64,000 bases of DNA from Chloroflexota bacterium (GTDB lineage Bacteria; Chloroflexota; Anaerolineae; Aggregatilineales; Phototrophicaceae): NCBI GenBank assembly GCA_016223085.1, contig JACRPS010000003.1, positions 248,001 through 312,000 of the forward strand. Direction: 5' to 3'. The notes under the pieces were generated by a model. The model did not search any database, was not told where the DNA came from, and saw only the letters and a list, made by a program, of their open reading frames with translations. Both the position numbers and the translations under genes were made by a program. Below are positions 1 to 64,000 of this stretch, in pieces (the stretch's first letter is position 1; every line of letters starts with the position of its first letter).

Positions 1-407
1 GCTGCCGGACGCGGCTCAAGCTGGCGGCGCAGCCAGATAAACATCACCATGCCGCTAATGACGTAACCCAGCAGCACGATCAGGTTGCCGGCCCCCAGCC
101 GGCCTAGCAGCGGCGCGGCCAGCGCATACACCGGATACCAGATCGGCGCGAGTGTGTGCACGCTGAGGTTCGACAGGTGCGGATACAGCACGTAGTCCGT
201 CCACAGCGGTGACTGCCCCTGCGCCAGCGCGTGGCCGATCCACCAGTAGCCCCACAGGAACTGGTAATAATCACTGTCCTTGCCGCCGGGAACAGCCGTG
301 TTGAACTGAAGGAGCAAATTCCACAGCGTTACGATAGCAACCGCCGTGTACAGCGCCAGCGCGATCACCGCCGAACGGCCCAGCCCGGTGTTCCGCAACA
401 ATTTCAT
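1..407 (-). CDS. Membrane protein, GT-C glycosyltransferase-like (3' end beyond window)
   Basis: The reading frame is open from an ATG at 407 to the left edge, so only the first ~135 residues are visible. The N-terminus has a basic start and one membrane segment (about residues 12-34). An acidic loop follows containing GKDSDYYQFLW, then a Trp-rich stretch (YWWIGHAL, SPLWTDYVLYPHL), and two more hydrophobic segments. This layout, with an Asp-containing first loop and the 'P-L-W-x-D' pattern, resembles polytopic GT-C type glycosyltransferases and YfhO-like proteins, which use lipid-linked sugars at the outer membrane face. A GAGG motif lies about 11 bases upstream of the ATG. The family call is inference because the catalytic half is missing. 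Confidence 0.6.
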   Translation of the reverse strand, partial: MKLLRNTGLGRSAVIALALYTAVAIVTLWNLLLQFNTAVPGGKDSDYYQFLWGYWWIGHALAQGQSPLWTDYVLYPHLSNLSVHTLAPIWYPVYALAAPLLGRLGAGNLIVLLGYVISGMVMFIWLRRQLEPRPA

Positions 408-561
408 GGTCGTTCAGGCCTCACCGGTTCTACAGAACAGCGTGGCCTGTATGAGCCACCCTTTCAGAATGCCTTTCGTAATGCCATTTGTCAAGATCGA
501 GCGGGCACAACGATTACTGAAACAGGGGCGGTCTTCAGCCGTCTTCAGGCAGCGGAGCGTG

Positions 562-595
562 CGAAATCAAAAGCGCCTCCGGTGGGGAGGCGCTT
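562..595 (-). terminator. Intrinsic terminator after the Pro/Thr-linker secreted protein
   Basis: An inverted repeat (AAGCGCCTCC at 571-580 against GGGAGGCGCTT at 585-595) is followed on the minus strand by TTTTGATTT. It lies just downstream of the stop codon of the gene ending at 620. Confidence 0.75.
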
Positions 596-619
596 CGCTG
601 GCTGGCAATAGTTGGCCGA

Positions 620-1558
620 TCAGTTCGCCAGGTGATAGAAATCGGTCTTCGGGCAGTCGGACCAGACCACGATGTACGGCTTGGCTTCGTTGGCGTAGGT
701 TGTGTTGACCTGGAACTCGCCGGTGGTCAGCCGCCAGAGCTGTACGCCGTTGGCCTCGGCCAGCAGCAGATTGGCGTCCGCTGGCACGCCTGCCGCTGCA
801 ATCGCTTCAAACGCCACGTTGATGGCCGGCGGGTCAATCCCGCGTGAGCTGGCTGGGTCAATCACCCGCACCTGGATGCCGCTGGCTTCGCAGTAGATGG
901 CGACCGGCGCGGAGCGATCCTTGGTCATGTTGTTCACCCGGTTGTCACCCGGCTCAAACTGGGCTTCTGGCGCGGCCTGCGTCGCGACCACCACAATCGG
1001 AACTCCCGGCGGCGTCGTCGGCGGTGGCGTGGTGGGTGGCGGCGTCGTCGGCGGTGGTGTCGTCGGCGGTGGCGTCGTCGGTGGCGGAGTGGTCGGCGGT
1101 GGCGTGGTTGGCGGCGGTGTCGTCGGTGGCGGCGTTCCACCCCAGGTCGGCAAACCGGCGCAGTTCCCCGTCGTTGTATAGGCGATCTGTTCGGCAAAAC
1201 CGTTGCCGGCAATGCTCTTCCACGTGTACGTCAGCGGGTTGTAATCGGGCGTACCAGAATTGTAATTGGCATTACCCACCCCATTGTTTGGATAGGAACC
1301 TAACCCAAGCTGGTTGGCAAAGAAGTGAATAACGGTGCCATCCCCATCCGTAACAGTAATTTCATACCGTTCCTGGCCGCTGTTGGTATTATCACGGTCC
1401 AGCACGAAATCAAAATCCGTCCAACTGAAACCGGTGCAATCGAGTGTGATGGTCATGTTGCTGATCGTCATCGCCCGGACAGCCTGCGGCATGGCGAGCA
1501 TGGTTACGCACGCGGTGGCCATAACCATGACCAGAAATGCAATGAATCGTTTCGACAT
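620..1558 (-). CDS. Secreted protein with (PPPTT)8 linker and recurrent C-terminal domain
   Basis: 312 residues. Residues 1-29 form a signal peptide (basic start, hydrophobic core, AVRA cut site). Residues 30-140 are a Thr/Asn-rich, probably beta-sandwich domain with two Cys (C41, C133). Residues 143-182 are eight exact PPPTT repeats forming an extended linker. Residues about 205-312 are a C-terminal domain with APVAIY, NGVQLWRLTTGEFQVNT, KPYIVVW and a final YHLAN. That last domain is also found in the protein at 7816-8559. The role is unknown; a cell-surface or extracellular protein with a display linker is likely. A terminator follows directly. Long opposite-strand frames over the repeat are GC-driven shadows. 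Confidence 0.8.
   Translation of the reverse strand: MSKRFIAFLVMVMATACVTMLAMPQAVRAMTISNMTITLDCTGFSWTDFDFVLDRDNTNSGQERYEITVTDGDGTVIHFFANQLGLGSYPNNGVGNANYNSGTPDYNPLTYTWKSIAGNGFAEQIAYTTTGNCAGLPTWGGTPPPTTPPPTTPPPTTPPPTTPPPTTPPPTTPPPTTPPPTTPPGVPIVVVATQAAPEAQFEPGDNRVNNMTKDRSAPVAIYCEASGIQVRVIDPASSRGIDPPAINVAFEAIAAAGVPADANLLLAEANGVQLWRLTTGEFQVNTTYANEAKPYIVVWSDCPKTDFYHLAN
1013..1132 (-). repeat. 15-bp tandem repeat encoding (PPPTT)8
   Basis: Eight in-frame 15-bp units encode PPPTT inside the secreted protein. Third positions differ between units, so the array is not a very recent expansion, but copy number could still vary by slippage. Confidence 0.9.
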
Positions 1559-1752
1559 GTGCGCTCCCTACCCTCTTTCCTAAATCTGCTTAGCGTAAGG
1601 ATATGCCAGGGAGTTTACAAGTCCCTAACGACGAGGCTGCTGGAACTAAACAATTCCTAACACGTTCTTCATAAACGGCCTGTGAACAGGTTCTCAGTCT
1701 TTAGGTGAAGTTAGGCAGTGGCTTGAAAAACGTTAGTGTGGTCATTGACGAT

Positions 1753-1788
1753 ACAAAAACCAGCCATGCCCGCGCCGGCGGCATGGCT
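1753..1788 (-). terminator. Intrinsic terminator of mfd
   Basis: A 9-bp stem (AGCCATGCC at 1762-1770 with GGCATGGCT at 1780-1788) is followed on the minus strand by GGTTTTTGT. It lies about 40 bases beyond the mfd stop codon. The rest of the 1559-1827 gap shows no gene. Confidence 0.8.
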
Positions 1789-1827
1789 GTTATCCGACAA
1801 AGGCGTGAACCGGGCAAAAAGTGAAGG

Positions 1828-4800
1828 TTACAGCCCAGCCGCCTCTTTCACCCCTTCCGCCAGCAGGCGCAGCACCTGCAACAGCCGCGCCCGCCACTCG
1901 ATGCCCGGCTGTATCGGCAGCATCACCGCCGTCCGGCTGACGCGCACGTCCTCGCCCAGGTCGCGCTGGAGCCGTTCGCGGTTGACTTCCGCCAGGTAGG
2001 GCAGCTTGATGTTCACCACGTCGTTCAGGTTAATCACCGCCGTCGCGTTGGCCTGCTGCGCCAGCAGTTTCACTTCAATCTGGAACAGCATCCCCTCGAC
2101 CGCAGCCGGCAGCACGCCAAAACGGTCGCGCAGTTCCTCGCGCATGGCCGCCACTTCGTCCAGGCTGGTCAGCCCGCCGACGCGCCGGTAGATTTGCAGC
2201 CGCAGTTCCATCTCCGGTATCCAGTCAGACGGCAGGTACGCCGGTATCGGCAGGTCAATCGTGATATTGGTGGTGGAAACCGGCGGCGCGGCCGCGCCCG
2301 GCGCTTTGCCTTTCAACTGTTGCACTGCCTGTGTCAAAAGCTGTGTGTACAGGTGCAGACCGATGGCAGCGACGTGGCCGGTCTGCCGCGTGCTCAGGAT
2401 GTCGCCTGCGCCGCGCAGTTCCAGGTCGCGCATGGCGATCTGGAAGCCCGCGCCCAGGTCGGTATTTTCCTCCAGCGCCTCGAGCCGCGACCGGGCTTCC
2501 TCCGTCAGACGTTCAGCAACAGGATGGAAGAAGTAAGCATACGCCTGCTGCGCGCTGCGCCCCACCCGCCCGCGAAGCTGGTACAACTGCGACATCCCAA
2601 ACAGGTCGGCGCGGTCCACGATGAGCGTGTTGGCGTTGGGGATGTCAATGCCGTTTTCGATGATGGAGGTGGACAGCAGAATGTCGTATTCCCCGCGCGC
2701 GAAGGCGCTCATCACCTTTTCCAGCAGCCGTTCGTCCATCTGGCCATGTCCGGTGATGATCCGCGCTTCCGGCACGATCTGTTCCAGCCGGTCGCGCACC
2801 GCGTCAATGGACTGCACGCGGTTGTGGACGTAAAAGATTTGCCCACCGCGTTCCAGTTCGCGCAGCACGGCCTGCCGCACCAGCCGTTCGTCCATCGGGC
2901 CAACATGGGTGATGACCGGCAGCCGTTCTTCTGGCGGCGTCTGGATCATGCTGATGTCCCGCACCCCGGCCAGGCTCATGTACAGCGTGCGCGGGATGGG
3001 CGTGGCCGTCATCGTCAACACGTGAACTTCCGTCCGCAGCTTCTTCAGGTGTTCCTTGTGGGTGACGCCGAAGCGCTGTTCCTCGTCAATGATAACCAGC
3101 CCCAGCTTCTTGAACTTCACGTCGTCCTGCAGCAGCCGGTGCGTGCCGATGATGATGTCCACGTCGCCTGCTGCCAGTTGCTTCAGCACGCTCTGCTGGT
3201 CATCCTTATTGCGGAAGCGCGACAGCATTTCGACCTTCACCGGGAACGGCGCTAAACGGTTGCTGAACGTTTCGTAGTGCTGCTGCGCCAGCACGGTCGT
3301 CGGCACCAGCAGCGCCACCTGATAACCGGCGTTGACCGCCTTAAACGCCGCCCGCAGCGCCACCTCGGTTTTGCCGTACCCCACATCGCCGCAGATCAGG
3401 CGGTCCATCGGGTGCGTTTCTTCCAGATCAACCTTGACATCCCGGATGGCGCGCAGTTGATCGTCGGTTTCCACAAATGGGAACGAGGCTTCCAGTTCAT
3501 GCTGCCAGGCGGTGTCGCCCACAAACGCCGGTGCGGATACGTCTTCACGTTTGGCGTACAGTTCCAGCAGTTCCTTCGCTTCTTCCTCGACCGCCTTCCG
3601 CGCCTGCGTTGTCACTTTCGCCCAGTCCGGCTTGCCCAGCCGGCTCAACGCTGGCGGGCGGTCGTCCGGGCCGACGTAGCGCGTCAGCCGGTCGGCCTGG
3701 TGAATCGGCACAAACACGGTGTCATTGCCGCCATATTCGACCACCAGGTATTCACGCTCGTTGCCTTCCAGCGTGCGGCGGCGCATCCCGGCAAAGCGGC
3801 CAATGCCGTAGTCAATATGCACCACGTAGTCACCTTCGTGCAGGTCGGCGTAGCTGGACTCCGGCACGCGGGCGCGGCGCTGCACCTTGCGCCGGCGCGG
3901 CTCTGGCCGATTCCAGCCGAAGATTTCCGCGTCCGTCACCAGATGCACGTTACCGTCCGGCTGTCGCAGCCGCCAGCCTTCGCGCAGCGTGCCGTCCACC
4001 AGCGCCAGCGTATGCGGCTGCGGCGGTTCCGGCACGTTTTTCATCGTCGGCAGGAAGGTTTCCTGCTCCTGCCACAGATCGGCAATGCGCGCCGTCTGCT
4101 GCGTCACGACGATCACCCGCCCCCCATCCCGCCGCATCTGCCGGGCGCGGCTGAGGAAGGCGCGAAGCTGCCCGCCGAAGCGTTCTTCCGGCGCGAACAG
4201 GCGGCGAAAGTCCAGTGTGTGGCTTGGTAGCGGCACAGTGCCTGGCGCCCCTGTATCCCCGTTTTCCGGCTCATCCCCGTCTTCATCGTCGTCCGCCTCG
4301 CCACGGGTGCCATAGCCCAGGTGAACGTGAGCGCGGCTTTCCAGTTCTTCCGCCAGCGCGTCCCAGGTGATATAGGGTAGTGGATAATCCGGCGGGAGTT
4401 GCCCGGCTTCCAGCCGTTCCTGCCGCGTTCTGAGCGCCTGTTCTTCGATGGTCGCCACCGTATCGCTCAGTTCCTCCCAGTCCTCGGTCACGACCAGCGC
4501 GTTATCCGGCGCATAATCGAGCAGGCTGACCGGGTTCGGGAACATGTACGGCAGGTAATGCTCCAGGTACGGAAAAGCCGCGCCGTTCGCCAGCGGTTCG
4601 GCGTCGGCGCGCGGGCTGGTCACGTCGCTGTCATTCGGCGGCAGGCTGTCGAACCACGATGCCAGATGTGCCGCCACCGGCGGACCAAACTCCGGCAGCG
4701 CCTCCCGCGCCGGCACGATGCTGACGTGCTCCACCAGTTCCGCCGACCGCTGCGTTGAGGGGTCGAAGCGGCGCAGGCTGTCAATCTCGTCGTCGAAAAA

Positions 4801-5409
4801 CTCCACCCGCACCGGGCGGTCAGCCGCTAACGGGTAAATATCCACCACCCCGCCCCGGCGGCTGAACGTGCCCGGCTCCACCACAATCGAAACCGGCTCG
4901 TAACCCATCTTCATCCACTGTGCCAGCAAACCGTTCAGGTGATGGCGCTGGCCGACCTTCAGCAGCATCGCCCCTTTGCGGAACTGGTGCACTGGCAGTG
5001 TGCGCTGCATGATGGCGCGCGCCGACGTGACGATCACCGGATGCGCGGCAGGCATAAAATCATCCGGCGGCACCAGCGCTGCCAGCGTGGCGATGCGGTT
5101 GCGGATGACGTTTTCGCCCCAGGGCGTGCGCTCGTAAAACATCGGCGCAGGTTCGCCAAAGCGGTAGATCGGGCGGGCATCGCCCAGCCAGACCGGCAAC
5201 TGCTCCGACACGTTATAGGCGCGGTCAATCCGCCCGGTGACATACAGCACCGGGCCTTCCCACTCCCGCGCCAGTGCCGCCAGGAAAAACGGTCGCGCTG
5301 AACGGAGGACATTCAGGTTATCAATCGGCTGGCGCTCCTGCAGGCGCACCAGCAACGCGCGATAGAGAGGGCTATCGCGCAGAAAATCGAGAAGTCCGGT
5401 TAATTGCAT
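1828..5409 (-). CDS. mfd: Transcription-repair coupling factor Mfd
   Basis: 1193 residues, the usual Mfd length. Mfd is an ATP-driven translocase that removes RNA polymerase stalled at DNA lesions and recruits UvrA. The N-terminal UvrB-like region (residues about 20-300) is followed by an acidic, low-complexity insert (about 370-390). The RNA polymerase-interacting domain (about 520-590) contains GDYVVHIDYGIGRF. The RecG-like helicase motor has Walker A GDVGYGKT (674-681), DEEQ box IIDEEQRFGV, TATPIPRTL and QLRGRVGR. The C-terminal TRCF domain contains PIPAYLPSDWIP. The ATG at 5409 fits the family start (QLTGLLDFL). It is probably transcribed alone, since a terminator follows. Confidence 0.97.
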   Translation of the reverse strand: MQLTGLLDFLRDSPLYRALLVRLQERQPIDNLNVLRSARPFFLAALAREWEGPVLYVTGRIDRAYNVSEQLPVWLGDARPIYRFGEPAPMFYERTPWGENVIRNRIATLAALVPPDDFMPAAHPVIVTSARAIMQRTLPVHQFRKGAMLLKVGQRHHLNGLLAQWMKMGYEPVSIVVEPGTFSRRGGVVDIYPLAADRPVRVEFFDDEIDSLRRFDPSTQRSAELVEHVSIVPAREALPEFGPPVAAHLASWFDSLPPNDSDVTSPRADAEPLANGAAFPYLEHYLPYMFPNPVSLLDYAPDNALVVTEDWEELSDTVATIEEQALRTRQERLEAGQLPPDYPLPYITWDALAEELESRAHVHLGYGTRGEADDDEDGDEPENGDTGAPGTVPLPSHTLDFRRLFAPEERFGGQLRAFLSRARQMRRDGGRVIVVTQQTARIADLWQEQETFLPTMKNVPEPPQPHTLALVDGTLREGWRLRQPDGNVHLVTDAEIFGWNRPEPRRRKVQRRARVPESSYADLHEGDYVVHIDYGIGRFAGMRRRTLEGNEREYLVVEYGGNDTVFVPIHQADRLTRYVGPDDRPPALSRLGKPDWAKVTTQARKAVEEEAKELLELYAKREDVSAPAFVGDTAWQHELEASFPFVETDDQLRAIRDVKVDLEETHPMDRLICGDVGYGKTEVALRAAFKAVNAGYQVALLVPTTVLAQQHYETFSNRLAPFPVKVEMLSRFRNKDDQQSVLKQLAAGDVDIIIGTHRLLQDDVKFKKLGLVIIDEEQRFGVTHKEHLKKLRTEVHVLTMTATPIPRTLYMSLAGVRDISMIQTPPEERLPVITHVGPMDERLVRQAVLRELERGGQIFYVHNRVQSIDAVRDRLEQIVPEARIITGHGQMDERLLEKVMSAFARGEYDILLSTSIIENGIDIPNANTLIVDRADLFGMSQLYQLRGRVGRSAQQAYAYFFHPVAERLTEEARSRLEALEENTDLGAGFQIAMRDLELRGAGDILSTRQTGHVAAIGLHLYTQLLTQAVQQLKGKAPGAAAPPVSTTNITIDLPIPAYLPSDWIPEMELRLQIYRRVGGLTSLDEVAAMREELRDRFGVLPAAVEGMLFQIEVKLLAQQANATAVINLNDVVNIKLPYLAEVNRERLQRDLGEDVRVSRTAVMLPIQPGIEWRARLLQVLRLLAEGVKEAAGL

Positions 5410-5647
5410 ACGGGGTTCTCGGCTCCGCTTCTGAGAGTTAGAGGACGGATTATGTTAGCAGAAAAAGGCCGCCAGATACAGTCCGGGCCGCTGTCAAATC
5501 ACGGTTGAGTTACAATCACTCTAACACGGGCGGCATTAGCGCGGTATAAGCAGCCGCCAGTCCCAAATGCATTTTTCACATCCCGTTTACGCTTTCTGCC
5601 GCCGGGTGATGGTAAGCTCAGGACAGGGCAAAAAGGGGGAGCAGCCG

Positions 5648-5890
5648 ATGTTTTATTTCATGGCCTGGACGGTGTTATGGGCGCTGGTCGGCTCGTTTGG
5701 CACGGCCTTCCTGCACGAACGCACCGGGCGCGACGTGACGATGGGCGGGCTGATCGGGCTGGTAATCGGCGCGGTCGGTGGGATTTTTTTCCTGGCGTGC
5801 CTGTGGGTGTGGCTCTACTATTACGCCTCACCGCCGGTTGGCCGCATGTACGGCAGGCCGCGTAAGGTCTGGTATCGCTGGTGGGAATGA
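5648..5890 (+). CDS. Small two-segment membrane protein, unknown function
   Basis: 80 residues. The ATG at 5648 was chosen because AAAAAGGGGGAG lies just upstream; an in-frame upstream ATG at 5567 lacks such a site. Two hydrophobic segments (about residues 3-20 and 32-56) are separated by the charged loop HERTGRDVTMGG. The C-terminus is basic and aromatic (GRPRKVWYRWWE). I do not recognise a family with certainty; glycine-rich segments such as GGLIGLVIGAVGG resemble small inner-membrane proteins. It stands alone between divergent and convergent neighbours. Confidence 0.7.
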   Translation: MFYFMAWTVLWALVGSFGTAFLHERTGRDVTMGGLIGLVIGAVGGIFFLACLWVWLYYYASPPVGRMYGRPRKVWYRWWE

Positions 5891-5903
5891 GGTGGGCGAA
5901 CGG

Positions 5904-5930
5904 GTAGGGGCGAACCGGCGGCTCGCCCCT
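5904..5930. repeat. Family A intergenic palindrome
   Basis: GTAGGGGCGA...TCGCCCCT inverted repeat between convergent genes; member of the window-wide palindrome family. Confidence 0.8.
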
Positions 5931-5937
5931 TCGGCAA

Positions 5938-6576
5938 CTACTGGTTAAACTCCAGGCTGGCGAGGATGTCCTCGTACAGACTCCGGTTCATGTCGGTGTC
6001 GCCTGCCATTGGCTCGTTATGGTTGGGCGCGCCGAACAGCATCACCGGCTCAACCACCAGTTCGAGCACGCGACCGGGAGCGACCGCGACGATGTGCGCC
6101 GCGACTCCGGCCTGATTCACCACTCCCGCCGGCAGATCGTTGACGCGGGCGGCGGGCAGCCCACCGATGGTGACGGTTGCAACGTCCAGGCTGTCCAGCG
6201 CCGACGCTTCGTAGGGCAGCAGCGGCGATTGGCCGAGCCGGCTGGCCGGGTCGGTATCGGCGGTCACGCTCTCATCCACAAACGCTGCCAGCGTCAGCCT
6301 GTAAACCACCCCCTGGTCGTCCTGGTACACAAACGAATCATTGGGTTCAACACTCACCGCGCCGGGGAAAAGCAGCGTTTCGCTGGCCGCTGGCGGCAGC
6401 ATCCCCGCCCGCACCGAATACAGGGCCAGCGGGTATTCGAAACTGCCCAGATCAGGCACGCTAACCCGCCGCAGGGAAGCCGCTGTGTCTTCCTGCGCTC
6501 CCGCCATACTGGCCGCGCTCATAAGGGCAATCAGGCCGGCGATCGCCACCAGCAGAAGCCGCGTCCGAACTGACAT
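5938..6576 (-). CDS. Secreted protein, unknown function
   Basis: 212 residues from the ATG at 6576. That start has GAGGAG 8 bases upstream and is preferred to an in-frame GTG at 6585. A signal peptide runs to about residue 28 (LIALMSAASMAGAQ). The mature part is soluble and slightly acidic, without repeats or obvious catalytic motifs. It begins RRVSVPDLGSFEYPLALYSV and ends with a short helix (SLYEDILASLEF). The pattern resembles small exported lipoprotein-like proteins whose C-terminal 'ILASLEF' helix follows a beta domain (as in PsbP-like or DUF-type folds), but I cannot assign a family. Confidence 0.75.
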   Translation of the reverse strand: MSVRTRLLLVAIAGLIALMSAASMAGAQEDTAASLRRVSVPDLGSFEYPLALYSVRAGMLPPAASETLLFPGAVSVEPNDSFVYQDDQGVVYRLTLAAFVDESVTADTDPASRLGQSPLLPYEASALDSLDVATVTIGGLPAARVNDLPAGVVNQAGVAAHIVAVAPGRVLELVVEPVMLFGAPNHNEPMAGDTDMNRSLYEDILASLEFNQ

Positions 6577-6739
6577 GGTATACACTCCTCGTCATGTGGG
6601 GGCTGGTGAAACCCGGAAAACTTACAGCCGATCTTACCACCGCCGCACAGTATAACACGATAATTTTAGTTGTCATTTATCAGTAGGGAAAAAGACGAGG
6701 AAGCGTATAATGCACGTAGAGTACGGTAACCGGGGCGAA

Positions 6740-7024
6740 TCAGTACAGCCGGGTCTTCGGCGCGCGCCAGTAACGCGAACCGTCGCGCTCGCGGTTGAGC
6801 AGGCCGCGCTCAAACAGTTCGCGGCGCAGCAGCGCGCCATCCTCAAAGGTATGGAACTGGTTCAGCAGCGCATTGACTTCGCGCTCGCTATAGTCGCGCC
6901 CGGCCTCAAACTGCGCCGCCAGATAGTCCAGCACCTGAAGCTGAATCGAACGTTTTGACGGCCAATGTGTCACCCGGCCCTCTGCATCTAACAGTGCCTG
7001 GAGTTCAGCCCGTTTGTCCGCCAT
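6740..7024 (-). CDS. DUF2087 domain protein
   Basis: 94 residues, nearly all one DUF2087 domain: WPSKRSIQLQVLDYLA, then YSEREVNALLNQFH, LRRELFERGLLNRE and DGSRYWR. The domain is often found at the C-terminus of transcriptional regulators and looks like a small winged helix-type fold; its direct role is not established. The ATG at 7024 has GGAGCAGG directly before it and lies inside the end of pth (20-base overlap), so translation is probably coupled to pth. Confidence 0.85.
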   Translation of the reverse strand: MADKRAELQALLDAEGRVTHWPSKRSIQLQVLDYLAAQFEAGRDYSEREVNALLNQFHTFEDGALLRRELFERGLLNRERDGSRYWRAPKTRLY

Positions 7025-7646
7025 CCTGCTCCCCCTCGGTCAGCTTCGCTTTGGCGACCGGCTTCGGCTCGTCCACGCTGCCGTTATAGCGTGTCATGGC
7101 GATCTCGATGCCCTCTGTCAGCCACACTTCCACGGCGCTGGCGGCACGGTCAACCATCTGCGCCGCGAGGATAACGTCATCGCCCTTGAAGGCTTGCAGC
7201 ACGTAATCTTTCGGCTGCATCCGTCCCGGCGGGCGGCCAATACCAAACCGCAGCCGGTTAAAGTCCTGCGTGCCCAGGTGCTGGATGATATTCTTCAGGC
7301 CACCCTGCCCTCCCGCGCTGCCGGACTTCCGCAGCCGCAGCGTCCCCAGCGGGATGTCCAGATCATCGGAGATAACCAGTAGCCGCGAGAGTTCAACCTT
7401 GTAGAAATCCACCAGCGCGCGCACCGCCTCGCCGCTGAGGTTCATGTAGGTTTGCGGCTTGGCAAGGATGGCTCTTTTACCCAGGATAACGCCGCTGGCA
7501 ACTACCGCCTTCCGTTCCTTCCTGCCAAACGTCAGGCCGTAGCGCCGCGCCAGTTCATCCACCACGCGAAAGCCGACGTTGTGGCGCGTGTCCGCATAGC
7601 CCTTGCCAGGGTTGCCCAGGCCGATGATGAGATAAAAGTCGGTCAT
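7005..7646 (-). CDS. pth: Peptidyl-tRNA hydrolase
   Basis: 213 residues. Pth cleaves the ester bond of peptidyl-tRNAs released from stalled ribosomes, recycling tRNA. The family signature is clear: IIGLGNPGKGYADTRHNVGF (with the catalytic His and substrate Asn), AKPQTYMNLSG, and the ISDDLDIPLGTLRLR stretch with the catalytic Asp, then GSAGGQGGLKNI. The C-terminus is longer than in E. coli Pth by a charged tail. The ATG at 7646 is preferred over an in-frame GTG two codons upstream. It is the first gene of a two-gene unit with the DUF2087 gene. The Pth activity complements the tmRNA system encoded at 18327-18712. Confidence 0.96.
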   Translation of the reverse strand: MTDFYLIIGLGNPGKGYADTRHNVGFRVVDELARRYGLTFGRKERKAVVASGVILGKRAILAKPQTYMNLSGEAVRALVDFYKVELSRLLVISDDLDIPLGTLRLRKSGSAGGQGGLKNIIQHLGTQDFNRLRFGIGRPPGRMQPKDYVLQAFKGDDVILAAQMVDRAASAVEVWLTEGIEIAMTRYNGSVDEPKPVAKAKLTEGEQDGGQTG

Positions 7647-7815
7647 CGTCACTTACTGCCCATTGTCCAATACTTGCACAGCATAACAAATGGTCGGCTT
7701 ATTCTGTAGGGGGAATTTGAGATATACCGGCGCGGCTGATTGCGGCTTGATAACGGAATTCTTACCGTTAGCAGCGATAATGGGCGCAAGGTTTACCGAC
7801 CGCAGGAAAGGCAAC

Positions 7816-8559
7816 ATGAAACGTTTGCTGCTTCTGATAATCGGCCTGCTTGTTATTGGTCTGGCTGCGCCGCTCCCGTCAGCCGCGCAGGATGCTTGCC
7901 CGGATTTAAGTTTCTACAACGACTCGTATAATCCGGGCGTGAGCAAGGGTGGCATTTTCCGCTTCGAAGCCGGCACGCGCATCATAGTATCGGCGGCGCT
8001 CGGTTCGGCCACGACGGCCCGGTTTTCATCCGGTATGCATCCCCGGTCGCCGCACATTTTCACCACCACCTCCGCCGTTCCCGGCCAGCACGTTTACGAC
8101 ATCCCGCAGACGACCAGCCTCTACCTGAACATCGGTAACGACCTCGATTCAGACGGCACGATTGCCATCTCGGTCGGCTGTACGGTGATACGGGCCGCGA
8201 ACTCATCCCAGGCAGCAGCGCCGCTTCCCGCCAATCTGCTGGATGGACGCATCAACAACACCGTGCTGGATGTGGCCGCGCCGATTGCGATTTACAACAC
8301 CGGCATTTACGCGGTTGACCCTCAGACCGGCGAAGGCCGGTTAGCCGTGCAGTTGCCCGACGACAGCGAGAGTGACCAAACAGCGGATGAAAATGTGCTG
8401 CTTGTTGAGGGAACCAACCCCTTCACCGGGCTGCCGATTCGCATTTATCGGCTCACAACCGGCGAAATTCAACTGAACACCTTCTATGCCGATGGCAAGC
8501 CCTACGTGGTTGTCTGGCAGCACGATTCGCCGGAGACGTTGTATCACCTGGCGGGGTAA
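7816..8559 (+). CDS. Secreted protein with recurrent C-terminal domain
   Basis: 247 residues from the ATG at 7816, preceded by AGGAAAGG. A signal peptide ends near residue 26 (LAAPLPSAAQ). Residues 27-140 form a Ser/Thr-rich beta domain. Residues about 155-247 carry the same C-terminal module as the protein at 620-1558: R[IV]NN...AP[IV]AIY, LLVEGTNP, YRLTTGEIQLNT, KPYVVVW and YHLAG. Here no Pro/Thr linker separates the domains. It is probably exported. Function unknown; the shared module suggests a common surface or binding role. Confidence 0.8.
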   Translation: MKRLLLLIIGLLVIGLAAPLPSAAQDACPDLSFYNDSYNPGVSKGGIFRFEAGTRIIVSAALGSATTARFSSGMHPRSPHIFTTTSAVPGQHVYDIPQTTSLYLNIGNDLDSDGTIAISVGCTVIRAANSSQAAAPLPANLLDGRINNTVLDVAAPIAIYNTGIYAVDPQTGEGRLAVQLPDDSESDQTADENVLLVEGTNPFTGLPIRIYRLTTGEIQLNTFYADGKPYVVVWQHDSPETLYHLAG

Positions 8560-8593
8560 ACGGACTGGGCATTAATTCGTGCGCGCAATCGTA

Positions 8594-8713
8594 TCAGTAT
8601 GGTTTTTGCGCCAAGTTACCCAGCAGCAGCATGCAATGTTTCAAATTCATTGCCGGTGGATAGCTTCGCAAACTGTCCACAATAACGTTGGTATCCAGCA
8701 GCCCCGTTACCAT
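8594..8713 (-). pseudogene. PIN-domain toxin (VapC) remnant with internal deletion
   Basis: A 39-codon frame starts at 8713, overlapping the antitoxin stop by ATGGTAA, as in vapBC operons. It reads MVTGLLDTNVIVDSLRSYPPA, the start of a PIN domain with its first catalytic Asp. It then jumps directly to NLKHCMLLLGNLAQKPY, which matches the usual last strand of PIN toxins ('LNxKHF...KPY'). The ~100 middle residues with the other acidic catalytic residues are missing, so this is an in-frame deletion derivative that cannot be an active RNase. Fold assignments are from motif recognition. Confidence 0.65.
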
Positions 8714-9012
8714 TTACGCTGCTCCGCGCGTTTGCGGCGCTGTTCTTCTACCCATGCCACGCTGTCAGTAATACCATCATCTTCCCAACCACCGATATGT
8801 CCAGCAGCAACAATCTCAGCCCCGGTTTTTGGCGCTACTTTCGTCAGCTCGCGGATTTCCTCGTCCGTCCAGGGGCGTTCTTCCCAGGGCACTTCCTCCT
8901 GCGGGCGAACTTCAATCGTCACCTGCACCTCACCCGGCGGCAGACCTTCGGGCAATTGAACCCCCAACTCCCCGGTTTCCGTGATTATCCCTTTCAGCCG
9001 GATTGAAACCAT
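8707..9012 (-). CDS. VapB-like antitoxin
   Basis: 101 residues from the ATG at 9012, which has GGAGAGAG upstream; an in-frame ATG at 9039 has no such site. The N-terminal ~35 residues form a short beta module (SIRLKGIITETGELGVQLP, PPGEVQVTIEV). The rest is an acidic then strongly basic helical tail (WTDEEIRELTK, AGHIGGWEDDGITDS, EEQRRKRAEQRKW). This arrangement is typical of antitoxins paired with PIN toxins in Chloroflexota and Cyanobacteria. It overlaps the toxin remnant downstream. With the toxin defective, it is an orphan that may still autoregulate or neutralise related toxins elsewhere. Confidence 0.65.
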   Translation of the reverse strand: MVSIRLKGIITETGELGVQLPEGLPPGEVQVTIEVRPQEEVPWEERPWTDEEIRELTKVAPKTGAEIVAAGHIGGWEDDGITDSVAWVEEQRRKRAEQRKW

Positions 9013-9161
9013 TCCAACTCTCTCCGCCACACGTTTCACTCCATTTTAGACTATTTCCGTTCATTTCTCACAATCACTCCAAATATGACAATTATCACTT
9101 GTTTTCTTTTCTGCGATTGATTTATATTAATAGTATCTATTTTTGTCAAGGGAGTGCAAAT

Positions 9162-9353
9162 ATGGCAAAGTATGCAAACTGCCCAAACTGTGGCAATAGT
9201 GAAAAAGGTTATCAACTCTCACAGTGTAAGTGCGGACAGATTTTCTGCATTAAGGCCAGCTGGAGCGGGGGAACCGGGTGTGGAAGAAATGGATGCCCTC
9301 GTTGCGGTGCAAAAGCGAGCGAGGCCCGACGCATAGGCTACATCGGATTGTGA
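9162..9353 (+). CDS. Small zinc-ribbon protein
   Basis: 63 residues from the ATG at 9162, preceded by AAGGGAG. It contains four Cys pairs in spaced ribbons: CPNC (residues 7-10), CKCGQIFC, then CGRNGCPRCG. Two zinc-binding sites are therefore likely. It carries no catalytic motif; nucleic-acid or protein binding is an inference. It is divergent from the antitoxin gene and 43 bases upstream of the TPR gene, with which it shares AT-rich composition unlike the rest of the window, pointing to recent acquisition. Confidence 0.75.
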   Translation: MAKYANCPNCGNSEKGYQLSQCKCGQIFCIKASWSGGTGCGRNGCPRCGAKASEARRIGYIGL

Positions 9354-9396
9354 ATTTCTACCTAACCGGAAACTCATACATATAAGGAATTATATT

Positions 9397-10380
9397 ATGA
9401 CAAACGATGCCTTAGAACGTGGTAAAGAACGTTACGCTAGTGAGCCGGAACTAGCTATCAATGATTTCACAGAAGCTATCCATGCAAAGCCTAACGATAG
9501 TGAAGCATTCAGGTGGCGTGCAATCACCTATATGCAGTTGGAAAAATACAGTAACGCTGTTCAAGATTATACAAATGGGATTGAGTATAATCCCAAAGAT
9601 ACAAATCTTCTTATCGGTCGAGCTAAAGCTTATCGGGAGCTAAGAGAATATCAGAAGGCTGTAGAGGACATAGAGCAAGCCATTAAAGTGGAGCAAGAGC
9701 AACCTTCTGAAGACGGTTTTAAAGATTTCGCTCTTGCCAATTTACATATAGAGTGCGCAAAAGTTTACGTACAACTGCGTAACTACACTACCGCCGAACG
9801 TCATTTAAACGAAGCAGTACAATTGGAGGCAAAACACAACCAAACAAGCGCATTAGAAGCTAGGATAGAATTTTACCGCAATACAGTGAAGAACTTTACA
9901 AAGGCAGAACTGGATTTCAATGAATTGATTCATTTGACTGACACGAAGGATAATCGGTTTGGACGCGGAGAGTTCTTGCGTGAGGATAAGCAGGATTACC
10001 ATAGAGCGATAGATGACTACACCAAAGCGGTAAAAATGGCCCAAGCAGACGGTGATTCTGTTAGTGACATCTGGAGTCCACTTAAACGATCTTTGGATGG
10101 ACGGGCAACATGCTATATGAATACGGGACAACATGCACTCGCTCTAGCTGACTTCACACTCGTTATCGAGGCATCACAAGAAGATACATGGGGTGACAAT
10201 AAAAACTTGAGTTACAGCTATGCTAATCGGGCACTCTGTTATGCAATTCTGGGTGACGCGGAGAAAGCAATTTACGATTTTGAGCGCGCTTTGGAACTTG
10301 GCAATGATCGCGTTTCTGAGATTCAGGCGAACATTCAGCAGCTAAAAAAATCGCTAAAACCCAAGTGGAAATTCTGGTGA
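9397..10380 (+). CDS. TPR-repeat protein
   Basis: 327 residues made almost entirely of tetratricopeptide repeats. Typical units are AINDFTEAIHAKPNDSEAFRWRAITYMQ, then NAVQDYTNGIEYNPKDTNLLIGRAKAY and, near the end, SYANRALCYAILGDAEKAIYDFERALEL. There are about seven to eight 34-residue helix pairs. No signal peptide or transmembrane segment is present, so it is probably a cytoplasmic scaffold. AAGGAATTATATT precedes the ATG. AT-rich codons contrast sharply with the neighbouring GC-rich genes. It may form an operon with the zinc-ribbon gene upstream. Its partner cannot be told from sequence. Confidence 0.85.
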   Translation: MTNDALERGKERYASEPELAINDFTEAIHAKPNDSEAFRWRAITYMQLEKYSNAVQDYTNGIEYNPKDTNLLIGRAKAYRELREYQKAVEDIEQAIKVEQEQPSEDGFKDFALANLHIECAKVYVQLRNYTTAERHLNEAVQLEAKHNQTSALEARIEFYRNTVKNFTKAELDFNELIHLTDTKDNRFGRGEFLREDKQDYHRAIDDYTKAVKMAQADGDSVSDIWSPLKRSLDGRATCYMNTGQHALALADFTLVIEASQEDTWGDNKNLSYSYANRALCYAILGDAEKAIYDFERALELGNDRVSEIQANIQQLKKSLKPKWKFW

Positions 10381-10390
10381 TAAGGCATAC

Positions 10391-10413
10391 GGGCGGGTAA
10401 AAAGAACCCGCCC
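10391..10413. terminator. Hairpin between convergent TPR and ABC genes
   Basis: A GGGCGGGT / ACCCGCCC inverted repeat with a 7-base loop sits between two convergent genes. There is no clear T-run on either side, so termination is plausible but weak. Confidence 0.4.
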
Positions 10414-10420
10414 ACTCTTC

Positions 10421-12376
10421 TCACACCATTTCCCGTTCGCCCTTAAACTGCGTCTCGTAAAGCTGGGCATACAGGCCGCCCTGCGCCAGTAGTTCGTGGT
10501 GTGTGCCGCGTTCAACAATCCTGCCGCGATCCAGCACCAGAATGACGTCCGCCGCCAGAATCGTGCTCAGCCGGTGGGCGATGACGATGCTGGTACGCCC
10601 GGCCATCACCGTCTTGAGCGCGTCCTGAATCAGCGCCTCGCTCTGGCTGTCGAGGTGCGAGGTGGCTTCGTCCAGCACCAGAATGCGCGGGTTTTTGAGG
10701 ATGACGCGGGCGATGGCGATTCGCTGCTTTTCCCCACCGCTGAGGCGGTAGCCGCGCTCGCCGACAATCGTATCATACCCGTCCGGCAGCCCCATGATAA
10801 AATCGTGGATGTTGGCGGCGCGGCAGGCCGCTTCAAGCTCCGCCTGTGTCGCGTCCATACGGGCGTAAAGCAGATTGGTGCGAATCGTATCGTGGAACAG
10901 GTGCGTTTCCTGCGTCACCATGCCAATCTGCGCCGCCAGCGAGTCCAGCGTCACCGTTCGCAGGTCGTGGCCGTCGAGCAGGATGCGCCCGGCGGTCGGG
11001 TCGTACAGGCGCGGGATGAGATAGGTCAGCGTCGTTTTGCCCGCCCCGCTGGGGCCGACCAGTGCCGCCAACTGTCCCGGCTGGATGGTGAACGACACGT
11101 CCTCTAACGCCTGTTCGCGCGCCTGGCTGTAGGCCACCACTGCCGGTTTATCCGGCCTGCCGTTGCCGGGTTTGATCTCGTCACCGGAGAACACCGCCCG
11201 CACGTTGTCCATGCGGCCTAACCGTTCCACGTCGCTCAACAGCGTTTCCGGCTTCACTTCGTACTTAAAGCTCACATGGTCAAACACCAGTTCGCCGCGC
11301 ACGTTCTCCAGCGGAATCGCGCCCGGCTGGTCATCAATTTCCAGCGGCAGATCAACCACCTCAAATACCCGCTCGAAGCTGACCATCGAGGTCGCAAAAT
11401 CTACCGGCGCGTTGGTCAGGGCTTGCAGCGGGCCGTACAACTGTGTCAGATACGAGCCAAACGCCACAATCGTGCCGATGGTGAACATGCCGCTTAACAC
11501 CAGATGCCCGCCGACCCAGAACACCAGCGCCGTGCCAACGACGCTGACCAGGCCAATCAGCATAAAGAACTGCGACCCCCACACCGCCTGCAGCACGCCG
11601 ACGTCGCGCACCTTGCCGGCGCGGTTTTCAAACCGTTCGACTTCCGCCCGCGTGCGCCCAAACAGCTTGACCAGCAGCGCGCCGCTGATGTTCAGCGTTT
11701 CGTTCATCATGGCGTTCATCTGGGCGTTGGTTTCCATCTGCTGCCGCGCGATTTCCCGCAGCCTGCCGCCCAGCCGCCGCGCCGCCAGGATAAAAAACGG
11801 CAGCACCAGCACGCCAAGAATCGTCAGCCGCCATTCCAGCGCCAGCATCACCGCCAGCGTGGCGATCACGGTAATCACGTTGGTGATGATCGAAACAATG
11901 GTGCTGCTGATCGCCCGCTGCGCGCCCACCACGTCGTTGTTGAGGCGGCTCATCAGTTCGCCCGTTTTGGTATTGGTGAAGAACCGAATCGACATGCGCT
12001 GGATATGCTCAAACAGCACCACGCGCAGATCATAGATCACCCCTTCGCCCACCGTTGCGTTGACCTTCCGCTGCAGGACACTTATCAGCCCGTTAACAAT
12101 GGGGATGGCGATCAGCCCCAGCGCCAGCCAGTTCAGCCGCGTGGCGTCGCCGTTGGGCAGCGCGTTGTCAATCAGATCACGGAAGATGAGGGGTGTCAGC
12201 AGCCCCAGGCCGGTCGTGATAAGGATGGTCAGCAGCAGCAGCACGATATGCCAGCGGTACGGCCTGGCATAACCCAACACGCGCTTGAGCAGCGGCCAGG
12301 TCACGCGCTTCTTGCGGCCTTCGTCATCACCCCAGACAAGTACCCACCAACCGCCACCGCCACCACCCTGAAACAT
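10421..12376 (-). CDS. ABC transporter, permease-ATPase fusion (multidrug/lipid exporter type)
   Basis: 651 residues. One polypeptide carries six membrane segments (about residues 30-320) and an ABC ATPase. The latter has Walker A GPSGAGKTT, signature LSGGEKQRIAIA, Walker B ILVLDEATSHLD and the H-loop IVIAHRLST. This is half of a homodimeric type IV exporter, MsbA/LmrA-like. A linker of about 40 residues before the ATPase (GDEIKPGNGRPDKPAV) is an insertion. The N-terminus is unusual in being Gly/Trp-rich (FQGGGGGGWWVLVWGDDEG). The ATG at 12376 has GAGGT 9 bases upstream; an in-frame ATG at 12394 is also possible. The exported substrate is unknown. Confidence 0.92.
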   Translation of the reverse strand: MFQGGGGGGWWVLVWGDDEGRKKRVTWPLLKRVLGYARPYRWHIVLLLLTILITTGLGLLTPLIFRDLIDNALPNGDATRLNWLALGLIAIPIVNGLISVLQRKVNATVGEGVIYDLRVVLFEHIQRMSIRFFTNTKTGELMSRLNNDVVGAQRAISSTIVSIITNVITVIATLAVMLALEWRLTILGVLVLPFFILAARRLGGRLREIARQQMETNAQMNAMMNETLNISGALLVKLFGRTRAEVERFENRAGKVRDVGVLQAVWGSQFFMLIGLVSVVGTALVFWVGGHLVLSGMFTIGTIVAFGSYLTQLYGPLQALTNAPVDFATSMVSFERVFEVVDLPLEIDDQPGAIPLENVRGELVFDHVSFKYEVKPETLLSDVERLGRMDNVRAVFSGDEIKPGNGRPDKPAVVAYSQAREQALEDVSFTIQPGQLAALVGPSGAGKTTLTYLIPRLYDPTAGRILLDGHDLRTVTLDSLAAQIGMVTQETHLFHDTIRTNLLYARMDATQAELEAACRAANIHDFIMGLPDGYDTIVGERGYRLSGGEKQRIAIARVILKNPRILVLDEATSHLDSQSEALIQDALKTVMAGRTSIVIAHRLSTILAADVILVLDRGRIVERGTHHELLAQGGLYAQLYETQFKGEREMV

Positions 12377-12553
12377 GGCTCGTCTACCTCGCATCCAGCC
12401 CTCGGTCTACACAACAGCCTCAGTATAGCACAGGCGAGCGACGGCTGACGCTACCTTTTCGGGTAGGGCGACGGTATCCTGTTTATAGTAACGAAAACCA
12501 AAAAAGTCAGTTACAATTAGTTGTGGAAAATCTGTTCGGAGGGCGATGAACGA

Positions 12554-14035
12554 ATGACACTGGGTATACCTCGACCTCTAGACAATGAATTACCGGCTGC
12601 TTACGCTGATCGCGTCGGTCAATGGTATATGTCCTGGAACAAGACCAACAAAAAGTTGGGACAGTTTTTCACGCCACTCTCGGTAGCCCGATTTATGGCG
12701 CGGCTTTTACCCGTAGGGAATGAACGTTTAAGGTTACTCGACCCTGGAGCAGGTTTGGGTATTCTTTCCGCTGCGCTATGCGAAGTAAGTGACAGAGATA
12801 TTGAACTTGTGGCGTATGAGATTGATGCTGAGATTGCAGACTATCTGGATGCATGTCTTTCCTATACCCAAACGTGGATGAAAACAAAAAATCGAACCTT
12901 GCAGTACCGCGTGGTACGCGATGACTTTGTACTGGCTCATGCAAAAACGCTTTACGAATCAAGCGATCAATTACATGACGCTGTCATCTGCAACCCGCCA
13001 TATTTTAAACTTTCAAAAAACGATCCACGAGCACAAGCAGCCGAAATTGTGGTGTACGGTCAGCCCAATATTTATGCATTGTTTATGGCCGTCAGCGCAG
13101 CTATCCTTCGCCCAGGTGGATACGCCGTGTATATTACCCCGAGAAGTTACGCTGCCGGGCCGTATTTCAGCCGTTTTCGAGACTACTTCTTTAGTTATAT
13201 GCGTCCGAGGACCATCCACCTCTTTGAGTCACGGGATGATGTGTTTGAAGAAGTATTACAGGAAAGCATGATTCTGCTCGCCGAGCGTTCAGGTTATGAT
13301 AGCGATATTTTGCTTTCATCAAGCGTCGCCGACACTGATTTAGGTGTTATGTCTAAACGCATCACGTCAGTGGCTCAGGTTGTCGGAAAAGACAACATCC
13401 TGCGCCTTCCGCTGACTGAGCAGGATAGGGAAATTGCAGAGTTGGTCAATTCGTGGACGGGGAATCTCCACAAATACAACATGGAAATTTCTACTGGCCC
13501 TGTCGTCCCATTCCGGGCAAGTCATCTGGTTACGTCTGCCGGGGAGGTGCCCGCTACCCATGCACCATTACTGTGGATGCAAAATATCAAGCCGATGCGC
13601 TGCGAATGGCCGCAGCAACATAAGGGGCAATATCTCGTTTTGAAAGGGGCCGACAAGCTGGTGCTACCTAATCAGAACTACGTTCTACTGCGCCGTTTCA
13701 GCGCAAAAGAAGAACGTCAGCGCCTTACAGCAGCGCCCTACTTCGCCAATTTGAACACGCCTGTTATTGGGCTTGAGAATCATCTTAATTACATTTATCG
13801 TCCAAAGGGACAACTGTTGGATGATGAAACGCGCGGACTGGCGCTACTGTTAAACAGTGATCTCATAAACCAGTACTTCCGTACCTTCAGTGGCAGCACC
13901 CAGGTTAATGCTGCCGAAATTCGTAGCCTTCCTCTCCCGCCGCTGGATGCGATCATCGAAATGGGCCGTTTAGCGGCGGGTAAAAACTTCAATGGTACAG
14001 ACCCTGTAGCAACAGTGCTGGGTATCTATGCCTGA
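12554..14035 (+). CDS. Type II adenine-N6 DNA methyltransferase (PstI/BsuBI-type)
   Basis: 493 residues from the ATG at 12554, preceded by GGAGGG. The enzyme transfers a methyl group from S-adenosylmethionine to adenine N6. Seen motifs: motif X GQFFTP (36-41), motif I DPGAGLG (63-69), an acidic ribose-binding motif (YEIDAEI) and motif IV NPPY (147-150). The gamma-class order with a large C-terminal target-recognition domain matches the M.PstI/M.BsuBI group. It overlaps the endonuclease gene by 8 bases, so the pair is one operon. Base composition is less GC-rich than the neighbours, suggesting transfer. CTGCAG sites occur in this window (for example near 11586), consistent with protection by methylation. 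Confidence 0.9.
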   Translation: MTLGIPRPLDNELPAAYADRVGQWYMSWNKTNKKLGQFFTPLSVARFMARLLPVGNERLRLLDPGAGLGILSAALCEVSDRDIELVAYEIDAEIADYLDACLSYTQTWMKTKNRTLQYRVVRDDFVLAHAKTLYESSDQLHDAVICNPPYFKLSKNDPRAQAAEIVVYGQPNIYALFMAVSAAILRPGGYAVYITPRSYAAGPYFSRFRDYFFSYMRPRTIHLFESRDDVFEEVLQESMILLAERSGYDSDILLSSSVADTDLGVMSKRITSVAQVVGKDNILRLPLTEQDREIAELVNSWTGNLHKYNMEISTGPVVPFRASHLVTSAGEVPATHAPLLWMQNIKPMRCEWPQQHKGQYLVLKGADKLVLPNQNYVLLRRFSAKEERQRLTAAPYFANLNTPVIGLENHLNYIYRPKGQLLDDETRGLALLLNSDLINQYFRTFSGSTQVNAAEIRSLPLPPLDAIIEMGRLAAGKNFNGTDPVATVLGIYA

Positions 14036-14966
14036 AATTGCTGAAGCTCAGGAGATTTTGGCCGCGCTTGGAATGCCTGAGGCGCAACAAAATGAAATGG
14101 CAGCATTAACCCTGATCGCCCTGTGTGGTTTAAAACCCGGTGAACATTGGTCGTCATCAAGACGACACAGCCTGACAGTGTCTAAAGGGATTATGGCATT
14201 TATCCGTGAATTTTATGGACGAACATATGCACCAAACACGCGGGAAACGTTCCGACGCCAGGTACTTCATCAATTTGTACAGGGGTGGATAGCAGACTAC
14301 AATCCTGACAATCCATCGCTTCCTACGAACAGTCCAAAGGCACACTATTCCATCAGTCAGGCGGCTCTCAACACGATACGAACGTTTGGTACAGATGCTT
14401 GGGATAATGCTGTAAAGGAATTCAGAAATAAATATGGTAGCCTGTTAACGATTTACCAGTTGTCACGTCAAACTGCCGGTATTCCTGTTACGCTGCCTGA
14501 TGGAAACATCCTGACATTATCACCCGGAGAACATAACCGGCTCCAAGCACAAGTCATCGAGCAGTTTGCCCCCCGGTTTGCGTCTGGTGCGCTTGTACTG
14601 TATCTCGGCGATACGGCTGACAAAGACCTTTATGTTGCAACCGAACAACTGCTTAACCTCGGCGTGGCTATCAACGAACACAAGAAACTGCCGGACATAC
14701 TGCTGTTCCTGCCATCCCGCAACTGGTTATATCTGATTGAGGTTGTTACCTCACATGGTCCAATGACGCCTAAGCGTATTGTTGAGCTAAACGGGATGTT
14801 CGCCAACTGCTCGGCAGGCAAAATCTTTGTCACCGCTTTTCCTTCATTTGCCGAGTTTCGGAAACATTTACGAGCGATTGCCTGGGATACCGAAGTCTGG
14901 ATTGCGGAAGCGCCGGAGCATCTCATTCATTTCAATGGGGATAGATTTTTAGGGCCACGCGGCTAA
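14028..14966 (+). CDS. Type II restriction endonuclease, BsuBI/PstI family
   Basis: 312 residues, matching this family's usual ~315. The predicted PD-(D/E)XK-like core is LPDILLFL (PD at 222-223) followed by LYLIEVVTSHGP (E238) and K249. The EVVTSHGP string is a hallmark of the BsuBI/PstI family, whose characterised members cut CTGCAG. An N-terminal helical domain (residues 1-140) contains YGRTYAPNTRETFRRQ, likely for DNA binding. The start overlaps the methyltransferase stop. No separate controller gene is present upstream. CTGCAG specificity is inferred from family, not shown. Confidence 0.9.
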   Translation: MPEIAEAQEILAALGMPEAQQNEMAALTLIALCGLKPGEHWSSSRRHSLTVSKGIMAFIREFYGRTYAPNTRETFRRQVLHQFVQGWIADYNPDNPSLPTNSPKAHYSISQAALNTIRTFGTDAWDNAVKEFRNKYGSLLTIYQLSRQTAGIPVTLPDGNILTLSPGEHNRLQAQVIEQFAPRFASGALVLYLGDTADKDLYVATEQLLNLGVAINEHKKLPDILLFLPSRNWLYLIEVVTSHGPMTPKRIVELNGMFANCSAGKIFVTAFPSFAEFRKHLRAIAWDTEVWIAEAPEHLIHFNGDRFLGPRG

Positions 14967-14977
14967 AAAATACCTGA

Positions 14978-15361
14978 CTATGCCTTCGCCAGCATCGCCT
15001 CCGCTTCGTCCAGATTAGAAGCAAACAGGAATGGACGGCTGCGCATCTGGCTGCCGAAGGTGGACACAAAGCCCGTATAGGCCATCCGAATCAGCGGCCC
15101 CGCTCCCACCACGATCTTTTTGCCTTCGTTCGGGCGGGCGCTGCCTTTGCCAAACATATCGCCGGCAACCTTCATGAAGTCTGCCGGGATGCCACCAGCC
15201 TTGCGGATGTCAATCAGCAGGTGAACCGTGTGCGGCACGCTGGTAATCAGATCATCGGCCTGTTCCAGCGCCGAGTACAGGTCATGCCACTTCCAGCCGC
15301 GCTGGAACTCCATGTGGATGACGTTCTGCCGGTCATTCGCCCAGCGCACCGTGATGCTCAT
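14978..15361 (-). CDS. Conserved small protein, STAS/SpoIIAA-like fold likely
   Basis: 127 residues, soluble. The pattern resembles SpoIIAA/STAS-like proteins: an N-terminal beta pair (ITVRWANDRQNVIHMEF), a helix with aromatic residues (WKWHDLYSALEQADDLI), a strand VHLLIDIRKAGG, then KKIVVGAGPLIRMAYTGF and a last helix (LDEAEAMLAK). In such proteins a conserved residue lies in the loop after the central strand. I infer an anti-sigma-like or sensory scaffold role only from the fold. It is convergent with the restriction endonuclease gene, 11 bases away. Confidence 0.65.
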   Translation of the reverse strand: MSITVRWANDRQNVIHMEFQRGWKWHDLYSALEQADDLITSVPHTVHLLIDIRKAGGIPADFMKVAGDMFGKGSARPNEGKKIVVGAGPLIRMAYTGFVSTFGSQMRSRPFLFASNLDEAEAMLAKA

Positions 15362-15391
15362 CTGCCGTCTCCCCTATACCATCGCTAACCC

Positions 15392-15418
15392 GTAGGGGCG
15401 CACGGCGGTGCGCCCCTG
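15392..15418. repeat. Family A intergenic palindrome
   Basis: GTAGGGGCGCA...TGCGCCCCT element between two minus-strand genes. Confidence 0.85.
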
Positions 15419-15460
15419 CCTTGCATCATATTATACGCAGAACGTCAGACCAGCGTTGTA

Positions 15461-16186
15461 TCAGCCGCTGATGGTAAACGCCACCGGTTCGCCGGTGGGC
15501 TGGCCGTTGATCTCAAGCTGCACCGTCCAGTTACCGGGCGTAAAAGTGGTCTCGGTCGAGTCGATGTAGAACCACACGCAGTTCTGGTCAATCGCAAAAT
15601 CCGGCGTGAAGTCGTGGGCAATCACTTCGTTGCCTTCCAGGAACCAGCGTGACGCCAGCATCGTCCCCGGCGTGATGTTCGACGCCGTTGCCACCACGTA
15701 AATATTGGTGTCGGCGGTAGTAAAGCTGGTGACAGGCGCGAGCGCGCAGTCATTCGCGCCCACGCCGCGTGCGGTTACGGCGTTGTAAAGCGCGGGTTGG
15801 CCGGGTGTGCTGGTTGCGGCCATAACCGTTTCATTCGACAGCGGCGCGACGAGGCCCAACGTCACTTCCGGCGCGCTGGGATTGCCTGCTTCTGGCGCTA
15901 CCGGTGTGCTGGCAACCGGCGCGACCAGTGCTGGATTACCACCCAGCGCCTCGATCGTCGCCGACAGGCGCTGGTTCTGGAGGCGGGACTGCGCCATCGC
16001 CGTTTCCACGTAAGCGGCAGTGACACGCAGCCGGTCCGCTTCAACAGTAGCGGTGCTGCGTACATCCGCGATCTGCGTCGCCAGCTCCACATTTTGCGCG
16101 ACGAGTGTAAGCTCGGTGTTGCTCGACCCGCCGGAACAGGCGGCCAGCAGCGCCACCAGCAGCACAACGGCGCTTGCATACTTCAT
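15461..16186 (-). CDS. Lipoprotein with coiled-coil segment
   Basis: 241 residues from the ATG at 16186, which has GAGG 9 bases upstream; a longer in-frame frame to 16270 is rejected because it would bury the signal peptide. The N-terminus is a lipoprotein signal (VVLLVALLAAC, lipobox LAAC, Cys 17). Residues about 25-80 are a likely coiled coil (LVAQNVELATQIADVRSTATVEAD and on). A Pro/Ala linker leads to a C-terminal beta domain ending FTPGNWTVQLEI, NGQPTGEPVAFTISG. It is anchored to the outer face of the membrane. The function is unknown. Confidence 0.8.
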   Translation of the reverse strand: MKYASAVVLLVALLAACSGGSSNTELTLVAQNVELATQIADVRSTATVEADRLRVTAAYVETAMAQSRLQNQRLSATIEALGGNPALVAPVASTPVAPEAGNPSAPEVTLGLVAPLSNETVMAATSTPGQPALYNAVTARGVGANDCALAPVTSFTTADTNIYVVATASNITPGTMLASRWFLEGNEVIAHDFTPDFAIDQNCVWFYIDSTETTFTPGNWTVQLEINGQPTGEPVAFTISG

Positions 16187-16377
16187 TGTGTTAAACCTCA
16201 ATCCTTGCCAGCCCATAAACCGTCTCCAGTTTAGCAGACCTGCCGCCAGGCTCAAGGCAGCGTTGGGCAAACGTCGGTTATTCCGGCAATCATTACGGTT
16301 CGACCTTAATAGCCAGCCGCGCGATTTATCGCTATACTATGCAATAGAAACACACCGTTTGTAATGGAGCGAACGTT

Positions 16378-17112
16378 ATGGCTGCAAGGGTGACCAAGAA
16401 ACAGTCCCTCCGGCGTGACCTGTTTTTCTTCCGGCGGCGGCCCAAGTTGCGTGGCATCTCAATGGACTGGAATCCCGTCGAGGGGGACGACCTGCAGCAG
16501 ATGCTGGAAAGTGATGGCTTTGTATCGGACAGCCTGTGGCAGCAGTACGACATCAGCAGACATCCCGTCATCGCCCAGGACCTGCGTGATCTGCGCCAGC
16601 ACCTGATTCCCACCTTCTACGAATTCAGCCAGAAAGCTAAATACTTTCAAAACCGTTATTACCTGTACCAGTGGGTATTTATCTGGGGCGCGTTCCTCAC
16701 CACCGTGTTTGGCACGCTGACCACCTACGCCTACAATCCCTTTGCAGCCATTCAGACCGCCCCGGCGGCAGTCACGGAAGCCACCGCCGCGCCTGGCCAG
16801 CCGGGTGCAGCCGACGCCCCGGCAGCCAGTTCGCTCTTTACGGCTCAGGCCGGCGGCGGCACTACCTGGTCGCGTCTGTTTGGCTATCTGACGGCTATCC
16901 TTGGCGCGGTCACCGCCTTTTTTACAGCCCTGAGCAATCGCGGTGAACCCCAGAAACGTTGGGCTAAAAACCGCCGCCTGACCGAAGAACTGCGAATGCA
17001 CTACTTTAAATACCTGGCGCATTTGCCGCCCTACGACAAGCCGGACCGGGTGCAGCGTTTGCGGGAATTTGTCATTGATTCGCGGATTAAGGAGCAGGAA
17101 AATGTCGGTTAA
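16378..17112 (+). CDS. SLATT/DUF4231-like two-TM membrane protein
   Basis: 244 residues with two membrane segments: YLYQWVFIWGAFLTTVFGTL (about residues 97-117) and LFGYLTAILGAVTAFFTALS (about 165-185). They are separated by an Ala/Pro-rich loop. Just after the second segment come basic helices (KRWAKNRRLTEELRMHYFKYL). This 'two TM then amphipathic helix' plan is that of SLATT and DUF4231 proteins, predicted effectors in nucleotide-signalled (SMODS-type) defence and stress systems. The next gene overlaps by 11 bases and has a related plan. No nucleotidyltransferase was found nearby. The function is inference. Confidence 0.65.
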   Translation: MAARVTKKQSLRRDLFFFRRRPKLRGISMDWNPVEGDDLQQMLESDGFVSDSLWQQYDISRHPVIAQDLRDLRQHLIPTFYEFSQKAKYFQNRYYLYQWVFIWGAFLTTVFGTLTTYAYNPFAAIQTAPAAVTEATAAPGQPGAADAPAASSLFTAQAGGGTTWSRLFGYLTAILGAVTAFFTALSNRGEPQKRWAKNRRLTEELRMHYFKYLAHLPPYDKPDRVQRLREFVIDSRIKEQENVG

Positions 17113-18001
17113 CCGGATTCCACCCCCGCCCGAACTCGACGCCCAGCCGCATACGCCGGAGGATATTCAACTGCTGTTCCAACTGTATAAGGACAAGCGC
17201 ATCGAGGGGCAGCTTGAGTTTTACGAAAACCGCAGCCGCGAGAACGCCCTGAACTCCGATTTTACCTTTACCCTCGGCACATTTGTTATGACGCTGTCGT
17301 CGCTGCTGGCAACCATCAGCGCATCCGCCGCGATCCCCGTTCTGGCGTTGATCTCCGCCATTCTGCCGGCGTTTTCGGCGTTGCTGGCTGCCTTCCGCCA
17401 GCTTTACGGCTGGGACCGGCAGAGCGCGATTTACCGTGATGCCGTGCTGGGGCTGCAAAAACTGCTGCTGATGACTCCCGACGACGACCGGCTGCCCTAC
17501 ACCGACGTCACGCCGATTTTTTCCAAACTCATCAACAGCAGCGAAGCCGTGTTCACCGCCGAAGTGAGCCAGTGGGGGCAGATTGTGCTGGCAGCGCAGC
17601 AGGGGGACGCTGAGTCGCAGGCCAAAGACCCACTCGCGCGGCTGATCGAATCGGCCAACCTCAGCCCCGACCAGATGAGCGCCATTCAGTCCATTGTCAC
17701 CTCCGGGCAAACCGGCGTCAGCCTGTCCGCCATCACCACGACTCGAACCGATGTGAAGGTGGACGCGCCCGCCGCCGGTAGCGAATCGACTCCGGCGGCG
17801 CCGCCGGCAGTGAGTGGGCAGTTCTCGGCTACTACCGCAACCGTCGTCACTGCCGAACCTCCGCCCGTGGATGCGCTGCCTGAGGAACCCACCGGCCCCA
17901 CCGTCTTTGACGCGCCGGACGAAACCCTGCCTTCCACCAACGGCACAACGGCAGAAGCCGCCGCGCCGGCAGAGGAGACTGAAACGCCGCTGCACGGGTA
18001 A
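17102..18001 (+). CDS. SLATT-like two-TM membrane protein, partner of 16378-17112
   Basis: 299 residues from the ATG at 17102, preceded by AGGAGCAGGAAA and lying inside the end of the previous gene. The N-terminal helix (IQLLFQLYKDKRIEGQLEFYENR) is followed by two membrane segments (FVMTLSSLLATISASAAIPV and LALISAILPAFSALLAAF). Then comes YGWDRQSAIYRDAVLGLQKL, which fits the post-TM helix of SLATT proteins. The C-terminal third (about residues 200-299) is a long Ala/Pro/Thr/Glu-rich disordered tail. Overlapping starts suggest that both proteins are made together and may form a hetero-oligomer. Confidence 0.65.
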   Translation: MSVNRIPPPPELDAQPHTPEDIQLLFQLYKDKRIEGQLEFYENRSRENALNSDFTFTLGTFVMTLSSLLATISASAAIPVLALISAILPAFSALLAAFRQLYGWDRQSAIYRDAVLGLQKLLLMTPDDDRLPYTDVTPIFSKLINSSEAVFTAEVSQWGQIVLAAQQGDAESQAKDPLARLIESANLSPDQMSAIQSIVTSGQTGVSLSAITTTRTDVKVDAPAAGSESTPAAPPAVSGQFSATTATVVTAEPPPVDALPEEPTGPTVFDAPDETLPSTNGTTAEAAAPAEETETPLHG

Positions 18002-18049
18002 GCCTTCTTCAGCCGATCAAATGTTAAAAGTAGGTTCTCACGTGTGGTT

Positions 18050-18075
18050 GTAGGGGCGCAAGGCCTTGCGCCCCT
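18050..18075. repeat. Family A intergenic palindrome
   Basis: Near-perfect palindrome around GGGGCGCAAGGCCTTGCGCCCC between the SLATT-like gene and the structured RNA region. Confidence 0.85.
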
Positions 18076-18090
18076 TGTGTATCAGTTTTA

Positions 18091-18235
18091 GCCATGTGCG
18101 CCGCCAGGGGTCTTCACTCAGCGGACATCTCATTCGGAAGCAGGTTCCCCGGCTGAACCCTTCTTTGGTAAGCCTGCTTCCAGTAGGCTGGCAGCGGCCA
18201 ACCCTGTCTTTTTAGCCACCTTCCCGGTGGCTTTT
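18091..18235 (+). ncRNA. Candidate structured small RNA
   Basis: No protein is encoded here, but base pairing is dense. GCC-GCCAG at 18100-18107 can pair with CTGGC...GGC at 18188-18198, and a 9-bp stem GGAAGCAGG (18136-18144) / CCTGCTTCC (18173-18181) lies inside it. A terminator (18214-18235) follows on the plus strand. The rod-like layout and the neighbouring tmRNA gene allow a housekeeping RNA such as 6S RNA, but I saw no diagnostic motif. It could also be the long 3' end of the SLATT-like operon. Confidence 0.35.
18214..18235 (+). terminator. Intrinsic terminator
   Basis: AGCCACC (18214-18220), loop TTCCC, GGTGGCT (18226-18232), then TTTT. It ends the plus-strand unit that carries the SLATT-like genes or the candidate RNA. 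Confidence 0.65.
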
Positions 18236-18280
18236 GCCCTCAGCCGGACGGCTTCCAGCGTCCGGCACGGCAAACTCCAA

Positions 18281-18307
18281 ACAAAATAGCCCTGCTTTTG
18301 GCAGGGC
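18281..18307 (-). terminator. Intrinsic terminator of tmRNA
   Basis: GCCCTGC (18289-18295) and GCAGGGC (18301-18307) form a 7-bp stem, followed on the minus strand by TATTTTGTTT. It lies about 20 bases past the tmRNA 3' end. Confidence 0.8.
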
Positions 18308-18326
18308 CATTATGCCGGTACTTCTG

Positions 18327-18712
18327 TGGAGGTGTCGGGCGTCGCAGCCCGAGTCCGAAAGATTCGAAACCGCACGTCTACAAGTTTAGCCGATTCTTTG
18401 CTTTCGCCGCAGGTAGCTCCAATCGGCGGGATATGCCTGCGACTAGCCGATGTCGCTTTGGTGACTGTTATCGGCGTGCAGCCACCGCACTCGCGTCTTT
18501 GGTGACGCCCGCTGACCACCCGGACGGAGACGAATGGAGCGGACGGCTGACCTCGCAAGGTCAGCGCTCGGCTTCAGGCCTTAGGCGGCCATCGGCAGAG
18601 CGTAGGTGTTGTTTTTGGCAGTTATTGCCGTGCCCATTGTTAACGCGGTGGTATTAGGCGCCGCGACTTGCAGTACGACTTCAGCCTCCCCCGTCGAAAC
18701 TGGTTCACCCCC
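18327..18712 (-). ncRNA. ssrA: tmRNA (transfer-messenger RNA)
   Basis: The 5' end (from 18712) reads GGGGGTGAACCAGTTTCGACGG, matching the conserved tmRNA start. It pairs over 7 bp with the 3' end CACCTCC-A (18334-18327). The 3' part TTTCGGACTCGGG, followed by CCCGACACCTCC, matches the tRNA-like T-arm region. TGCAAGT and ACTTGTA can form helix P2. Tag codons run from GCC at 18619 to TAA at 18583-18581, giving the tag AKNNTYALPMAA, preceded by the typical ATAACT. The T-loop appears one base longer than usual. CCA is not fully encoded. tmRNA with SmpB rescues ribosomes stalled on broken messages and tags the product for proteolysis. Frames called across it are spurious. Confidence 0.95.
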
Positions 18713-18777
18713 GTGTAAACCCTATTGTAACGGAATCACGACCAACTGTAAAGAGGATTCGCGCAGCGCGCGTTGCG

Positions 18778-19137
18778 TCACGTGGCGGAACGAACGAAGG
18801 CGGCAACCGCATCAAAATCCAGCGGCTTTTGCAGAAACTGAATCCCAAGCTGCTTGAGGAGCGCTGGATTGGGATTGTTGGCCGCCGTCACCAGCACAAA
18901 CGGGCGTGTGTCGCCGGCGTCACGCAGGGCGCGGCCCACATCAATGCCGCTGGTGGTGCGGATCCACAGATCAAAAAAGACCACCTGCGCCTGGTCATAC
19001 GGCGCGCTCAGGAGGCTGTGAACCGAGTGAAGCGAAATCTCCGGGATAGGGTAAACGTGAATGCCGCGAGCGTTGAGGCCGATCTGGAACAGGAGGGCTT
19101 CGGTTTCGTCATCTTCGACGTAGATTACAGCGGTCAT
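18778..19137 (-). CDS. Single-domain response regulator (REC)
   Basis: 119 residues, only a receiver domain. Conserved residues are present: acidic pocket E8-D9-D10, phosphoacceptor D56 (VVFFDLW), T84 (VLVTAA) and K104 (LQKPLDF). It lacks an output domain, so it acts by protein contact, as CheY or Spo0F do. No histidine kinase is adjacent; the nearest in this window is at 49525-50904. It lies between tmRNA and etfA on the same strand, with a terminator of etfA before it, so it probably has its own promoter within 19138-19237. Confidence 0.9.
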   Translation of the reverse strand: MTAVIYVEDDETEALLFQIGLNARGIHVYPIPEISLHSVHSLLSAPYDQAQVVFFDLWIRTTSGIDVGRALRDAGDTRPFVLVTAANNPNPALLKQLGIQFLQKPLDFDAVAAFVRSAT

Positions 19138-19237
19138 GATGATGGGAGTTTATCCATGTTACGAAATTCTATTCCCTGTTATACAACACCGGAGCGATAT
19201 TATTCAAGAAAAATGTATGTAAGGTTAGAAAACACGA

Positions 19238-19277
19238 ACAAAAAAGAGGACTTACAAACCAGTTGCAAATCCTCTTT
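19238..19277 (-). terminator. Intrinsic terminator of etfBA
   Basis: AAAGAGGA (19243-19250) pairs with TCCTCTTT (19270-19277); on the minus strand the stem is followed by TTTTTTG. It lies about 20 bases beyond the etfA stop. Confidence 0.8.
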
Positions 19278-19296
19278 AGGTATGACAGCGTCTCTA

Positions 19297-20331
19297 TTAC
19301 TTGCCGAGCCGCTTCTTCAGTTCTGCTGTCAGCGCCGGGACAATCTTGTACAGGTCGCCCACCAGTCCGTAATGCGCCAGCTTGAAGATCGGCGCTTCCG
19401 GGTCTTTGTTAATCGCGACGATCACTTTGCTGGTGCGCATACCGGCCTGATGCTGAATCGCGCCGGAAATACCGCACGCGATGTACAGATCGGGCGCAAC
19501 CGTCTTGCCGGTCTGCCCCACCTGATGCGCGTACGGGATGTACCCCGCGTCCACTGCCGCGCGGCTGGCACCAATCGCCGCACCCAGCACGTCCGCCAGC
19601 GGCTTAAGCGTATTTTCAAACCCATCCTGCGCTTTCCAGACTTCAGGGTTCGGCGTGCCGGGCGGCGCTTCCTTCGGGTTGTTCGCCATCGCGCGGCCAC
19701 CGGATACGATAATCGCCGCGTCCGCCAGGTTGACCTTGCCCACTTCCTCGGCGAAGCGCTCCACTTTTGTCACCAGTTGGTCTTCGGCCAGCGCCGGCTG
19801 CACCGTGATAATCTCCGGGTTGGCGGCGGCGTTGGGTGTGTTGGCCTTAAACGCCCGCCCCCGCAGCGCGATAAACTGCGTGCTGTCGGCAGAACCGACC
19901 GCTTCGCTCAGCACTTTGCCGGCGTACACCGGGCGCACCACTTTCAGCACGCCCCCGTCCACCTCCAGGCTGGTAACTTCCGTCAGCAGGCCGGCATCGG
20001 TGTCAGCAGCAGCAGCGGCCAGCAGTTCGCGCCCGCGCGCCGTGCCCACCGCGAGCACCGCTTTGGGCTGGTACTCCTGCACCAGCTTCGTCAGCAGCGC
20101 GGCATAGGCCTCCAGCCGGTAATCCTTGAGCGTGGCATCGTCCGCAACCAGCACTTTATCCGCGCCGTACTGCCCGGCTTCCGCCGCCACCGCGCTGGCA
20201 TTCTCGCCAAAGACGAGCGCCGTCAGCGGCACGCCCAGCCGGTCCGCCACCATGCGCCCCGCGCCGAGCGCCTCCCAACTGGTTGGGTTCGCCTGGCCTT
20301 TGAAGGTTTCAATCCATACAAACACAGTCAT
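19297..20331 (-). CDS. etfA: Electron transfer flavoprotein, alpha subunit
   Basis: 344 residues. EtfA binds FAD and with EtfB carries electrons from acyl-CoA dehydrogenases to the membrane quinone pool. The C-terminal FAD domain is clear: GASRAAVDAGYIPYAHQVGQ, TGKTVAPDLYIACGISGAIQH, then INKDPEAPIFKLAHYGLVGD. The N-terminal domain begins VFVWIETFKG. The ATG at 20331 overlaps the etfB stop in an ATGA, so translation is coupled. A longer in-frame extension to 20496 is antisense noise from etfB. The acyl-CoA dehydrogenase at 25000-26217 is a likely electron donor. Confidence 0.96.
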   Translation of the reverse strand: MTVFVWIETFKGQANPTSWEALGAGRMVADRLGVPLTALVFGENASAVAAEAGQYGADKVLVADDATLKDYRLEAYAALLTKLVQEYQPKAVLAVGTARGRELLAAAAADTDAGLLTEVTSLEVDGGVLKVVRPVYAGKVLSEAVGSADSTQFIALRGRAFKANTPNAAANPEIITVQPALAEDQLVTKVERFAEEVGKVNLADAAIIVSGGRAMANNPKEAPPGTPNPEVWKAQDGFENTLKPLADVLGAAIGASRAAVDAGYIPYAHQVGQTGKTVAPDLYIACGISGAIQHQAGMRTSKVIVAINKDPEAPIFKLAHYGLVGDLYKIVPALTAELKKRLGK

Positions 20332-21107
20332 AATACTTTTTCCTCCAGCAGACGATCCACCAGCTTGGCGGCCTGTTCTTCCGGCGTGCCTTCGATCATC
20401 TCCACCTGTCCTTCCCGCGCTGGCAGGTTCATGTACCGGACGGTGCGCGTCCGCGCCGCAGGCAGCGACACCCCCAGGTCCGCCAGCGACCAGCACGGAA
20501 TGGTGGCCTTCGACGCCTTGCGGATGCCGATAAACGACGGATAACGCGGCTCGTTGATGTCCTTCATCACGCTCATGACCGCCGGCAGCCGGCTGGTCAG
20601 CACTTCCCGCCCCTGCTCCAGCAGCCGTTCCACTTGAATCGTTTTGGCGTTGTAATCTACAGCGAGGATTTTGGAGACATAACTGAGCATCGGCCAGCCG
20701 AGCTTGCGCGCGATCTGGTAATTATGCTGGTCGGTGGCAACGTCAATGCTTTCCTTGCCCAGAATCACCAGGTCTACATCGCCCAGCTTTTGGACAGCAG
20801 CGGCGGCGGCGGTCGCGTAAGCCACGCTGTCCGTGCTATCGAGCGCCGGGTCCTCAATGCGAATGGCTTCGTCCAGGCCCATCGCCAGCGCGTGTTTCAG
20901 CGCCTCCGTGTGCATCTCGCCGCCAATGGCGATCACGGACGCCTTGCCGCCGGCGTTTTTGGCCTGCACGATAGCTTCTTCCAGGGCATATTCATCCCAG
21001 GGGTTAACGACAGCCGCCGCGTCGCCCCAGGTTACGCTGCCGTTTTTGTCCACCTCCACCCTGGCGGCGGTGTCCGGCGTGCTGCGGGTAAATACCACGA
21101 CGTGCAA
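20328..21107 (-). CDS. etfB: Electron transfer flavoprotein, beta subunit
   Basis: 259 residues. The family features are the start VVVFTRSTPDTAARVEV, VNPWDEYALEEAIVQAK, the ALAMGLDEAIRI stretch and the GKESIDVATDQHNYQIARKLGWP motif, then LPAVMSVMKDINEPRYPSFIGI near the C-terminus, the segment that docks on dehydrogenases. It is the first gene of the etfBA operon. EtfB stabilises the alpha-subunit FAD and binds AMP in bacterial ETFs. The AMP-site class cannot be told apart from a bifurcating ETF by inspection alone, but no partner typical of bifurcation is present nearby. Confidence 0.96.
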   Translation of the reverse strand: MHVVVFTRSTPDTAARVEVDKNGSVTWGDAAAVVNPWDEYALEEAIVQAKNAGGKASVIAIGGEMHTEALKHALAMGLDEAIRIEDPALDSTDSVAYATAAAAAVQKLGDVDLVILGKESIDVATDQHNYQIARKLGWPMLSYVSKILAVDYNAKTIQVERLLEQGREVLTSRLPAVMSVMKDINEPRYPSFIGIRKASKATIPCWSLADLGVSLPAARTRTVRYMNLPAREGQVEMIEGTPEEQAAKLVDRLLEEKVL

Positions 21108-21237
21108 GGTACAAACCTCCTTACCGAATGAAACTGTGAATTTTTGACACGAACCAGAGAGCGCCCCCGGTTCGTCACCGATACGATCCCTATCCGCATC
21201 CTATTCTAGCGGATTTTATGAAAGAATCGAATCAGTG

Positions 21238-21594
21238 TTAGATTAATTCCGCGCCGCGCTTGCGTTTTTCGTCCGGCGGCAGCGGTCGCTCGTCGTCGTC
21301 AATCACTTCCAGCACGTCACCGTCTTCCAGCCGCACAAACGCGCCCTTGCGCTTGGCTGGTTCGTCATCCTCATCGTAAACCGGAACGTGAACATACCGG
21401 GTGGGGATGTCCACGGAGCGCGCCCGTTCGCCGCCGTTTTGCGCGTCCACGTAGGCGATCAGCAGCGCCGCGATGACTCCCGGAATCCAGCCTGCCAGCG
21501 TCAGCAAAAACACCAGCGTAAACGCGCCGCAGCCTTTGTCTATAACCGCAAAGGGCGGAAAAATCAGCGCCATAATGACGCGCCAGACAGCCAT
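21238..21594 (-). CDS. Pmp3/YqaE family membrane protein with acidic C-terminal tail
   Basis: 118 residues. Residues 1-55 are a Pmp3 (UPF0057) domain: IMALIFPPFAVIDKGCGAFT, then LVFLLTLAGWIPGVIAALLI with two membrane helices. Family members are small proteolipids that affect membrane potential and salt stress tolerance. Unusually, a ~60-residue hydrophilic tail follows (VPVYDEDDEPAKRKGAFVRL, DGDVLEVIDDDERPLPPDEK). A tail-less paralogue is at 23343-23504, with two pentapeptide-repeat genes between them. The long tail is probably cytosolic and may bind partners. Confidence 0.88.
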   Translation of the reverse strand: MAVWRVIMALIFPPFAVIDKGCGAFTLVFLLTLAGWIPGVIAALLIAYVDAQNGGERARSVDIPTRYVHVPVYDEDDEPAKRKGAFVRLEDGDVLEVIDDDERPLPPDEKRKRGAELI

Positions 21595-21619
21595 CAGTTT
21601 ATCTGCTCCTTACTTGTAT

Positions 21620-21658
21620 CAGGCTTTTGGCGATTGGCTCTTAACTTTTGGCTTTTAA
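21620..21658. repeat. Family D AGCCAAAAG-type repeat
   Basis: Short degenerate AGCCAAAAG/GGCTTTTGG units near a gene start; the same motif recurs at 21757, 38050 and 40727. Confidence 0.5.
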
Positions 21659-21678
21659 TGTCCATCCAATACCGTCCC

Positions 21679-21706
21679 GTAGGGGCGCAGCATGCTGCGC
21701 CCCTAC
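21679..21706. repeat. Family A intergenic palindrome, perfect copy
   Basis: A perfect 28-bp palindrome, with arms GTAGGGGCGCAGCA and TGCTGCGCCCCTAC. Confidence 0.9.
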
Positions 21707-21756
21707 ATTCAAAACAGAAGTTAATGGACAGGATTTAGCTTTCTTGCCAACCACCA

Positions 21757-21795
21757 TCAGCCCACTGCTAATCGCTAATTGCCAACCGCCCGCCG
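21757..21795. repeat. Family D AGCCAAAAG/GCTAATCGCTAA-type repeat
   Basis: CTGCTAATCGCTAATTGCCAACCG directly follows the pentapeptide gene; related to the array at 38050-38121. Confidence 0.5.
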
Positions 21796-22404
21796 CTAGT
21801 GATAACCGTTTAGCCGGTCAGGCGACCAGTAATCCGGGTGATTCGGGTCGCTGAAGCGCGCCATGTCAATCTCCGGCGACCAGCGCGAGCCATCCGGCAG
21901 AACCGTTTCGTGATCGAAGCGCGTATCATAAAAACTGGCGCCATCCAGCCGGGCGCGGGTGAGGTTCGCCCCGTACAGCCGCGTCTGCCAGAAGTTCGCC
22001 CCCTGAAGTTGCGCCCCGCTCAGGTTCGCCAGCGACAGATCGGACACCGCCAGATAGGCGCGCCGCAGATCAGCGCCGTCCAGGTTCGCGGCGTGCAGCA
22101 GCACCTGCCGCAGGTTCGCGTCGCACAGTATTGCCGCGCGCAAATCCGCGCCGCGCAGGTTTGTTTCGCCCAGATACGCTTTGGTCAGGTTCGCGGCGTG
22201 CAGCCGGCTGCCTTCCAGATTGGCCCGCGCCAGCGCCGCACCCTGCAAATTCGCGCCGGACAGATCAATCCCCGCCAGCGACCCATCCCGGAACCAACCC
22301 GCCGCTTTTAACTTCTCTACCGCCTGCAGCGCCGCCTGATTATCGCGGCTGCTCATTTGCTCGATCAACCGCTGCTTCGATGGCCCGAATAATCCCTGAA
22401 ACAT
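21796..22404 (-). CDS. Pentapeptide-repeat protein
   Basis: 202 residues. An N-terminal segment (residues 1-40) holds RLIEQMSSRDNQAALQAVEK, a short helical domain that is also in the paralogue at 22499-23227. Residues 45-175 are A(D/N)Lxx repeats (LSGANLQGAALARANLEGSR and on) that build a right-handed quadrilateral beta-helix. The C-terminus (SRWSPEIDMARFSDPNHPDY) matches the last part of the paralogue. No membrane segment. Function unknown; the pair probably arose by duplication. Confidence 0.9.
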   Translation of the reverse strand: MFQGLFGPSKQRLIEQMSSRDNQAALQAVEKLKAAGWFRDGSLAGIDLSGANLQGAALARANLEGSRLHAANLTKAYLGETNLRGADLRAAILCDANLRQVLLHAANLDGADLRRAYLAVSDLSLANLSGAQLQGANFWQTRLYGANLTRARLDGASFYDTRFDHETVLPDGSRWSPEIDMARFSDPNHPDYWSPDRLNGYH

Positions 22405-22498
22405 CTCCCCGCCTCACTCACCAGGATTGGACACGATACATCATGACCCTACCTTCTACAATGCAGCGGTTGGAGCATAACGGTTCGCTTCATGCGTG

Positions 22499-23227
22499 TC
22501 AATTGTGGTTATTTGGCAGGTCGCAGGCCGGTGAGTTCGGGTTGTGTGACCGCCAGAACTGCGGGTGTTTGGGGTCGGTAAACCGGCTCAAATCCGCCCC
22601 CGGTTCCCAGTAGGTACAGTCCGGCAGGATGGTTTCCGTATCAAACCCGGTTTCGGCATCCAGATGCGCCCCCAGCAGATTGGCGTCATTCAGGTTCGCG
22701 CCCGCCAGCCGCGCCCCGGACAGGGTTGCCCCTTCCAGATTTGCGCCCTGCAGATAGCTACGGGTCAGGTTCGCGCCGGTCAGTCTGGCTTTATGCAGGT
22801 TCGCCAGCCCCAGGTGGGCATCGGTTAAATCCACTTTTTGCAGGTTCGCGCCGGCGAGATTCGCCCGGCTGAGATGCGCGTTCCGCAGCAGGCCGTCCAC
22901 CAGCCAGCCGCGCGCCGTCAGAATCCGCACCGCTTCAATCGCAAAACTGTTGTCCGGGCTGCCCATTTGCAGCAAGAGCGCCTCTTTCTGGCGCTGCGTC
23001 AGGCGGCGGTCGTTCAGCCGGTCAATAATCAGCACCGTGATGGCGATACTGGCGAGTTCCGTCCCCACGTTGGCATAAAAATCGGCAAAAACGCGCTGCC
23101 CAAAATGGATAAAATCAACCCCGCGATGCTGGGATACTGCCCCGGCCACTACAATCAACGCCGCCGTGACCAGCATCCCAACGCCCAATCGCTGCACGGG
23201 TTCGGCTTTCTTCAGCCACGCGAACAT
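22499..23227 (-). CDS. Membrane-anchored pentapeptide-repeat protein
   Basis: 242 residues. The N-terminus has a membrane segment (LGVGMLVTAALIVVAGAVSQ) and a second (NVGTELASIAITVLIIDRLN). A short helical module (QRQKEALLLQMGSPDNSFAI) then matches the start of the shorter paralogue. Pentapeptide repeats follow at about residues 115-205 (LSRANLAGANLQKVDLTDAH). The C-terminus (YWEPGADLSRFTDPKHPQFW) also matches the paralogue. The added membrane anchor suggests that the two versions act in different places. Confidence 0.9.
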   Translation of the reverse strand: MFAWLKKAEPVQRLGVGMLVTAALIVVAGAVSQHRGVDFIHFGQRVFADFYANVGTELASIAITVLIIDRLNDRRLTQRQKEALLLQMGSPDNSFAIEAVRILTARGWLVDGLLRNAHLSRANLAGANLQKVDLTDAHLGLANLHKARLTGANLTRSYLQGANLEGATLSGARLAGANLNDANLLGAHLDAETGFDTETILPDCTYWEPGADLSRFTDPKHPQFWRSHNPNSPACDLPNNHN

Positions 23228-23306
23228 GGTACACCTCCCGCGTTCGGCGCATTATTCTCATGATACGATGATTCGCCGGCGCGGAACCCTCAATTAAGGG
23301 GTGGCT

Positions 23307-23334
23307 GTAGGGACATGATTGTTTGTGTCCCTAC
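23307..23334. repeat. Family A intergenic palindrome, diverged copy
   Basis: GTAGGGACA...TGTCCCTAC with imperfect central pairing. Confidence 0.8.
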
Positions 23335-23342
23335 GCTTTGTT

Positions 23343-23504
23343 CTAACGGTTTTCCGCTGCGTAATTCACCAGCAGCGCCGCGATGACTCCCGGGATCCAG
23401 CCCGCCGCCGTTAGCAGCAGCACGATTAGGAACGTCCCACAGCCCCGGTCAATCACGGCCAGCGGCGGGAAGATGATGCAGACAATCGCGCGCAGACAGC
23501 CCAT
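23343..23504 (-). CDS. Pmp3/YqaE family membrane protein
   Basis: 53 residues from the ATG at 23504, which has AAGGGGAC upstream; an in-frame start at 23537 is less likely. It holds only the Pmp3 domain: IVCIIFPPLAVIDRGCGTFL, then LLTAAGWIPGVIAALLVNY with two membrane helices. This is the typical family length. It is a paralogue of the longer protein at 21238-21594. Confidence 0.92.
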   Translation of the reverse strand: MGCLRAIVCIIFPPLAVIDRGCGTFLIVLLLTAAGWIPGVIAALLVNYAAENR

Positions 23505-23575
23505 CGCCTGTCCCCTTTCGTAGGGTGAAGCGGACACTACAGATGTATACGCAGTTGGCGAACGAGGGTTGCAGG

Positions 23576-24250
23576 TCAGCCCAGATCGAGGAAGTTAACG
23601 ACCAGCCGTGCCACGCGCTGCGCCGTTTCCGGCGTGAAGTGCGTGCCGTCGAAGCTGTAGGTAAAACCGCCGCGCTGGCGTTCCAGTTCGTAGTCGTCCC
23701 AGCCGGAGGCCACGCGCTTGCCGATCAGATTAATCGTTGCCATCGTCAGCGGCGGGCGCATCGGCAGATGGGCGGGCATCAGTTCCGCGTACAGGTCCAG
23801 CGCCAGCACGTTGAGCGACCGCGCCACGTCGGCGGCCAGCGCGTTGTACTCGCGCATCACGGCAGCCAGTTCCGCGCTGTATTCCAGCGGCTCCAGCCCC
23901 ATCCACGCCAGCGCGTGGGCAAGCTGGATGCGTGTCAGCAGTTCGCGGTACGACCGGGCAAATAGGTCAGGCGTGACCATGCCGCCGGGAATCTCCTGCA
24001 CCTGTTCGTAATACGGGCGGGTCGCCGGCTGGCTGTAGGAAATGGCATCGTTGCCCCCGGCCATCACGAACACGCCGTCCGGCTGCTGGTTCAGCACGCC
24101 ATCCAGCCGGTTCAGCAGATTGACAATCGTGTTCCCACCCTCACCGGCGTTAATAATGGTGTGCTGCGGCGCTAACCGGGCCACCTCCGCCACGAAGTCG
24201 CCGCCGTAACCGCCCCATGTCAGGCTGTCACCCAGAAAAATGATCTTCAT
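23576..24250 (-). CDS. SGNH/GDSL-type hydrolase
   Basis: 224 residues. SGNH motifs are visible: block I GDSLTWGGYGGDF (catalytic Ser at about residue 8), block III GGNDAISY (Asn), and block V DGTHFTPE with the catalytic Asp and His. No signal peptide is present, so it is cytoplasmic. These enzymes hydrolyse esters or thioesters; the substrate is unknown. The gene starts inside the end of a paralogue (4-base ATGA overlap) and is expressed with it. The two share similar size and motif order, consistent with tandem duplication. Confidence 0.88.
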   Translation of the reverse strand: MKIIFLGDSLTWGGYGGDFVAEVARLAPQHTIINAGEGGNTIVNLLNRLDGVLNQQPDGVFVMAGGNDAISYSQPATRPYYEQVQEIPGGMVTPDLFARSYRELLTRIQLAHALAWMGLEPLEYSAELAAVMREYNALAADVARSLNVLALDLYAELMPAHLPMRPPLTMATINLIGKRVASGWDDYELERQRGGFTYSFDGTHFTPETAQRVARLVVNFLDLG

Positions 24251-24933
24251 GGCACACCGTTTGCCCGTAAAAATGGCACAATGGCATCCGCGACCGCCTG
24301 CGCGCCCTGCTCTGTCAGGTGAATGCCGTCGAAGCTGTACGTGAAGCCGTCCCGGTCGCGCAGTTCGTCGTAATGCCGCCGTCCCAGCAGCACGCGCAGA
24401 TTACGCAAATACACCCAGTGATTGATCGGCGGGCGCGGCGGCACAGTATCCGGTACAAGCAGCGCAAACAAATCCAGCACGGGAATCCGCAGTTCCTCGC
24501 AGACGTGCTGGGCATAGGCGTTCATCTTGCGCAGCATATTCACTTCTTCCGGGCGATATTCCAGTGGCGGTAGCGCCACCCATACCCGAAGCTGCGCCGC
24601 CGCCAGCTTGCCCAGCAGTGCCCGCATGTTTTCCCGGAAGGCAATCGGTGACACCATGCCCCCCGGCACACGCTTGACAAAGCGGTAGTACGACCGCGAG
24701 ACCGGTTCGCTGAACGACACGGCATCGTTGACGCCAACCATGACAAACACACCATCCGGCTGGTGCGCCAGCACGTCCTCATCCACGCGGCGGTACAGAT
24801 TCAGACTGGTATCGCCATTCATCCCTTCGTTGATGAAGTGATGACCGGGCATGGCAGCGGCCACCTTGTCCACGTAGCTCACGCCAAACGTGCCCTGCGT
24901 CAGGCTGTCGCCGAAAAAGACAATTTTCACCAT
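24247..24933 (-). CDS. SGNH/GDSL-type hydrolase, tandem paralogue
   Basis: 228 residues. Block I is GDSLTQGTFGVSY, the Gly block NEGMNGDTSLNLYRR, block III VGVNDAVSF, and block V DGIHLTEQ with the catalytic Asp-His. It is upstream of and translationally coupled to the paralogue. Sequence identity with that gene is spread along the length, which indicates an old duplication rather than a recent copy. Confidence 0.88.
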   Translation of the reverse strand: MVKIVFFGDSLTQGTFGVSYVDKVAAAMPGHHFINEGMNGDTSLNLYRRVDEDVLAHQPDGVFVMVGVNDAVSFSEPVSRSYYRFVKRVPGGMVSPIAFRENMRALLGKLAAAQLRVWVALPPLEYRPEEVNMLRKMNAYAQHVCEELRIPVLDLFALLVPDTVPPRPPINHWVYLRNLRVLLGRRHYDELRDRDGFTYSFDGIHLTEQGAQAVADAIVPFLRANGVP

Positions 24934-24951
24934 CCACCCTTTGATAGAAAC

Positions 24952-24979
24952 GTAGGAGCGGGTTTCTAAACCCGCCCCT
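24952..24979. repeat. Family A intergenic palindrome, GC-variant
   Basis: GTAGGAGCGGGTTT...AAACCCGCCCCT element between the SGNH gene and the dehydrogenase gene. Confidence 0.75.
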
Positions 24980-24999
24980 GCCAGATTGTCTATTGCTGA

Positions 25000-26217
25000 T
25001 TACGCCATCTCCGGCTCGGCCTGCCAGTATTCCGGGTCATACGCCGGCAGTTCGCAGCGCAGCGGCTTATCCTCGCGGAAGCCAAATTCATAGTCGGCCT
25101 GCATGAGCTGGTGAATTTCGCTCGTGCCTTCGTAAATGACCGCGCCCTTGCTGTTGCGCAGGTAACGTTCCACCGGGTATTCGTCGCTGAAGCCGTATGC
25201 CCCGTGAATCTGCACCGCTTCCAGCGCCGCCTGCACGCTCATGTCGGTGGCGTACCACTTGGCAAGGCTGGTTTCCCGCGTGTTGCGAATGCCCTGATTT
25301 TTCATCCAGCCGGCGCGCAGGCACAGCAGCCGCGCCGAGTCATACCATTGACGCATGTAGGCGATTTTCTGCTTGATGAGCTGGTGTTCGGCAATTGGCT
25401 TGCCGAAGGTCTGGCGCTGCTGGGCGTACTTCACGCTGTCTTCCAGGCAGGCGCGAATCAGGCCGACCGCGCCGCTGCCGACGGTGTAGCGCCCGTTGTC
25501 CAGGCACGACATGGCGATCTTAAACCCTTCGCCCTCCTCGCCCAAGCGGTTTTCAACCGGCACTTCTACGTCCTGCATCGCCACCCAGCCGGTTGAACCG
25601 GCGCGCACGCCCAGCTTGCCGTGAATGTCGCCGGTGGTGACGCCCGGCATGTCGCGCGTGACGATAAACGCCGTGATGCCGCGCGCACCGGCGGCGGGGT
25701 CCGTCTTGGCAAATACGAGGAAGTTATGCGCCTTCGTCGCCAGGCTGATCCACATCTTCTCGCCGTTGAGGATGTATTTATCGCCGGCCTTACGCGCGGT
25801 GGCGGCCATGTTCGCCACGTCGCTGCCCACACCGGGTTCGGTCAACCCGAAGGCGGCGTACTGTTCGCCCTTTGCCTGCGGCACGAGGAAACGCTGCTTC
25901 TGCTCCTCCGTGCCCCACTGCAAAATCGCCAGGCTGTTCAGCCCCATGTGAACCGACATCACTACCCGCAGCGTGGTGTCGGCGCGCTCCAGTTCCTCGC
26001 ACACCAGGCCGAGCGTGATGTAGTCGAAACCCTGCCCGCCATAGCGCACCGGAATGCAGATGCCGAGGATACCCAGTTCGGCCATGCGCGGCAGGGTTGC
26101 CGGGTTCATCTCCTGCCTCCGGTCCCACTCGCCGATGGTCGGAATCACCTCCCTGTGGGTAAAATCGCGCACCATCTTCTGGGCCTGAATGTGTTCTTCC
26201 GTCAGTGAGAAATCCAT
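25000..26217 (-). CDS. Acyl-CoA dehydrogenase
   Basis: 405 residues, the normal length. The enzyme oxidises an acyl-CoA to the enoyl-CoA and passes electrons to ETF. Seen: the N-terminal helical domain ([20 protein letters not shown]), the FAD-binding strand block [14 protein letters not shown] and [10 protein letters not shown], a third domain with [14 protein letters not shown], and the catalytic Glu in [11 protein letters not shown]. The sequence resembles glutaryl-CoA or short-chain dehydrogenase relatives, but the decarboxylating residue set was not verified. The ETF genes at 19297-21107 are its plausible partners. Confidence 0.94.
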
Positions 26218-26383
26218 GTTAACCTCAGGTTTGGCACAAGTCGCCTGAAAACCAGGCGCATTTTTTGGCGGATTATACCATTCTGCCGGGACTCCATCTA
26301 TCAGACAATTTCATGAGGTAGGGGAGGGACTCAGACCCTTCCCTATGGAGACAGCGTTTACAACTGCCGGAGGTTTCCGCCCC

Positions 26384-26917
26384 ATGTCCGCTCTCGCTCA
26401 AGGCGCGCCCGATGTGCTGGTGACAACGTATCTCCACATGACCGACCCGGCGCAGTTTCACCCGGCGTTTGTGGACGATCACCGCGCGGCAATTCGCCGG
26501 ATGGAGCGCCCGGACGTGGCGTTTTACCGCTTTTTGTACGGCGAAGTGGGACGCGAGTGGCGCTGGCGCGACCGGCTGCTGCTGTCCGACGACGAACTGT
26601 ACCGGGTGCTGTCGCAGCCGGCGGTAGCGGTATATGTGCTGTACGTGGACGGCGTTCCCGCCGGATATGTGGAACTGGACAAACAGGGCGAGGACACGGA
26701 AATCGCCTATTTTGGGCTGCGCAGTGCCTACATGGGCAGCGGCTACGGCAAGCACCTCTTAAGTTACGGCATCGCGCAGGCGTGGGCCACCGGCGCGCGC
26801 CGCGTATGGGTGCATACCTGCAACCTCGACAGCCCCCACGCCCTCGGCAACTATCTCAAACGCGGCTTCAGCATCGAGCGCGTGGACGAAAAGCCGATGC
26901 CATCACGGTATATTTGA
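26384..26917 (+). CDS. GNAT-family N-acetyltransferase
   Basis: 177 residues from the ATG at 26384, preceded by GGAGG; an upstream ATG at 26345 lacks such a site. The GNAT fold is seen in VYVLYVDGVPAGYVELDKQG, IAYFGLRSAYMGSGYGKHLL (acetyl-CoA pyrophosphate loop) and WVHTCNLDSPHALGNYLKRGF. The N-terminal ~60 residues are helix-rich, with YRFLYGEVGREWRWRDR. It transfers an acetyl group from acetyl-CoA to an unknown amine. It is divergent from the acyl-CoA dehydrogenase gene. Confidence 0.9.
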   Translation: MSALAQGAPDVLVTTYLHMTDPAQFHPAFVDDHRAAIRRMERPDVAFYRFLYGEVGREWRWRDRLLLSDDELYRVLSQPAVAVYVLYVDGVPAGYVELDKQGEDTEIAYFGLRSAYMGSGYGKHLLSYGIAQAWATGARRVWVHTCNLDSPHALGNYLKRGFSIERVDEKPMPSRYI

Positions 26918-26931
26918 ACCCGTAGGGCGGA

Positions 26932-26946
26932 CCCGCGGTCGCCCCC
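26932..26946. repeat. Family A element, shortened
   Basis: GTAGGGCGGAC...GTCGCCCC half-preserved copy just after the GNAT gene. Confidence 0.5.
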
Positions 26947-26977
26947 GCATAAATCGCTAAGAGGTGCTTTTTGCCCA

Positions 26978-27682
26978 CTAGCTCAGGTTAAACACCGCTT
27001 CTTCCAGCGTCAGATCGCTCTCCACGTGTACCGGCTCGATCTCAAAATACGGCTCGTCATCCCAGAAGGCGCTGATTTTGCGCGGCAGCATAAACTCGTT
27101 GACCGGCGCCTGCTCTTCCGACAGGCGCAGGCTGAACTGCTGCTGTTTCTGGCTGTCCGGGTTGAGGCAGGTCACGCTGGCGCTGTCAACGGTCCGGTTG
27201 TTCCGCAGGCACAGTTCAACCGCGTTGTTGATCTGCGTATTGGTGGCGCTAAAGCTGCTGTCGCCGGTCACGGCCAGTTTAACAAAGTGTTCGCCTAATG
27301 GCGTCAGTAGCACCGCCGCCATCGCCCACAACCGGCTTTGCATCGAAGCCACCTGCGCCACGTCGTCAATCACCATCGGCGTCTGGTTGCCGCGCGCGCG
27401 CCGGTACACCGCACCATCAAACGCTTCGCTGCCGCGCTGCACCCCCACTCCCGCCGGCTTCACCGTAAAATCCCAGCGCATCGCGGACGGAAACAGGAAG
27501 CGCGCCATCGCTTCGACCGGAACCCAGGCGGCCAGCGGCCCAATCCGGGCGCGGGCGCGCCCCTTAAAATCAATCGAAAGGCTTTCAATTGCCGGCGGGC
27601 GCAGGCCATAACGCGCCTCAATCGCCCGGCGGAGCATATCCTTGGCCGCGACATCGCCCTGGGCTAACAGGAGTACGGGCAC
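26978..27682 (-). CDS. Protein of unknown function
   Basis: 234 residues, soluble, no signal peptide or transmembrane segment. It begins with a short alpha/beta stretch (VLLLAQGDVAAKDMLRRAIE). The middle part carries a mixed pattern (LAAWVPVEAMARFLFPSAMR, VAQVASMQSRLWAMAAVLLT). The C-terminal half reads like a beta domain (NNAVELCLRNNRTVDSASVT, PYFEIEPVHVESDLTLEEA). No catalytic motif or known fold is recognised. It is upstream of the secreted esterase-like gene (27883-29538) in the opposite order on the same strand, with 200 bases between them. Confidence 0.6.
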   Translation of the reverse strand: MPVLLLAQGDVAAKDMLRRAIEARYGLRPPAIESLSIDFKGRARARIGPLAAWVPVEAMARFLFPSAMRWDFTVKPAGVGVQRGSEAFDGAVYRRARGNQTPMVIDDVAQVASMQSRLWAMAAVLLTPLGEHFVKLAVTGDSSFSATNTQINNAVELCLRNNRTVDSASVTCLNPDSQKQQQFSLRLSEEQAPVNEFMLPRKISAFWDDEPYFEIEPVHVESDLTLEEAVFNLS

Positions 27683-27882
27683 TGCTGCCTCCTTGCACGC
27701 AACGAAACAGTACGACCTTCAGGCACACCCTCACGCGGAGGTATCGCCTCTCCAAATCATAATGCTGATTGGGCGATTTAGTGTATAAGAAGGTTTCGCA
27801 TTACAAACTTTTAACAATTCACGGGATACGAATCATACGCCGCGCCCCGGTTTTATGCAACAGTTCGGTTTGCCCGCCAAAC

Positions 27883-29538
27883 TTAACGGCACCAATCCGG
27901 CTGGCCGCTGTACTCGTCCAGCCCAAACGCCATGTCATGGTTAAAAGCGTACAGGCTGAACGGGTCCGGCTGGTCCGGCTCAACCGTCGTGATGGCGCGC
28001 GCGCCGCAGCCGTCCGCGCCGCGTGTCGGCGTGTTGCGCGGGTTCACTGCCGCGCCGTTGACCGTCAGGGACCACAGATAAACGTCGGGCGGCGCATCCA
28101 CCGTCAACGCCTCGAAATGGCACTCGGTTTCATCCAGCGTCCCGCTGAAGCTATACAGCACGTCGCCGGAGTCGCTGGCTGCCGTCAGTTCCACGTCGTC
28201 GCCGGGCGTGCCGCAGATTTCGACGTTAAATGGGTTGCCCACACCGGCGCGGTATGGGAAGCGGGCGATCACCGGCAGTTCACCCGCATCATCATCAATG
28301 CTGCGCGACCGGAAAAAGTCCGCCAGCGACACCTGTTCGTCCTGCTGCGGGTTCACGTCAATGAAATAATACCGCCCGTTCAGCATCGGTACGTCCAGCC
28401 CGCGCGCCAGCCCCAACAGATACAGCGTTGTCTGTTCCATCCAGAAATCATGCATTTCGTGGCCGGAAGCCAGCGTGACAAAGGTGGCGTGCGGGATGTC
28501 CAGTTCGGTCAGGCGGCGGTCAAATTCCAGGAACGGCGACAGCGGGAAAAAGGCATCGTGCGCGCCTTCGGAGATGACAATCTTCTTGCCGCGCAGTCGT
28601 TCCGCCATGCCAATCGGGCTGCGCGCGTCGGCTTCTTCCGGCACGCCGCTGCCGATCAGCACCTCCATAAACGGCGACGGGTTCAGGCCGGGGTGCAGGC
28701 CGTCGTTATCGAAACGCCAGGCGTTGCTGTCGCCGCTGACCAGCACGCCGATGCTGTTCATCGAGGGGAAGGTAATCGGGCTAACCTGGCTTAGCGTGCC
28801 GTAATGCGTCGGCGGAACTTCCGCAAACACGGCTTTAACGGTGTAATCGAGGCCCAGCGGGTTGATCGCCCACATCAGTGCTGTTCCACCGCCCCGGCTG
28901 CCGCCTGCCGTCACGACGTTGTGTTTATCGCCGCCGTTCTTGTCCATAAAATCCAGAAACGCGCCGACCGAACGGTACGTTTTTTCGTCAATGCCCTGGC
29001 TTTCCGTACCGCCGGCGTTGCTCACCGCGCCGATGATTCCCCGGCCCCCCGCGTTCACGCTGGACGCGATCAAACGCGGCATAATCGTTTCCGGGTCGCC
29101 GTACAGGCGGCTGTTGTTGCTCGTGCCGGCGCCGTTGCCGCTGAGCAGCACCGGCATCTTCGCGGTGCGCGTCCAGCCCGGCGGCAGGATGAGGGTATAC
29201 AGCGCCCCCTGCACCGGCACGTTGTTGACGATTTGCAGTGTATCCGTCCCTTCCTGCACGTCCGACCAGTGGTTGAGGAGGCGCGGCGTCAGGCCGGTTT
29301 CCTGCTCGACCTGCGCGATAAACTGCTTGGCCTCCTCCTCGGTCACGGCGCGGTAATCGTTCTCGCGGTTGTTGTAAACGGTGTACGAGGCCGTGACGGC
29401 ATCGCGCGGCGCGGGGTCCACCCCGCCGAACACCGGGTAATGCGTGGCGATGACATCTTTCGACGGGTCCTGCGCGGCAGCCGGCGCAGCCAGTACGAGA
29501 CATAACAAAAACAAAAAGAACAGGTTGCTTTTGGGCAT
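27883..29538 (-). CDS. Secreted alpha/beta-hydrolase-like protein
   Basis: 551 residues from the ATG at 29538, preceded by GGAGAACG. A signal peptide ends near residue 23 (FLLCLVLAAPAAAQ). The hydrolase core has the nucleophile elbow GGSRGGGT (around residue 200), a likely catalytic His in ASGHEMHDFWM (about 365) and an Asp before it (EGAHDAFFPLSPF). An N-terminal part (about 25-130) precedes the core. The C-terminal ~130 residues are a separate beta domain (ARFPYRAGVGNPFNVEICG, VYLWSLTVNGAAVNPRNTP). It is likely an exported esterase or peptidase. No family name could be assigned. Confidence 0.75.
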   Translation of the reverse strand: MPKSNLFFLFLLCLVLAAPAAAQDPSKDVIATHYPVFGGVDPAPRDAVTASYTVYNNRENDYRAVTEEEAKQFIAQVEQETGLTPRLLNHWSDVQEGTDTLQIVNNVPVQGALYTLILPPGWTRTAKMPVLLSGNGAGTSNNSRLYGDPETIMPRLIASSVNAGGRGIIGAVSNAGGTESQGIDEKTYRSVGAFLDFMDKNGGDKHNVVTAGGSRGGGTALMWAINPLGLDYTVKAVFAEVPPTHYGTLSQVSPITFPSMNSIGVLVSGDSNAWRFDNDGLHPGLNPSPFMEVLIGSGVPEEADARSPIGMAERLRGKKIVISEGAHDAFFPLSPFLEFDRRLTELDIPHATFVTLASGHEMHDFWMEQTTLYLLGLARGLDVPMLNGRYYFIDVNPQQDEQVSLADFFRSRSIDDDAGELPVIARFPYRAGVGNPFNVEICGTPGDDVELTAASDSGDVLYSFSGTLDETECHFEALTVDAPPDVYLWSLTVNGAAVNPRNTPTRGADGCGARAITTVEPDQPDPFSLYAFNHDMAFGLDEYSGQPDWCR

Positions 29539-29686
29539 CGTCGTTCTCCAGGCAAACAGGGACCACCGCTTAATTATGCCGCGATCTACCCGCCGCGCCA
29601 CAACCAACCGGACTCAAGTGTCCTGCTTATACGAATCTACCGGAAGGGGTCTAAACTCGATACGGTTTGCAGTAAGGAGGCCAACG

Positions 29687-31129
29687 ATGGCTGAATCCCT
29701 GACCATCTTCCAATTAAACGATACCCACGCCTATCTTGAACCCCACCCGGAACTGTTCTGGAACGGGCGCGGCGCGGATTATCGGACTGCCGGCGGGTTT
29801 GCCCGCATCGCCACGCTGCTTCAGGAAGCGCGGCGCGACCAGCCGGGTCGCGTGCTGGCGCTCGATGGCGGTGATACGCTGCACGGCACCTATCCCGCCG
29901 TGCAAACGAAAGGCCATGCGCTCATCCCGATTTTGAACGCGCTGGGGTTGGATGCCATGAGCGCCCATTGGGAATTTGCCTACGGCCCGGACGGCTTCCG
30001 GCAGGTGGCCGCGCAGTTGAATTATCCGCCGCTGGCGATCAACTGTTACGACAGCCAGACGGGCAGGCTGGTGTTCCAGCCGTACCTTGTGCGGGAACTG
30101 GGGCGGCTGCGTGTGGGCATCATTGGCATTATGGCAACGATTGTGGACAAAACCATGCCGGCGCACTTCAGCCAGGGCATCCGGTTTACGCTGGGGAACG
30201 AAGAACTGCCCGGCGTCATCAACCGGCTGCGGCAGGACGAAAAGGTGGACGTGGTCATCGTGCTGTCACACCTGGGCTTCCCGCAGGACATGAAGCTGGC
30301 GCAGGAAGTCAGCGGGATGGATGTCCTCTTAAGCGCCCACACCCATAACCGGCTGTATCAGCCCGCTGTCGTTAACAGCACCATCATCATTCAGTCCGGC
30401 TGTCACGGCTCGTTTGTCGGGCGGCTGGACGTAGAGGTGGAAAACCGCCGTGTCACCGGTTTCCGCCACCAGCTTATCACCGTGAGCGAAAGCCTCCCGC
30501 CGGACCCGACGGTGCAGGGACTGGTGTACCAGGCGCTGGCCCCGTACCGCGAGGAACTGGGCCGGGTGGTTGGGCGCACGGCCACCGGCCTCAACCGGAA
30601 CACGGTGCTGGAAGCGACGATGGATAACCTGCTGCTGCACAGCCTGCTGGACATCACCGGCTGTCCGGTCGCGTTCTCGAACGGCTGGCGTTACGGCGCG
30701 CCCATCCCGCCCGGACTCATCACCATGAATGACCTGTACAACATCATTCCGGTGAACCCGCCCCTCTCGACCGTACAGATGACCGGTGATGAAATCCGCG
30801 CCCTGCTGGAAGAAAATCTGGAACACACCTTCGCCCGTGACCCGTATCACCAGATGGGTGGCTATCTCAAACGGGCGCTCGGCCTCCGGCTGTATTTCAA
30901 ACTCGAAAATCCACACGGGCAGCGGGTGCAGGAATTGTTCATTCAGGACGAGCCGGTGCGCGGTGACAAACTGTACGACGTGGTGTTTGTCACCGAGCAG
31001 GGTGTACCCGCCCGCTACGGCACCAACCGCCAGCAGACCACCATCAAGGCGGTGCAGGCGCTGCGCCGCTATGTCCAGAAACACCGGACGGTAGAGGCGG
31101 AACTCCAGGGTACGATGGTTGCGGTCTAA
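29687..31129 (+). CDS. SoxB-like metallophosphoesterase / 5'-nucleotidase family protein
   Basis: 480 residues from the ATG at 29687, preceded by AAGGAGG. Metallophosphoesterase motifs are FQLNDTHAYLE, LDGGDTLHG and LSAHTHNRL. The usual GNHEFD motif is replaced by AHWEFAYG, close to the HWEF(T)xG form of SoxB thiosulfohydrolases. The C-terminal domain also resembles SoxB: WRYGAPIPPGLITMNDLY and DPYHQMGGYLKR. SoxB cleaves sulfate from a thiosulfate-loaded carrier in the periplasm. Here no signal peptide is visible, and no soxAXYZ genes are adjacent, so the substrate is uncertain; a cytoplasmic phosphoesterase is possible. Confidence 0.85.
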   Translation: MAESLTIFQLNDTHAYLEPHPELFWNGRGADYRTAGGFARIATLLQEARRDQPGRVLALDGGDTLHGTYPAVQTKGHALIPILNALGLDAMSAHWEFAYGPDGFRQVAAQLNYPPLAINCYDSQTGRLVFQPYLVRELGRLRVGIIGIMATIVDKTMPAHFSQGIRFTLGNEELPGVINRLRQDEKVDVVIVLSHLGFPQDMKLAQEVSGMDVLLSAHTHNRLYQPAVVNSTIIIQSGCHGSFVGRLDVEVENRRVTGFRHQLITVSESLPPDPTVQGLVYQALAPYREELGRVVGRTATGLNRNTVLEATMDNLLLHSLLDITGCPVAFSNGWRYGAPIPPGLITMNDLYNIIPVNPPLSTVQMTGDEIRALLEENLEHTFARDPYHQMGGYLKRALGLRLYFKLENPHGQRVQELFIQDEPVRGDKLYDVVFVTEQGVPARYGTNRQQTTIKAVQALRRYVQKHRTVEAELQGTMVAV

Positions 31130-31278
31130 ACCCTTCATCTGGCAGGTCTGTAAACTTCTGCCTCACCAGTCCCGTCTTTCTCCCCCTCCCCGCCCGTGCC
31201 AGCAGGGAGGGGTTTCTGATCGTAAAGGAATTTATTGGACGAAGCACGAATGGGTAAGTGTCTATCCATAAACCCTTC

Positions 31279-31301
31279 GTAGGGGCACGGCATGCCCCTA
31301 C
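31279..31301. repeat. Family A intergenic palindrome (cluster copy 1)
   Basis: GTAGGGGCACGG...ATGCCCCTAC; first of three copies in the 31130-31682 gap, which otherwise holds no gene. Confidence 0.85.
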
Positions 31302-31361
31302 TGGCAAATAAAAGAGGTTTACGGATAGGTTCTAGATGAAAACCGGTAGATAGGGTTATTC

Positions 31362-31390
31362 GTAGGGGCGAACCGGCGGTTCGCCCGTAC
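31362..31390. repeat. Family A intergenic palindrome (cluster copy 2)
   Basis: GTAGGGGCGAACCGG...TTCGCCCGTAC element. Confidence 0.85.
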
Positions 31391-31454
31391 ATTCTATGAA
31401 TCGGTTGTCGGTCATCCATAAGTGTATCGTCCGGTAGTTTCTGATTTGTTGTCC

Positions 31455-31481
31455 GTAGGGGCGCAGGCTGTGCGCCCCTAC
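31455..31481. repeat. Family A intergenic palindrome (cluster copy 3)
   Basis: GTAGGGGCGCA...TGCGCCCCTAC element. Confidence 0.85.
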
Positions 31482-31682
31482 AGATACCATTTCGTTACTT
31501 CAATCAATTGCAGGACAAAGCAATAAGTACAGGCGGAAAAGTCCTTTTGCATATTGGATTGAACCATCAGCTTCACTAACTCGGCACTCACCACTCGGAG
31601 CTTCTTTAACTGCACTTAAAGTAGAACTTTCGTTCGGTTTTGTGGTATGATAAGTCGAAATTGTGATCAACAGGCAGCGGCC

Positions 31683-32036
31683 ATGAAACGGTTTCGACGG
31701 AACAAATACCGGAACACCCGAGTAACACGCGGCGAACTCACCTTCGACAGCGAGGCCGAAGCCAAGCGGTACGTCCGGTTGAAGGCTTACGAGGAAGCCG
31801 GGCACATCAGCGATTTGCAGGTGCATCCCACCTACGAACTGCTGCCCGCCTTCACCGACCGTTACGGCAAGAAGCAGCGCGCCGTCATTTACGAAGGCGA
31901 TTTCGCCTACATCCAGGACGGCGTGCAGGTGGTTGAGGATGTGAAGGGCAAGGAGACGGAAGCGTTTAAGCTGAAGCGCAAGCTGTTCCTGGCGCGCTAC
32001 CCGGAGATTGATCTCCGGGTAATCGCGGCCAAATAG
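31683..32036 (+). CDS. DUF1064 family protein (phage-type PD-(D/E)XK nuclease-like)
   Basis: 117 residues from the ATG at 31683. The family signature is NKYRNTRV, FDSEAEAKRYVRLKAYEEAG, YEGDFAYIQDGVQVVEDVKG and FKLKRKLFLARYP. The E...D...(V)EDVKGK arrangement matches a PD-(D/E)XK-type nuclease core as in DUF1064, which is common in phages and mobile elements. It stands alone, with no phage structural genes around, so it is probably a remnant of a past insertion or a domesticated gene. Nuclease activity is inferred from fold only. Confidence 0.85.
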   Translation: MKRFRRNKYRNTRVTRGELTFDSEAEAKRYVRLKAYEEAGHISDLQVHPTYELLPAFTDRYGKKQRAVIYEGDFAYIQDGVQVVEDVKGKETEAFKLKRKLFLARYPEIDLRVIAAK

Positions 32037-32075
32037 GAATGAACCGTCAGGAACACCAGGATTTTATGCTTCATT

Positions 32076-32106
32076 TCTTGGCGCACTTGGCGTCTTGGCG
32101 GTTAAC
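32076..32106. repeat. Family B CTTGGCG-type repeat
   Basis: CTTGGCGCACTTGGCGTCTTGGCGGTT array; related copies at 33410 and 34443. Confidence 0.75.
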
Positions 32107-32108
32107 CA

Positions 32109-33347
32109 TCAGTATTTCGGCAGGCGACGGTCAATCTCGTCCGCCCACGCGAGGATGCCGCCCTTGAGGTTGAGCAGCCTGTTCTTATAACCGGCCTCGC
32201 GCAGAAAACGAATCACGTCGGCGCTGCGCACGCCGGAACGGCAGTGAACGATCACCTCCTGATCGTTAGGAATCTGCGCCAGCACGGTTTCCTCGCGCAG
32301 CTTGCGCCCGGCCAGCACCGCGTTTTTGGCAGTCTGGATGTCACCCTTTGGTATCCGCAGCGTGCCATCCAGCGCTACAATCCGCCACTCGTGCGGCTCA
32401 CGCACGTCCACGATCACCGGCTGTTCGCCCGCGTCCAGCCGCGCCTTGAGTTCGCCTACTGTGATTTCGTCTACCGGCTTATCCTTCGCGCCGTTCTCGC
32501 TCCGGTATTCGCTGCGGTCGTGCGCCGGCATCCCGCAGAACTGCTCGTAATCAATCAGCGCCACCTGCTCCGCCGGGATGCCGCACACCGGGCAGTTCGG
32601 ATTTTTGCGAATCTTCAGCGTCGTGAAGCTCATTTCCAGCGCGTCGTACAGCAGCATCCGGCCAATCATCGGCTCGCCAATACCCAGAATCAGCTTGATC
32701 GCCTCGGTCGCCTGCATCGTCCCAATCGTGCCCGGCAGAATACCGAGCACCCCGCCTTCGGCGCAGCTTGGCACCAGTCCCGGCGGCGGCGGTGTGGGGA
32801 ACATGCAGCGGTAGCACGGGCCTTCTTTGGCGTAGAACACACTCAACTGGCCTTCAAAGCGGAAGATGCTGCCGTACACGTTCGGCTTGCCCAGTTTGAC
32901 GCAGGCATCGTTGACGAGATAGCGCGTCGGGAAGTTGTCCGTGCCGTCAATAATCACATCGTAGGGCGCCAGCAGTTCCACCGCGTTGGCCGAGGTCAGC
33001 GGCACGTTGTATTTGTCAATCTGCAAAAATGGGTTGATGTCCCGCATCCGCTGTCCGGCGCTGTCCACCTTGAGCGCGCCGATGCTGGACTGCCCATGAA
33101 TCACCTGCCGTTGCAGGTTGGTTTCGTCCACCACGTCGTAATCCACCAGCCCGATACGGCCAATGCCGGCGGCAGCCAGATACAGCGCCAGCGGGCTGCC
33201 CAGCCCGCCCGTGCCGATCAGCAGGACGCTGGCGGCCTTCAGCCGGCGCTGCCCGTCAATGCCCACCTCCGGCATAATCAGGTGGCGGCTGTAGCGCCGG
33301 ATTTCCTCGTGTGTTAACTCCGATAACTGCTCGACAATCGGCAACAT
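32109..33347 (-). CDS. MoeZ-like E1-type adenylyltransferase/sulfurtransferase (ThiF-rhodanese fusion)
   Basis: 412 residues. The N-terminal ThiF/MoeB domain (1-270) has RYSRHLIMPEVGIDGQRRL, the ATP-binding GTGGLGSPLALYLAAAG, DGTDNFPTRYLVND, and zinc ligands CYRC and CPVC. The C-terminal rhodanese domain (about 295-412) has the active-site loop HCRSGVRSADV with catalytic Cys. It adenylates a sulfur carrier's C-terminal Gly and transfers sulfur to make a thiocarboxylate. It shares the strand and neighbourhood with a MoaD/ThiS-like carrier, MetX, MetY and a JAMM protease, which points to carrier-dependent homocysteine synthesis. A molybdopterin role is the alternative. Confidence 0.92.
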   Translation of the reverse strand: MLPIVEQLSELTHEEIRRYSRHLIMPEVGIDGQRRLKAASVLLIGTGGLGSPLALYLAAAGIGRIGLVDYDVVDETNLQRQVIHGQSSIGALKVDSAGQRMRDINPFLQIDKYNVPLTSANAVELLAPYDVIIDGTDNFPTRYLVNDACVKLGKPNVYGSIFRFEGQLSVFYAKEGPCYRCMFPTPPPPGLVPSCAEGGVLGILPGTIGTMQATEAIKLILGIGEPMIGRMLLYDALEMSFTTLKIRKNPNCPVCGIPAEQVALIDYEQFCGMPAHDRSEYRSENGAKDKPVDEITVGELKARLDAGEQPVIVDVREPHEWRIVALDGTLRIPKGDIQTAKNAVLAGRKLREETVLAQIPNDQEVIVHCRSGVRSADVIRFLREAGYKNRLLNLKGGILAWADEIDRRLPKY

Positions 33348-33372
33348 TACATCCCTTTCTCGTGATAGGCCG

Positions 33373-33398
33373 GTAGGGGCACGGCATGCCGTACCCCC
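33373..33398. repeat. Family A intergenic palindrome
   Basis: GTAGGGGCACGGC...GCCGTACCCCC just upstream of the MoeZ-like gene. Confidence 0.8.
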
Positions 33399-33409
33399 GC
33401 ATTTTATCT

Positions 33410-33438
33410 CTTGGCGTCCTCCGCGCCTTGGCGGTTCA
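33410..33438. repeat. Family B CTTGGCG-type repeat
   Basis: CTTGGCGTCCTCCGCGCCTTGGCGGTT copy, directly after the family A palindrome and before the thioredoxin-like gene end. Confidence 0.7.
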
Positions 33439-33445
33439 CTGTATT

Positions 33446-33856
33446 CTACCTCGCCGCGACTTCGATCTGCCGTCGCAGTTTGGCTGCGTCCGCCACGCCG
33501 TGATTCACCTCCAGCGGCTGGCCGTATTTATCGAGAATGAACGTGGTCGGCGCGGAGAACACGCCCCAGCGGTCGGCGGCGTCCGGGTCTTCAACGGCGT
33601 CCACCTTCACCACCTGCACGCCTTCGCCCAGTTCGGTTTTGAGCTTCGCCAGCGCCGGCTGCTGCTGTGTCTGGCACGGGATGCAGCCGGGCGTGGTGAA
33701 ATAAACAATCGCCGGCACGCCGGGTTTCAGGTCGTTCAGAATAGGGTCGGTTGGCGCGGCGTTTGCTGCCCGGCGCAGATTCATCCGCTTGAAAATGGTG
33801 TAAGCTGCTACGCCAAACGCCAGTACAACGAGGGTGATGAAAATTCTTTCGATCAT
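33446..33856 (-). CDS. Membrane-tethered thioredoxin-like protein
   Basis: 136 residues from the ATG at 33856, preceded by AGGAAA. An N-terminal membrane anchor (FITLVVLAFGVAAYTIF) is followed by a thioredoxin fold: YFTTPGCIPCQTQQQPAL (active site CIPC), VQVVKVDAVEDPDAAD, VFSAPTTFILDKYG. Orientation of the anchor is not decided by the sequence. The gene for a DUF4395 protein follows upstream (same strand, 59 bases away); such pairs of DUF4395 and thioredoxin are commonly co-located. It may reduce a sulfur-loaded carrier or supply electrons in the nearby sulfur-transfer cluster. Confidence 0.9.
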   Translation of the reverse strand: MIERIFITLVVLAFGVAAYTIFKRMNLRRAANAAPTDPILNDLKPGVPAIVYFTTPGCIPCQTQQQPALAKLKTELGEGVQVVKVDAVEDPDAADRWGVFSAPTTFILDKYGQPLEVNHGVADAAKLRRQIEVAAR

Positions 33857-33915
33857 GATTGTTTCCTGCCTCCTTCCCCTCTCCCTCAGGGAGAGGGGTA
33901 AGGGGTGAGGGCATC

Positions 33916-34374
33916 CTACCCCTCCACCGGCGCGCGGGTGAAGCCGGGCACGCCCAGGCGGTTTAACTGGTAATACATCCAGCAGCCCAGGCAGAAGTTC
34001 AGCCAGAAGTTCAGGTTTGCCAGCGCGATCACGACCCACACCAGCACCCAGGCGGGAGTCGGCACGCCCGCCAGCAGCAGCACGGTGGCGACGCCGTTCA
34101 TCAGCCCGCCCAGCAGTTGGGCGAAGCGGTGCGGTTCGGGGTTGTCGTTGATGACGTTCGGCCTGACGACACCCAGCGGCTTTATCACCCGCTGGTACAG
34201 CAGCCGGTACGGCGCGAACGGCGCGTCAAAGGCGCTTAAAAGCTGCGCGATGGCGACCAGCACCACCAGCAGCCAGCTATTCAGCACAAAGCCCAGCAGC
34301 AGCAGGATGATCGTCGCTGCCTGCCCGACTCGAAGCCCGGTTTGATCTACTTTCCGTAACGTCTCGGTTGCCAT
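33916..34374 (-). CDS. DUF4395 membrane protein
   Basis: 152 residues from the ATG at 34374, preceded by GGGGAAATCATC; the longer in-frame start at 34509 runs through repeat sequence and is rejected. Four membrane segments are visible. DUF4395 motifs are VNDNPEPHRFAQLLGG-like (INDNPEPHRFAQ, with NDNPEPHRF) and LNFCLGCWMY with a Cys pair. Family members often neighbour thioredoxin or sulfurtransferase genes and are suspected to handle disulfide or sulfur exchange in the membrane. This neighbourhood fits, but the reaction is not known. Confidence 0.88.
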   Translation of the reverse strand: MATETLRKVDQTGLRVGQAATIILLLLGFVLNSWLLVVLVAIAQLLSAFDAPFAPYRLLYQRVIKPLGVVRPNVINDNPEPHRFAQLLGGLMNGVATVLLLAGVPTPAWVLVWVVIALANLNFWLNFCLGCWMYYQLNRLGVPGFTRAPVEG

Positions 34375-34403
34375 GATGATTTCCCCACTCATTCGTTGTT
34401 CCC

Positions 34404-34430
34404 GTAGGGACATGGCCCGCCATGTCCCTG
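34404..34430. repeat. Family A intergenic palindrome
   Basis: GTAGGGACATGGC...GCCATGTCCCT copy. Confidence 0.8.
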
Positions 34431-34442
34431 CCGTTTGATCGT

Positions 34443-34475
34443 TGATCTTGGCGTTCTTGGCGTCTTGGCGGTTCA
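34443..34475. repeat. Family B CTTGGCG-type repeat that interrupts a GNAT gene
   Basis: CTTGGCGTTCTTGGCGTCTTGGCGGTT. It overlaps the end of the truncated acetyltransferase at 34473. Confidence 0.75.
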
Positions 34476-34808
34476 AAAAATCTGCCGTCCAATACCCTGC
34501 CCCTGACACTCCGGCAGCAGGTAGATTGCGTACAGTTCGGCGTCGTAATCAGACTGCTCGTCGCGCCCCGGCCCGCCAACCGTGAAGCCAACAGGCTGTC
34601 CGTTCTCGTCCTCCGCCACCAGCAGCACCGACTGTCGCTCCGGGTTGGTCAGATTGCCGCGCCACATCGCCTCGCGGCCTTCGTAAGTCAGACCATCCAG
34701 AAACGCCTGCGGCACGATCCCGGCATAAGTCGAGCGCCAGCTATCCACGTGAACGCGGGCAATCGCGGGCGCGTCGTCCGGCACAGCCACGCGAACAGTC
34801 GTCACCAC
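34473..34808 (-). pseudogene. GNAT-family acetyltransferase, 3'-truncated
   Basis: 111 residues, start GTG overlapping the stop of the sulfur-carrier gene (GTGGTGA). The N-terminal two thirds of a GNAT fold are intact: VRVAVPDDAPAIARVHVDSW, VLLVAEDENGQPVGFTVGG, YAIYLLPECQGQGIGRQIF. The frame then ends exactly where a family B repeat begins, so the last ~50 residues (final strand and helix) are missing. This looks like truncation by repeat insertion or deletion. It could still fold poorly; function is unlikely. Confidence 0.7.
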
Positions 34809-35077
34809 GAACCTCCCGCAATGCTCGGAATAATCCGCAGATTCGCGTCGGCTTCGATCTCCGTGTTCAGCCCGTCGAGGAAGCGTACGTCCTCATCGTC
34901 CAGAAACACGTTGACGAAGTTCCGCAGCTCGCCGCCGTTAAACAGGTGCGGGCGCAGTTCAGGGTAGCGCGCTGTCAGGTCTTCCAGCGCCGCGCCGACT
35001 GTCACGCCATTGACGTTCACCTGCGGCTGGCTGCCGGTATACACCCGCAGCGGGGTGGGAATTTTGATCGTTGCCAC
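34802..35077 (-). CDS. MoaD/ThiS-family sulfur carrier protein with C-terminal extension (GG-SW)
   Basis: 91 residues, GTG start at 35077 with AAGGAGAG upstream. Ubiquitin-like fold: VGAALEDLTARYPELRPHLF, LRNFVNVFLDDEDVRFLDGL, DANLRIIPSIAGG. Mature carriers end in Gly-Gly; here two more residues (Ser-Trp) follow. They would have to be cut to expose the Gly for adenylation by the MoeZ-like enzyme. A JAMM protease gene (38122-38550) lies in the same region, as in protein-thiocarboxylate-dependent cysteine/homocysteine pathways. It belongs to the CysO/HcyS type by context; ThiS or MoaD roles are less likely because no thi or moa genes are near. Confidence 0.82.
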   Translation of the reverse strand: MATIKIPTPLRVYTGSQPQVNVNGVTVGAALEDLTARYPELRPHLFNGGELRNFVNVFLDDEDVRFLDGLNTEIEADANLRIIPSIAGGSW

Positions 35078-35110
35078 TTACTTACTCTCCTTGCGTTACG
35101 CCGGTTGTCC

Positions 35111-35138
35111 GTAGGGACACGATATATCGTGTCCCTAC
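35111..35138. repeat. Family A palindrome that supplies the metX stop codon
   Basis: A perfect 28-bp palindrome GTAGGGACACGATA/TATCGTGTCCCTAC. On the minus strand, the metX stop TAG (35137-35135) lies inside it. An identical copy is at 36367-36394 on the other side of metX. Confidence 0.9.
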
Positions 35139-36328
35139 AGCGTCTTTTGTTTTTCCCACAGTCTATCCAGAAAGCCGCCGACGATGTGGGTCATCGTCTC
35201 CACTTCGACCAGAAACGAGTCGTGGCCGAACGTCGCTTCGATATGCACATGTTCGACCGCTTTACCCGCGTCCTGCAGCGCGTTGACCAGTTCCAGCGCC
35301 TGTTCTTTCGTGTACAGCCAGTCGCTGGAAATGCTGACGACCAGGAACGGGCACTGCGTCCGCGCGACGGCAGCGTGAATCGAGCCGTAGCCGTCGGCCA
35401 CGTCGTAGTAATCCAATGCTTTGGTGATGTACAGGTAGCTGTTGGCGTCGAAGCGTTCGACGAACTTCTGCCCCTGGTGCTGCAAATAGCTCTCGACCGC
35501 GAAATCAGTATCGAAGCCGTAAACCAGCCCGTTGCCGCTTTGTGTCCGGCGGCCAAACTTCTGCTCCAGCGAAGTTTCGCTCATGTAGGTGATGTGCCCA
35601 ACCATCCGCGCCACCGCCAGCCCTTTTTCCGGGCGCGGGCCGTGATAGTAATCCCCGCCGTTCCAGTTTGGGTCGGCGTAGATCGCCTGCCGCCCGATCT
35701 CATTAAAGGCGATATTCTGCGTGGACGAGCGCGGCGTGCTGGCGATAAACAGCACCGAGCCAACCCGTTCCGGATAATCCACCGCCCACTGGAGCGCCTG
35801 CATCCCGCCCATGCTGCCGCCCCCAACCGCAAACAGTTTCTCGATGCCCAGGAAGTCGAGCAGATGCCGCTGTGCCGCCACCATATCCTGCACCGTCACA
35901 AACGGGAAGCGCAGGCCGTAGGGTTTGCCGTCCGGCGCCAGCGACGACGGCCCGGTGCTGCCCTGGCAGCCGCCGATGACGTTGGCGCAAATTACAAAAA
36001 AGCGGTTTGTGTCGAACATCTTGCCCGGCCCAACCGCGTCATCCCACCACCCCGGCTTTTCCTCCGGGTCATCGGTGTAATACCCCGCCACGTGCGAGTC
36101 GCCGGACAGGGCATGGCAGATGAGGATGGCGTTGGAACGGTCCGCGTTCAGGCGGCCATAGGTTTCATAGGCCAGCGTGAAGCGCTCCAGCATTTCGCCG
36201 CTGCGCAGCGCCAGCGGCCTGTCGAAGTGAACGTACTGCCGCCGCACGATGCCCACCGAGTCAGGCTGGTAAGCGCGGCGAGGGGTACAGTCGGTTTTGG
36301 TCATAGGGTTAATCGGTATCGCAACCAT
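35135..36328 (-). CDS. metX: Homoserine O-acetyltransferase (MetX)
   Basis: 397 residues from the ATG at 36328, preceded by AGGAGA. MetX acylates homoserine with an acyl-CoA as the first step to methionine. The alpha/beta-hydrolase fold has the nucleophile motif GGGSMGGMQALQWA (Ser around residue 160), an Asp region (SSDWLYTKEQALE), and the His in GHDSFLVEVETM. NVIGGCQGSTGPSS is characteristic of this family. The start at 36355 is possible but has a poorer site. Acyl donor (acetyl versus succinyl) cannot be read off without specific residue analysis. It pairs with the MetY gene upstream, and both sit next to a sulfur carrier gene. Confidence 0.93.
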   Translation of the reverse strand: MVAIPINPMTKTDCTPRRAYQPDSVGIVRRQYVHFDRPLALRSGEMLERFTLAYETYGRLNADRSNAILICHALSGDSHVAGYYTDDPEEKPGWWDDAVGPGKMFDTNRFFVICANVIGGCQGSTGPSSLAPDGKPYGLRFPFVTVQDMVAAQRHLLDFLGIEKLFAVGGGSMGGMQALQWAVDYPERVGSVLFIASTPRSSTQNIAFNEIGRQAIYADPNWNGGDYYHGPRPEKGLAVARMVGHITYMSETSLEQKFGRRTQSGNGLVYGFDTDFAVESYLQHQGQKFVERFDANSYLYITKALDYYDVADGYGSIHAAVARTQCPFLVVSISSDWLYTKEQALELVNALQDAGKAVEHVHIEATFGHDSFLVEVETMTHIVGGFLDRLWEKQKTL

Positions 36329-36366
36329 GCTGCTTCGTTCTCCTGTTGACCTCACCTTTTATTGAT

Positions 36367-36394
36367 GTAGGGACACGATATATCGTGTCCCTAC
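36367..36394. repeat. Family A palindrome, identical to 35111-35138
   Basis: Perfect 28-bp palindrome between metX and metY, identical to the copy downstream of metX. Confidence 0.9.
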
Positions 36395-36413
36395 AGGTGA
36401 GGACAGCGCCAGC

Positions 36414-37781
<1,368 letters not shown>

Positions 37782-37862
37782 TTAATTCGGTTAGGTGGTG
37801 TAGGAAACGCGCGGTTACAGCCTGTGATATACCCGTTGCCGGAAGTCCTCAGCGGCCAGCAT

Positions 37863-37944
37863 CCTGTAGTCTGTAGTCTTCAGTCTATAGTCTTCAGTCT
37901 GTAGCTTCTTGACTGATGACTGGCGACTGACGACTGATGACTTC
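37863..37944. repeat. Family C GACTG/CAGTC repeat array
   Basis: Degenerate tandem units such as CTGTAGTCTTCAGTC and GACTGATGACTGGCGACTGACGACTG. A related array is at 62268-62341. Confidence 0.75.
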
Positions 37945-38049
37945 TCGCATGTTGAACGCTGACGGCTAACATCGTCGGTGTCACCGCGCCCGGTGTCTGC
38001 TGCTGGTTATATTCGATAGCGTTTCTCCTGTGTTTATCCTGACAGTGCT

Positions 38050-38121
38050 GCTAAAAGGCTTTTGGCTTTTAGCGATTAGCATTTGGCTTCTGGCAAAATG
38101 CTAACGGCTAACAGCCAACCG
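38050..38121. repeat. Family D AGCCAAAAGC/GCTAATCGC repeat array
   Basis: Short units built on GGCTTTTGGCTTTTAGCGATTAGC and GCTAACGGCTAACAGCCAAC, just downstream of the JAMM gene. Confidence 0.7.
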
Positions 38122-38550
38122 CTAATCCCCAACCGCCAGTTCCTCCGCCTCAAACGCCGTCCGGTCGGGCCGCAGCCGCCACGCCCGCATCTCCCCTGCT
38201 CTGGCCTCCTGCACCTCCGTGATCAGATACACAAAGTGCGGTAGTGCATGGTCGCGGTCGTACACCGACGGCACAGCCGGCGAATCCGGGTGGCTGTGGT
38301 AATAACCCACCAGCGCCAGCCCGCGCGCGTCGGCTTCGTCTTCCAGCCGCGCCCAGTCCTGCGGCGTCATGGCATAGCGGTGGTACTGTTCCTCGGCGGC
38401 GAACACGTTCTGTATCTGAATCGTCTCGGTAATCCGCACGTCCCCGTTATGCAGCGTCCCCAGCAGGAAGCCGCCGCCCTCGTTCGGGTAGGTCGCCTCC
38501 AGATGGCGGAAAATAGTCTCTTGCAGCGAACGATGCAGATTCACAGCCAT
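38122..38550 (-). CDS. JAMM/Mov34 metallopeptidase (Mec+/HcyD-like)
   Basis: 142 residues from the ATG at 38550, preceded by GGAGCG; longer in-frame starts are rejected. The JAMM zinc site is complete: E24 in YPNEGGGFLLG, H85 and H87 in YYHSHPDSPAVPS, D98 in YDRDH, plus S95. This layout is that of Mec+ from Mycobacterium, which frees cysteine from CysO, and of HcyD, which trims a sulfur carrier. Linked to a MoaD/ThiS-like protein with residues after GG, it probably processes that carrier or its amino-acid adduct. Other JAMM substrates cannot be excluded. Confidence 0.88.
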   Translation of the reverse strand: MAVNLHRSLQETIFRHLEATYPNEGGGFLLGTLHNGDVRITETIQIQNVFAAEEQYHRYAMTPQDWARLEDEADARGLALVGYYHSHPDSPAVPSVYDRDHALPHFVYLITEVQEARAGEMRAWRLRPDRTAFEAEELAVGD

Positions 38551-38565
38551 GTTTGTTTTCGCTCC

Positions 38566-38590
38566 GTAGGGGACGGCATGCCGTGCCCCT
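38566..38590. repeat. Family A intergenic palindrome
   Basis: GTAGGGGACGGC...GCCGTGCCCCT copy upstream of the JAMM gene. Confidence 0.8.
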
Positions 38591-38891
38591 GCCACTTCGT
38601 CCAACACAAACAAAAAGCGCCAGCCCAGTTCGGGGTGGCGCTTGCCTTCTGCCTCGCTGCGGCTGGTCTTCAGCCGCGTGTCCGCCCGCCCTGGGAATCG
38701 AAACAGCCCTGCATACACATGCACATCATACAGGGCATGGCCTCAGGATTCAGGGTGGGGAAACGGTTCACGTCGTTCATAATCGCAAAGCCTAACATGC
38801 TTTTTACCAGAATGCAAGAGTCCGAAATGAGAATTTGAAAAATGGTTTTACCGCGCATGGAACTTCCAAACGGGCACGTCCGTATAAAGAC

Positions 38892-38919
38892 GTAGGGACA
38901 CGGCATGCCGTGTCCCTAC
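38892..38919. repeat. Family A intergenic palindrome, perfect copy
   Basis: Perfect 28-bp palindrome with arms GTAGGGACACGGCA and TGCCGTGTCCCTAC, upstream of the rhomboid gene. Confidence 0.9.
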
Positions 38920-38955
38920 AGTACCATCTGTGACAAGCGGGAAAGGACTGTTTCC

Positions 38956-39648
38956 ATGATTCCGGTTAAAACGCTCCAGCCGGTTCGCAGCAAGGCTTAT
39001 GTCACCTACGGCCTGATCGCGCTCAACGGCCTGATTTTCCTGTGGCAGCTTACGTTGTCCCAGCCCCAGCTTAAGGACACCTATTATGCTCTGGCTGCCG
39101 TCCCCTGCGAAATTTCGCGCAACCTGCTGTCGGTGGAAACGCTGCTGGACATCTTCCGCAGCATGTTTTTACACGGCAGTTGGGCGCACCTGGTTGCGAA
39201 TATGACTTTCCTGTGGATCTTTGGCCGCAACGTGGAAGACTATTTCGGCCACCGCAGGTTTTTCCTGCTGTACGTCGCCACCGGCTTCCTCGCCGCGCTG
39301 ACCGAGGTGGTCATCAACACCGGCCTGTGCGTGCCACTGGTGGGCGCCAGCGGCGCGATTGCCGGCGTGCTCGGCGCCTATCTGATTCTCTACCCCGGTT
39401 CGCGGGTGAAGATCATGGTGATCTTCTTCCGCTTTTTCCCGCGCTTTTACAACATCCCGGCGCTGGTGGTGCTTGGGCTGTGGTTTGTCATCCAGTTGTT
39501 TAACGGCATCGCCTCGCTGGGCGTAACCACCCTCGGCGGCGGGGTCGCGTTTTTCGCGCATATCGGCGGCTTTATCGCCGGGCTGGTCGCCACGTTTTTC
39601 TACCTGATGTTTAACCCCCCGCCCGACCGCACCGTGTATACGGATTAG
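38956..39648 (+). CDS. Rhomboid-family intramembrane serine protease
   Basis: 230 residues from the ATG at 38956, preceded by GAAAGGA. Six to seven membrane segments. The catalytic dyad is Ser132 in GASGAIAG (130-137) and His202 in AHIGGFIAG. The HGSWAHLVANMTFLWIFG segment (residues 73-90) supplies the conserved His and Asn of the oxyanion site. It cleaves membrane-spanning substrates within the bilayer; its substrate here is unknown. No accessory domain is fused. It is divergent from the JAMM gene. Confidence 0.93.
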   Translation: MIPVKTLQPVRSKAYVTYGLIALNGLIFLWQLTLSQPQLKDTYYALAAVPCEISRNLLSVETLLDIFRSMFLHGSWAHLVANMTFLWIFGRNVEDYFGHRRFFLLYVATGFLAALTEVVINTGLCVPLVGASGAIAGVLGAYLILYPGSRVKIMVIFFRFFPRFYNIPALVVLGLWFVIQLFNGIASLGVTTLGGGVAFFAHIGGFIAGLVATFFYLMFNPPPDRTVYTD

Positions 39649-39668
39649 TTCTCAATGCTGAACCCACC

Positions 39669-39696
39669 GTTGGGACACGACAGGTCGTGTCCCAAC
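39669..39696. repeat. Family A element, GTTGGGACA variant
   Basis: GTTGGGACACGAC...GTCGTGTCCCAAC just after the rhomboid gene. Confidence 0.8.
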
Positions 39697-39821
39697 ATTC
39701 GGGATTTTATCAACAAACGTAAATTCCCCGCCAGATCGCTTCGGTAATACTGGCAGAACTCCGCTGTCTTCTATACCATAAGACGACTGTACTGACTGCC
39801 CCATCATAAAAAGGCAAGACC

Positions 39822-40712
39822 ATGCGCCGTCTTCTGTTTTATTTGCTCATGTTGTCCCTCGCGGCCATCCCTGCCGCCGCGCGGCTGCAAACGGCAACAA
39901 CTATGGCCGCGCGGCAGCCGCCGGCAACCCTTGATGCGACGCCAGCAGTGACACCGGAGGCCACCGCCGAGCCGGTCGAACTCCTCGTGCCGGAAGTGCT
40001 GGACACTTTCCCGCACGATCCGGCCAGCTTCCTGCAGGGACTGGTGCTGCATGACGGCCTGTTTTACGAAAGCGCCGGACAGTACGGCCAGTCGTCGCTG
40101 CGGCAGGTTGAGCCGGAAACGGGCGACGTGCTCCGGCGGGTGGATGTGCCGGCGCAGTACTTCGCGGAAGGGCTGGCGCTGGTGGATGACCGGCTGATTC
40201 AGATCACGTGGAAGGAACAGACCGCGCTGGTGTACGATCTGGAAACCTTTGAGCAGGTGGACACCTTCACCTATGAAGGCGAAGGCTGGGGGCTGTGTTA
40301 TGACGGCGACCGGCTTTACATGAGCGATGGCACGGACACCCTGACCATCCGCGACCCGGAAACATTTGAAGTTACCGGCGACCTGACGGTCATGCTGGAA
40401 GGCCAGCCGGTTAGCGCATGGAGCTTCCAGGGCAGCCCGCTTGATCTGCTGAACGAACTGGAATGTGTGGGCGACGACATTTACGCCAACATCTGGCAGA
40501 CCGATCTGATCGCGCGGATTGATAAAACCACCGGCAGCATAACGGCGATGATTTACGCCGGCGACCTGCTCACGCCGGAAGAACGGCAGGCGCTGTTTGC
40601 CCAGGGCGGTGTTCTAAACGGCATCGCCTACGATCCCGACGACGACACGTTTTACATCACCGGCAAGCGATGGCCGAAACTGTTTAAGGTGCGCTTCGTA
40701 CCGGCAGAATAA
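39822..40712 (+). CDS. Glutaminyl-peptide cyclotransferase (plant/bacterial QC type), secreted
   Basis: 296 residues. A signal peptide (RRLLFYLLMLSLAAIPAAA) is followed by a Pro/Thr-rich stretch and the beta-propeller core. Seen: FPHDPASFLQGLVLHDG, FYESAGQYGQSSLRQV, YFAEGLALVDDRLIQITWKE, VDTFTYEGEGWGLCYDGDRL, MSDGTDTL, ELECVGDDIYANIWQTDLIA and GIAYDPDDDTFYITGKRWP. These are features of the plant-type glutaminyl cyclase family (PF05096). It converts N-terminal Gln to pyroglutamate on exported peptides. The ATG at 39822 follows AAAAAGGCAAGACC. Confidence 0.92.
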   Translation: MRRLLFYLLMLSLAAIPAAARLQTATTMAARQPPATLDATPAVTPEATAEPVELLVPEVLDTFPHDPASFLQGLVLHDGLFYESAGQYGQSSLRQVEPETGDVLRRVDVPAQYFAEGLALVDDRLIQITWKEQTALVYDLETFEQVDTFTYEGEGWGLCYDGDRLYMSDGTDTLTIRDPETFEVTGDLTVMLEGQPVSAWSFQGSPLDLLNELECVGDDIYANIWQTDLIARIDKTTGSITAMIYAGDLLTPEERQALFAQGGVLNGIAYDPDDDTFYITGKRWPKLFKVRFVPAE

Positions 40713-40726
40713 TCGCTGGCGGCGCG

Positions 40727-40752
40727 CCGTTAGCATCCGGCTTTTGGCAGCG
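40727..40752. repeat. Family D repeat fragment
   Basis: GTTAGCATCCGGCTTTTGGCAGCG between the cyclotransferase and antiporter genes. Confidence 0.45.
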
Positions 40753-40812
40753 AACGCCAGCCGACCGCCCGACGAATCAAGACTGATCGCGTCATATGGA
40801 AACGAGGTTACG

Positions 40813-42057
40813 ATGGAGAATAGCCCCGTGATCGCCCTGTTCCTCGTGCTGGGCATCATTATTCTCACCGCGCGTGTCGGCGGGTCGCTGGCGCGCCGGT
40901 TTGACCAGCCGCGTGTGCTGGGGGAACTGGTTGTCGGCGTGCTGCTCGGCCCGACGCTGCTGGACCTGCTGCACACCTCCGTTTTTGGCATCGAAGCGGC
41001 ACACCTTGAAGAAACAGTGTTTGAACTGGCCGAGTTGGGCGTCCTGCTGCTGATGTTTAAGGTCGGGTTGGACGTTCATCTAAGCGAACTGGCAAAAGTT
41101 GGCAAGGTAGCGCTGCTGGCCGGTGTCCTCGGCGCAGTGGTGCCGGTGGCGTTTGCGCTGCCATTGGCACTGGCATTTGGCTATTCCTGGGAAACGGGAC
41201 TGTTCGCCGGCGTGACACTGGCGGCCACATCGGTCAGCATCTCGGCGCAGGTGCTGCTGGAACTGGGCGTGTTGCAAACGAAAGAAGGTAACGCACTGCT
41301 GGCAACAGCGCTGATTGACGACGTGGTTGCCATCCTGCTGGTCTCGTTGACCATCGCCATTACCGGCTCGCAGGCGAGTGTTGCTCCGGGCGATTTGGTG
41401 CTGATCGTTGTCCGCATGGCAGCTTACATCGGCATCGCCTTTGCCATCGCCTGGTTTCTGCTGCCGCGCGCTATCACCTGGGTGCATCATCACCCGGAAG
41501 CGTCGCAGTCCTATGGTGTTCCGGCCTTTGCCCTCATTCTGGCGCTGGTGTTTGGCTGGTCGGCGGAGTATTTCGGCGGCATTGCCACCATCACCGGCGC
41601 GTTCATCGCCGGCGTTGGCCTCAGCCGAGCGCGGGAGGCCATCAAGCGCCCGATTGACATGGTGATTTCCAGTATTGCCTATGCTTTCCTGGTGCCGATC
41701 TTCTTTGTCAGCGTCGGGCTGCATGTGGATCTCAGCCAGTTCCCGCTGGCGGCGCTGCCGTTTGCGGCGCTGCTGCTGCTGATCGCAGTTATATCGAAGC
41801 TGATTGGCTGCGGTGGCGGCGCAAAACTGGGTGGGTTTACCAACCTCGAGTCGCTCCGTCTGGGCGTGTGTATGATCTCGCGCGGCGAAGTCGGCCTGAT
41901 TATCGCGTCGCTGGGCGTAAGCAGCGGCGTGCTATCGCCGCAGGAGCCAGTGTTTGCTACGCTGTTTCTGGTAATATTGCTATCAACGGTCCTCACGCCA
42001 CCGCTGGTGCGGCGGGTGTTTCAGGAGCGCCAGCCGGCGGTAACAGAAGGGGTTTGA
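40813..42057 (+). CDS. Cation:proton antiporter, CPA2 family
   Basis: 414 residues from the ATG at 40813; ACGAGG is upstream. About 12 membrane segments. Family features: RFDQPRVLGELVVGVLLGPT near the start, LLLMFKVGLDVHLSEL, ALIDDVVAILLV (with the ion-binding Asp pair), GAFIAGVGLSRAREAI, FFVSVGLHVDL, and MISRGEVGLIIASLGVSSGV. There is no C-terminal RCK/TrkA domain. It probably exchanges Na+ or K+ for protons. Three bases after its stop begins a small PII-like gene, so the two are co-translated and that protein may sense nucleotides for the antiporter. Confidence 0.93.
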   Translation: MENSPVIALFLVLGIIILTARVGGSLARRFDQPRVLGELVVGVLLGPTLLDLLHTSVFGIEAAHLEETVFELAELGVLLLMFKVGLDVHLSELAKVGKVALLAGVLGAVVPVAFALPLALAFGYSWETGLFAGVTLAATSVSISAQVLLELGVLQTKEGNALLATALIDDVVAILLVSLTIAITGSQASVAPGDLVLIVVRMAAYIGIAFAIAWFLLPRAITWVHHHPEASQSYGVPAFALILALVFGWSAEYFGGIATITGAFIAGVGLSRAREAIKRPIDMVISSIAYAFLVPIFFVSVGLHVDLSQFPLAALPFAALLLLIAVISKLIGCGGGAKLGGFTNLESLRLGVCMISRGEVGLIIASLGVSSGVLSPQEPVFATLFLVILLSTVLTPPLVRRVFQERQPAVTEGV

Positions 42058-42060
42058 CGG

Positions 42061-42423
42061 ATGCAAAAGCTGGTTATTCTCATCACGTCGCGGGTGGAAG
42101 ACTGCCATTCCGTCGGCGAAGCCTGGCAGAAGGCGGGCGCGCCCGGGGTAACGTTGATCGAAAGTTTCGGGTTGCGCCGCCTGCAGGAAGCATCGGATTC
42201 CCTGGAGGTACTGCCGGGGATGATGTCCATGCTGGAAATTCTGCGTGAAAATGACGAAATCAAAAGCGTTACCCTGGTGTCGGTTGTGGAAGAAGCACAA
42301 GTGGAGGGGATCATTAGTGCGACCGAGGGTGTTCTCGGCGACCTGCATCAGCCCAACACTGGCGTGCTGTTTGTGATTGACGTGGAACGCGCGGTTGGCC
42401 TGCGCGATCATAGCAAAGGCTAA
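42061..42423 (+). CDS. Small PII-like protein linked to antiporter
   Basis: 120 residues; AAGGGG in the end of the antiporter gene precedes the ATG. The sequence pattern is a ferredoxin-like PII fold: KLVILITSRVEDCHSVGEAW, GAPGVTLIESFGLRRLQEA, then DEIKSVTLVSVVEEAQVEGI and TGVLFVIDVERAVGLRDHSK. PII-like proteins bind adenine nucleotides or c-di-AMP and regulate transporters by contact. The gene pair is likely an antiporter and its nucleotide-sensing regulator. The family call is by pattern; no classical T-loop uridylylation Tyr is seen. Confidence 0.65.
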   Translation: MQKLVILITSRVEDCHSVGEAWQKAGAPGVTLIESFGLRRLQEASDSLEVLPGMMSMLEILRENDEIKSVTLVSVVEEAQVEGIISATEGVLGDLHQPNTGVLFVIDVERAVGLRDHSKG

Positions 42424-42459
42424 ATCGCTGTCAGGCGCAGCGGCGTCGGGTAACAATGC

Positions 42460-42485
42460 GTGGGGCGCAGTGTGCTGCGCCCTAC
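42460..42485. repeat. Family A element
   Basis: GTGGGGCGCAG...CTGCGCCCTAC between convergent genes. Confidence 0.75.
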
Positions 42486-42496
42486 AGACAGAATGG

Positions 42497-42769
42497 TTAG
42501 AAGTCAAACAACTCGTCGAGCAGCGATTTCCGCTTGCGCTTTTCCGGGTAATGCCCCTCCCGGTATCTGTAATCATCGTCATCGTCGTCATAGCGGCGCT
42601 GGCCGGCAACCGGCGGCGCTGGCGGCATCACGCTATCGGCTGACCGTTCAATGATCTTATCCAGCTCGCCCCGGTCGAGCCACACGCCCCGGCACTGCGG
42701 GCAGTAATCAATCTCGACGCCCTGACGTTCGGCCATTTTTAATTCAACCTTACAAACCGGACACAACAT
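42497..42769 (-). CDS. TFIIB-type zinc-finger protein
   Basis: 90 residues from the ATG at 42769, preceded by AAAGGAA. It has the zf-TFIIB pattern CPVC (residues 3-6) and CPQCRGVWLDRGELDKIIE (about 23-41). An acidic/basic tail follows (YDDDDDDYRYREGHYPEKRK), ending with a short helix (SLLDELFDF). This family is widespread and not assigned a fixed function. It is the second gene of a pair with the short gene just upstream, with 4 bases between them. Confidence 0.9.
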   Translation of the reverse strand: MLCPVCKVELKMAERQGVEIDYCPQCRGVWLDRGELDKIIERSADSVMPPAPPVAGQRRYDDDDDDYRYREGHYPEKRKRKSLLDELFDF

Positions 42770-42773
42770 GTGG

Positions 42774-43001
42774 TTATTCCTTTCGATACCGCTTCCAGTG
42801 GGGGTCACGCCGTCGGTCACGGCGGTCGTCTTCCCGTTCATCCCAATCGGCGTAGCGGCGCCGGGACTGGCGCGGCTGATAATCCTCAAATGCTTCGTAC
42901 AGGTAGTCGGCCATCCGGCGCCGGCTGGCGCGATCGCTGCCGCGCGGTTTGCGCCGGGGGCGCGCTGCTTCGATTTCTTCCAGCAAATCGTCGTACCACA
43001 T
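42774..43001 (-). CDS. Small highly charged protein
   Basis: 75 residues from the ATG at 43001; GAAAGGG lies 12 bases upstream. It starts with a helix (MWYDDLLEEIEAARP) and continues as an Arg/Asp/Tyr-rich, probably disordered chain (ADWDEREDDRRDRRRDPHWK). No family is recognised. The tight spacing to the TFIIB-type zinc-finger gene suggests co-expression and possibly interaction. The charged residues could contact RNA or partner protein, but that is speculation. Confidence 0.6.
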   Translation of the reverse strand: MWYDDLLEEIEAARPRRKPRGSDRASRRRMADYLYEAFEDYQPRQSRRRYADWDEREDDRRDRRRDPHWKRYRKE

Positions 43002-43100
43002 AACCGTTCTCAACCCTTTCTATCAGCAAACACCGTTTATTCCATCGAGGCCAGAAAGGTCAGACGCCTCGGTATTGAACCAGCCTTTCACGTACGGACA

Positions 43101-43997
43101 CTACAGAGCGGCCCGCTCCCGCCGCCAGCTCACCGCCGGCGTCAGCGCCCGCAGCCGCGCCACGCGGTCTACCGTCGCCGGGTGGGTGCGGAACAGGCCG
43201 ATCAGTGCGCCGCCTGCGAGCGGATTCACGATATACAGGTGCGCCGTGCCCGGATTCACATGCGCTACTGCGCCACGTCCGTGCATCCAGCCTTCCAGCT
43301 TTTCGAGCGCCCGCGCCAGCGGTTCCGGGTCGCCCAGAATACGCGCCCCGCCTTCGTCCGCCCCAAACTCCCGCGAGCGCGAGATCGCCAGTTGAATCAG
43401 CAGCGCGATGATCGGCGCGAGGATGATGGTGAACAGACCGCCCACCAGCCCGGCAGCGCCGTCATCCTCGTCATCGCCGCCCAGGCCGCCAAACATCGTC
43501 GCCCACAGCGCCATGTCGGCAATCATGCCAATCGCCCCGGCCATTGTTGCTGCCACGCTGGCGACCAGCGTGTCACGGTTTTTGATATGCGCCAGTTCGT
43601 GCGCGATCACGCCAGCCAGTTCTTCCCGGTTCAGCACATCCATGATACCGGTCGTGACGGCCACCGCGCCCTTTTCCGGGCTGCGCCCGGTGGCAAAGGC
43701 ATTCGGCGCGGGGCTTTCGATCAGGTAAACTCGCGGCTTCGGCAGTGTCGCCCGCGCTGCCAGCGTTTCCACCAGTCCGTGCAGATCAGGCGCTTCCTCG
43801 CGGCTGACCTCACGCGCGCCGCTGAAACGCAGCGCGATGCTGTCCGAAAACCACCACATGCCCATGTTCATCAGCACGGCGAAACCGAAGGCGATGAGCA
43901 TGCCGCCCGTGCCGCCCAGCGCCGAGCCGATCAGGACAAAGATGCCCGTCAGTACCGCCATCAGGACGGTTGTTTTCACCAGATTACCCGTTTGCAT
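43101..43997 (-). CDS. htpX: HtpX-like zinc metalloprotease (M48)
   Basis: 298 residues. M48B peptidase with four membrane segments: two near the N-terminus (LMAVLTGIFVLIGSALGG and GGMLIAFGFAVLMNMGMWW) and two after the active site. The zinc motif HELAH is at 133-137, the third ligand is in EFGADEGGARILGDP. It degrades misfolded membrane proteins in heat or envelope stress. A 67-residue membrane protein gene lies upstream, 70 bases away. Confidence 0.95.
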   Translation of the reverse strand: MQTGNLVKTTVLMAVLTGIFVLIGSALGGTGGMLIAFGFAVLMNMGMWWFSDSIALRFSGAREVSREEAPDLHGLVETLAARATLPKPRVYLIESPAPNAFATGRSPEKGAVAVTTGIMDVLNREELAGVIAHELAHIKNRDTLVASVAATMAGAIGMIADMALWATMFGGLGGDDEDDGAAGLVGGLFTIILAPIIALLIQLAISRSREFGADEGGARILGDPEPLARALEKLEGWMHGRGAVAHVNPGTAHLYIVNPLAGGALIGLFRTHPATVDRVARLRALTPAVSWRRERAAL

Positions 43998-44067
43998 TTA
44001 TAGTGACTCCCCGTAAATATTGCGTTAAAAACCATCCGTTCTTCTGATGCGTTGCCTGTGTCAAACT

Positions 44068-44271
44068 TCAGGCGCTGCGCCGCAGCAGCCAGGCCCGGTA
44101 ACGATCTACCAGCGTGCGCAGCACCCGTACGTAATTCGACTGGATCACATACTCGATGATGAGCAGCGGCAACAGCACGGCGGCCATAAAGAACCCGACT
44201 CCGGGGTCGAGGAATATGGCGACCGCCCCGATAAACACGATGCCCAGCAGCACAATCACCCACCCGTTCAT
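44068..44271 (-). CDS. Small membrane protein upstream of htpX
   Basis: 67 residues from the ATG at 44271 with GGAGGCAAGG upstream. Two hydrophobic segments: GWVIVLLGIVFIGAVAIFLD and VGFFMAAVLLPLLIIEYVI. The rest is basic (YVRVLRTLVDRYRAWLLRR). No family is recognised. It is probably in a transcription unit with htpX and might act as its partner, but that is an inference from position only. Confidence 0.7.
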   Translation of the reverse strand: MNGWVIVLLGIVFIGAVAIFLDPGVGFFMAAVLLPLLIIEYVIQSNYVRVLRTLVDRYRAWLLRRSA

Positions 44272-44311
44272 ACCCTTGCCTCCAAGTTCACTGAACTTTT
44301 TGCGTTTTGGT

Positions 44312-44340
44312 GCAGGGACATGGCGGCGCCATGTCCCTAC
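44312..44340. repeat. Family A element
   Basis: GCAGGGACATGGC...GCCATGTCCCTAC between the P-type ATPase end and the small membrane gene. Confidence 0.8.
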
Positions 44341-44344
44341 AGAA

Positions 44345-47329
<2,985 letters not shown>

Positions 47330-47350
47330 TCCCACCCTCGGTCTGCTGTC

Positions 47351-47398
47351 GAAAATTAAAAAGCCGACATCAATGCCCGCAAGAGCCGTGACGCCGGC
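47351..47398 (-). promoter_or_regulatory. Leader hairpin (terminator-like) of the P-type ATPase
   Basis: In the 5' leader, GCCGGCGTCA (47398-47389) can pair along 10 bp with TGATGTCGGC (47372-47363). On the minus strand the stem is followed by TTTTTAATTTT. This is a terminator placed about 20-70 bases before the ATPase start. It suggests transcription attenuation by a metal-responsive leader, but a known riboswitch class was not recognised. Confidence 0.55.
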
Positions 47399-47715
47399 CT
47401 ACTTTACAACTGGTTCTGAACCCCTTGTTTGGTCTGCCGAGTTCGTTTGATGATCCTGACACAAGATCAGGCTCGAAGCACATCATAGCATGAGGCTTGT
47501 GAGCGTCACCCCCTAAAAATGGGGGGATAAGAGGACCAAGAGCTTAAGACTTCATAAGGTGAAGCATCTATAAAGAATAAAACTCCGTCTAGTACTTGTG
47601 GGGCAAATACGCATTTCTGACAAGCAATCAATGATCTTCTGATAGAAACTGATGATAATCGTAATGCTTGTCGTTATAAATTACCATAACCGTCAACGAC
47701 AGGCGAAAGGTAACA

Positions 47716-47916
47716 ATGACCGAACGCTTACGGCAGCAGCTAGCGGAGCTACTCCGTACCTGGCAGGCCGCAGCCCCGCCCCTGACTAGCATTCGAGGGA
47801 CGATGGATGATTATGAGCGGGGCTATCGCACCGGTTTTGCCAGAGCAATGAACAAATGCGCTGACGAACTCAGACAATTGTTGGCGCAGACCGGAGAAGG
47901 CAGCACACTGGAATAA
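47716..47916 (+). CDS. Small protein of unknown function
   Basis: 66 residues; GAAAGG is 6 bases before the ATG at 47716. The sequence is helical: ERLRQQLAELLRTWQA, a short Gly/Thr turn, then YERGYRTGFARAMNKCADEL. No domain is recognised. It is convergent with the SH3/SGNH gene and ended by a strong terminator at 47939-47966. The 380-base gap upstream contains the ATPase leader and probable divergent promoters. Confidence 0.7.
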   Translation: MTERLRQQLAELLRTWQAAAPPLTSIRGTMDDYERGYRTGFARAMNKCADELRQLLAQTGEGSTLE

Positions 47917-47938
47917 CCAGGCTGCCTTCATCATCTTA

Positions 47939-47966
47939 AGCCCCAGTCTTCGCAGCGGGGCTTTTT
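47939..47966 (+). terminator. Intrinsic terminator of the small gene 47716-47916
   Basis: AGCCCC (47939-47944) pairs with GGGGCT (47957-47962), followed by TTTTT; also a plausible stop for the convergent gene. Confidence 0.8.
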
Positions 47967-47975
47967 GCTTCCCGG

Positions 47976-49043
47976 TTAATTCACGGCGCGGCGCATCGCG
48001 TCCAGGGTTTGCAGCGCCGTCAGGTTGCGCCAGGGCCAGCCCGCCTTCAGGTTATCTGCGCTGGCAAAATCGTTGGGCGCAAACGTCAGGTGGAATCCAT
48101 CTTCCAGCCCAAAACCGGGCAGCGACTGGGCGGCCATCAGGAAGTTCCACAGTGGAATGTCAAACTCCCCGGCCAACCGCGCGATCACGGCGTTAAAGCG
48201 CCAATCTCCCTCGCGGTTATCGGCCTTGCTCGCCAGGATCGGCACCACGCCGTTGTCCATCCAGAACCTGAGAATGGTGCGGAGCGACGATTCATATCGC
48301 TCAACGGTGATGCCGCTGGTGATTTCGAGGCTGACGATCACAAATGCTGGCCACCACAGCCGGTATTCACAGGCCTGCGGGCTTTCCCCGGCCTGGCAGC
48401 CGTCTCCGGCCCAGTTCGGGTCCAGCACGGCATAGACGTTAAAGCCGGGCCGCACGCTCATGCTGTCGCGTCCAAACGAACCGGCGAAATAATCAATCGT
48501 CGCCTGCAAGTCGCTATACGGGCCGAGGTTGTATTCCCCCCGGTCAAACGGCCCAAGAAACATCAGGGGGATATTCTGGCAGTCGCCGACCTTGGAGAAG
48601 CGATGCGGGTCATTCCCCAGCGCCAGACCACGTTCGTAAACCGCGCGCCCGGTCGTGGTTAAGCCCGGCACCACCGGCAGGCTGCGCAGGTGGTCCAGCA
48701 GGCTGTACTCCGGCGCGGCCATCTGTTCGGCAGATACCGGCAGATCACCCAGCCGCACGCCCTCGCCCGGACGCAGGTAGGCGGCTGCGACCCAGCCGCG
48801 CGCGCTACCGTCTGCCATATGCACCAGCGCCCAGTCGGCGCGGTCGCTGCGCGCTTCCAGCACGACTACCACGCCCGCCGGCAGGCTGGCAAGCTGCGGA
48901 TGGCCACGCCCCGGGCCGGCGCGCAGTTTAAGATTATTGGTGGTTGCAGCAGTGAGTTCAGTTTGAGCCAGACCGGCAGCGGTGGGAACGAGCAGCAGGA
49001 GCAGGCAACTCATAAGCAGCCAGCAGCGGCACAGGCGGGACAT
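47976..49043 (-). CDS. Secreted SH3-like plus SGNH-type hydrolase-like protein
   Basis: 355 residues from the ATG at 49043, with AAAGGA upstream. A signal peptide ends at about residue 28. Residues 30-90 are a bacterial SH3 domain (NLKLRAGPGRGHPQLASLPA, ALVHMADGSARGWVAAAYLR). The rest has a hydrolase-like plan: FSKVGDCQNIPLMFLGPFDR, VYAVLDPNWAGDGC, WWPAFVIVSLEITSG, VPILASKADN and DGFHLTFAPND. The last part (D..H) resembles the SGNH block V, and GDCQ could replace the usual GDS, so the catalytic Ser may be a Cys or absent. Extracellular or cell-wall linked. Confidence 0.75.
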   Translation of the reverse strand: MSRLCRCWLLMSCLLLLLVPTAAGLAQTELTAATTNNLKLRAGPGRGHPQLASLPAGVVVVLEARSDRADWALVHMADGSARGWVAAAYLRPGEGVRLGDLPVSAEQMAAPEYSLLDHLRSLPVVPGLTTTGRAVYERGLALGNDPHRFSKVGDCQNIPLMFLGPFDRGEYNLGPYSDLQATIDYFAGSFGRDSMSVRPGFNVYAVLDPNWAGDGCQAGESPQACEYRLWWPAFVIVSLEITSGITVERYESSLRTILRFWMDNGVVPILASKADNREGDWRFNAVIARLAGEFDIPLWNFLMAAQSLPGFGLEDGFHLTFAPNDFASADNLKAGWPWRNLTALQTLDAMRRAVN

Positions 49044-49156
49044 AAACAATTCCTTTCAGGGATGATAAGCAGGGATATAACGGTTACAGCTAGTGTAGGG
49101 GATGTTTGCCTGCCATTACCTGCCGACCGGCCACCGCCTGACTGACGGTTGTCCGG

Positions 49157-49525
49157 CTAAACAAAACGTTCATTCAGGTCGGCGTCAACCACCAGCACGA
49201 CGATTCGTTCTCCCGTGCGGGTGCTCATGTCGGTATGCAGGCTGATGAGGTGGCAGCCGGTGATTTCCTGCACCATCTGTTCCAGCAGAGGGCGCGAGGT
49301 TTCAAACAACTGGCGACGGGTTTCCTTCACCAGTGCCTGACCCTCGCGGCTCTCGGCCAGTTTGGCTTCCGCCGGGGTTAAAATGCCGCGCAGCCGCACC
49401 AGAATCAGGTCGTTCAGAAACAGGGTGCGCGCGTCGGTCGGGCCGCGCCCCAGGTACTCTTTCTCGAACTTCACCACCGCCCGCGTGAAATCGGCTTCGG
49501 CTTCGCCGCGTGTTTTCGGTCGCAT
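49157..49525 (-). CDS. DUF2294 protein (MpsC-like)
   Basis: 122 residues, DUF2294 domain: AEADFTRAVVKFEKEYLGRGP, FLNDLILVRLRGILTPAEAK, GQALVKETRRQLFETSRPLL, and a C-terminal TDMSTRTGERIVVLVVDADL. MpsC in other bacteria belongs with MpsAB, a membrane-potential/bicarbonate system; a direct role of DUF2294 alone is unclear. The start overlaps the stop of the histidine kinase gene by one base (TGATG). The tight coupling suggests that it works together with the kinase. Confidence 0.88.
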   Translation of the reverse strand: MRPKTRGEAEADFTRAVVKFEKEYLGRGPTDARTLFLNDLILVRLRGILTPAEAKLAESREGQALVKETRRQLFETSRPLLEQMVQEITGCHLISLHTDMSTRTGERIVVLVVDADLNERFV

Positions 49526-50904
49526 CAGATAAACTGTTCCCCCACCGGCTGTTTTTCTGGCAGCGGCAGCAGAATTCGGAAGCTGCTACCCTGCCCCGGC
49601 TGGCTCTCCACCTCAATGGTTCCGCCGTGAATCTCGATGATCTTGCGGGTGATCGTCAGTCCCAGTCCCAGCCCACCCTGGTGAATCGGTCGGGCCGTGT
49701 CCGCCCGGTAAAAGCGGTCAAAGATATAGGGCAGGTTTTCCACCGAAATACCAATGCCTGTATCCCGTACTTCCAGCAGGGCGCGGCTGCCGCTGGCGTT
49801 GACCGATACCGTCACCTGCCCGCCATCCAGCGTATAGTTGATGGCATTCATCACCAGATTCTGCACCGCGCGCGTCAGTTGCACGTCGTCGGCGCGCACA
49901 AACACTTTCCCCGGCGCCAGCCGGGCGCGCAGCGTCAGGTTTTTCTCCTGTGCCAGCGGTTCGCACTGTTCCAGCAGCCGGTTTACCAGTGTGTTCAGGT
50001 TAACGTATCCAAAGCTAAACGGCGTGTCGGCCTCGTCCAGATCGTAGAGCCGGCCCAGATTGTCGAGGATACGCACCATGTTTTTGGTCTGCGCTTCCAT
50101 CGCGTCAATGTGGCGGGAACTGGAGAACTCTGGCGGCAGTTTCTTACGCAGCAGGTACAGGCTGGTATTGATAACCGCAATTGGCGTGCGCAGATCGTGG
50201 GACGCTTCGCCGATGAACCGCCGCAGGGTTTCCATCCGCGCGTGGGTAACTTCCAGGTCCAGCCGCTGCATTTCCGCCTGCCGCCGACCGGTCAGATCGC
50301 GCGCGGTGCTCTGGATGAACATCAGTTCCCCCTGCGCATCCCGCACGGCAGAGACGCTGATTTCAACCGGGATCTCGCTCCCATCTTTCCTGACGAGCGT
50401 TCGTTCCTGGGGGGAGAGCGTTTCACCGCGCCGGATGGCCAGCAGCGCGTTTTCGGCCTGGGCGCGTTCGCTCTCGGCGACGTTGTGGAGGTAGTACATC
50501 CCCACCAGTTCGTCCACCGTGTAACCCAGCAGCCGGGCCGCCTCCTGGTTCACCATCAGATAGTTACCATCGGCGCCCAACAGAAAAATGGCGTCGCTGG
50601 CCTGGTCAAATAATGCCTGAAAGCGCGCCTCGGTACTGCGGTTCTCCTGGTTGCGCTGCTCGACATGCCACAGACTCTGCTGGCGATAGGCGGCAAACAC
50701 TGACGCCGCCAGCGACACAGCCACCGGCACGATCAGGAACTGCGTGTTGTGGCCGAGGACCACCACCGGCACCAGCAGAAGCGTGCAAACCATGCACAGG
50801 CCAGCAGTTGAGGCCGCGTGCCCGATGCTGTACGAAACGGCCAGCAGCCATTTCAGAAACAACGACGGCCAACCTTTTGTGACCGGTAGCACCTGTGATT
50901 CCAC
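49525..50904 (-). CDS. PAS-domain sensor histidine kinase
   Basis: 459 residues. Two membrane segments near the N-terminus (IGHAASTAGLCMVCTLLLVP and FLIVPVAVSLAASVFAAYR). A PAS domain (about residues 95-215) starts ARFQALFDQASDAIFLLGADG. The HisKA block has the phosphoacceptor His in GEASHDLRTPIAVIN, and the ATPase has QNLVMNAINYTL (N box), VRDTGIGIS (G1) and QGGLGLGLTI (G2). It senses an unknown signal and phosphorylates a response regulator; none is adjacent, so the single-domain regulator at 18778-19137 is a distant candidate. DUF2294 follows in the operon. Confidence 0.95.
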   Translation of the reverse strand: MESQVLPVTKGWPSLFLKWLLAVSYSIGHAASTAGLCMVCTLLLVPVVVLGHNTQFLIVPVAVSLAASVFAAYRQQSLWHVEQRNQENRSTEARFQALFDQASDAIFLLGADGNYLMVNQEAARLLGYTVDELVGMYYLHNVAESERAQAENALLAIRRGETLSPQERTLVRKDGSEIPVEISVSAVRDAQGELMFIQSTARDLTGRRQAEMQRLDLEVTHARMETLRRFIGEASHDLRTPIAVINTSLYLLRKKLPPEFSSSRHIDAMEAQTKNMVRILDNLGRLYDLDEADTPFSFGYVNLNTLVNRLLEQCEPLAQEKNLTLRARLAPGKVFVRADDVQLTRAVQNLVMNAINYTLDGGQVTVSVNASGSRALLEVRDTGIGISVENLPYIFDRFYRADTARPIHQGGLGLGLTITRKIIEIHGGTIEVESQPGQGSSFRILLPLPEKQPVGEQFI

Positions 50905-51183
50905 AGCCCCACTCCATCTTTTCAGAAAAAGGCTTTAGCTCTTATGATACGCTCATTTTGTGTCAGAAGACGTAATTTTACGGAAAAATTCATAATATAC
51001 GAACTTAATAATATCTTCGCATCGCCTTCCCTTTCAGTCAGGAAACTTGAAAAACGGCGCGGTTATAAACCCTGCCCCCCTTCTTTCAGGCGACGTTCGT
51101 CCCCGGTTGAGTCGCAGCCAGCAGGGAGGGGGTAAATCAGTTCGCCAACGGCGTGAAAAGTCCTCTTTCCCCAAATAACGCCA

Positions 51184-51211
51184 TAGGGGCGACCAGACTG
51201 GCCGCCCCTAC
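51184..51211. repeat. Family A element
   Basis: TAGGGGCGACC...GGCCGCCCCTA in the 50905-51236 gap. That gap otherwise holds an AT-rich, probable promoter stretch for the histidine kinase (50930-51020) and no gene. Confidence 0.8.
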
Positions 51212-51236
51212 AGTTCTTACCTTCAACGTTGGTGGA

Positions 51237-52349
51237 CTACAGCGGCGGCAGCGCGCCGGGGTGCTCCTCGACAATTTCCTCGTCGCTGCCACGCCGTTTG
51301 TAGCGGCGGACCGGCGACACATACACCTCGTACCGGTTGGCCTGCGCCCAGCGGCACAGGTCGCGCAGTTGTGTCAGTCCCTGCCTCATGCCGCTGCCCT
51401 GCTCGTAGCCAAAGCGGTAGGTCAGAAAGTGCGGGTTGTCATTCAGATAACCGAGTGCCCGTTCTGCCGCGTCCGCCAGCCGCTGCGGGTCGTGTTCGCG
51501 CTCCAGATGTTTGAGCGCCTCCACCGGCAGCTTGATATTGCGCGTCAGCACATCCAGCAGCAGCGGACGGTGGAAAAATTTCGCCAGCATGTCGGCCTCG
51601 GTGATCGCAAGTTCCGGCGGGATAATCACCGGCGTGCCGTCCGGCGTCTGTGCCACGACATGCAGTTCAAACCGTTCATCGCGGATGCGATTCCAGCGGC
51701 GTTTGTCTTCTTCTGGCACGAGCGATTCAATACGCGCCATCACACGGCGCGCGCCTTCCTCCAGCACCACCTTCAGCGGCTTGCCCTGCTCCTCCTGAAT
51801 CGGTGGCATCAGTTCGCCGATGTTCATGGACAGGCGTGGGCGCTTGAACGACAGCGCCGCTGCCAGCGCGCCATCAATGCCGCCGAAGCCAATCGGGAGA
51901 ATCGGCGCTCTCGCGTGGTAACTCAGCCACGACACACCGGTACGGGCGCGTTTGAAGGCGCTCTCCCAGATACCACCTTCCGGGAACATGCCGATGACGC
52001 CACCCTGATTCAGCACGGTCAGCGCGGCTTCCATCGCCTGCCGGTCCATCGCGCCGCGCCGAACGGGAATGAAGCCATAGGCGTTGGCAAACGGAGCGTA
52101 CCGGGGGTCGAGCGGGATTTCGCCTGCCGCCATCAGTTCGAGATCATAGGGCGTGTACAGCACCATCAGCGCCGCTTCCAGCATGGCGACGTGGTTGCCA
52201 ACAACAATCAGCGGGCCTTTCGGCGGCAGGTTTTCCCGACCGGTGATGGTCAGCCGGGTGAGCAGGCCGGTCAGGGCGCGTCCCATGAAGCGAATCGGGC
52301 CGCGCACCCAGCGCCGGCGGGGATATTGAACATTAGCCTGGGCGGTCAT
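51237..52349 (-). CDS. PlsC-like acyltransferase (1-acyl-sn-glycerol-3-phosphate acyltransferase family)
   Basis: 370 residues. The acyltransferase core (residues about 40-200) has GNHVAMLEAALM, a variant of the NHxxxxD motif with Glu for Asp, FIPVRRGAMDRQAM, IGMFPEGGIW (FPEGG substrate loop) and ILPIGFGG. The C-terminal ~150 residues are a helical extension not typical of small PlsC proteins. Some PlsC-related enzymes acylate other lipids or sugars. It follows the wHTH gene with 9 bases between, so they form an operon. Confidence 0.85.
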   Translation of the reverse strand: MTAQANVQYPRRRWVRGPIRFMGRALTGLLTRLTITGRENLPPKGPLIVVGNHVAMLEAALMVLYTPYDLELMAAGEIPLDPRYAPFANAYGFIPVRRGAMDRQAMEAALTVLNQGGVIGMFPEGGIWESAFKRARTGVSWLSYHARAPILPIGFGGIDGALAAALSFKRPRLSMNIGELMPPIQEEQGKPLKVVLEEGARRVMARIESLVPEEDKRRWNRIRDERFELHVVAQTPDGTPVIIPPELAITEADMLAKFFHRPLLLDVLTRNIKLPVEALKHLEREHDPQRLADAAERALGYLNDNPHFLTYRFGYEQGSGMRQGLTQLRDLCRWAQANRYEVYVSPVRRYKRRGSDEEIVEEHPGALPPL

Positions 52350-52358
52350 AGACTCCTT

Positions 52359-53051
52359 TTAAGCAGTGACACGAATATCAGCGCCGTAGGCCGCGAGATC
52401 GGTCCGACCCGGCGGCGCGCTGGCAACGACCGGAACATCCACATACATTCCCCCGGCGACCGCGATGTCGTCCGGGTTGTCCCCCAGTTGGTACACCTGC
52501 AAACGCAGCCGCATCTGGGTGTAACGCCCTGGTGTGACCTGGAAGGTGTGGAAGGCCGGTTCATCCGTCAAATTAAACGAACACTCCTGCGGGCGTGTCG
52601 AGTCGCCGTGCACCAGCGACAGCCGCACGACCATCTCAACTGGCTGCGGGAACGCCTCTGCCGCGCGGTTGAAGCCCACCTGTACTGGTGTCGGCATGGC
52701 AGTGACCAGTGGGCGCGGCGTGACCAGCACCAGCCGGCGGAAAATCTGACGCAGGGCGATCATCGGCTGCGAGTCGTCCAGGGGTTCGGGCGGCGTTTCT
52801 TCATCATAGGCGGCCAGTTCTTCCACCGACGAATAGCCAAAATCCGTCAGCCGGTAAATCTGATCGCCGCCCATCTGAAGATACCCTTTGGTAACCAGCC
52901 GCCGGACGACCTTGCCAAAAGCGCGTTCGCTCAGGCCCAGTTCGTCCATAATGTAGGTCGCGTGGGCGATTGGCTCCTCCAATCGGCTGAAGAAGCGCAG
53001 CACGTCCAGCGCTTCCGGCGGTAAGGCGCGCAGGTGAAAGGGTAATTCCAT
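52359..53051 (-). CDS. Winged-helix N-terminal domain protein
   Basis: 230 residues from the ATG at 53051, preceded by AAAGGAG; a longer in-frame start at 53114 is less likely. The first ~75 residues are a winged helix: LDVLRFFSRLEEPIAHATYI, MDELGLSERAFGKVVRRLV, TKGYLQMGGDQIYRLTDFGY. The C-terminal ~140 residues form a beta-rich domain (VEMVVRLSLVHGDSTRPQEC, TQMRLRLQVYQLGDNPDDIA). This suggests a DNA-binding or protein-protein regulator. It is upstream of the acyltransferase gene. Confidence 0.75.
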   Translation of the reverse strand: MELPFHLRALPPEALDVLRFFSRLEEPIAHATYIMDELGLSERAFGKVVRRLVTKGYLQMGGDQIYRLTDFGYSSVEELAAYDEETPPEPLDDSQPMIALRQIFRRLVLVTPRPLVTAMPTPVQVGFNRAAEAFPQPVEMVVRLSLVHGDSTRPQECSFNLTDEPAFHTFQVTPGRYTQMRLRLQVYQLGDNPDDIAVAGGMYVDVPVVASAPPGRTDLAAYGADIRVTA

Positions 53052-53102
53052 AGCCGCTCCTTTAAGCAATCTTTCGGGCCGTTTGCAACAGACAGTCTGT
53101 CT

Positions 53103-53130
53103 GTAGGGGCACACAGCCGTGCGCCCCTAC
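53103..53130. repeat. Family A element
   Basis: GTAGGGGCACACAGC...GTGCGCCCCTAC between the wHTH gene and the sugar dehydrogenase gene. Confidence 0.85.
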
Positions 53131-53146
53131 CCCTTCAAACGGCTGA

Positions 53147-54460
53147 TTACAGCGAGACAATCCGCGCCCTGCCGGTGCGCGGGTAAGTGGCATGGCGCGT
53201 GTCCACGATCAGGCGGCTGTGGTCAACCACGTGCTGCCAGTCAAACCAGGTGTGGTCGGTCACGATCACCACACAGTCGGCCTCCTCCAGCAGCGCGTCG
53301 CTGTACTCGACGCCATGCATGATCTCGCCACCATCCAAACGTACCTGTTCGATGTAAGGATCGTGATAGACCACCTCGCCGCCGCGTTCCTGCAGCAGGC
53401 CGATGATGTCCAGCGCCGGGCTTTCGCGCACGTCGTTCACGTCGCGTTTGTAGGCCACACCCAGCACCACGATTTTTGACCCCTTGATCGCCTTGCCGTC
53501 GTCGTTCAGCGCCAGCAGCACCTTGTTCACTACGTACAACGGCATTGAGGTGTTAATTTCGCTGGCGAGTTCGATGAAGCGGGCGTTGTAGTTCAATGAT
53601 TTCAGCTTCCAGCTCAGGTACAGCGGGTCAATCGGGATGCAGTGGCCGCCCAGCCCCGGCCCCGGATAAAACGGCATAAACCCAAACGGCTTGGTCGAGG
53701 CGCCGCGAATCACTTCCCATACATCTACGCCCAGCTTGTCGCACATCAGCGCCATTTCGTTCACCAGGCCGATGTTGACGGCGCGGAAGGTGTTCTCCAG
53801 CAGCTTGACCATCTCCGCCGCCGTCGGCGACGAGACTTCCAGCACCTGGTCAACCGCCGTCCGGTACAGCACGCCGGAGACTTCGGTGCAGGCCGGGCTG
53901 ACACCACCGACCACCTTCGGCGTGTTGCGCACACCATACTTGGGGTTGCTGGGGTCAACCCGCTCTGGCGAAAAAGCCACAAATACGTTGTCACCGACCT
54001 TAAAACCCCGTTCTTCCAATCGTGGGATGATAATTTCTTCGGTCGTGCCGGGGTAGGTCGTGCTTTCCAGGACGATCAGCATCCCTTCGTGCGCCACTTC
54101 CGATACGGCATTCACCGAATCGATCACGTAAGACATATCCGGGTCTTTGGTTTTACGCAGCGGCGTGGGCACGCAAATGCTGACCGTATCCGCCTCGCGC
54201 AGCACGCTGTACTCGGTGGAAGCACACAGCTTGCCACTCTGCACCAGCGGCCTGACGCGCTCGGTCGGTACATCGAGAATGTAACTTTCCCCCTGATTCA
54301 GCAGATTAACCTTTTCGGCGGATACATCCACGCCGAGCACGGTAAACCCGGCTTCGGCAAATTCGACCGCCAGCGGCAGGCCGACGTAGCCCAGACCGAC
54401 CACACCCACGCGAGCCGTCCGGTTGTTCAGGCGATCCAGCAGTGTTTGTTTGATGCTCAT
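53147..54460 (-). CDS. Nucleotide-sugar dehydrogenase (UDP-GlcNAc/ManNAc 6-dehydrogenase type)
   Basis: 437 residues. NAD-binding GxGxxG in VGLGYVGLPLAVEFAEAGF (about 20-38). ESTTYPGTTEEII and FSPERVDPSNP follow, and the catalytic Cys is in GPGLGGHCIPIDPLYLSWK. The C-terminal part has GVAYKRDVNDVRESPALDI. This set is typical of the WbpA/TviB/WecC group, which makes UDP-N-acetyl-hexosaminuronic acid from UDP-HexNAc for surface polysaccharides. It is probably part of an envelope-sugar cluster with the long-form RmlA-type enzyme at 62341-63414. Confidence 0.93.
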   Translation of the reverse strand: MSIKQTLLDRLNNRTARVGVVGLGYVGLPLAVEFAEAGFTVLGVDVSAEKVNLLNQGESYILDVPTERVRPLVQSGKLCASTEYSVLREADTVSICVPTPLRKTKDPDMSYVIDSVNAVSEVAHEGMLIVLESTTYPGTTEEIIIPRLEERGFKVGDNVFVAFSPERVDPSNPKYGVRNTPKVVGGVSPACTEVSGVLYRTAVDQVLEVSSPTAAEMVKLLENTFRAVNIGLVNEMALMCDKLGVDVWEVIRGASTKPFGFMPFYPGPGLGGHCIPIDPLYLSWKLKSLNYNARFIELASEINTSMPLYVVNKVLLALNDDGKAIKGSKIVVLGVAYKRDVNDVRESPALDIIGLLQERGGEVVYHDPYIEQVRLDGGEIMHGVEYSDALLEEADCVVIVTDHTWFDWQHVVDHSRLIVDTRHATYPRTGRARIVSL

Positions 54461-54614
54461 CTTTTATGTGTCTCTTTATATGATGGCGTACACCGGGGGG
54501 TGATTATAGTCAGCCCGCAGCAGCCCTTCAAGCCTGCATCCCGTCGGCATCGCCTCAGCCCAGGAATCAAACACCGGAACCAAACGGTCGGTACTCCGGG
54601 GCGCGGGCTGCCGG

Positions 54615-56780
54615 TTAACCCAGGACGGCTACCACCTGCTTTAAATACTCCAATGCCTGCTCTGCGTCATTGAGAGCGTCAAAAGCCACGCGGATGGCCG
54701 GCCCCTTGCGGCTTTCCCGCAGCGACAGTTCACCCTGTTTGGTGCGCCCCTTGGCGATCCGGAGCAGCGACCGCGCCTGCGCCAGTTGCACCCGCGTGCT
54801 GAAGTTCACGTCCTCACGCTCGCGGGCAAAAATGGTGTAGGTATCGGCAATCGCCCGCATCAGCGATACAATCGGGTCACGGTCGGCAGCCACGTTGCGC
54901 GGCGCGCGCAGCAGTTCCAGGTCTACCAGCAGTTCGCCCACGTCCATCGCCGCGTCACCATTGCGGCGGAATTTCTCCAGATCAATCAGCTTGAAGTCCA
55001 GTTCGCTGTCACTGCCGGAATCGCGCTGTTTAAGCCGGCGCACCATGATATTGCGCGAGTGCAGATCGCCGTGCATACAGGCAATCGGGAACGTTTCCAG
55101 ATCAAGCTGGCGGCGCACCAACTGCCCGACCATTTCCAGTAGCGTCCGCTGGAGGTTCAGCGCGTACCGCTGCTTGTCGGGGCTGTCCAGCAGGCGGTTT
55201 TCCAGAATGTAGCTGAAGACCTGCCGGACATGCTCCTGCATCGGCATCAGATAAAGCTGCATCAGCAGGCCGTCCTGCGTGGACAGGCGCGGGCGACCAT
55301 CTCCCCGGTGAACGCGCAGCAGGAACAGCCCCAGTTCGTTTACCAGCGCCTCGTGAATCTGCGGCACTTTTTGCAGCGCGTCGTACAGCGTCCGGTAGCG
55401 GTTAAGGTCAGCCATAATGACGTAGGCACGGCGTTTGACCGGGTCCACGTAACTCGGCTGCGGGATGTTCACAAAACAGTCTTTAATCGCCGACGGTAGC
55501 TTGTCGTAGTTGTCGCGCTCGGCGTCAATTTCGTCTATCGGGCCGTACTTCACCACCAGCGAGTCGGCGTTCGGAATCGCCAGCCGGAAGGTATCGTCCT
55601 CCGGCTGCATCGGGTTGCAGATGCGCGGGCGAATCCGCACCACGTTTGAGTCCGACATGCCCAGCCGCATCTGTTCCGGCGGCTTCTCCAGGTCAACCTG
55701 AATCCAGTTCTGGAGCGCCTTTTTGATGTTGACCGTATCCGTTGGCTCCACCTGCCGCACCTGCTGTGCCGCCAGCTTACGGTGAATGTAGCTCGCACCC
55801 CAGCGAATGAGGGGATGTTCCAGAAAGGCCCGTAGCGATACCAGCGTGCGAGAGACAATCAGCAGGTAATCATACGGATTGGGGAACAGCGACCGCAGCG
55901 TATGAACCGCGTTCGGCCCGTGAAACACGCCCCACCACAGTTCCATCGCCCGGCACACCACCGGCTCGACCTCCGGGTAGGCGGGCAGCATCGGCATCAG
56001 GTTTTCGATCACATAACACGTGCTCAGCATCGTTTCGCGGAAGATTTCGCGGTAATCGGCGATCAGGTCTACCGTCAGCGCCTGCTGCTGGATGGACTGA
56101 CCGATGCCCATCATGTCCTGACTTAAACCCCACAATCCGCCGCTTTGCTCAGCAATCCGCAACAGGTCGGCCAGATGCTTGCGCTGCTGCCCCGGCGTCA
56201 GCCGTCCGACCAGTTCATGACGCAGCCGCAGCGCCAGTGCCAGGTCCTTGTCACGGCGGGTATCCTGCACCATCCGGTTCGACCACTTGCGCAGGTCGTC
56301 TTCCGCCATGAGGCCGTTCAGCACGCCCTTTTCCCGCGCCAGCGCCATCACCTTGATCGTCCACAACGTATCAAACGCCAGATCGCTCGACTGGATATCA
56401 AAATAATCGGTTGGCGTACGCTGTTGCAGCAGTTGCTGCAACCGGGGCAGCACGCTCGGATGGTCCGGGCACAGACTCAGCAGCGCCTCCAGCCGGTTCA
56501 TCTCAACGGCGTCAATCCGGCGGTGCGCTTCGTTGGGGAATGGCGTGGCAAACCAGTCAGCAGCCTCGCGCAGTTCGTCCTGGTCGGAAGCAAAGCCGTA
56601 GGCCAGCAGCGCGGTGGTGTAGTGCTGCGTCACGCGGACGGCGTTGGCGGAGACTTCGCCGCGCGCGTCCAGCGGCGGGCTGAGTACCAGTTCGGGATAT
56701 TCAAACCGCGCCCGCAGCAGATCGAGCACCAGTTCACCTAAAGTCGGTTCGAGTTCGTGGAGTTCGCGTAAGTTTGGCAT
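54615..56780 (-). CDS. Large APH-fold phosphotransferase-like protein with N-terminal helical domain
   Basis: 721 residues from the ATG at 56780; no clear ribosome site is seen. The first ~370 residues are helical, with no membrane segment and no family match by eye. Residues about 395-640 resemble an APH/choline-kinase fold: a nucleotide-binding strand pair (ADSLVVKYG, EIDAERDNYDKL), the catalytic loop ACMHGDLHSRNIM (about 568-579) and the metal-binding FKLIDLEKF. Up to residue 720 is a helical tail. The catalytic residues (D572 of HGDLH, N577, D600) are present, so it may be an active kinase or ligase-like enzyme. The substrate and pathway are unknown. Confidence 0.7.
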   Translation of the reverse strand: MPNLRELHELEPTLGELVLDLLRARFEYPELVLSPPLDARGEVSANAVRVTQHYTTALLAYGFASDQDELREAADWFATPFPNEAHRRIDAVEMNRLEALLSLCPDHPSVLPRLQQLLQQRTPTDYFDIQSSDLAFDTLWTIKVMALAREKGVLNGLMAEDDLRKWSNRMVQDTRRDKDLALALRLRHELVGRLTPGQQRKHLADLLRIAEQSGGLWGLSQDMMGIGQSIQQQALTVDLIADYREIFRETMLSTCYVIENLMPMLPAYPEVEPVVCRAMELWWGVFHGPNAVHTLRSLFPNPYDYLLIVSRTLVSLRAFLEHPLIRWGASYIHRKLAAQQVRQVEPTDTVNIKKALQNWIQVDLEKPPEQMRLGMSDSNVVRIRPRICNPMQPEDDTFRLAIPNADSLVVKYGPIDEIDAERDNYDKLPSAIKDCFVNIPQPSYVDPVKRRAYVIMADLNRYRTLYDALQKVPQIHEALVNELGLFLLRVHRGDGRPRLSTQDGLLMQLYLMPMQEHVRQVFSYILENRLLDSPDKQRYALNLQRTLLEMVGQLVRRQLDLETFPIACMHGDLHSRNIMVRRLKQRDSGSDSELDFKLIDLEKFRRNGDAAMDVGELLVDLELLRAPRNVAADRDPIVSLMRAIADTYTIFAREREDVNFSTRVQLAQARSLLRIAKGRTKQGELSLRESRKGPAIRVAFDALNDAEQALEYLKQVVAVLG

Positions 56781-56899
56781 CAAGACGTGTTGTCACAACC
56801 TCAGTGTAAAACGGGATAAGGTTGAGGTTTAGACAACCGTGAATTCTAACAGATTTGAAACGCGGGCGCTACTGCGATGAAAGCGCCTGAACACACGCG

Positions 56900-56927
56900 T
56901 AAGGGCGCACCGCGGTGCGCCCCTACA
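56900..56927. repeat. Family A element
   Basis: GTAAGGGCGCACCGCGGTGCGCCCCTAC between convergent-type spaces of two minus genes. Confidence 0.85.
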
Positions 56928-56966
56928 GTCATCTCTCAGCTTACGATTCTGTTTTCGCCCGCCATT

Positions 56967-58148
56967 TTACACGTTCGGCTGCGGGGTTTCTTCCGGCTGC
57001 GTATCCGGTTGCCCAGGGATCGGCGGGTGCATAAAGCCGCGCCCCATGCCGCGCCCATCCGGGCCGAAGAAGCGGAAGCCGGGCATCATGTTGCTGAAGT
57101 CAGCCTCATCCAGCGTCACTTCCACATCCATCGTTTCGCCGTCGCGCAGCACCGTCAGCGTGACGGTATCGCCCGGCTCATACGCCAGCAGGCGGTCACG
57201 CAGGGTGCGCTCGGCGTCCACCCTGTCGCCGTCAACAGCGGTCACGATGTCATTCGCTTGCAGCCCGGCCTTCTCCGCCGGTGAATCTTTTGTCACTTCC
57301 ATAATCAGCGCGCCCTCGGTCTGGGTGACGTTGTGTTCTTCCGCCGTCTTTTCGTCCAGCGTCACAAACTGCACGCCCAGGCGCGCACCGCCGCCCATCA
57401 TGCCAAAGGGCATATCAAACGGCATGGCAAAACCGCGCCCTTCGCCAAACGGGATGACCAGATTGTCAAGCGAGATTTCGAGCGTGACCGTTTCGCCACC
57501 ACGCTGCACTTCAACCGTCACCGGCTGGCTCGTGTCCAGGCTGGTCAGGGCCTGTAGAATGTCAGACGGCTGCCTGATCTCGGTGTCACCTACCTTCGTA
57601 ATCACGTCGCCCACTTCGAATCCGGCTTCGGCAGCGGCGGAATCCGGTTCCACCTCGCGCACAACCAGCCCCTCGTCGGTCTGTTCCAGCCGCAGGCCAA
57701 ACAGCGACGCCATGCCGGGCATAATCTGAATGTTCACGTCCGGCTCGGTCCGCTGCGGGCGTTCAGCGAGCGTCACATCCAGCGACAGCGTTTCGTCGCC
57801 GCGCTGCACATCCAGCGTGACCGTATCGCCAACTGCGTGCTGCGCCAGCACGTCGCGCGCGGTTTCGGCGGTGACGGCCTCGCCACCAATCGCCGTTATC
57901 ACATCGCCTACCTGTAATCCCGCGTCCTCGGCGGGACTGCCGGCCACGACTTCCTCAACCCGCGCACCATCATCCACCGCCGAAAGCAGCACGCCCAGAA
58001 ACGGCTGCGCGGCTTCTGGCGTAGCCTCTTCCGGTGTCGCTTCCGGTGTCGCTTCATCCTGCGCGACGGCCAGGTTCGCCGCAAACAGCGCCAGAACCAG
58101 CGCCAGGAGCAGCATCAGGGAAATCGAAACAGATCGTCGGTTTAACAT
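56967..58148 (-). CDS. Secreted protein with three PDZ domains, no protease domain
   Basis: 393 residues from the ATG at 58148, preceded by GGGAGGAG. A signal peptide (LMLLLALVLALFAANLAVA) and a Pro/Thr/Glu linker come first (ATPEATPEEATPE). Three PDZ modules follow: VEEVVAGSPAEDAGLQVGDV, VREVEPDSAAAEAGFEVGDV and MEVTKDSPAEKAGLQANDIV, at about residues 50-130, 150-235 and 255-355. There is no trypsin-like Ser-protease domain (HtrA) before them. The C-terminus is Gly/Pro-rich (GMGRGFMHPPIPGQPDTQP). It may bind exported or misfolded proteins, or act as an adapter for another protease; the S41 protease at 63614 is a possible partner. Confidence 0.85.
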   Translation of the reverse strand: MLNRRSVSISLMLLLALVLALFAANLAVAQDEATPEATPEEATPEAAQPFLGVLLSAVDDGARVEEVVAGSPAEDAGLQVGDVITAIGGEAVTAETARDVLAQHAVGDTVTLDVQRGDETLSLDVTLAERPQRTEPDVNIQIMPGMASLFGLRLEQTDEGLVVREVEPDSAAAEAGFEVGDVITKVGDTEIRQPSDILQALTSLDTSQPVTVEVQRGGETVTLEISLDNLVIPFGEGRGFAMPFDMPFGMMGGGARLGVQFVTLDEKTAEEHNVTQTEGALIMEVTKDSPAEKAGLQANDIVTAVDGDRVDAERTLRDRLLAYEPGDTVTLTVLRDGETMDVEVTLDEADFSNMMPGFRFFGPDGRGMGRGFMHPPIPGQPDTQPEETPQPNV

Positions 58149-58384
58149 GGTTCTCCTCCCGAATTGACTGACAAGCATCTGCGATATGCAGGGCTTACAT
58201 ACCATATTTCAATCTACTCCTAACGGCTAAAAACGGTATGAAATCGAGATAAAAAGCCGTTTAGCAGTTGATAAGCACCGTTTTTTATGCTTTCGACGGC
58301 AGGGTTGGTGTACGATCTAAGGGGGTTTTTGCTCATCAATCCGAAGAGTACGTTGACAAGCCCGCCACAGTGACAGGAATACGC

Positions 58385-59857
58385 ATGGCAAAATTAACCG
58401 CAAGGCTTCTCCCCACGCTGGTGATCGTGGCGCTGCTGCTGCCGCTGCTGGCAATGGGGTATCTGGGGCAGTACAGCCGCTACTTGGCAGACGATTACTG
58501 CACAACGGCGCGTGCGCTTTCTGATGGCGTTTTTGGTTCTGCGGTGTGGTGGTACAACCATTGGGCAGGGCAGTATACAAACTGGACCGTAAAGGGCCTA
58601 GCAGCATATCTGGGGCCGGGAATGGCCGGCTTCCTGCCCTCGCTGGTGCTGGCCGGGTGGACAATCATCGCTGTGTGGACGATGTATCAGATTGCTCGGC
58701 TCATTCGAATGCCGCTGCCGCGCTGGTATGCAGTTATGTGTGGCAGTCTGGTTGTTTATGCTGTATTAGACGGCACACCCAGTCTTATCCAGTCGTTGTA
58801 CTGGTTGGGCGCGGTTATCCCTTATACTACGCCGCTGCTTGCGATCACATTTCTCATCGGATATTGGATTTCCGTATATCGGCAGAATCCCGGACATACC
58901 CCACTCCGTGCAGTCGTTGTCACCGTCAGCATAACCTTCATCGCAGGTGGATTATCAGAAGTTTACGTCGCGTTCCAAACAACTGTCTTGGCGTTGGCGT
59001 TTGTTGGTGCGCTGGCGTTCGCGCCTGTGCCCTGCCGGCGTGTCGGGTTGAAGCTGCTGGCTGCTGGGATTGCCGGCTCACTGACAGCGCTGCTTATCAT
59101 CGTTGTAGCGCCGGGGAATGCGGCGCGAATGGCACGTTTTGAAGCCATCCCGCTGCCAGAGGTTATCGGAAAGACCCTGCTAACCACCGCGGCATTTCCC
59201 ATTATCGCTGCCGGCAGGTTTTCCACCATTCCGTTAATCGTGGCGGTTTTGGTTCCCTTGTTCATCTGCTATCAGGTTGAGGCGGTGCCTGCTCATCTTC
59301 GCCTGCCACTAGTCACCGTTAAAAAGCTGCTGGTGCTGTCGGCGCTGACGGCGTTTATACTTATCGCGGCGTGTCTCGCGCCACCCATCCAGGGAACCGG
59401 CAATCCCCCGGCGGCGCGCGTTTATATCCTGCCCCAATTTATCCTGATTGGTACAGCGATCTTCTGGGGTGCTGTGATGGGATTAAGCGCCCGCCATTCG
59501 CAATCTCGTCTGACACCTGGTGCGCGTTTGATAACCTCAGCGATTATGGTTGTCATTCTGCTAGTTGGCCCAATCGCGTCGGCCAGTCAAGTTCTGGTGG
59601 ACGTACCCGACTTTCGCACATATGCCAACGAATGGGACACCCGTGATCGGGAAATCCGCGCTGCTGTTGAGCGTGGAGAACGGAACATCGTCACGCACAT
59701 GCTGACGGTAGACCTCGGGAGGCGCGCCGCACTGGACATCATCGCGCCCGATGGGGAGAAAAGCATCAACACTTGTGCCGCGGACTACTATGGGGCGGAT
59801 ACGCTGACAGCCCGTACACGACTGCAAATGGGCACGAAATCACCGGCATCGAGGTAA
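58385..59857 (+). CDS. DUF6056-type integral membrane protein
   Basis: 490 residues from the ATG at 58385, preceded by ACAGGAATA. About ten membrane segments. The N-terminal loop has YLADDYCTTARALSDGV, then WWYNHWAGQYTNW, as in DUF6056 and related GT-C-like proteins. The C-terminus has a large soluble end (YANEWDTRDREIRAAVERGE). The shared Asp-Asp in the first loop resembles GT-C catalytic residues. It is 4 bases from the GT87 gene and co-expressed with it. Its likely role is in cell-surface sugar assembly, but no reaction is proved. Confidence 0.75.
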   Translation: MAKLTARLLPTLVIVALLLPLLAMGYLGQYSRYLADDYCTTARALSDGVFGSAVWWYNHWAGQYTNWTVKGLAAYLGPGMAGFLPSLVLAGWTIIAVWTMYQIARLIRMPLPRWYAVMCGSLVVYAVLDGTPSLIQSLYWLGAVIPYTTPLLAITFLIGYWISVYRQNPGHTPLRAVVVTVSITFIAGGLSEVYVAFQTTVLALAFVGALAFAPVPCRRVGLKLLAAGIAGSLTALLIIVVAPGNAARMARFEAIPLPEVIGKTLLTTAAFPIIAAGRFSTIPLIVAVLVPLFICYQVEAVPAHLRLPLVTVKKLLVLSALTAFILIAACLAPPIQGTGNPPAARVYILPQFILIGTAIFWGAVMGLSARHSQSRLTPGARLITSAIMVVILLVGPIASASQVLVDVPDFRTYANEWDTRDREIRAAVERGERNIVTHMLTVDLGRRAALDIIAPDGEKSINTCAADYYGADTLTARTRLQMGTKSPASR

Positions 59858-59861
59858 AGCA

Positions 59862-61115
59862 ATGAAAATACCTTTTAACCGTTACTGGCTGCTGGTCGGC
59901 CTGCTGTGGCTGCTATTCCTGGCGGCGACATTTTATCTGTATGTGTATCACCCTAACGGGGGGGGTGATTTTAGTTATTACTACCGGGGAATCCAGCGCC
60001 TCCTGAATGGTATTCCCCTGTATGAAAATCTGCGCAGCATAGACTATGTCGGCCCACCATTGCAAATCCAACTGATGTCGCCGCTGGTGGCGCTAACCCC
60101 AGACCAATCCTCAGCCGAACGACTGTGGTTTGCTGTCAATGTGATTGTTCTGCTGGTGACGCTGGCTCTGCTCAGCCGACATGTAACACAGCATCATCAA
60201 CGGCTTATCTTATGGACAGCGCCTATCTTTCTGGTTGCTACCTACCAATCTTTCTTGTTTGGACAAATAACGATCATCCTTTTCGCGCTAACGGTAGGCG
60301 CATGGGCGGCCTACCGCGAGCAGCACCCGTTGCTGGCGGGTGTGCTGCTGGCAACTGCCGTATGGACAAAATTTTATCCCGGATTGCTGCTGGCCTACTT
60401 TATGTGGAAACGGGAGTGGCGCGTCGTGTTCGCTGGAGTTGCTACAACCCTGATCATCATTCTATTGCAAGCGGTCATTTCCGGCACTGATACGCTGCTT
60501 TATTATTTTACGAATGTGCTGCCGGAACTGGCGGCTGAAGGTCAACCTTACCTGAATCATTCCAATAACTCGGTCCTCGGTTTTGCTCAGAAAATGTTTA
60601 TGGATTCGCCGCAAGTGATACCAGTACTGGTCAGCCCCACACTGCTAACCATCACGCGCTATGGCTTGCTACTGGCGCTAATGGGAGGAACGCTGTACTT
60701 GATTTCACGACCTACCATCCCACTGGCACAAACGCCAGAGGCGAAATACGATTTTGAATACTCAGCAGTATTGCTGGTTGCGCTCTTGGGAGGGTCAACG
60801 CTTGGCCTACATGGGATGCTTTCGGCACTCCTGCCGTTAGTGATCTTGTTTCGCTCCCCATACCGGCTGACACCTCAGGTGAGGTTGCGACTAAAGCTAC
60901 TCAGTTTGATAGCACTTATCCTCATTAATATGCATCTCCTTCTGATTCTCGGCTATCTTCGCCCGCCCTCAGACATGGAGCTGCCCGCGCTGGCGTTATC
61001 GCTACCGTTCTTCGGCATGATGCTGCTGTGGGGAATGGTGGCGTTCATGTTATATCGGCAGCGCCAAACCGATGCGGTGCTGGCGCCAATCGCGCAGGCC
61101 GCCGCTTCGGACTGA
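59862..61115 (+). CDS. GT87 (DUF2029)-family membrane glycosyltransferase
   Basis: 417 residues. Ten or so membrane segments. The first loop has GGGDFSYYYRGIQRLLNGIP with the catalytic Asp, then DYVGPPLQIQLMSPLVALTP. These match GT87 family proteins, which use polyprenyl-phosphate-linked mannose or arabinose. The central part (AVWTKFYPGLLLAYFMWKRE) has the conserved Lys-Phe-Tyr-Pro. It follows the DUF6056-type gene in an operon. The acceptor is not known. Confidence 0.9.
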   Translation: MKIPFNRYWLLVGLLWLLFLAATFYLYVYHPNGGGDFSYYYRGIQRLLNGIPLYENLRSIDYVGPPLQIQLMSPLVALTPDQSSAERLWFAVNVIVLLVTLALLSRHVTQHHQRLILWTAPIFLVATYQSFLFGQITIILFALTVGAWAAYREQHPLLAGVLLATAVWTKFYPGLLLAYFMWKREWRVVFAGVATTLIIILLQAVISGTDTLLYYFTNVLPELAAEGQPYLNHSNNSVLGFAQKMFMDSPQVIPVLVSPTLLTITRYGLLLALMGGTLYLISRPTIPLAQTPEAKYDFEYSAVLLVALLGGSTLGLHGMLSALLPLVILFRSPYRLTPQVRLRLKLLSLIALILINMHLLLILGYLRPPSDMELPALALSLPFFGMMLLWGMVAFMLYRQRQTDAVLAPIAQAAASD

Positions 61116-61181
61116 AACACAAAAACGAGGACAGGGTTTGGCCTATCCTCATTTGTGTTTTTGCTCCTTCGCGTCGTTGCG

Positions 61182-62207
61182 TTATTCTTTTTCATCCCCG
61201 TTTTTGCGGCCACCCAACCGCCTGGAGAGGAAGCCGCCCATCAGGCTGTTCATCATCTGGCCGCCCAGCGTTGGTCCGGACTCACGCGGCGTTTCCTGTT
61301 CCCAGCGGGCGTTGTGGCGGCGGTTAATCCACGTGCTGTACGCTTCCGAAGCATCCGTCAACGCCCCGTCCAGCGCGTCCCGGTCATTGGTAGCGAGAAT
61401 GCTGCGGAACGTTTGAAGCGTATCCAGCACCGCGTCCAGGTGACGCAGCAGGCTGTCGCGGTTGTTCAGCCAGGTGTCCCGCAAATCATCGGGATGGGTG
61501 TCATGAAGCTGGTGTGTCAGGCGGCCAAAACCGGGATTGGTGAGGCGCTGCGCGTCGTTCCAGCCCTGACGTTTGTAGGCGGTGTAGAAGGCGGCCACAC
61601 CCAGCAGCCCCGGCAGATTGTCGGTCAGCGCCATCAGGCTGTCATGTTCGGCAGGGTCAACAAAGTGGGGGGTTGCGCCCAGAATCACCGAAAAATCGGA
61701 CGCCAGTTCAATCGCATCACGGATAGCCGACACGCCCGGCACCAGCAGGATGTTGCCCTTGTCGAACAGGTCGGCAGCGGCGTGGCGGGTATCGTCCAGC
61801 CCGTCGAACAGGTAGGCGGGGTTGACGATAGGCGTCATGCCAACCATATGTACTTCGTTCGGCAGGTTGGCCTCCGCCCATTTCAGCGATGGCTGCTTCA
61901 GTGGCGACAGATCAAGCAGCACCGCGCCGGGACGGAACTCCCGCGCCAGTGTTTTGTAGGCGGAGGGCACGTCAGCATACGGCAGCGCCAGCACGACGAT
62001 GTCCCTGTTCTGCACTGCGTCAAACAGGTTGCGCTCGACCTTCAACCCCAGCGCGGCGGCATCCTCGCGCGCACCGACGCGCAGATCGGCGCAGACCACC
62101 TCAAACTGATGCGGCGCGTCCTTGCGTTCGTTATACCGCTTGAGCGCCAGCGCCACCGACGCGCCCAAGCGTCCCATGCCCAGTACGGCTACTGATACGT
62201 TTGCCAT
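61182..62207 (-). CDS. Prephenate dehydrogenase-like NAD(P)-binding protein
   Basis: 341 residues. An N-terminal Rossmann fold (VAVLGMGRLGASVALALKRY) and helical C-terminal domain. Residues such as VVLALPYADVPSAYKTLARE and LLDLSPLKQPSLKWAEANLP fit the TyrA/prephenate dehydrogenase family, and MVGMTPIVNPAYLFDG is a variant of the catalytic 'H-P' motif (His missing). The C-terminus (GGQMMNSLMGGFLSRRLGG) is basic and unusual. Without the canonical catalytic His (HPM/HPI), it may not act on prephenate. Confidence 0.75.
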   Translation of the reverse strand: MANVSVAVLGMGRLGASVALALKRYNERKDAPHQFEVVCADLRVGAREDAAALGLKVERNLFDAVQNRDIVVLALPYADVPSAYKTLAREFRPGAVLLDLSPLKQPSLKWAEANLPNEVHMVGMTPIVNPAYLFDGLDDTRHAAADLFDKGNILLVPGVSAIRDAIELASDFSVILGATPHFVDPAEHDSLMALTDNLPGLLGVAAFYTAYKRQGWNDAQRLTNPGFGRLTHQLHDTHPDDLRDTWLNNRDSLLRHLDAVLDTLQTFRSILATNDRDALDGALTDASEAYSTWINRRHNARWEQETPRESGPTLGGQMMNSLMGGFLSRRLGGRKNGDEKE

Positions 62208-62267
62208 CGTCTGCCCCCGCTTCTAACGCTTCGTTATCTGTGATTCTACGCTGCCAGCCGCTGCTGC

Positions 62268-62341
62268 GTTCAGTCGCCAGTCTACAGTCATCGGTCACAC
62301 TGCTGCATTTGACTGACGACTGAGGACAAATGACTAAAGAC
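62268..62341. repeat. Family C CAGTC/GACTG repeat array
   Basis: CAGTCGCCAGTCTACAGTC, GACTGACGACTGAGGACAAA and further units between the TyrA-like gene and the nucleotidyltransferase gene. Confidence 0.75.
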
Positions 62342-63414
62342 TATAACTGCACGTAACTGTTTTCCGCGAGGATAAACCGGCGCGTGGCGGGCATCCGCTG
62401 TGCCGCTGTCACCTGGGCGTTGTCCGCCAGCAGGCTGGAATCAATGCGCCCCGGAATATCGCGGATGATGCAGTTATTCATCACAATGCTGGCTTCGATT
62501 TCGCTGCCTTCAACCAGCACGTTATCGCCTAACGAGGTGTACGGGCCAACGTAGCTGTTGCGAATAATCGTGTTGTCGCCGATGATGACGGGGCCGCGAA
62601 TCACGCTGTCAATCACCTGGCTGTTCGCGCCCAGCAGCACCCGGTGCGATACCTCCGACCGGCCTATAATCCGGCCCTTGTCCTCCGGCGCGGGGGTGTA
62701 GGGCAGTTCTTCCAGCACCAACTGGTTCGCCAGCACAATCGCGTCCGGCTTGCCAGCGTCAATCCACCAGCCCTTAAGGATGTACGGGCAGACCTGCCTG
62801 CCATCGTTGATGAGCGTCTGAATCGCGTCTGTAATTTCCAGTTCGTTGCGCCACGACGGTCTAATCCGGCTGATCGCATCAAAAATGGAGGGGCGGAACA
62901 GGTACACCCCGGCAATCGCCAGATTGGATTTTGGCTCTTTGGGCTTTTCCACCACCCGCGCCACACAGTCGCCGTCCAGTTCGGCTATCCCGTAGCGCGT
63001 TGGGTCGGAGACTTCGCCCAGGGCGATTGCCGCTTCAATCTCGGAGTTCTCAAAACTTTTGAACAATGGCTGCATCTTGTCCTGGAAGATATTGTCGCCC
63101 AGGAACACGCAGAACGACTCGTCGCCGACAAATGGGCGGCACAGGCCAACCGCGTGCGCCAGCCCCAACTGCTCCGCCTGGACGATGTATTCCAGATTCA
63201 CGCCCAGCCCTTCGCCCTTGCCCAGCGTCTGCGGGATAGACGACTCCAGATCGTTCACGACGATGCCAATGTCCGTCAGACCGGCACCTTTTAACACGTC
63301 AATCGCATAACCGATCAGGGTTTTATTGGCGACCGGGACCAGCGCCTTGGGCATGGTCAGGGTCACAGGACGCAGACGGGTCGCCTTGCCCGCCGCCAGA
63401 ATCACAGCTTTCAT
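62341..63414 (-). CDS. RmlA-type nucleotidyltransferase, long form (NDP-sugar pyrophosphorylase)
   Basis: 357 residues. The N-terminal nucleotidyltransferase has ILAAGKATRLRPVTLTMPKA, VFLGDNIFQDKMQPLF and GIAELDGDCVARVVEKPKE. The C-terminal ~110 residues form a left-handed parallel beta-helix (VIRGPVIIGDNTIIRNSYVG, YTSLGDNVLVEGSEIEASIV). This 'long RmlA' layout is found in dTDP- or UDP-glucose synthesis for polysaccharide or glycolipid assembly. It makes NDP-hexose from NTP and hexose-1-phosphate. The exact nucleotide and sugar are not determined by the motif set. Confidence 0.92.
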   Translation of the reverse strand: MKAVILAAGKATRLRPVTLTMPKALVPVANKTLIGYAIDVLKGAGLTDIGIVVNDLESSIPQTLGKGEGLGVNLEYIVQAEQLGLAHAVGLCRPFVGDESFCVFLGDNIFQDKMQPLFKSFENSEIEAAIALGEVSDPTRYGIAELDGDCVARVVEKPKEPKSNLAIAGVYLFRPSIFDAISRIRPSWRNELEITDAIQTLINDGRQVCPYILKGWWIDAGKPDAIVLANQLVLEELPYTPAPEDKGRIIGRSEVSHRVLLGANSQVIDSVIRGPVIIGDNTIIRNSYVGPYTSLGDNVLVEGSEIEASIVMNNCIIRDIPGRIDSSLLADNAQVTAAQRMPATRRFILAENSYVQL

Positions 63415-63538
63415 GCGTGGAATTTCCCTCCTAACGAAGATAGGCCGTTAAGCTGCCCTGAAGATAGACCGGCAACCTGCCGCTATCCTAACAAACGCGC
63501 CGTAAAAAACACCCATGAATTTATCATTGTCAAGGGCA

Positions 63539-63565
63539 TAAGGGCGCACCGCCGTGCGCCCCGAC
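63539..63565. repeat. Family A element
   Basis: TAAGGGCGCACC...GGTGCGCCCC-like element between two minus-strand genes (last of the window). Confidence 0.75.
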
Positions 63566-63613
63566 ACAACCATCAGGCAGCAAGCGAAATAAGTAACTTC
63601 TCCGTTGTCACCG

Positions 63614-64000
63614 TTATTCGCTCAGGTATTCAACGGCGGCGTCCAGAATCGGGTCACCGTCCGCAAACAGCGTTTCTTCGTTGACCGGCACTTTTACCGT
63701 CGGCACCACACCCGTGCCTTCGATGATGATATTGCCATCAGGGTCAACCGAGCGCCCAACGGAGAATTGCAGCACGAGTCCGCCCGGCATGGTAAACGCC
63801 TTCTGGCCGCCGCCCAGCCCCGCCGTCGGATACTGCCCGACAATCGCGGCGCGGTCCTGCAAGGTCATCGCATAGGTGAAGAATTCGCAGGCGCTGGCGC
63901 AGCTTGGCCCGACCAGCACCGCCACCTTACCATCATAACGCAGGTTTTCCGGCGGCAGATAGAAGCGGCTGATGCCGCGCGGGTCGGCATAGAACTTACC
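63614..64000 (-). CDS. S41-family peptidase, C-terminal part (start beyond window)
   Basis: About 128 residues are visible to the right edge. The S41 (C-terminal processing peptidase) catalytic block is GPSCASACEFFTYAMTLQDR, where the nucleophile Ser is the one before ACEFF. Then VGQYPTAGLGGGQKAFTMPG follows, and a PDZ-linked loop ends the domain (DGDPILDAAVEYL). The N-terminal PDZ and signal sequence lie outside. It processes or degrades exported proteins. Confidence 0.85.
   Translation of the reverse strand, partial: GKFYADPRGISRFYLPPENLRYDGKVAVLVGPSCASACEFFTYAMTLQDRAAIVGQYPTAGLGGGQKAFTMPGGLVLQFSVGRSVDPDGNIIIEGTGVVPTVKVPVNEETLFADGDPILDAAVEYLSE

What the first reader, a model, noticed from the sequence alone, without database searches (positions are those of the whole stretch)
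34802..35077. Sulfur carrier made as a pro-form ending in GG-Ser-Trp
The MoaD/ThiS-like protein has two residues after the terminal Gly-Gly. Such an end cannot be adenylated until trimmed. A JAMM protease gene is 3 kb away in the same block, predicting a maturation step that exposes Gly-Gly.
Basis: partly seen in the sequence, partly recalled or inferred. Interest (0 to 1): 0.6.

Follow-up and report, generated by a model that had tools for sequence, protein, structure and literature searches.

The report
Capped sulfur carrier with trimming protease
A small bacterial sulfur-carrying protein is made with two spare residues over its working end and sits beside the gene for the protease expected to trim it; the arrangement is real and evolutionarily coherent, but it is a new example of a known way of making sulfur amino acids.

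Summary
The ORF at 35077-34802 (minus strand) is a ThiS/MoaD-family carrier ending IIPSIAGG-SW. A JAMM gene lies 3.0 kb upstream in the same run of genes, with O-acetylhomoserine sulfhydrylase, MetX, DUF4395, thioredoxin and a MoeB-rhodanese E1. The likeliest reading is protein-thiocarboxylate homocysteine synthesis, in which the JAMM removes Ser-Trp and later releases homocysteine. This is a known kind (HcyS/HcyD, QbsE/QbsD, PtmS2/PtmS1).

In 20 Chloroflexota relatives the cap is present in 15, with ten different sequences of 1-13 residues, while the JAMM active-site residues are invariant. Tail-less orthologues keep a JAMM, so caps go with JAMMs but a JAMM does not imply a cap. Among 71 unfused ThiS-family matches in Anaerolineae, short caps occur in 23 of 51 from JAMM-bearing genomes and 3 of 20 from the rest (weak, p 0.03). 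MoaD-MoaE fusions, which also bury Gly-Gly, lie in JAMM-bearing genomes in 109 of 114 cases, against 119 of 151 with separate genes.

The cap looks like drift tolerated because a JAMM exposes Gly-Gly, not a conserved signal. Trimming itself is not shown here. New member of a known kind.

The parts
34802..35077 (-). ThiS/MoaD-family sulfur carrier, 91 aa, ending Gly-Gly-Ser-Trp
   Evidence: best solved relative 3dwg_C, annotated 9.5 kDa culture filtrate antigen cfp10A (recalled to be M. tuberculosis CysO), E 1.2e-17
34802..34810 (-). cap codons TCG (Ser), TGG (Trp) and TGA stop
34811..34816 (-). Gly-Gly codons GGAGGT, which also read as a Shine-Dalgarno sequence 5 nt before a GTG at 34805
   Evidence: not a family trait: GGAGG in 3 of 20 Chloroflexota loci
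38122..38550 (-). JAMM (Prok-JAB) metalloprotease, 142 aa
36414..37769 (-). O-acetylhomoserine sulfhydrylase (MetY/Met17)
   Evidence: TIGR01326 674 bits, cut-off 495
35135..36355 (-). MetX, homoserine O-acetyltransferase
   Evidence: NF001209 540 bits, cut-off 331
34473..34808 (-). GNAT acetyltransferase ORF overlapping the carrier's end, cut short inside the domain
   Evidence: PF00583 match stops at profile position 79 of 116; sequence
33916..34374 (-). DUF4395 protein with an invariant Cys-x-Gly-Cys
   Evidence: PF14340 5.7e-31
33446..33856 (-). Thioredoxin-like protein with invariant CxxC
   Evidence: PF00085
32109..33347 (-). MoeB-type E1 with C-terminal rhodanese domain (predicted persulfide Cys369)
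   Evidence: PF00899 and PF00581

Best explanation
The block encodes homocysteine synthesis that uses a protein thiocarboxylate. The carrier is translated with Ser-Trp after Gly-Gly. The JAMM protease cuts after the second Gly. The MoeB-rhodanese protein adenylates the exposed Gly and replaces AMP with sulfur from its rhodanese persulfide. O-acetylhomoserine sulfhydrylase couples the thiocarboxylate to O-acetylhomoserine, which MetX makes. The JAMM then hydrolyses the carrier-homocysteine adduct, giving homocysteine and a carrier ready for another round. Because this second job forces the JAMM to be present anyway, the carrier's C-terminus is free to drift, so caps come and go. Shown here: gene content, the cap, conservation of the active sites, variability of the cap, co-occurrence. 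Inferred: every chemical step and the pairing of this JAMM with this carrier.
For: Families of the nine ORFs scanned. Nearest solved carrier is 3dwg_C, recalled to be CysO of the CysO/CysM/Mec cysteine pathway. Among 20 Chloroflexota loci the JAMM is in the locus in 18 and elsewhere in the genome in the other 2; DUF4395 in 17, E1 in 16, Met17 at 76% identity or more in 9. Cap present in 15 of 20, ten distinct sequences. Within 5 kb of JAMM genes in Anaerolineae 20 of 28 distinct carriers are capped or run on into a longer protein (the 37-residue tail of L119 is the cut-off start of an E1 fusion, L148). Carrier-E1-rhodanese and carrier-rhodanese-E1 fusions beside a JAMM. Published precedent: capped PtmS2 (MV) and PtmS3 (C), and the statement that carriers with capped C-termini typically require a protease, as exemplified by QbsD (passages of PMC6006322); DRJAMM cleaves MoaD-MoaE (passages of PMC8832034).
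Against: No cleavage was observed. 5 of 20 Chloroflexota relatives have no cap but do have a JAMM, so the JAMM's presence is not specific evidence for trimming. Only 27 of 80 fetched JAMM neighbourhoods (about 7 kb either side where the contig allows) hold a ThiS-like frame, so many JAMM genes have other or unlinked targets. The short-cap test is weak (23 of 51 against 3 of 20, p 0.027; by genome 18 of 38 against 2 of 16, p 0.029; not corrected for kinship). Three one-residue caps lie in two genomes without a detected JAMM (G112, 87% complete; G017, 92%). Five fused MoaD-MoaE genomes lack a strong JAMM (G116, G082, G051, G112, G400). Met17 is on the fetched DNA in only 9 of 20 loci, for some because the contig ends but not for all, so the methionine role may not hold for every relative. 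The genome has a second JAMM.
Confidence: 0.78

Rival explanations
1. The JAMM serves only to release the amino acid from the carrier adduct (as Mec does); the two extra residues are nibbled off by housekeeping peptidases.
For: A JAMM is kept by relatives without a cap; nine tail-less carriers with no JAMM in their locus, eight named Acidimicrobiia/Actinobacteria and one Isosphaeraceae, have one elsewhere in the genome.
Against: Caps and MoaD-MoaE fusions are concentrated in JAMM-bearing genomes (fusions 109 of 114, separate genes 119 of 151); QbsD and DRJAMM are reported to do the trimming in other systems.
Confidence: 0.12
2. The cap has no role: it is stop-codon drift at an overlap with the next gene, whose start (GTGA) and Shine-Dalgarno (GGAGGT) fall on the carrier's last codons. 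This concerns the cap's origin and is compatible with the best explanation.
For: Overlap and spacing; caps vary in length and sequence among close relatives; L007, 86% identical, has an 11-residue tail running into its own GNAT match.
Against: It does not say how Gly-Gly is exposed; caps also occur where no gene overlaps, for example the shared R cap in L018-L022 followed by a spacer. GGAGG is found in only 3 of 20.
Confidence: 0.5
3. The carrier is a ubiquitin-like protein modifier (SAMP-like) and the JAMM a deconjugase.
For: NCBIfam SAMP1 and desampylase are the best-scoring models.
Against: Both score below their cut-offs (56.9 against 60; 71.4 against 130 bits); none of the nine ORFs scanned matched an E2-type family and several are sulfur-metabolism enzymes.
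Confidence: 0.07
4. The carrier is dead: a stop-codon loss has blocked Gly-Gly for good.
For: The neighbouring GNAT ORF is truncated.
Against: The carrier core is intact and 15 of 20 Chloroflexota relatives are capped too; the E1, JAMM and Met17 frames are intact.
Confidence: 0.03

Closest known systems
[quoted passage not shown] paper not held; the pathway's existence seen as cited in PMC5764234 and PMC6225789; gene names and steps recalled)
   Same: Carrier, JAMM, E1 and O-acetylhomoserine sulfhydrylase together; carrier made with extra C-terminal residue(s)
   Different: Cap is Ser-Trp here, Ala there (recalled); E1 carries a rhodanese domain here; MetX, DUF4395 and thioredoxin in the block; no sulfate-reduction gene among the nine ORFs scanned
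QbsE/QbsD of thioquinolobactin synthesis and PtmS2/PtmS1 of Streptomyces platensis (PMC6006322, passages)
   Same: Residues after Gly-Gly (two in PtmS2) and a JAMM gene clustered with the carrier gene
   Different: Product is a thiocarboxylic acid natural product, not an amino acid
CysO/CysM/Mec cysteine pathway (PMC3227635, passages)
   Same: Closest solved carrier (3dwg_C); a protease (Mec) releases the amino acid; rhodanese-E1 (MoeZR) activates the carrier
   Different: Chain 3dwg_C ends at Gly-Gly; partner is a cysteine synthase, here O-acetylhomoserine sulfhydrylase
Operon classes 4b-4e of Iyer, Burroughs and Aravind 2006 (PMC1779556, passages)
   Same: ThiS/MoaD-like protein, JAB peptidase, E1 with rhodanese; class 4c lists a Chloroflexus, class 4e has O-acetylhomoserine sulfhydrylase
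   Different: Here E1-rhodanese and O-acetylhomoserine sulfhydrylase occur together; in 4e the E1 lacks rhodanese
DRJAMM cleavage of the MoaD-MoaE fusion in Deinococcus (PMC8832034, passages)
   Same: JAMM exposing a buried carrier glycine
   Different: The mask is a whole MoaE domain

Membership tests
ThiS/MoaD sulfur carriers (PF02597) | beta-grasp family match ending in Gly-Gly | tested here: met
   E 2.6e-11, residues 4-89; GG at 88-89, then SW
JAMM/Prok-JAB metalloproteases (PF14464) | Glu plus HxHx7SxxD metal and active-site residues | tested here: met
Capped carriers matured by a JAMM (QbsE/QbsD type) | residues after Gly-Gly and a linked JAMM gene | tested here: met
Capped carriers matured by a JAMM (QbsE/QbsD type) | JAMM removes the residues to expose Gly-Gly | not testable with these tools
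   needs purified proteins and mass spectrometry
Protein-thiocarboxylate methionine pathway (HcyS type) | carrier, JAMM, E1 and O-acetylhomoserine sulfhydrylase in one cluster | tested here: met
Protein-thiocarboxylate methionine pathway (HcyS type) | sequence orthology of the carrier and JAMM to HcyS and HcyD | not tested
   no W. succinogenes sequence was fetched
Protein-thiocarboxylate methionine pathway (HcyS type) | carrier-homocysteine adduct formed by the sulfhydrylase and cut by the JAMM | not testable with these tools
   biochemistry
SAMP1 modifiers (NF041918) | score over the curated cut-off of 60 bits | tested here: not met
   56.9 bits
Haloarchaeal desampylase (NF041370) | score over the curated cut-off of 130 bits | tested here: not met
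   71.4 bits

The most novel reading that the evidence does not exclude
A JAMM protease works as a genome-wide licence for buried Gly-Gly ends. Once a cell has one, for releasing cysteine or homocysteine from a carrier, all its sulfur carriers may drift into capped forms or fuse to their partners (MoaE, E1, rhodanese), so that molybdenum-cofactor and methionine synthesis come to depend on the same kind of trimming step. In this genome both the capped carrier and a MoaD-MoaE fusion would need it.
Probability: 0.42. Interest if true: 0.45.

Novelty: new member of a known kind. Interest (0 to 1): 0.3.

Why it matters
It places a rarely annotated methionine route in Chloroflexota with a testable order of steps, and turns scattered case reports of capped carriers and MoaD-MoaE fusions into a comparative rule of thumb: a buried Gly-Gly predicts a JAMM. 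That helps annotate JAMM genes of unknown target and warns that annotated carriers may be inactive unless co-expressed with their JAMM. The conserved DUF4395-thioredoxin pair in the same block is an unexplained lead.

Tried and rejected
Shine-Dalgarno idea: that the cap exists because the Gly-Gly codons serve as ribosome-binding site of the next gene. GGAGG occurs at the terminal Gly-Gly in 3 of 20 Chloroflexota loci, so this is local, not general.

Cap and JAMM implying each other: rejected. Nine tail-less carriers with no JAMM in their locus have one elsewhere in the genome, and 5 of 20 Chloroflexota relatives lack the cap but have a JAMM.

The first JAMM motif scan required Pro after HxH and missed the HSHTATEAYPSRTD form of Streptomyces; repeated without it.

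Fusion counts were first made (105 of 108 fused, 122 of 154 separate) and mended after re-reading the tables: G061, G210 and G262 have both domains in one open frame and were moved to fused; the contig-edge fusions G051 and G112 (no strong JAMM, against my reading) and G309 (JAMM) had been left out and were added. Still dropped: full-length matches with a stop inside where junction and end cannot be told apart, 7 in Actinomycetota and 14 in Chloroflexota outside Anaerolineae (all 21 genomes have a JAMM), and the partial match G385. Counting those 21 as separate, and weak JAMM matches as JAMMs, gives 110 of 114 against 146 of 172, stratified p 2e-5, but then Chloroflexota outside Anaerolineae alone is not significant (p 0.16). 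Actinomycetota alone is never informative (p 0.58). In Anaerolineae two stop-containing rows (G039, G007) were kept as fused because their DNA was read; nine others (G026, G081, G084, G067, G059, G114, G055, G025, G080) were counted as separate, six of them confirmed tail-less on the DNA and three (G055, G025, G080) not read at that place.

The tail table uses 110 of about 150 listed rows (more matches exist unlisted); rows beside a JAMM and some 30 others, many with long frames, were not fetched, so the fusion count rests, not. The 80 loci are the best 80 of 512 confirmed and are rich in Streptomyces.

Paper searches that gave nothing useful. No search listing (titles and starts of abstracts) showed a published count of caps or fusions against JAMM presence; the library holds only openly licensed papers, so this is weak evidence of absence.

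Full report
What is there. The ORF at 35077-34802 on the minus strand starts with GTG 7 nt after a GGAGAG ribosome-binding site, encodes 91 residues and ends IIPSIAGG-SW-stop. It belongs to the ThiS family (PF02597, E 2.6e-11, match ending at the second Gly); its closest solved relative is chain 3dwg_C (E 1.2e-17), which I recall to be CysO of M. tuberculosis. The block, in order of transcription, is JAMM (38550-38122), O-acetylhomoserine sulfhydrylase (37769-36414), MetX (36355-35135), carrier, a truncated GNAT ORF, DUF4395, thioredoxin and a MoeB-type E1 with a rhodanese domain (33347-32109). All are on one strand. The JAMM's Glu, both His, Ser and Asp are invariant over 19 sequences, and the E1's rhodanese Cys369 over 17.

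Is the cap special? In the 20 Chloroflexota loci among the best 80 relatives, 15 carriers run past Gly-Gly, with ten distinct sequences: R (six times), C, VR, AA, AG, AQG, SAA, TLE, KRDDGSAGRTG and RAGCESAPSLRQE. Ser-Trp is the window's own. The nearest relative, 86% identical, has eleven extra residues. The cap therefore varies far faster than the core, as expected of residues that are removed. In the other 60 loci, 47 of 48 with a JAMM motif in the locus are capped, and 3 of 12 without; most of the first group are Streptomyces (caps MR, MA, MV and longer ones) and the second is rich in Acidimicrobiia, so this contrast is confounded by kinship. Of those 12, 11 have a JAMM elsewhere in the genome; the exception is a 1.6 Mb MAG, L070, with a one-residue cap.

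In 120 Anaerolineae genomes, 79 have a strong JAMM (E up to 1e-13, counted). I read the DNA at 110 ThiS-family matches (of about 150 listed rows; rows next to a JAMM were left out). The three exceptions are one-residue caps in two genomes (G112, 87% complete; G017, 92%). This is suggestive only. Of 80 JAMM neighbourhoods fetched in the same class, 27 hold a ThiS-like frame. With the shorter stretches, 28 distinct carriers lie within 5 kb of a JAMM: 8 exposed, 20 capped or running on into a longer protein. Among these are fusions of the carrier to the E1 itself: carrier-E1-rhodanese (L146) and carrier-rhodanese-E1 (L178). The exposed ones include five of a separate type ending ASAAGG or ASISGG.

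A stronger form of the same test. MoaD fused to MoaE also buries Gly-Gly. With a fusion profile (A1), one-frame fusions were found in 57 Anaerolineae genomes, 53 with a strong JAMM; 27 genomes have separate genes, 14 with a JAMM (p 3e-5; by family majority 19 of 20 against 6 of 13, p 0.003). In other Chloroflexota, 39 of 40 fused against 52 of 66 separate (p 0.008). In Actinomycetota, 17 of 17 against 53 of 58, not informative. Together 109 of 114 against 119 of 151, stratified p 1e-6. With the loosest choices (weak JAMM matches counted as JAMMs, unclear rows counted as separate) it is 110 of 114 against 146 of 172, p 2e-5, but other Chloroflexota alone is then p 0.16. The five fused genomes without a strong JAMM are G116 (a JAMM-like fragment, E 2e-4), G082 (weak match, 3e-7), G051 and G112 (none found) and G400 (none; another member of its genus has one); all five are assemblies of 240 to 1110 contigs. 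These counts treat genomes as independent, which they are not. They concern MoaD, not this carrier, and support only the general rule. The window's own genome holds such a fusion (L001), two carriers ending at Gly-Gly (L002, L003), and a second JAMM with a hydrophobic C-terminal stretch (L217).

How it works. The best-supported explanation is protein-thiocarboxylate homocysteine synthesis: JAMM trims Ser-Trp, E1-rhodanese makes the thiocarboxylate, the sulfhydrylase adds it to O-acetylhomoserine from MetX, and the JAMM frees homocysteine. The need for a protease on capped carriers is stated in PMC6006322 (passages read), where PtmS2 has MV and PtmS3 has C after Gly-Gly and QbsD is the precedent. 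Mec's role is in PMC3227635 (passages). DRJAMM's cleavage of MoaD-MoaE is in PMC8832034 (passages). Cleavage of MoaX at Gly82, by a protease then unidentified, is in PMC4326299 (passages). The methionine pathway of Wolinella is cited in PMC5764234 and PMC6225789 (passages); its steps and HcyS-Ala are recalled, as the paper is not held. JAB-ThiS-E1 operons, including a Chloroflexus one, were described in PMC1779556 (passages).

What the cap is for. Probably nothing. Relatives without it keep a JAMM, and the cap changes freely. In the window the Gly-Gly codons read GGAGGT and the stop overlaps a GTG of the next ORF, so the last codons may be shaped by the neighbour, but GGAGG is found in only 3 of 20 loci. 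If the JAMM must be present to release homocysteine, the end of the carrier is free to drift.

Novelty. New member of a known kind. The new parts are the breadth of cap variation, the asymmetry (caps go with JAMMs, not the reverse), and the fusion-JAMM counts. No published count of this was seen in the listings, which cover only openly licensed papers.

Noticed in passing
34374-33446: DUF4395 with an invariant Cys-x-Gly-Cys and a thioredoxin with an invariant CxxC sit in this block and in 17 and 14 of 20 Chloroflexota carrier loci; they have no place in the known pathway as I recall it and may form a membrane-linked redox or persulfide relay. Two papers in the library mention DUF4395, each once; neither was read.
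   Followed up: partly
34808-34473: GNAT ORF stops inside its domain where a repeat (aaccgccaagacgccaag...) begins; relatives such as L008 have room for a full-length gene.
   Followed up: partly
31279-39698: Eight copies of a 25-nt palindromic repeat, GTAGGGACACG...CGTGTCCC, lie mostly between genes; a second repeat has three copies at 32076, 33409 and 34446.
   Followed up: no
L001 (G000:C22:143999-144229 and downstream): MoaD-MoaE fusion in the window's own genome, PF02597 plus PF02391.
   Followed up: yes
L146:7544-9007 and L178:4834-6348: Carrier fused to its own activating enzyme, in two domain orders (carrier-E1-rhodanese and carrier-rhodanese-E1), each next to a JAMM gene.
   Followed up: partly
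L217:6968-7522: Second JAMM of the genome, with a hydrophobic C-terminal stretch, beside a prepilin-peptidase-like gene and an mnmA-like gene (names from reading the translations).
   Followed up: no
38905-39648: A rhomboid protease gene stands divergently next to the JAMM; a rhomboid match is on the same fetched stretch in three relatives (L008, L012, L016), in L016 several kb from the JAMM. A rhomboid gene near mec-cysO-cysM in mycobacteria is recalled, not checked.
   Followed up: no
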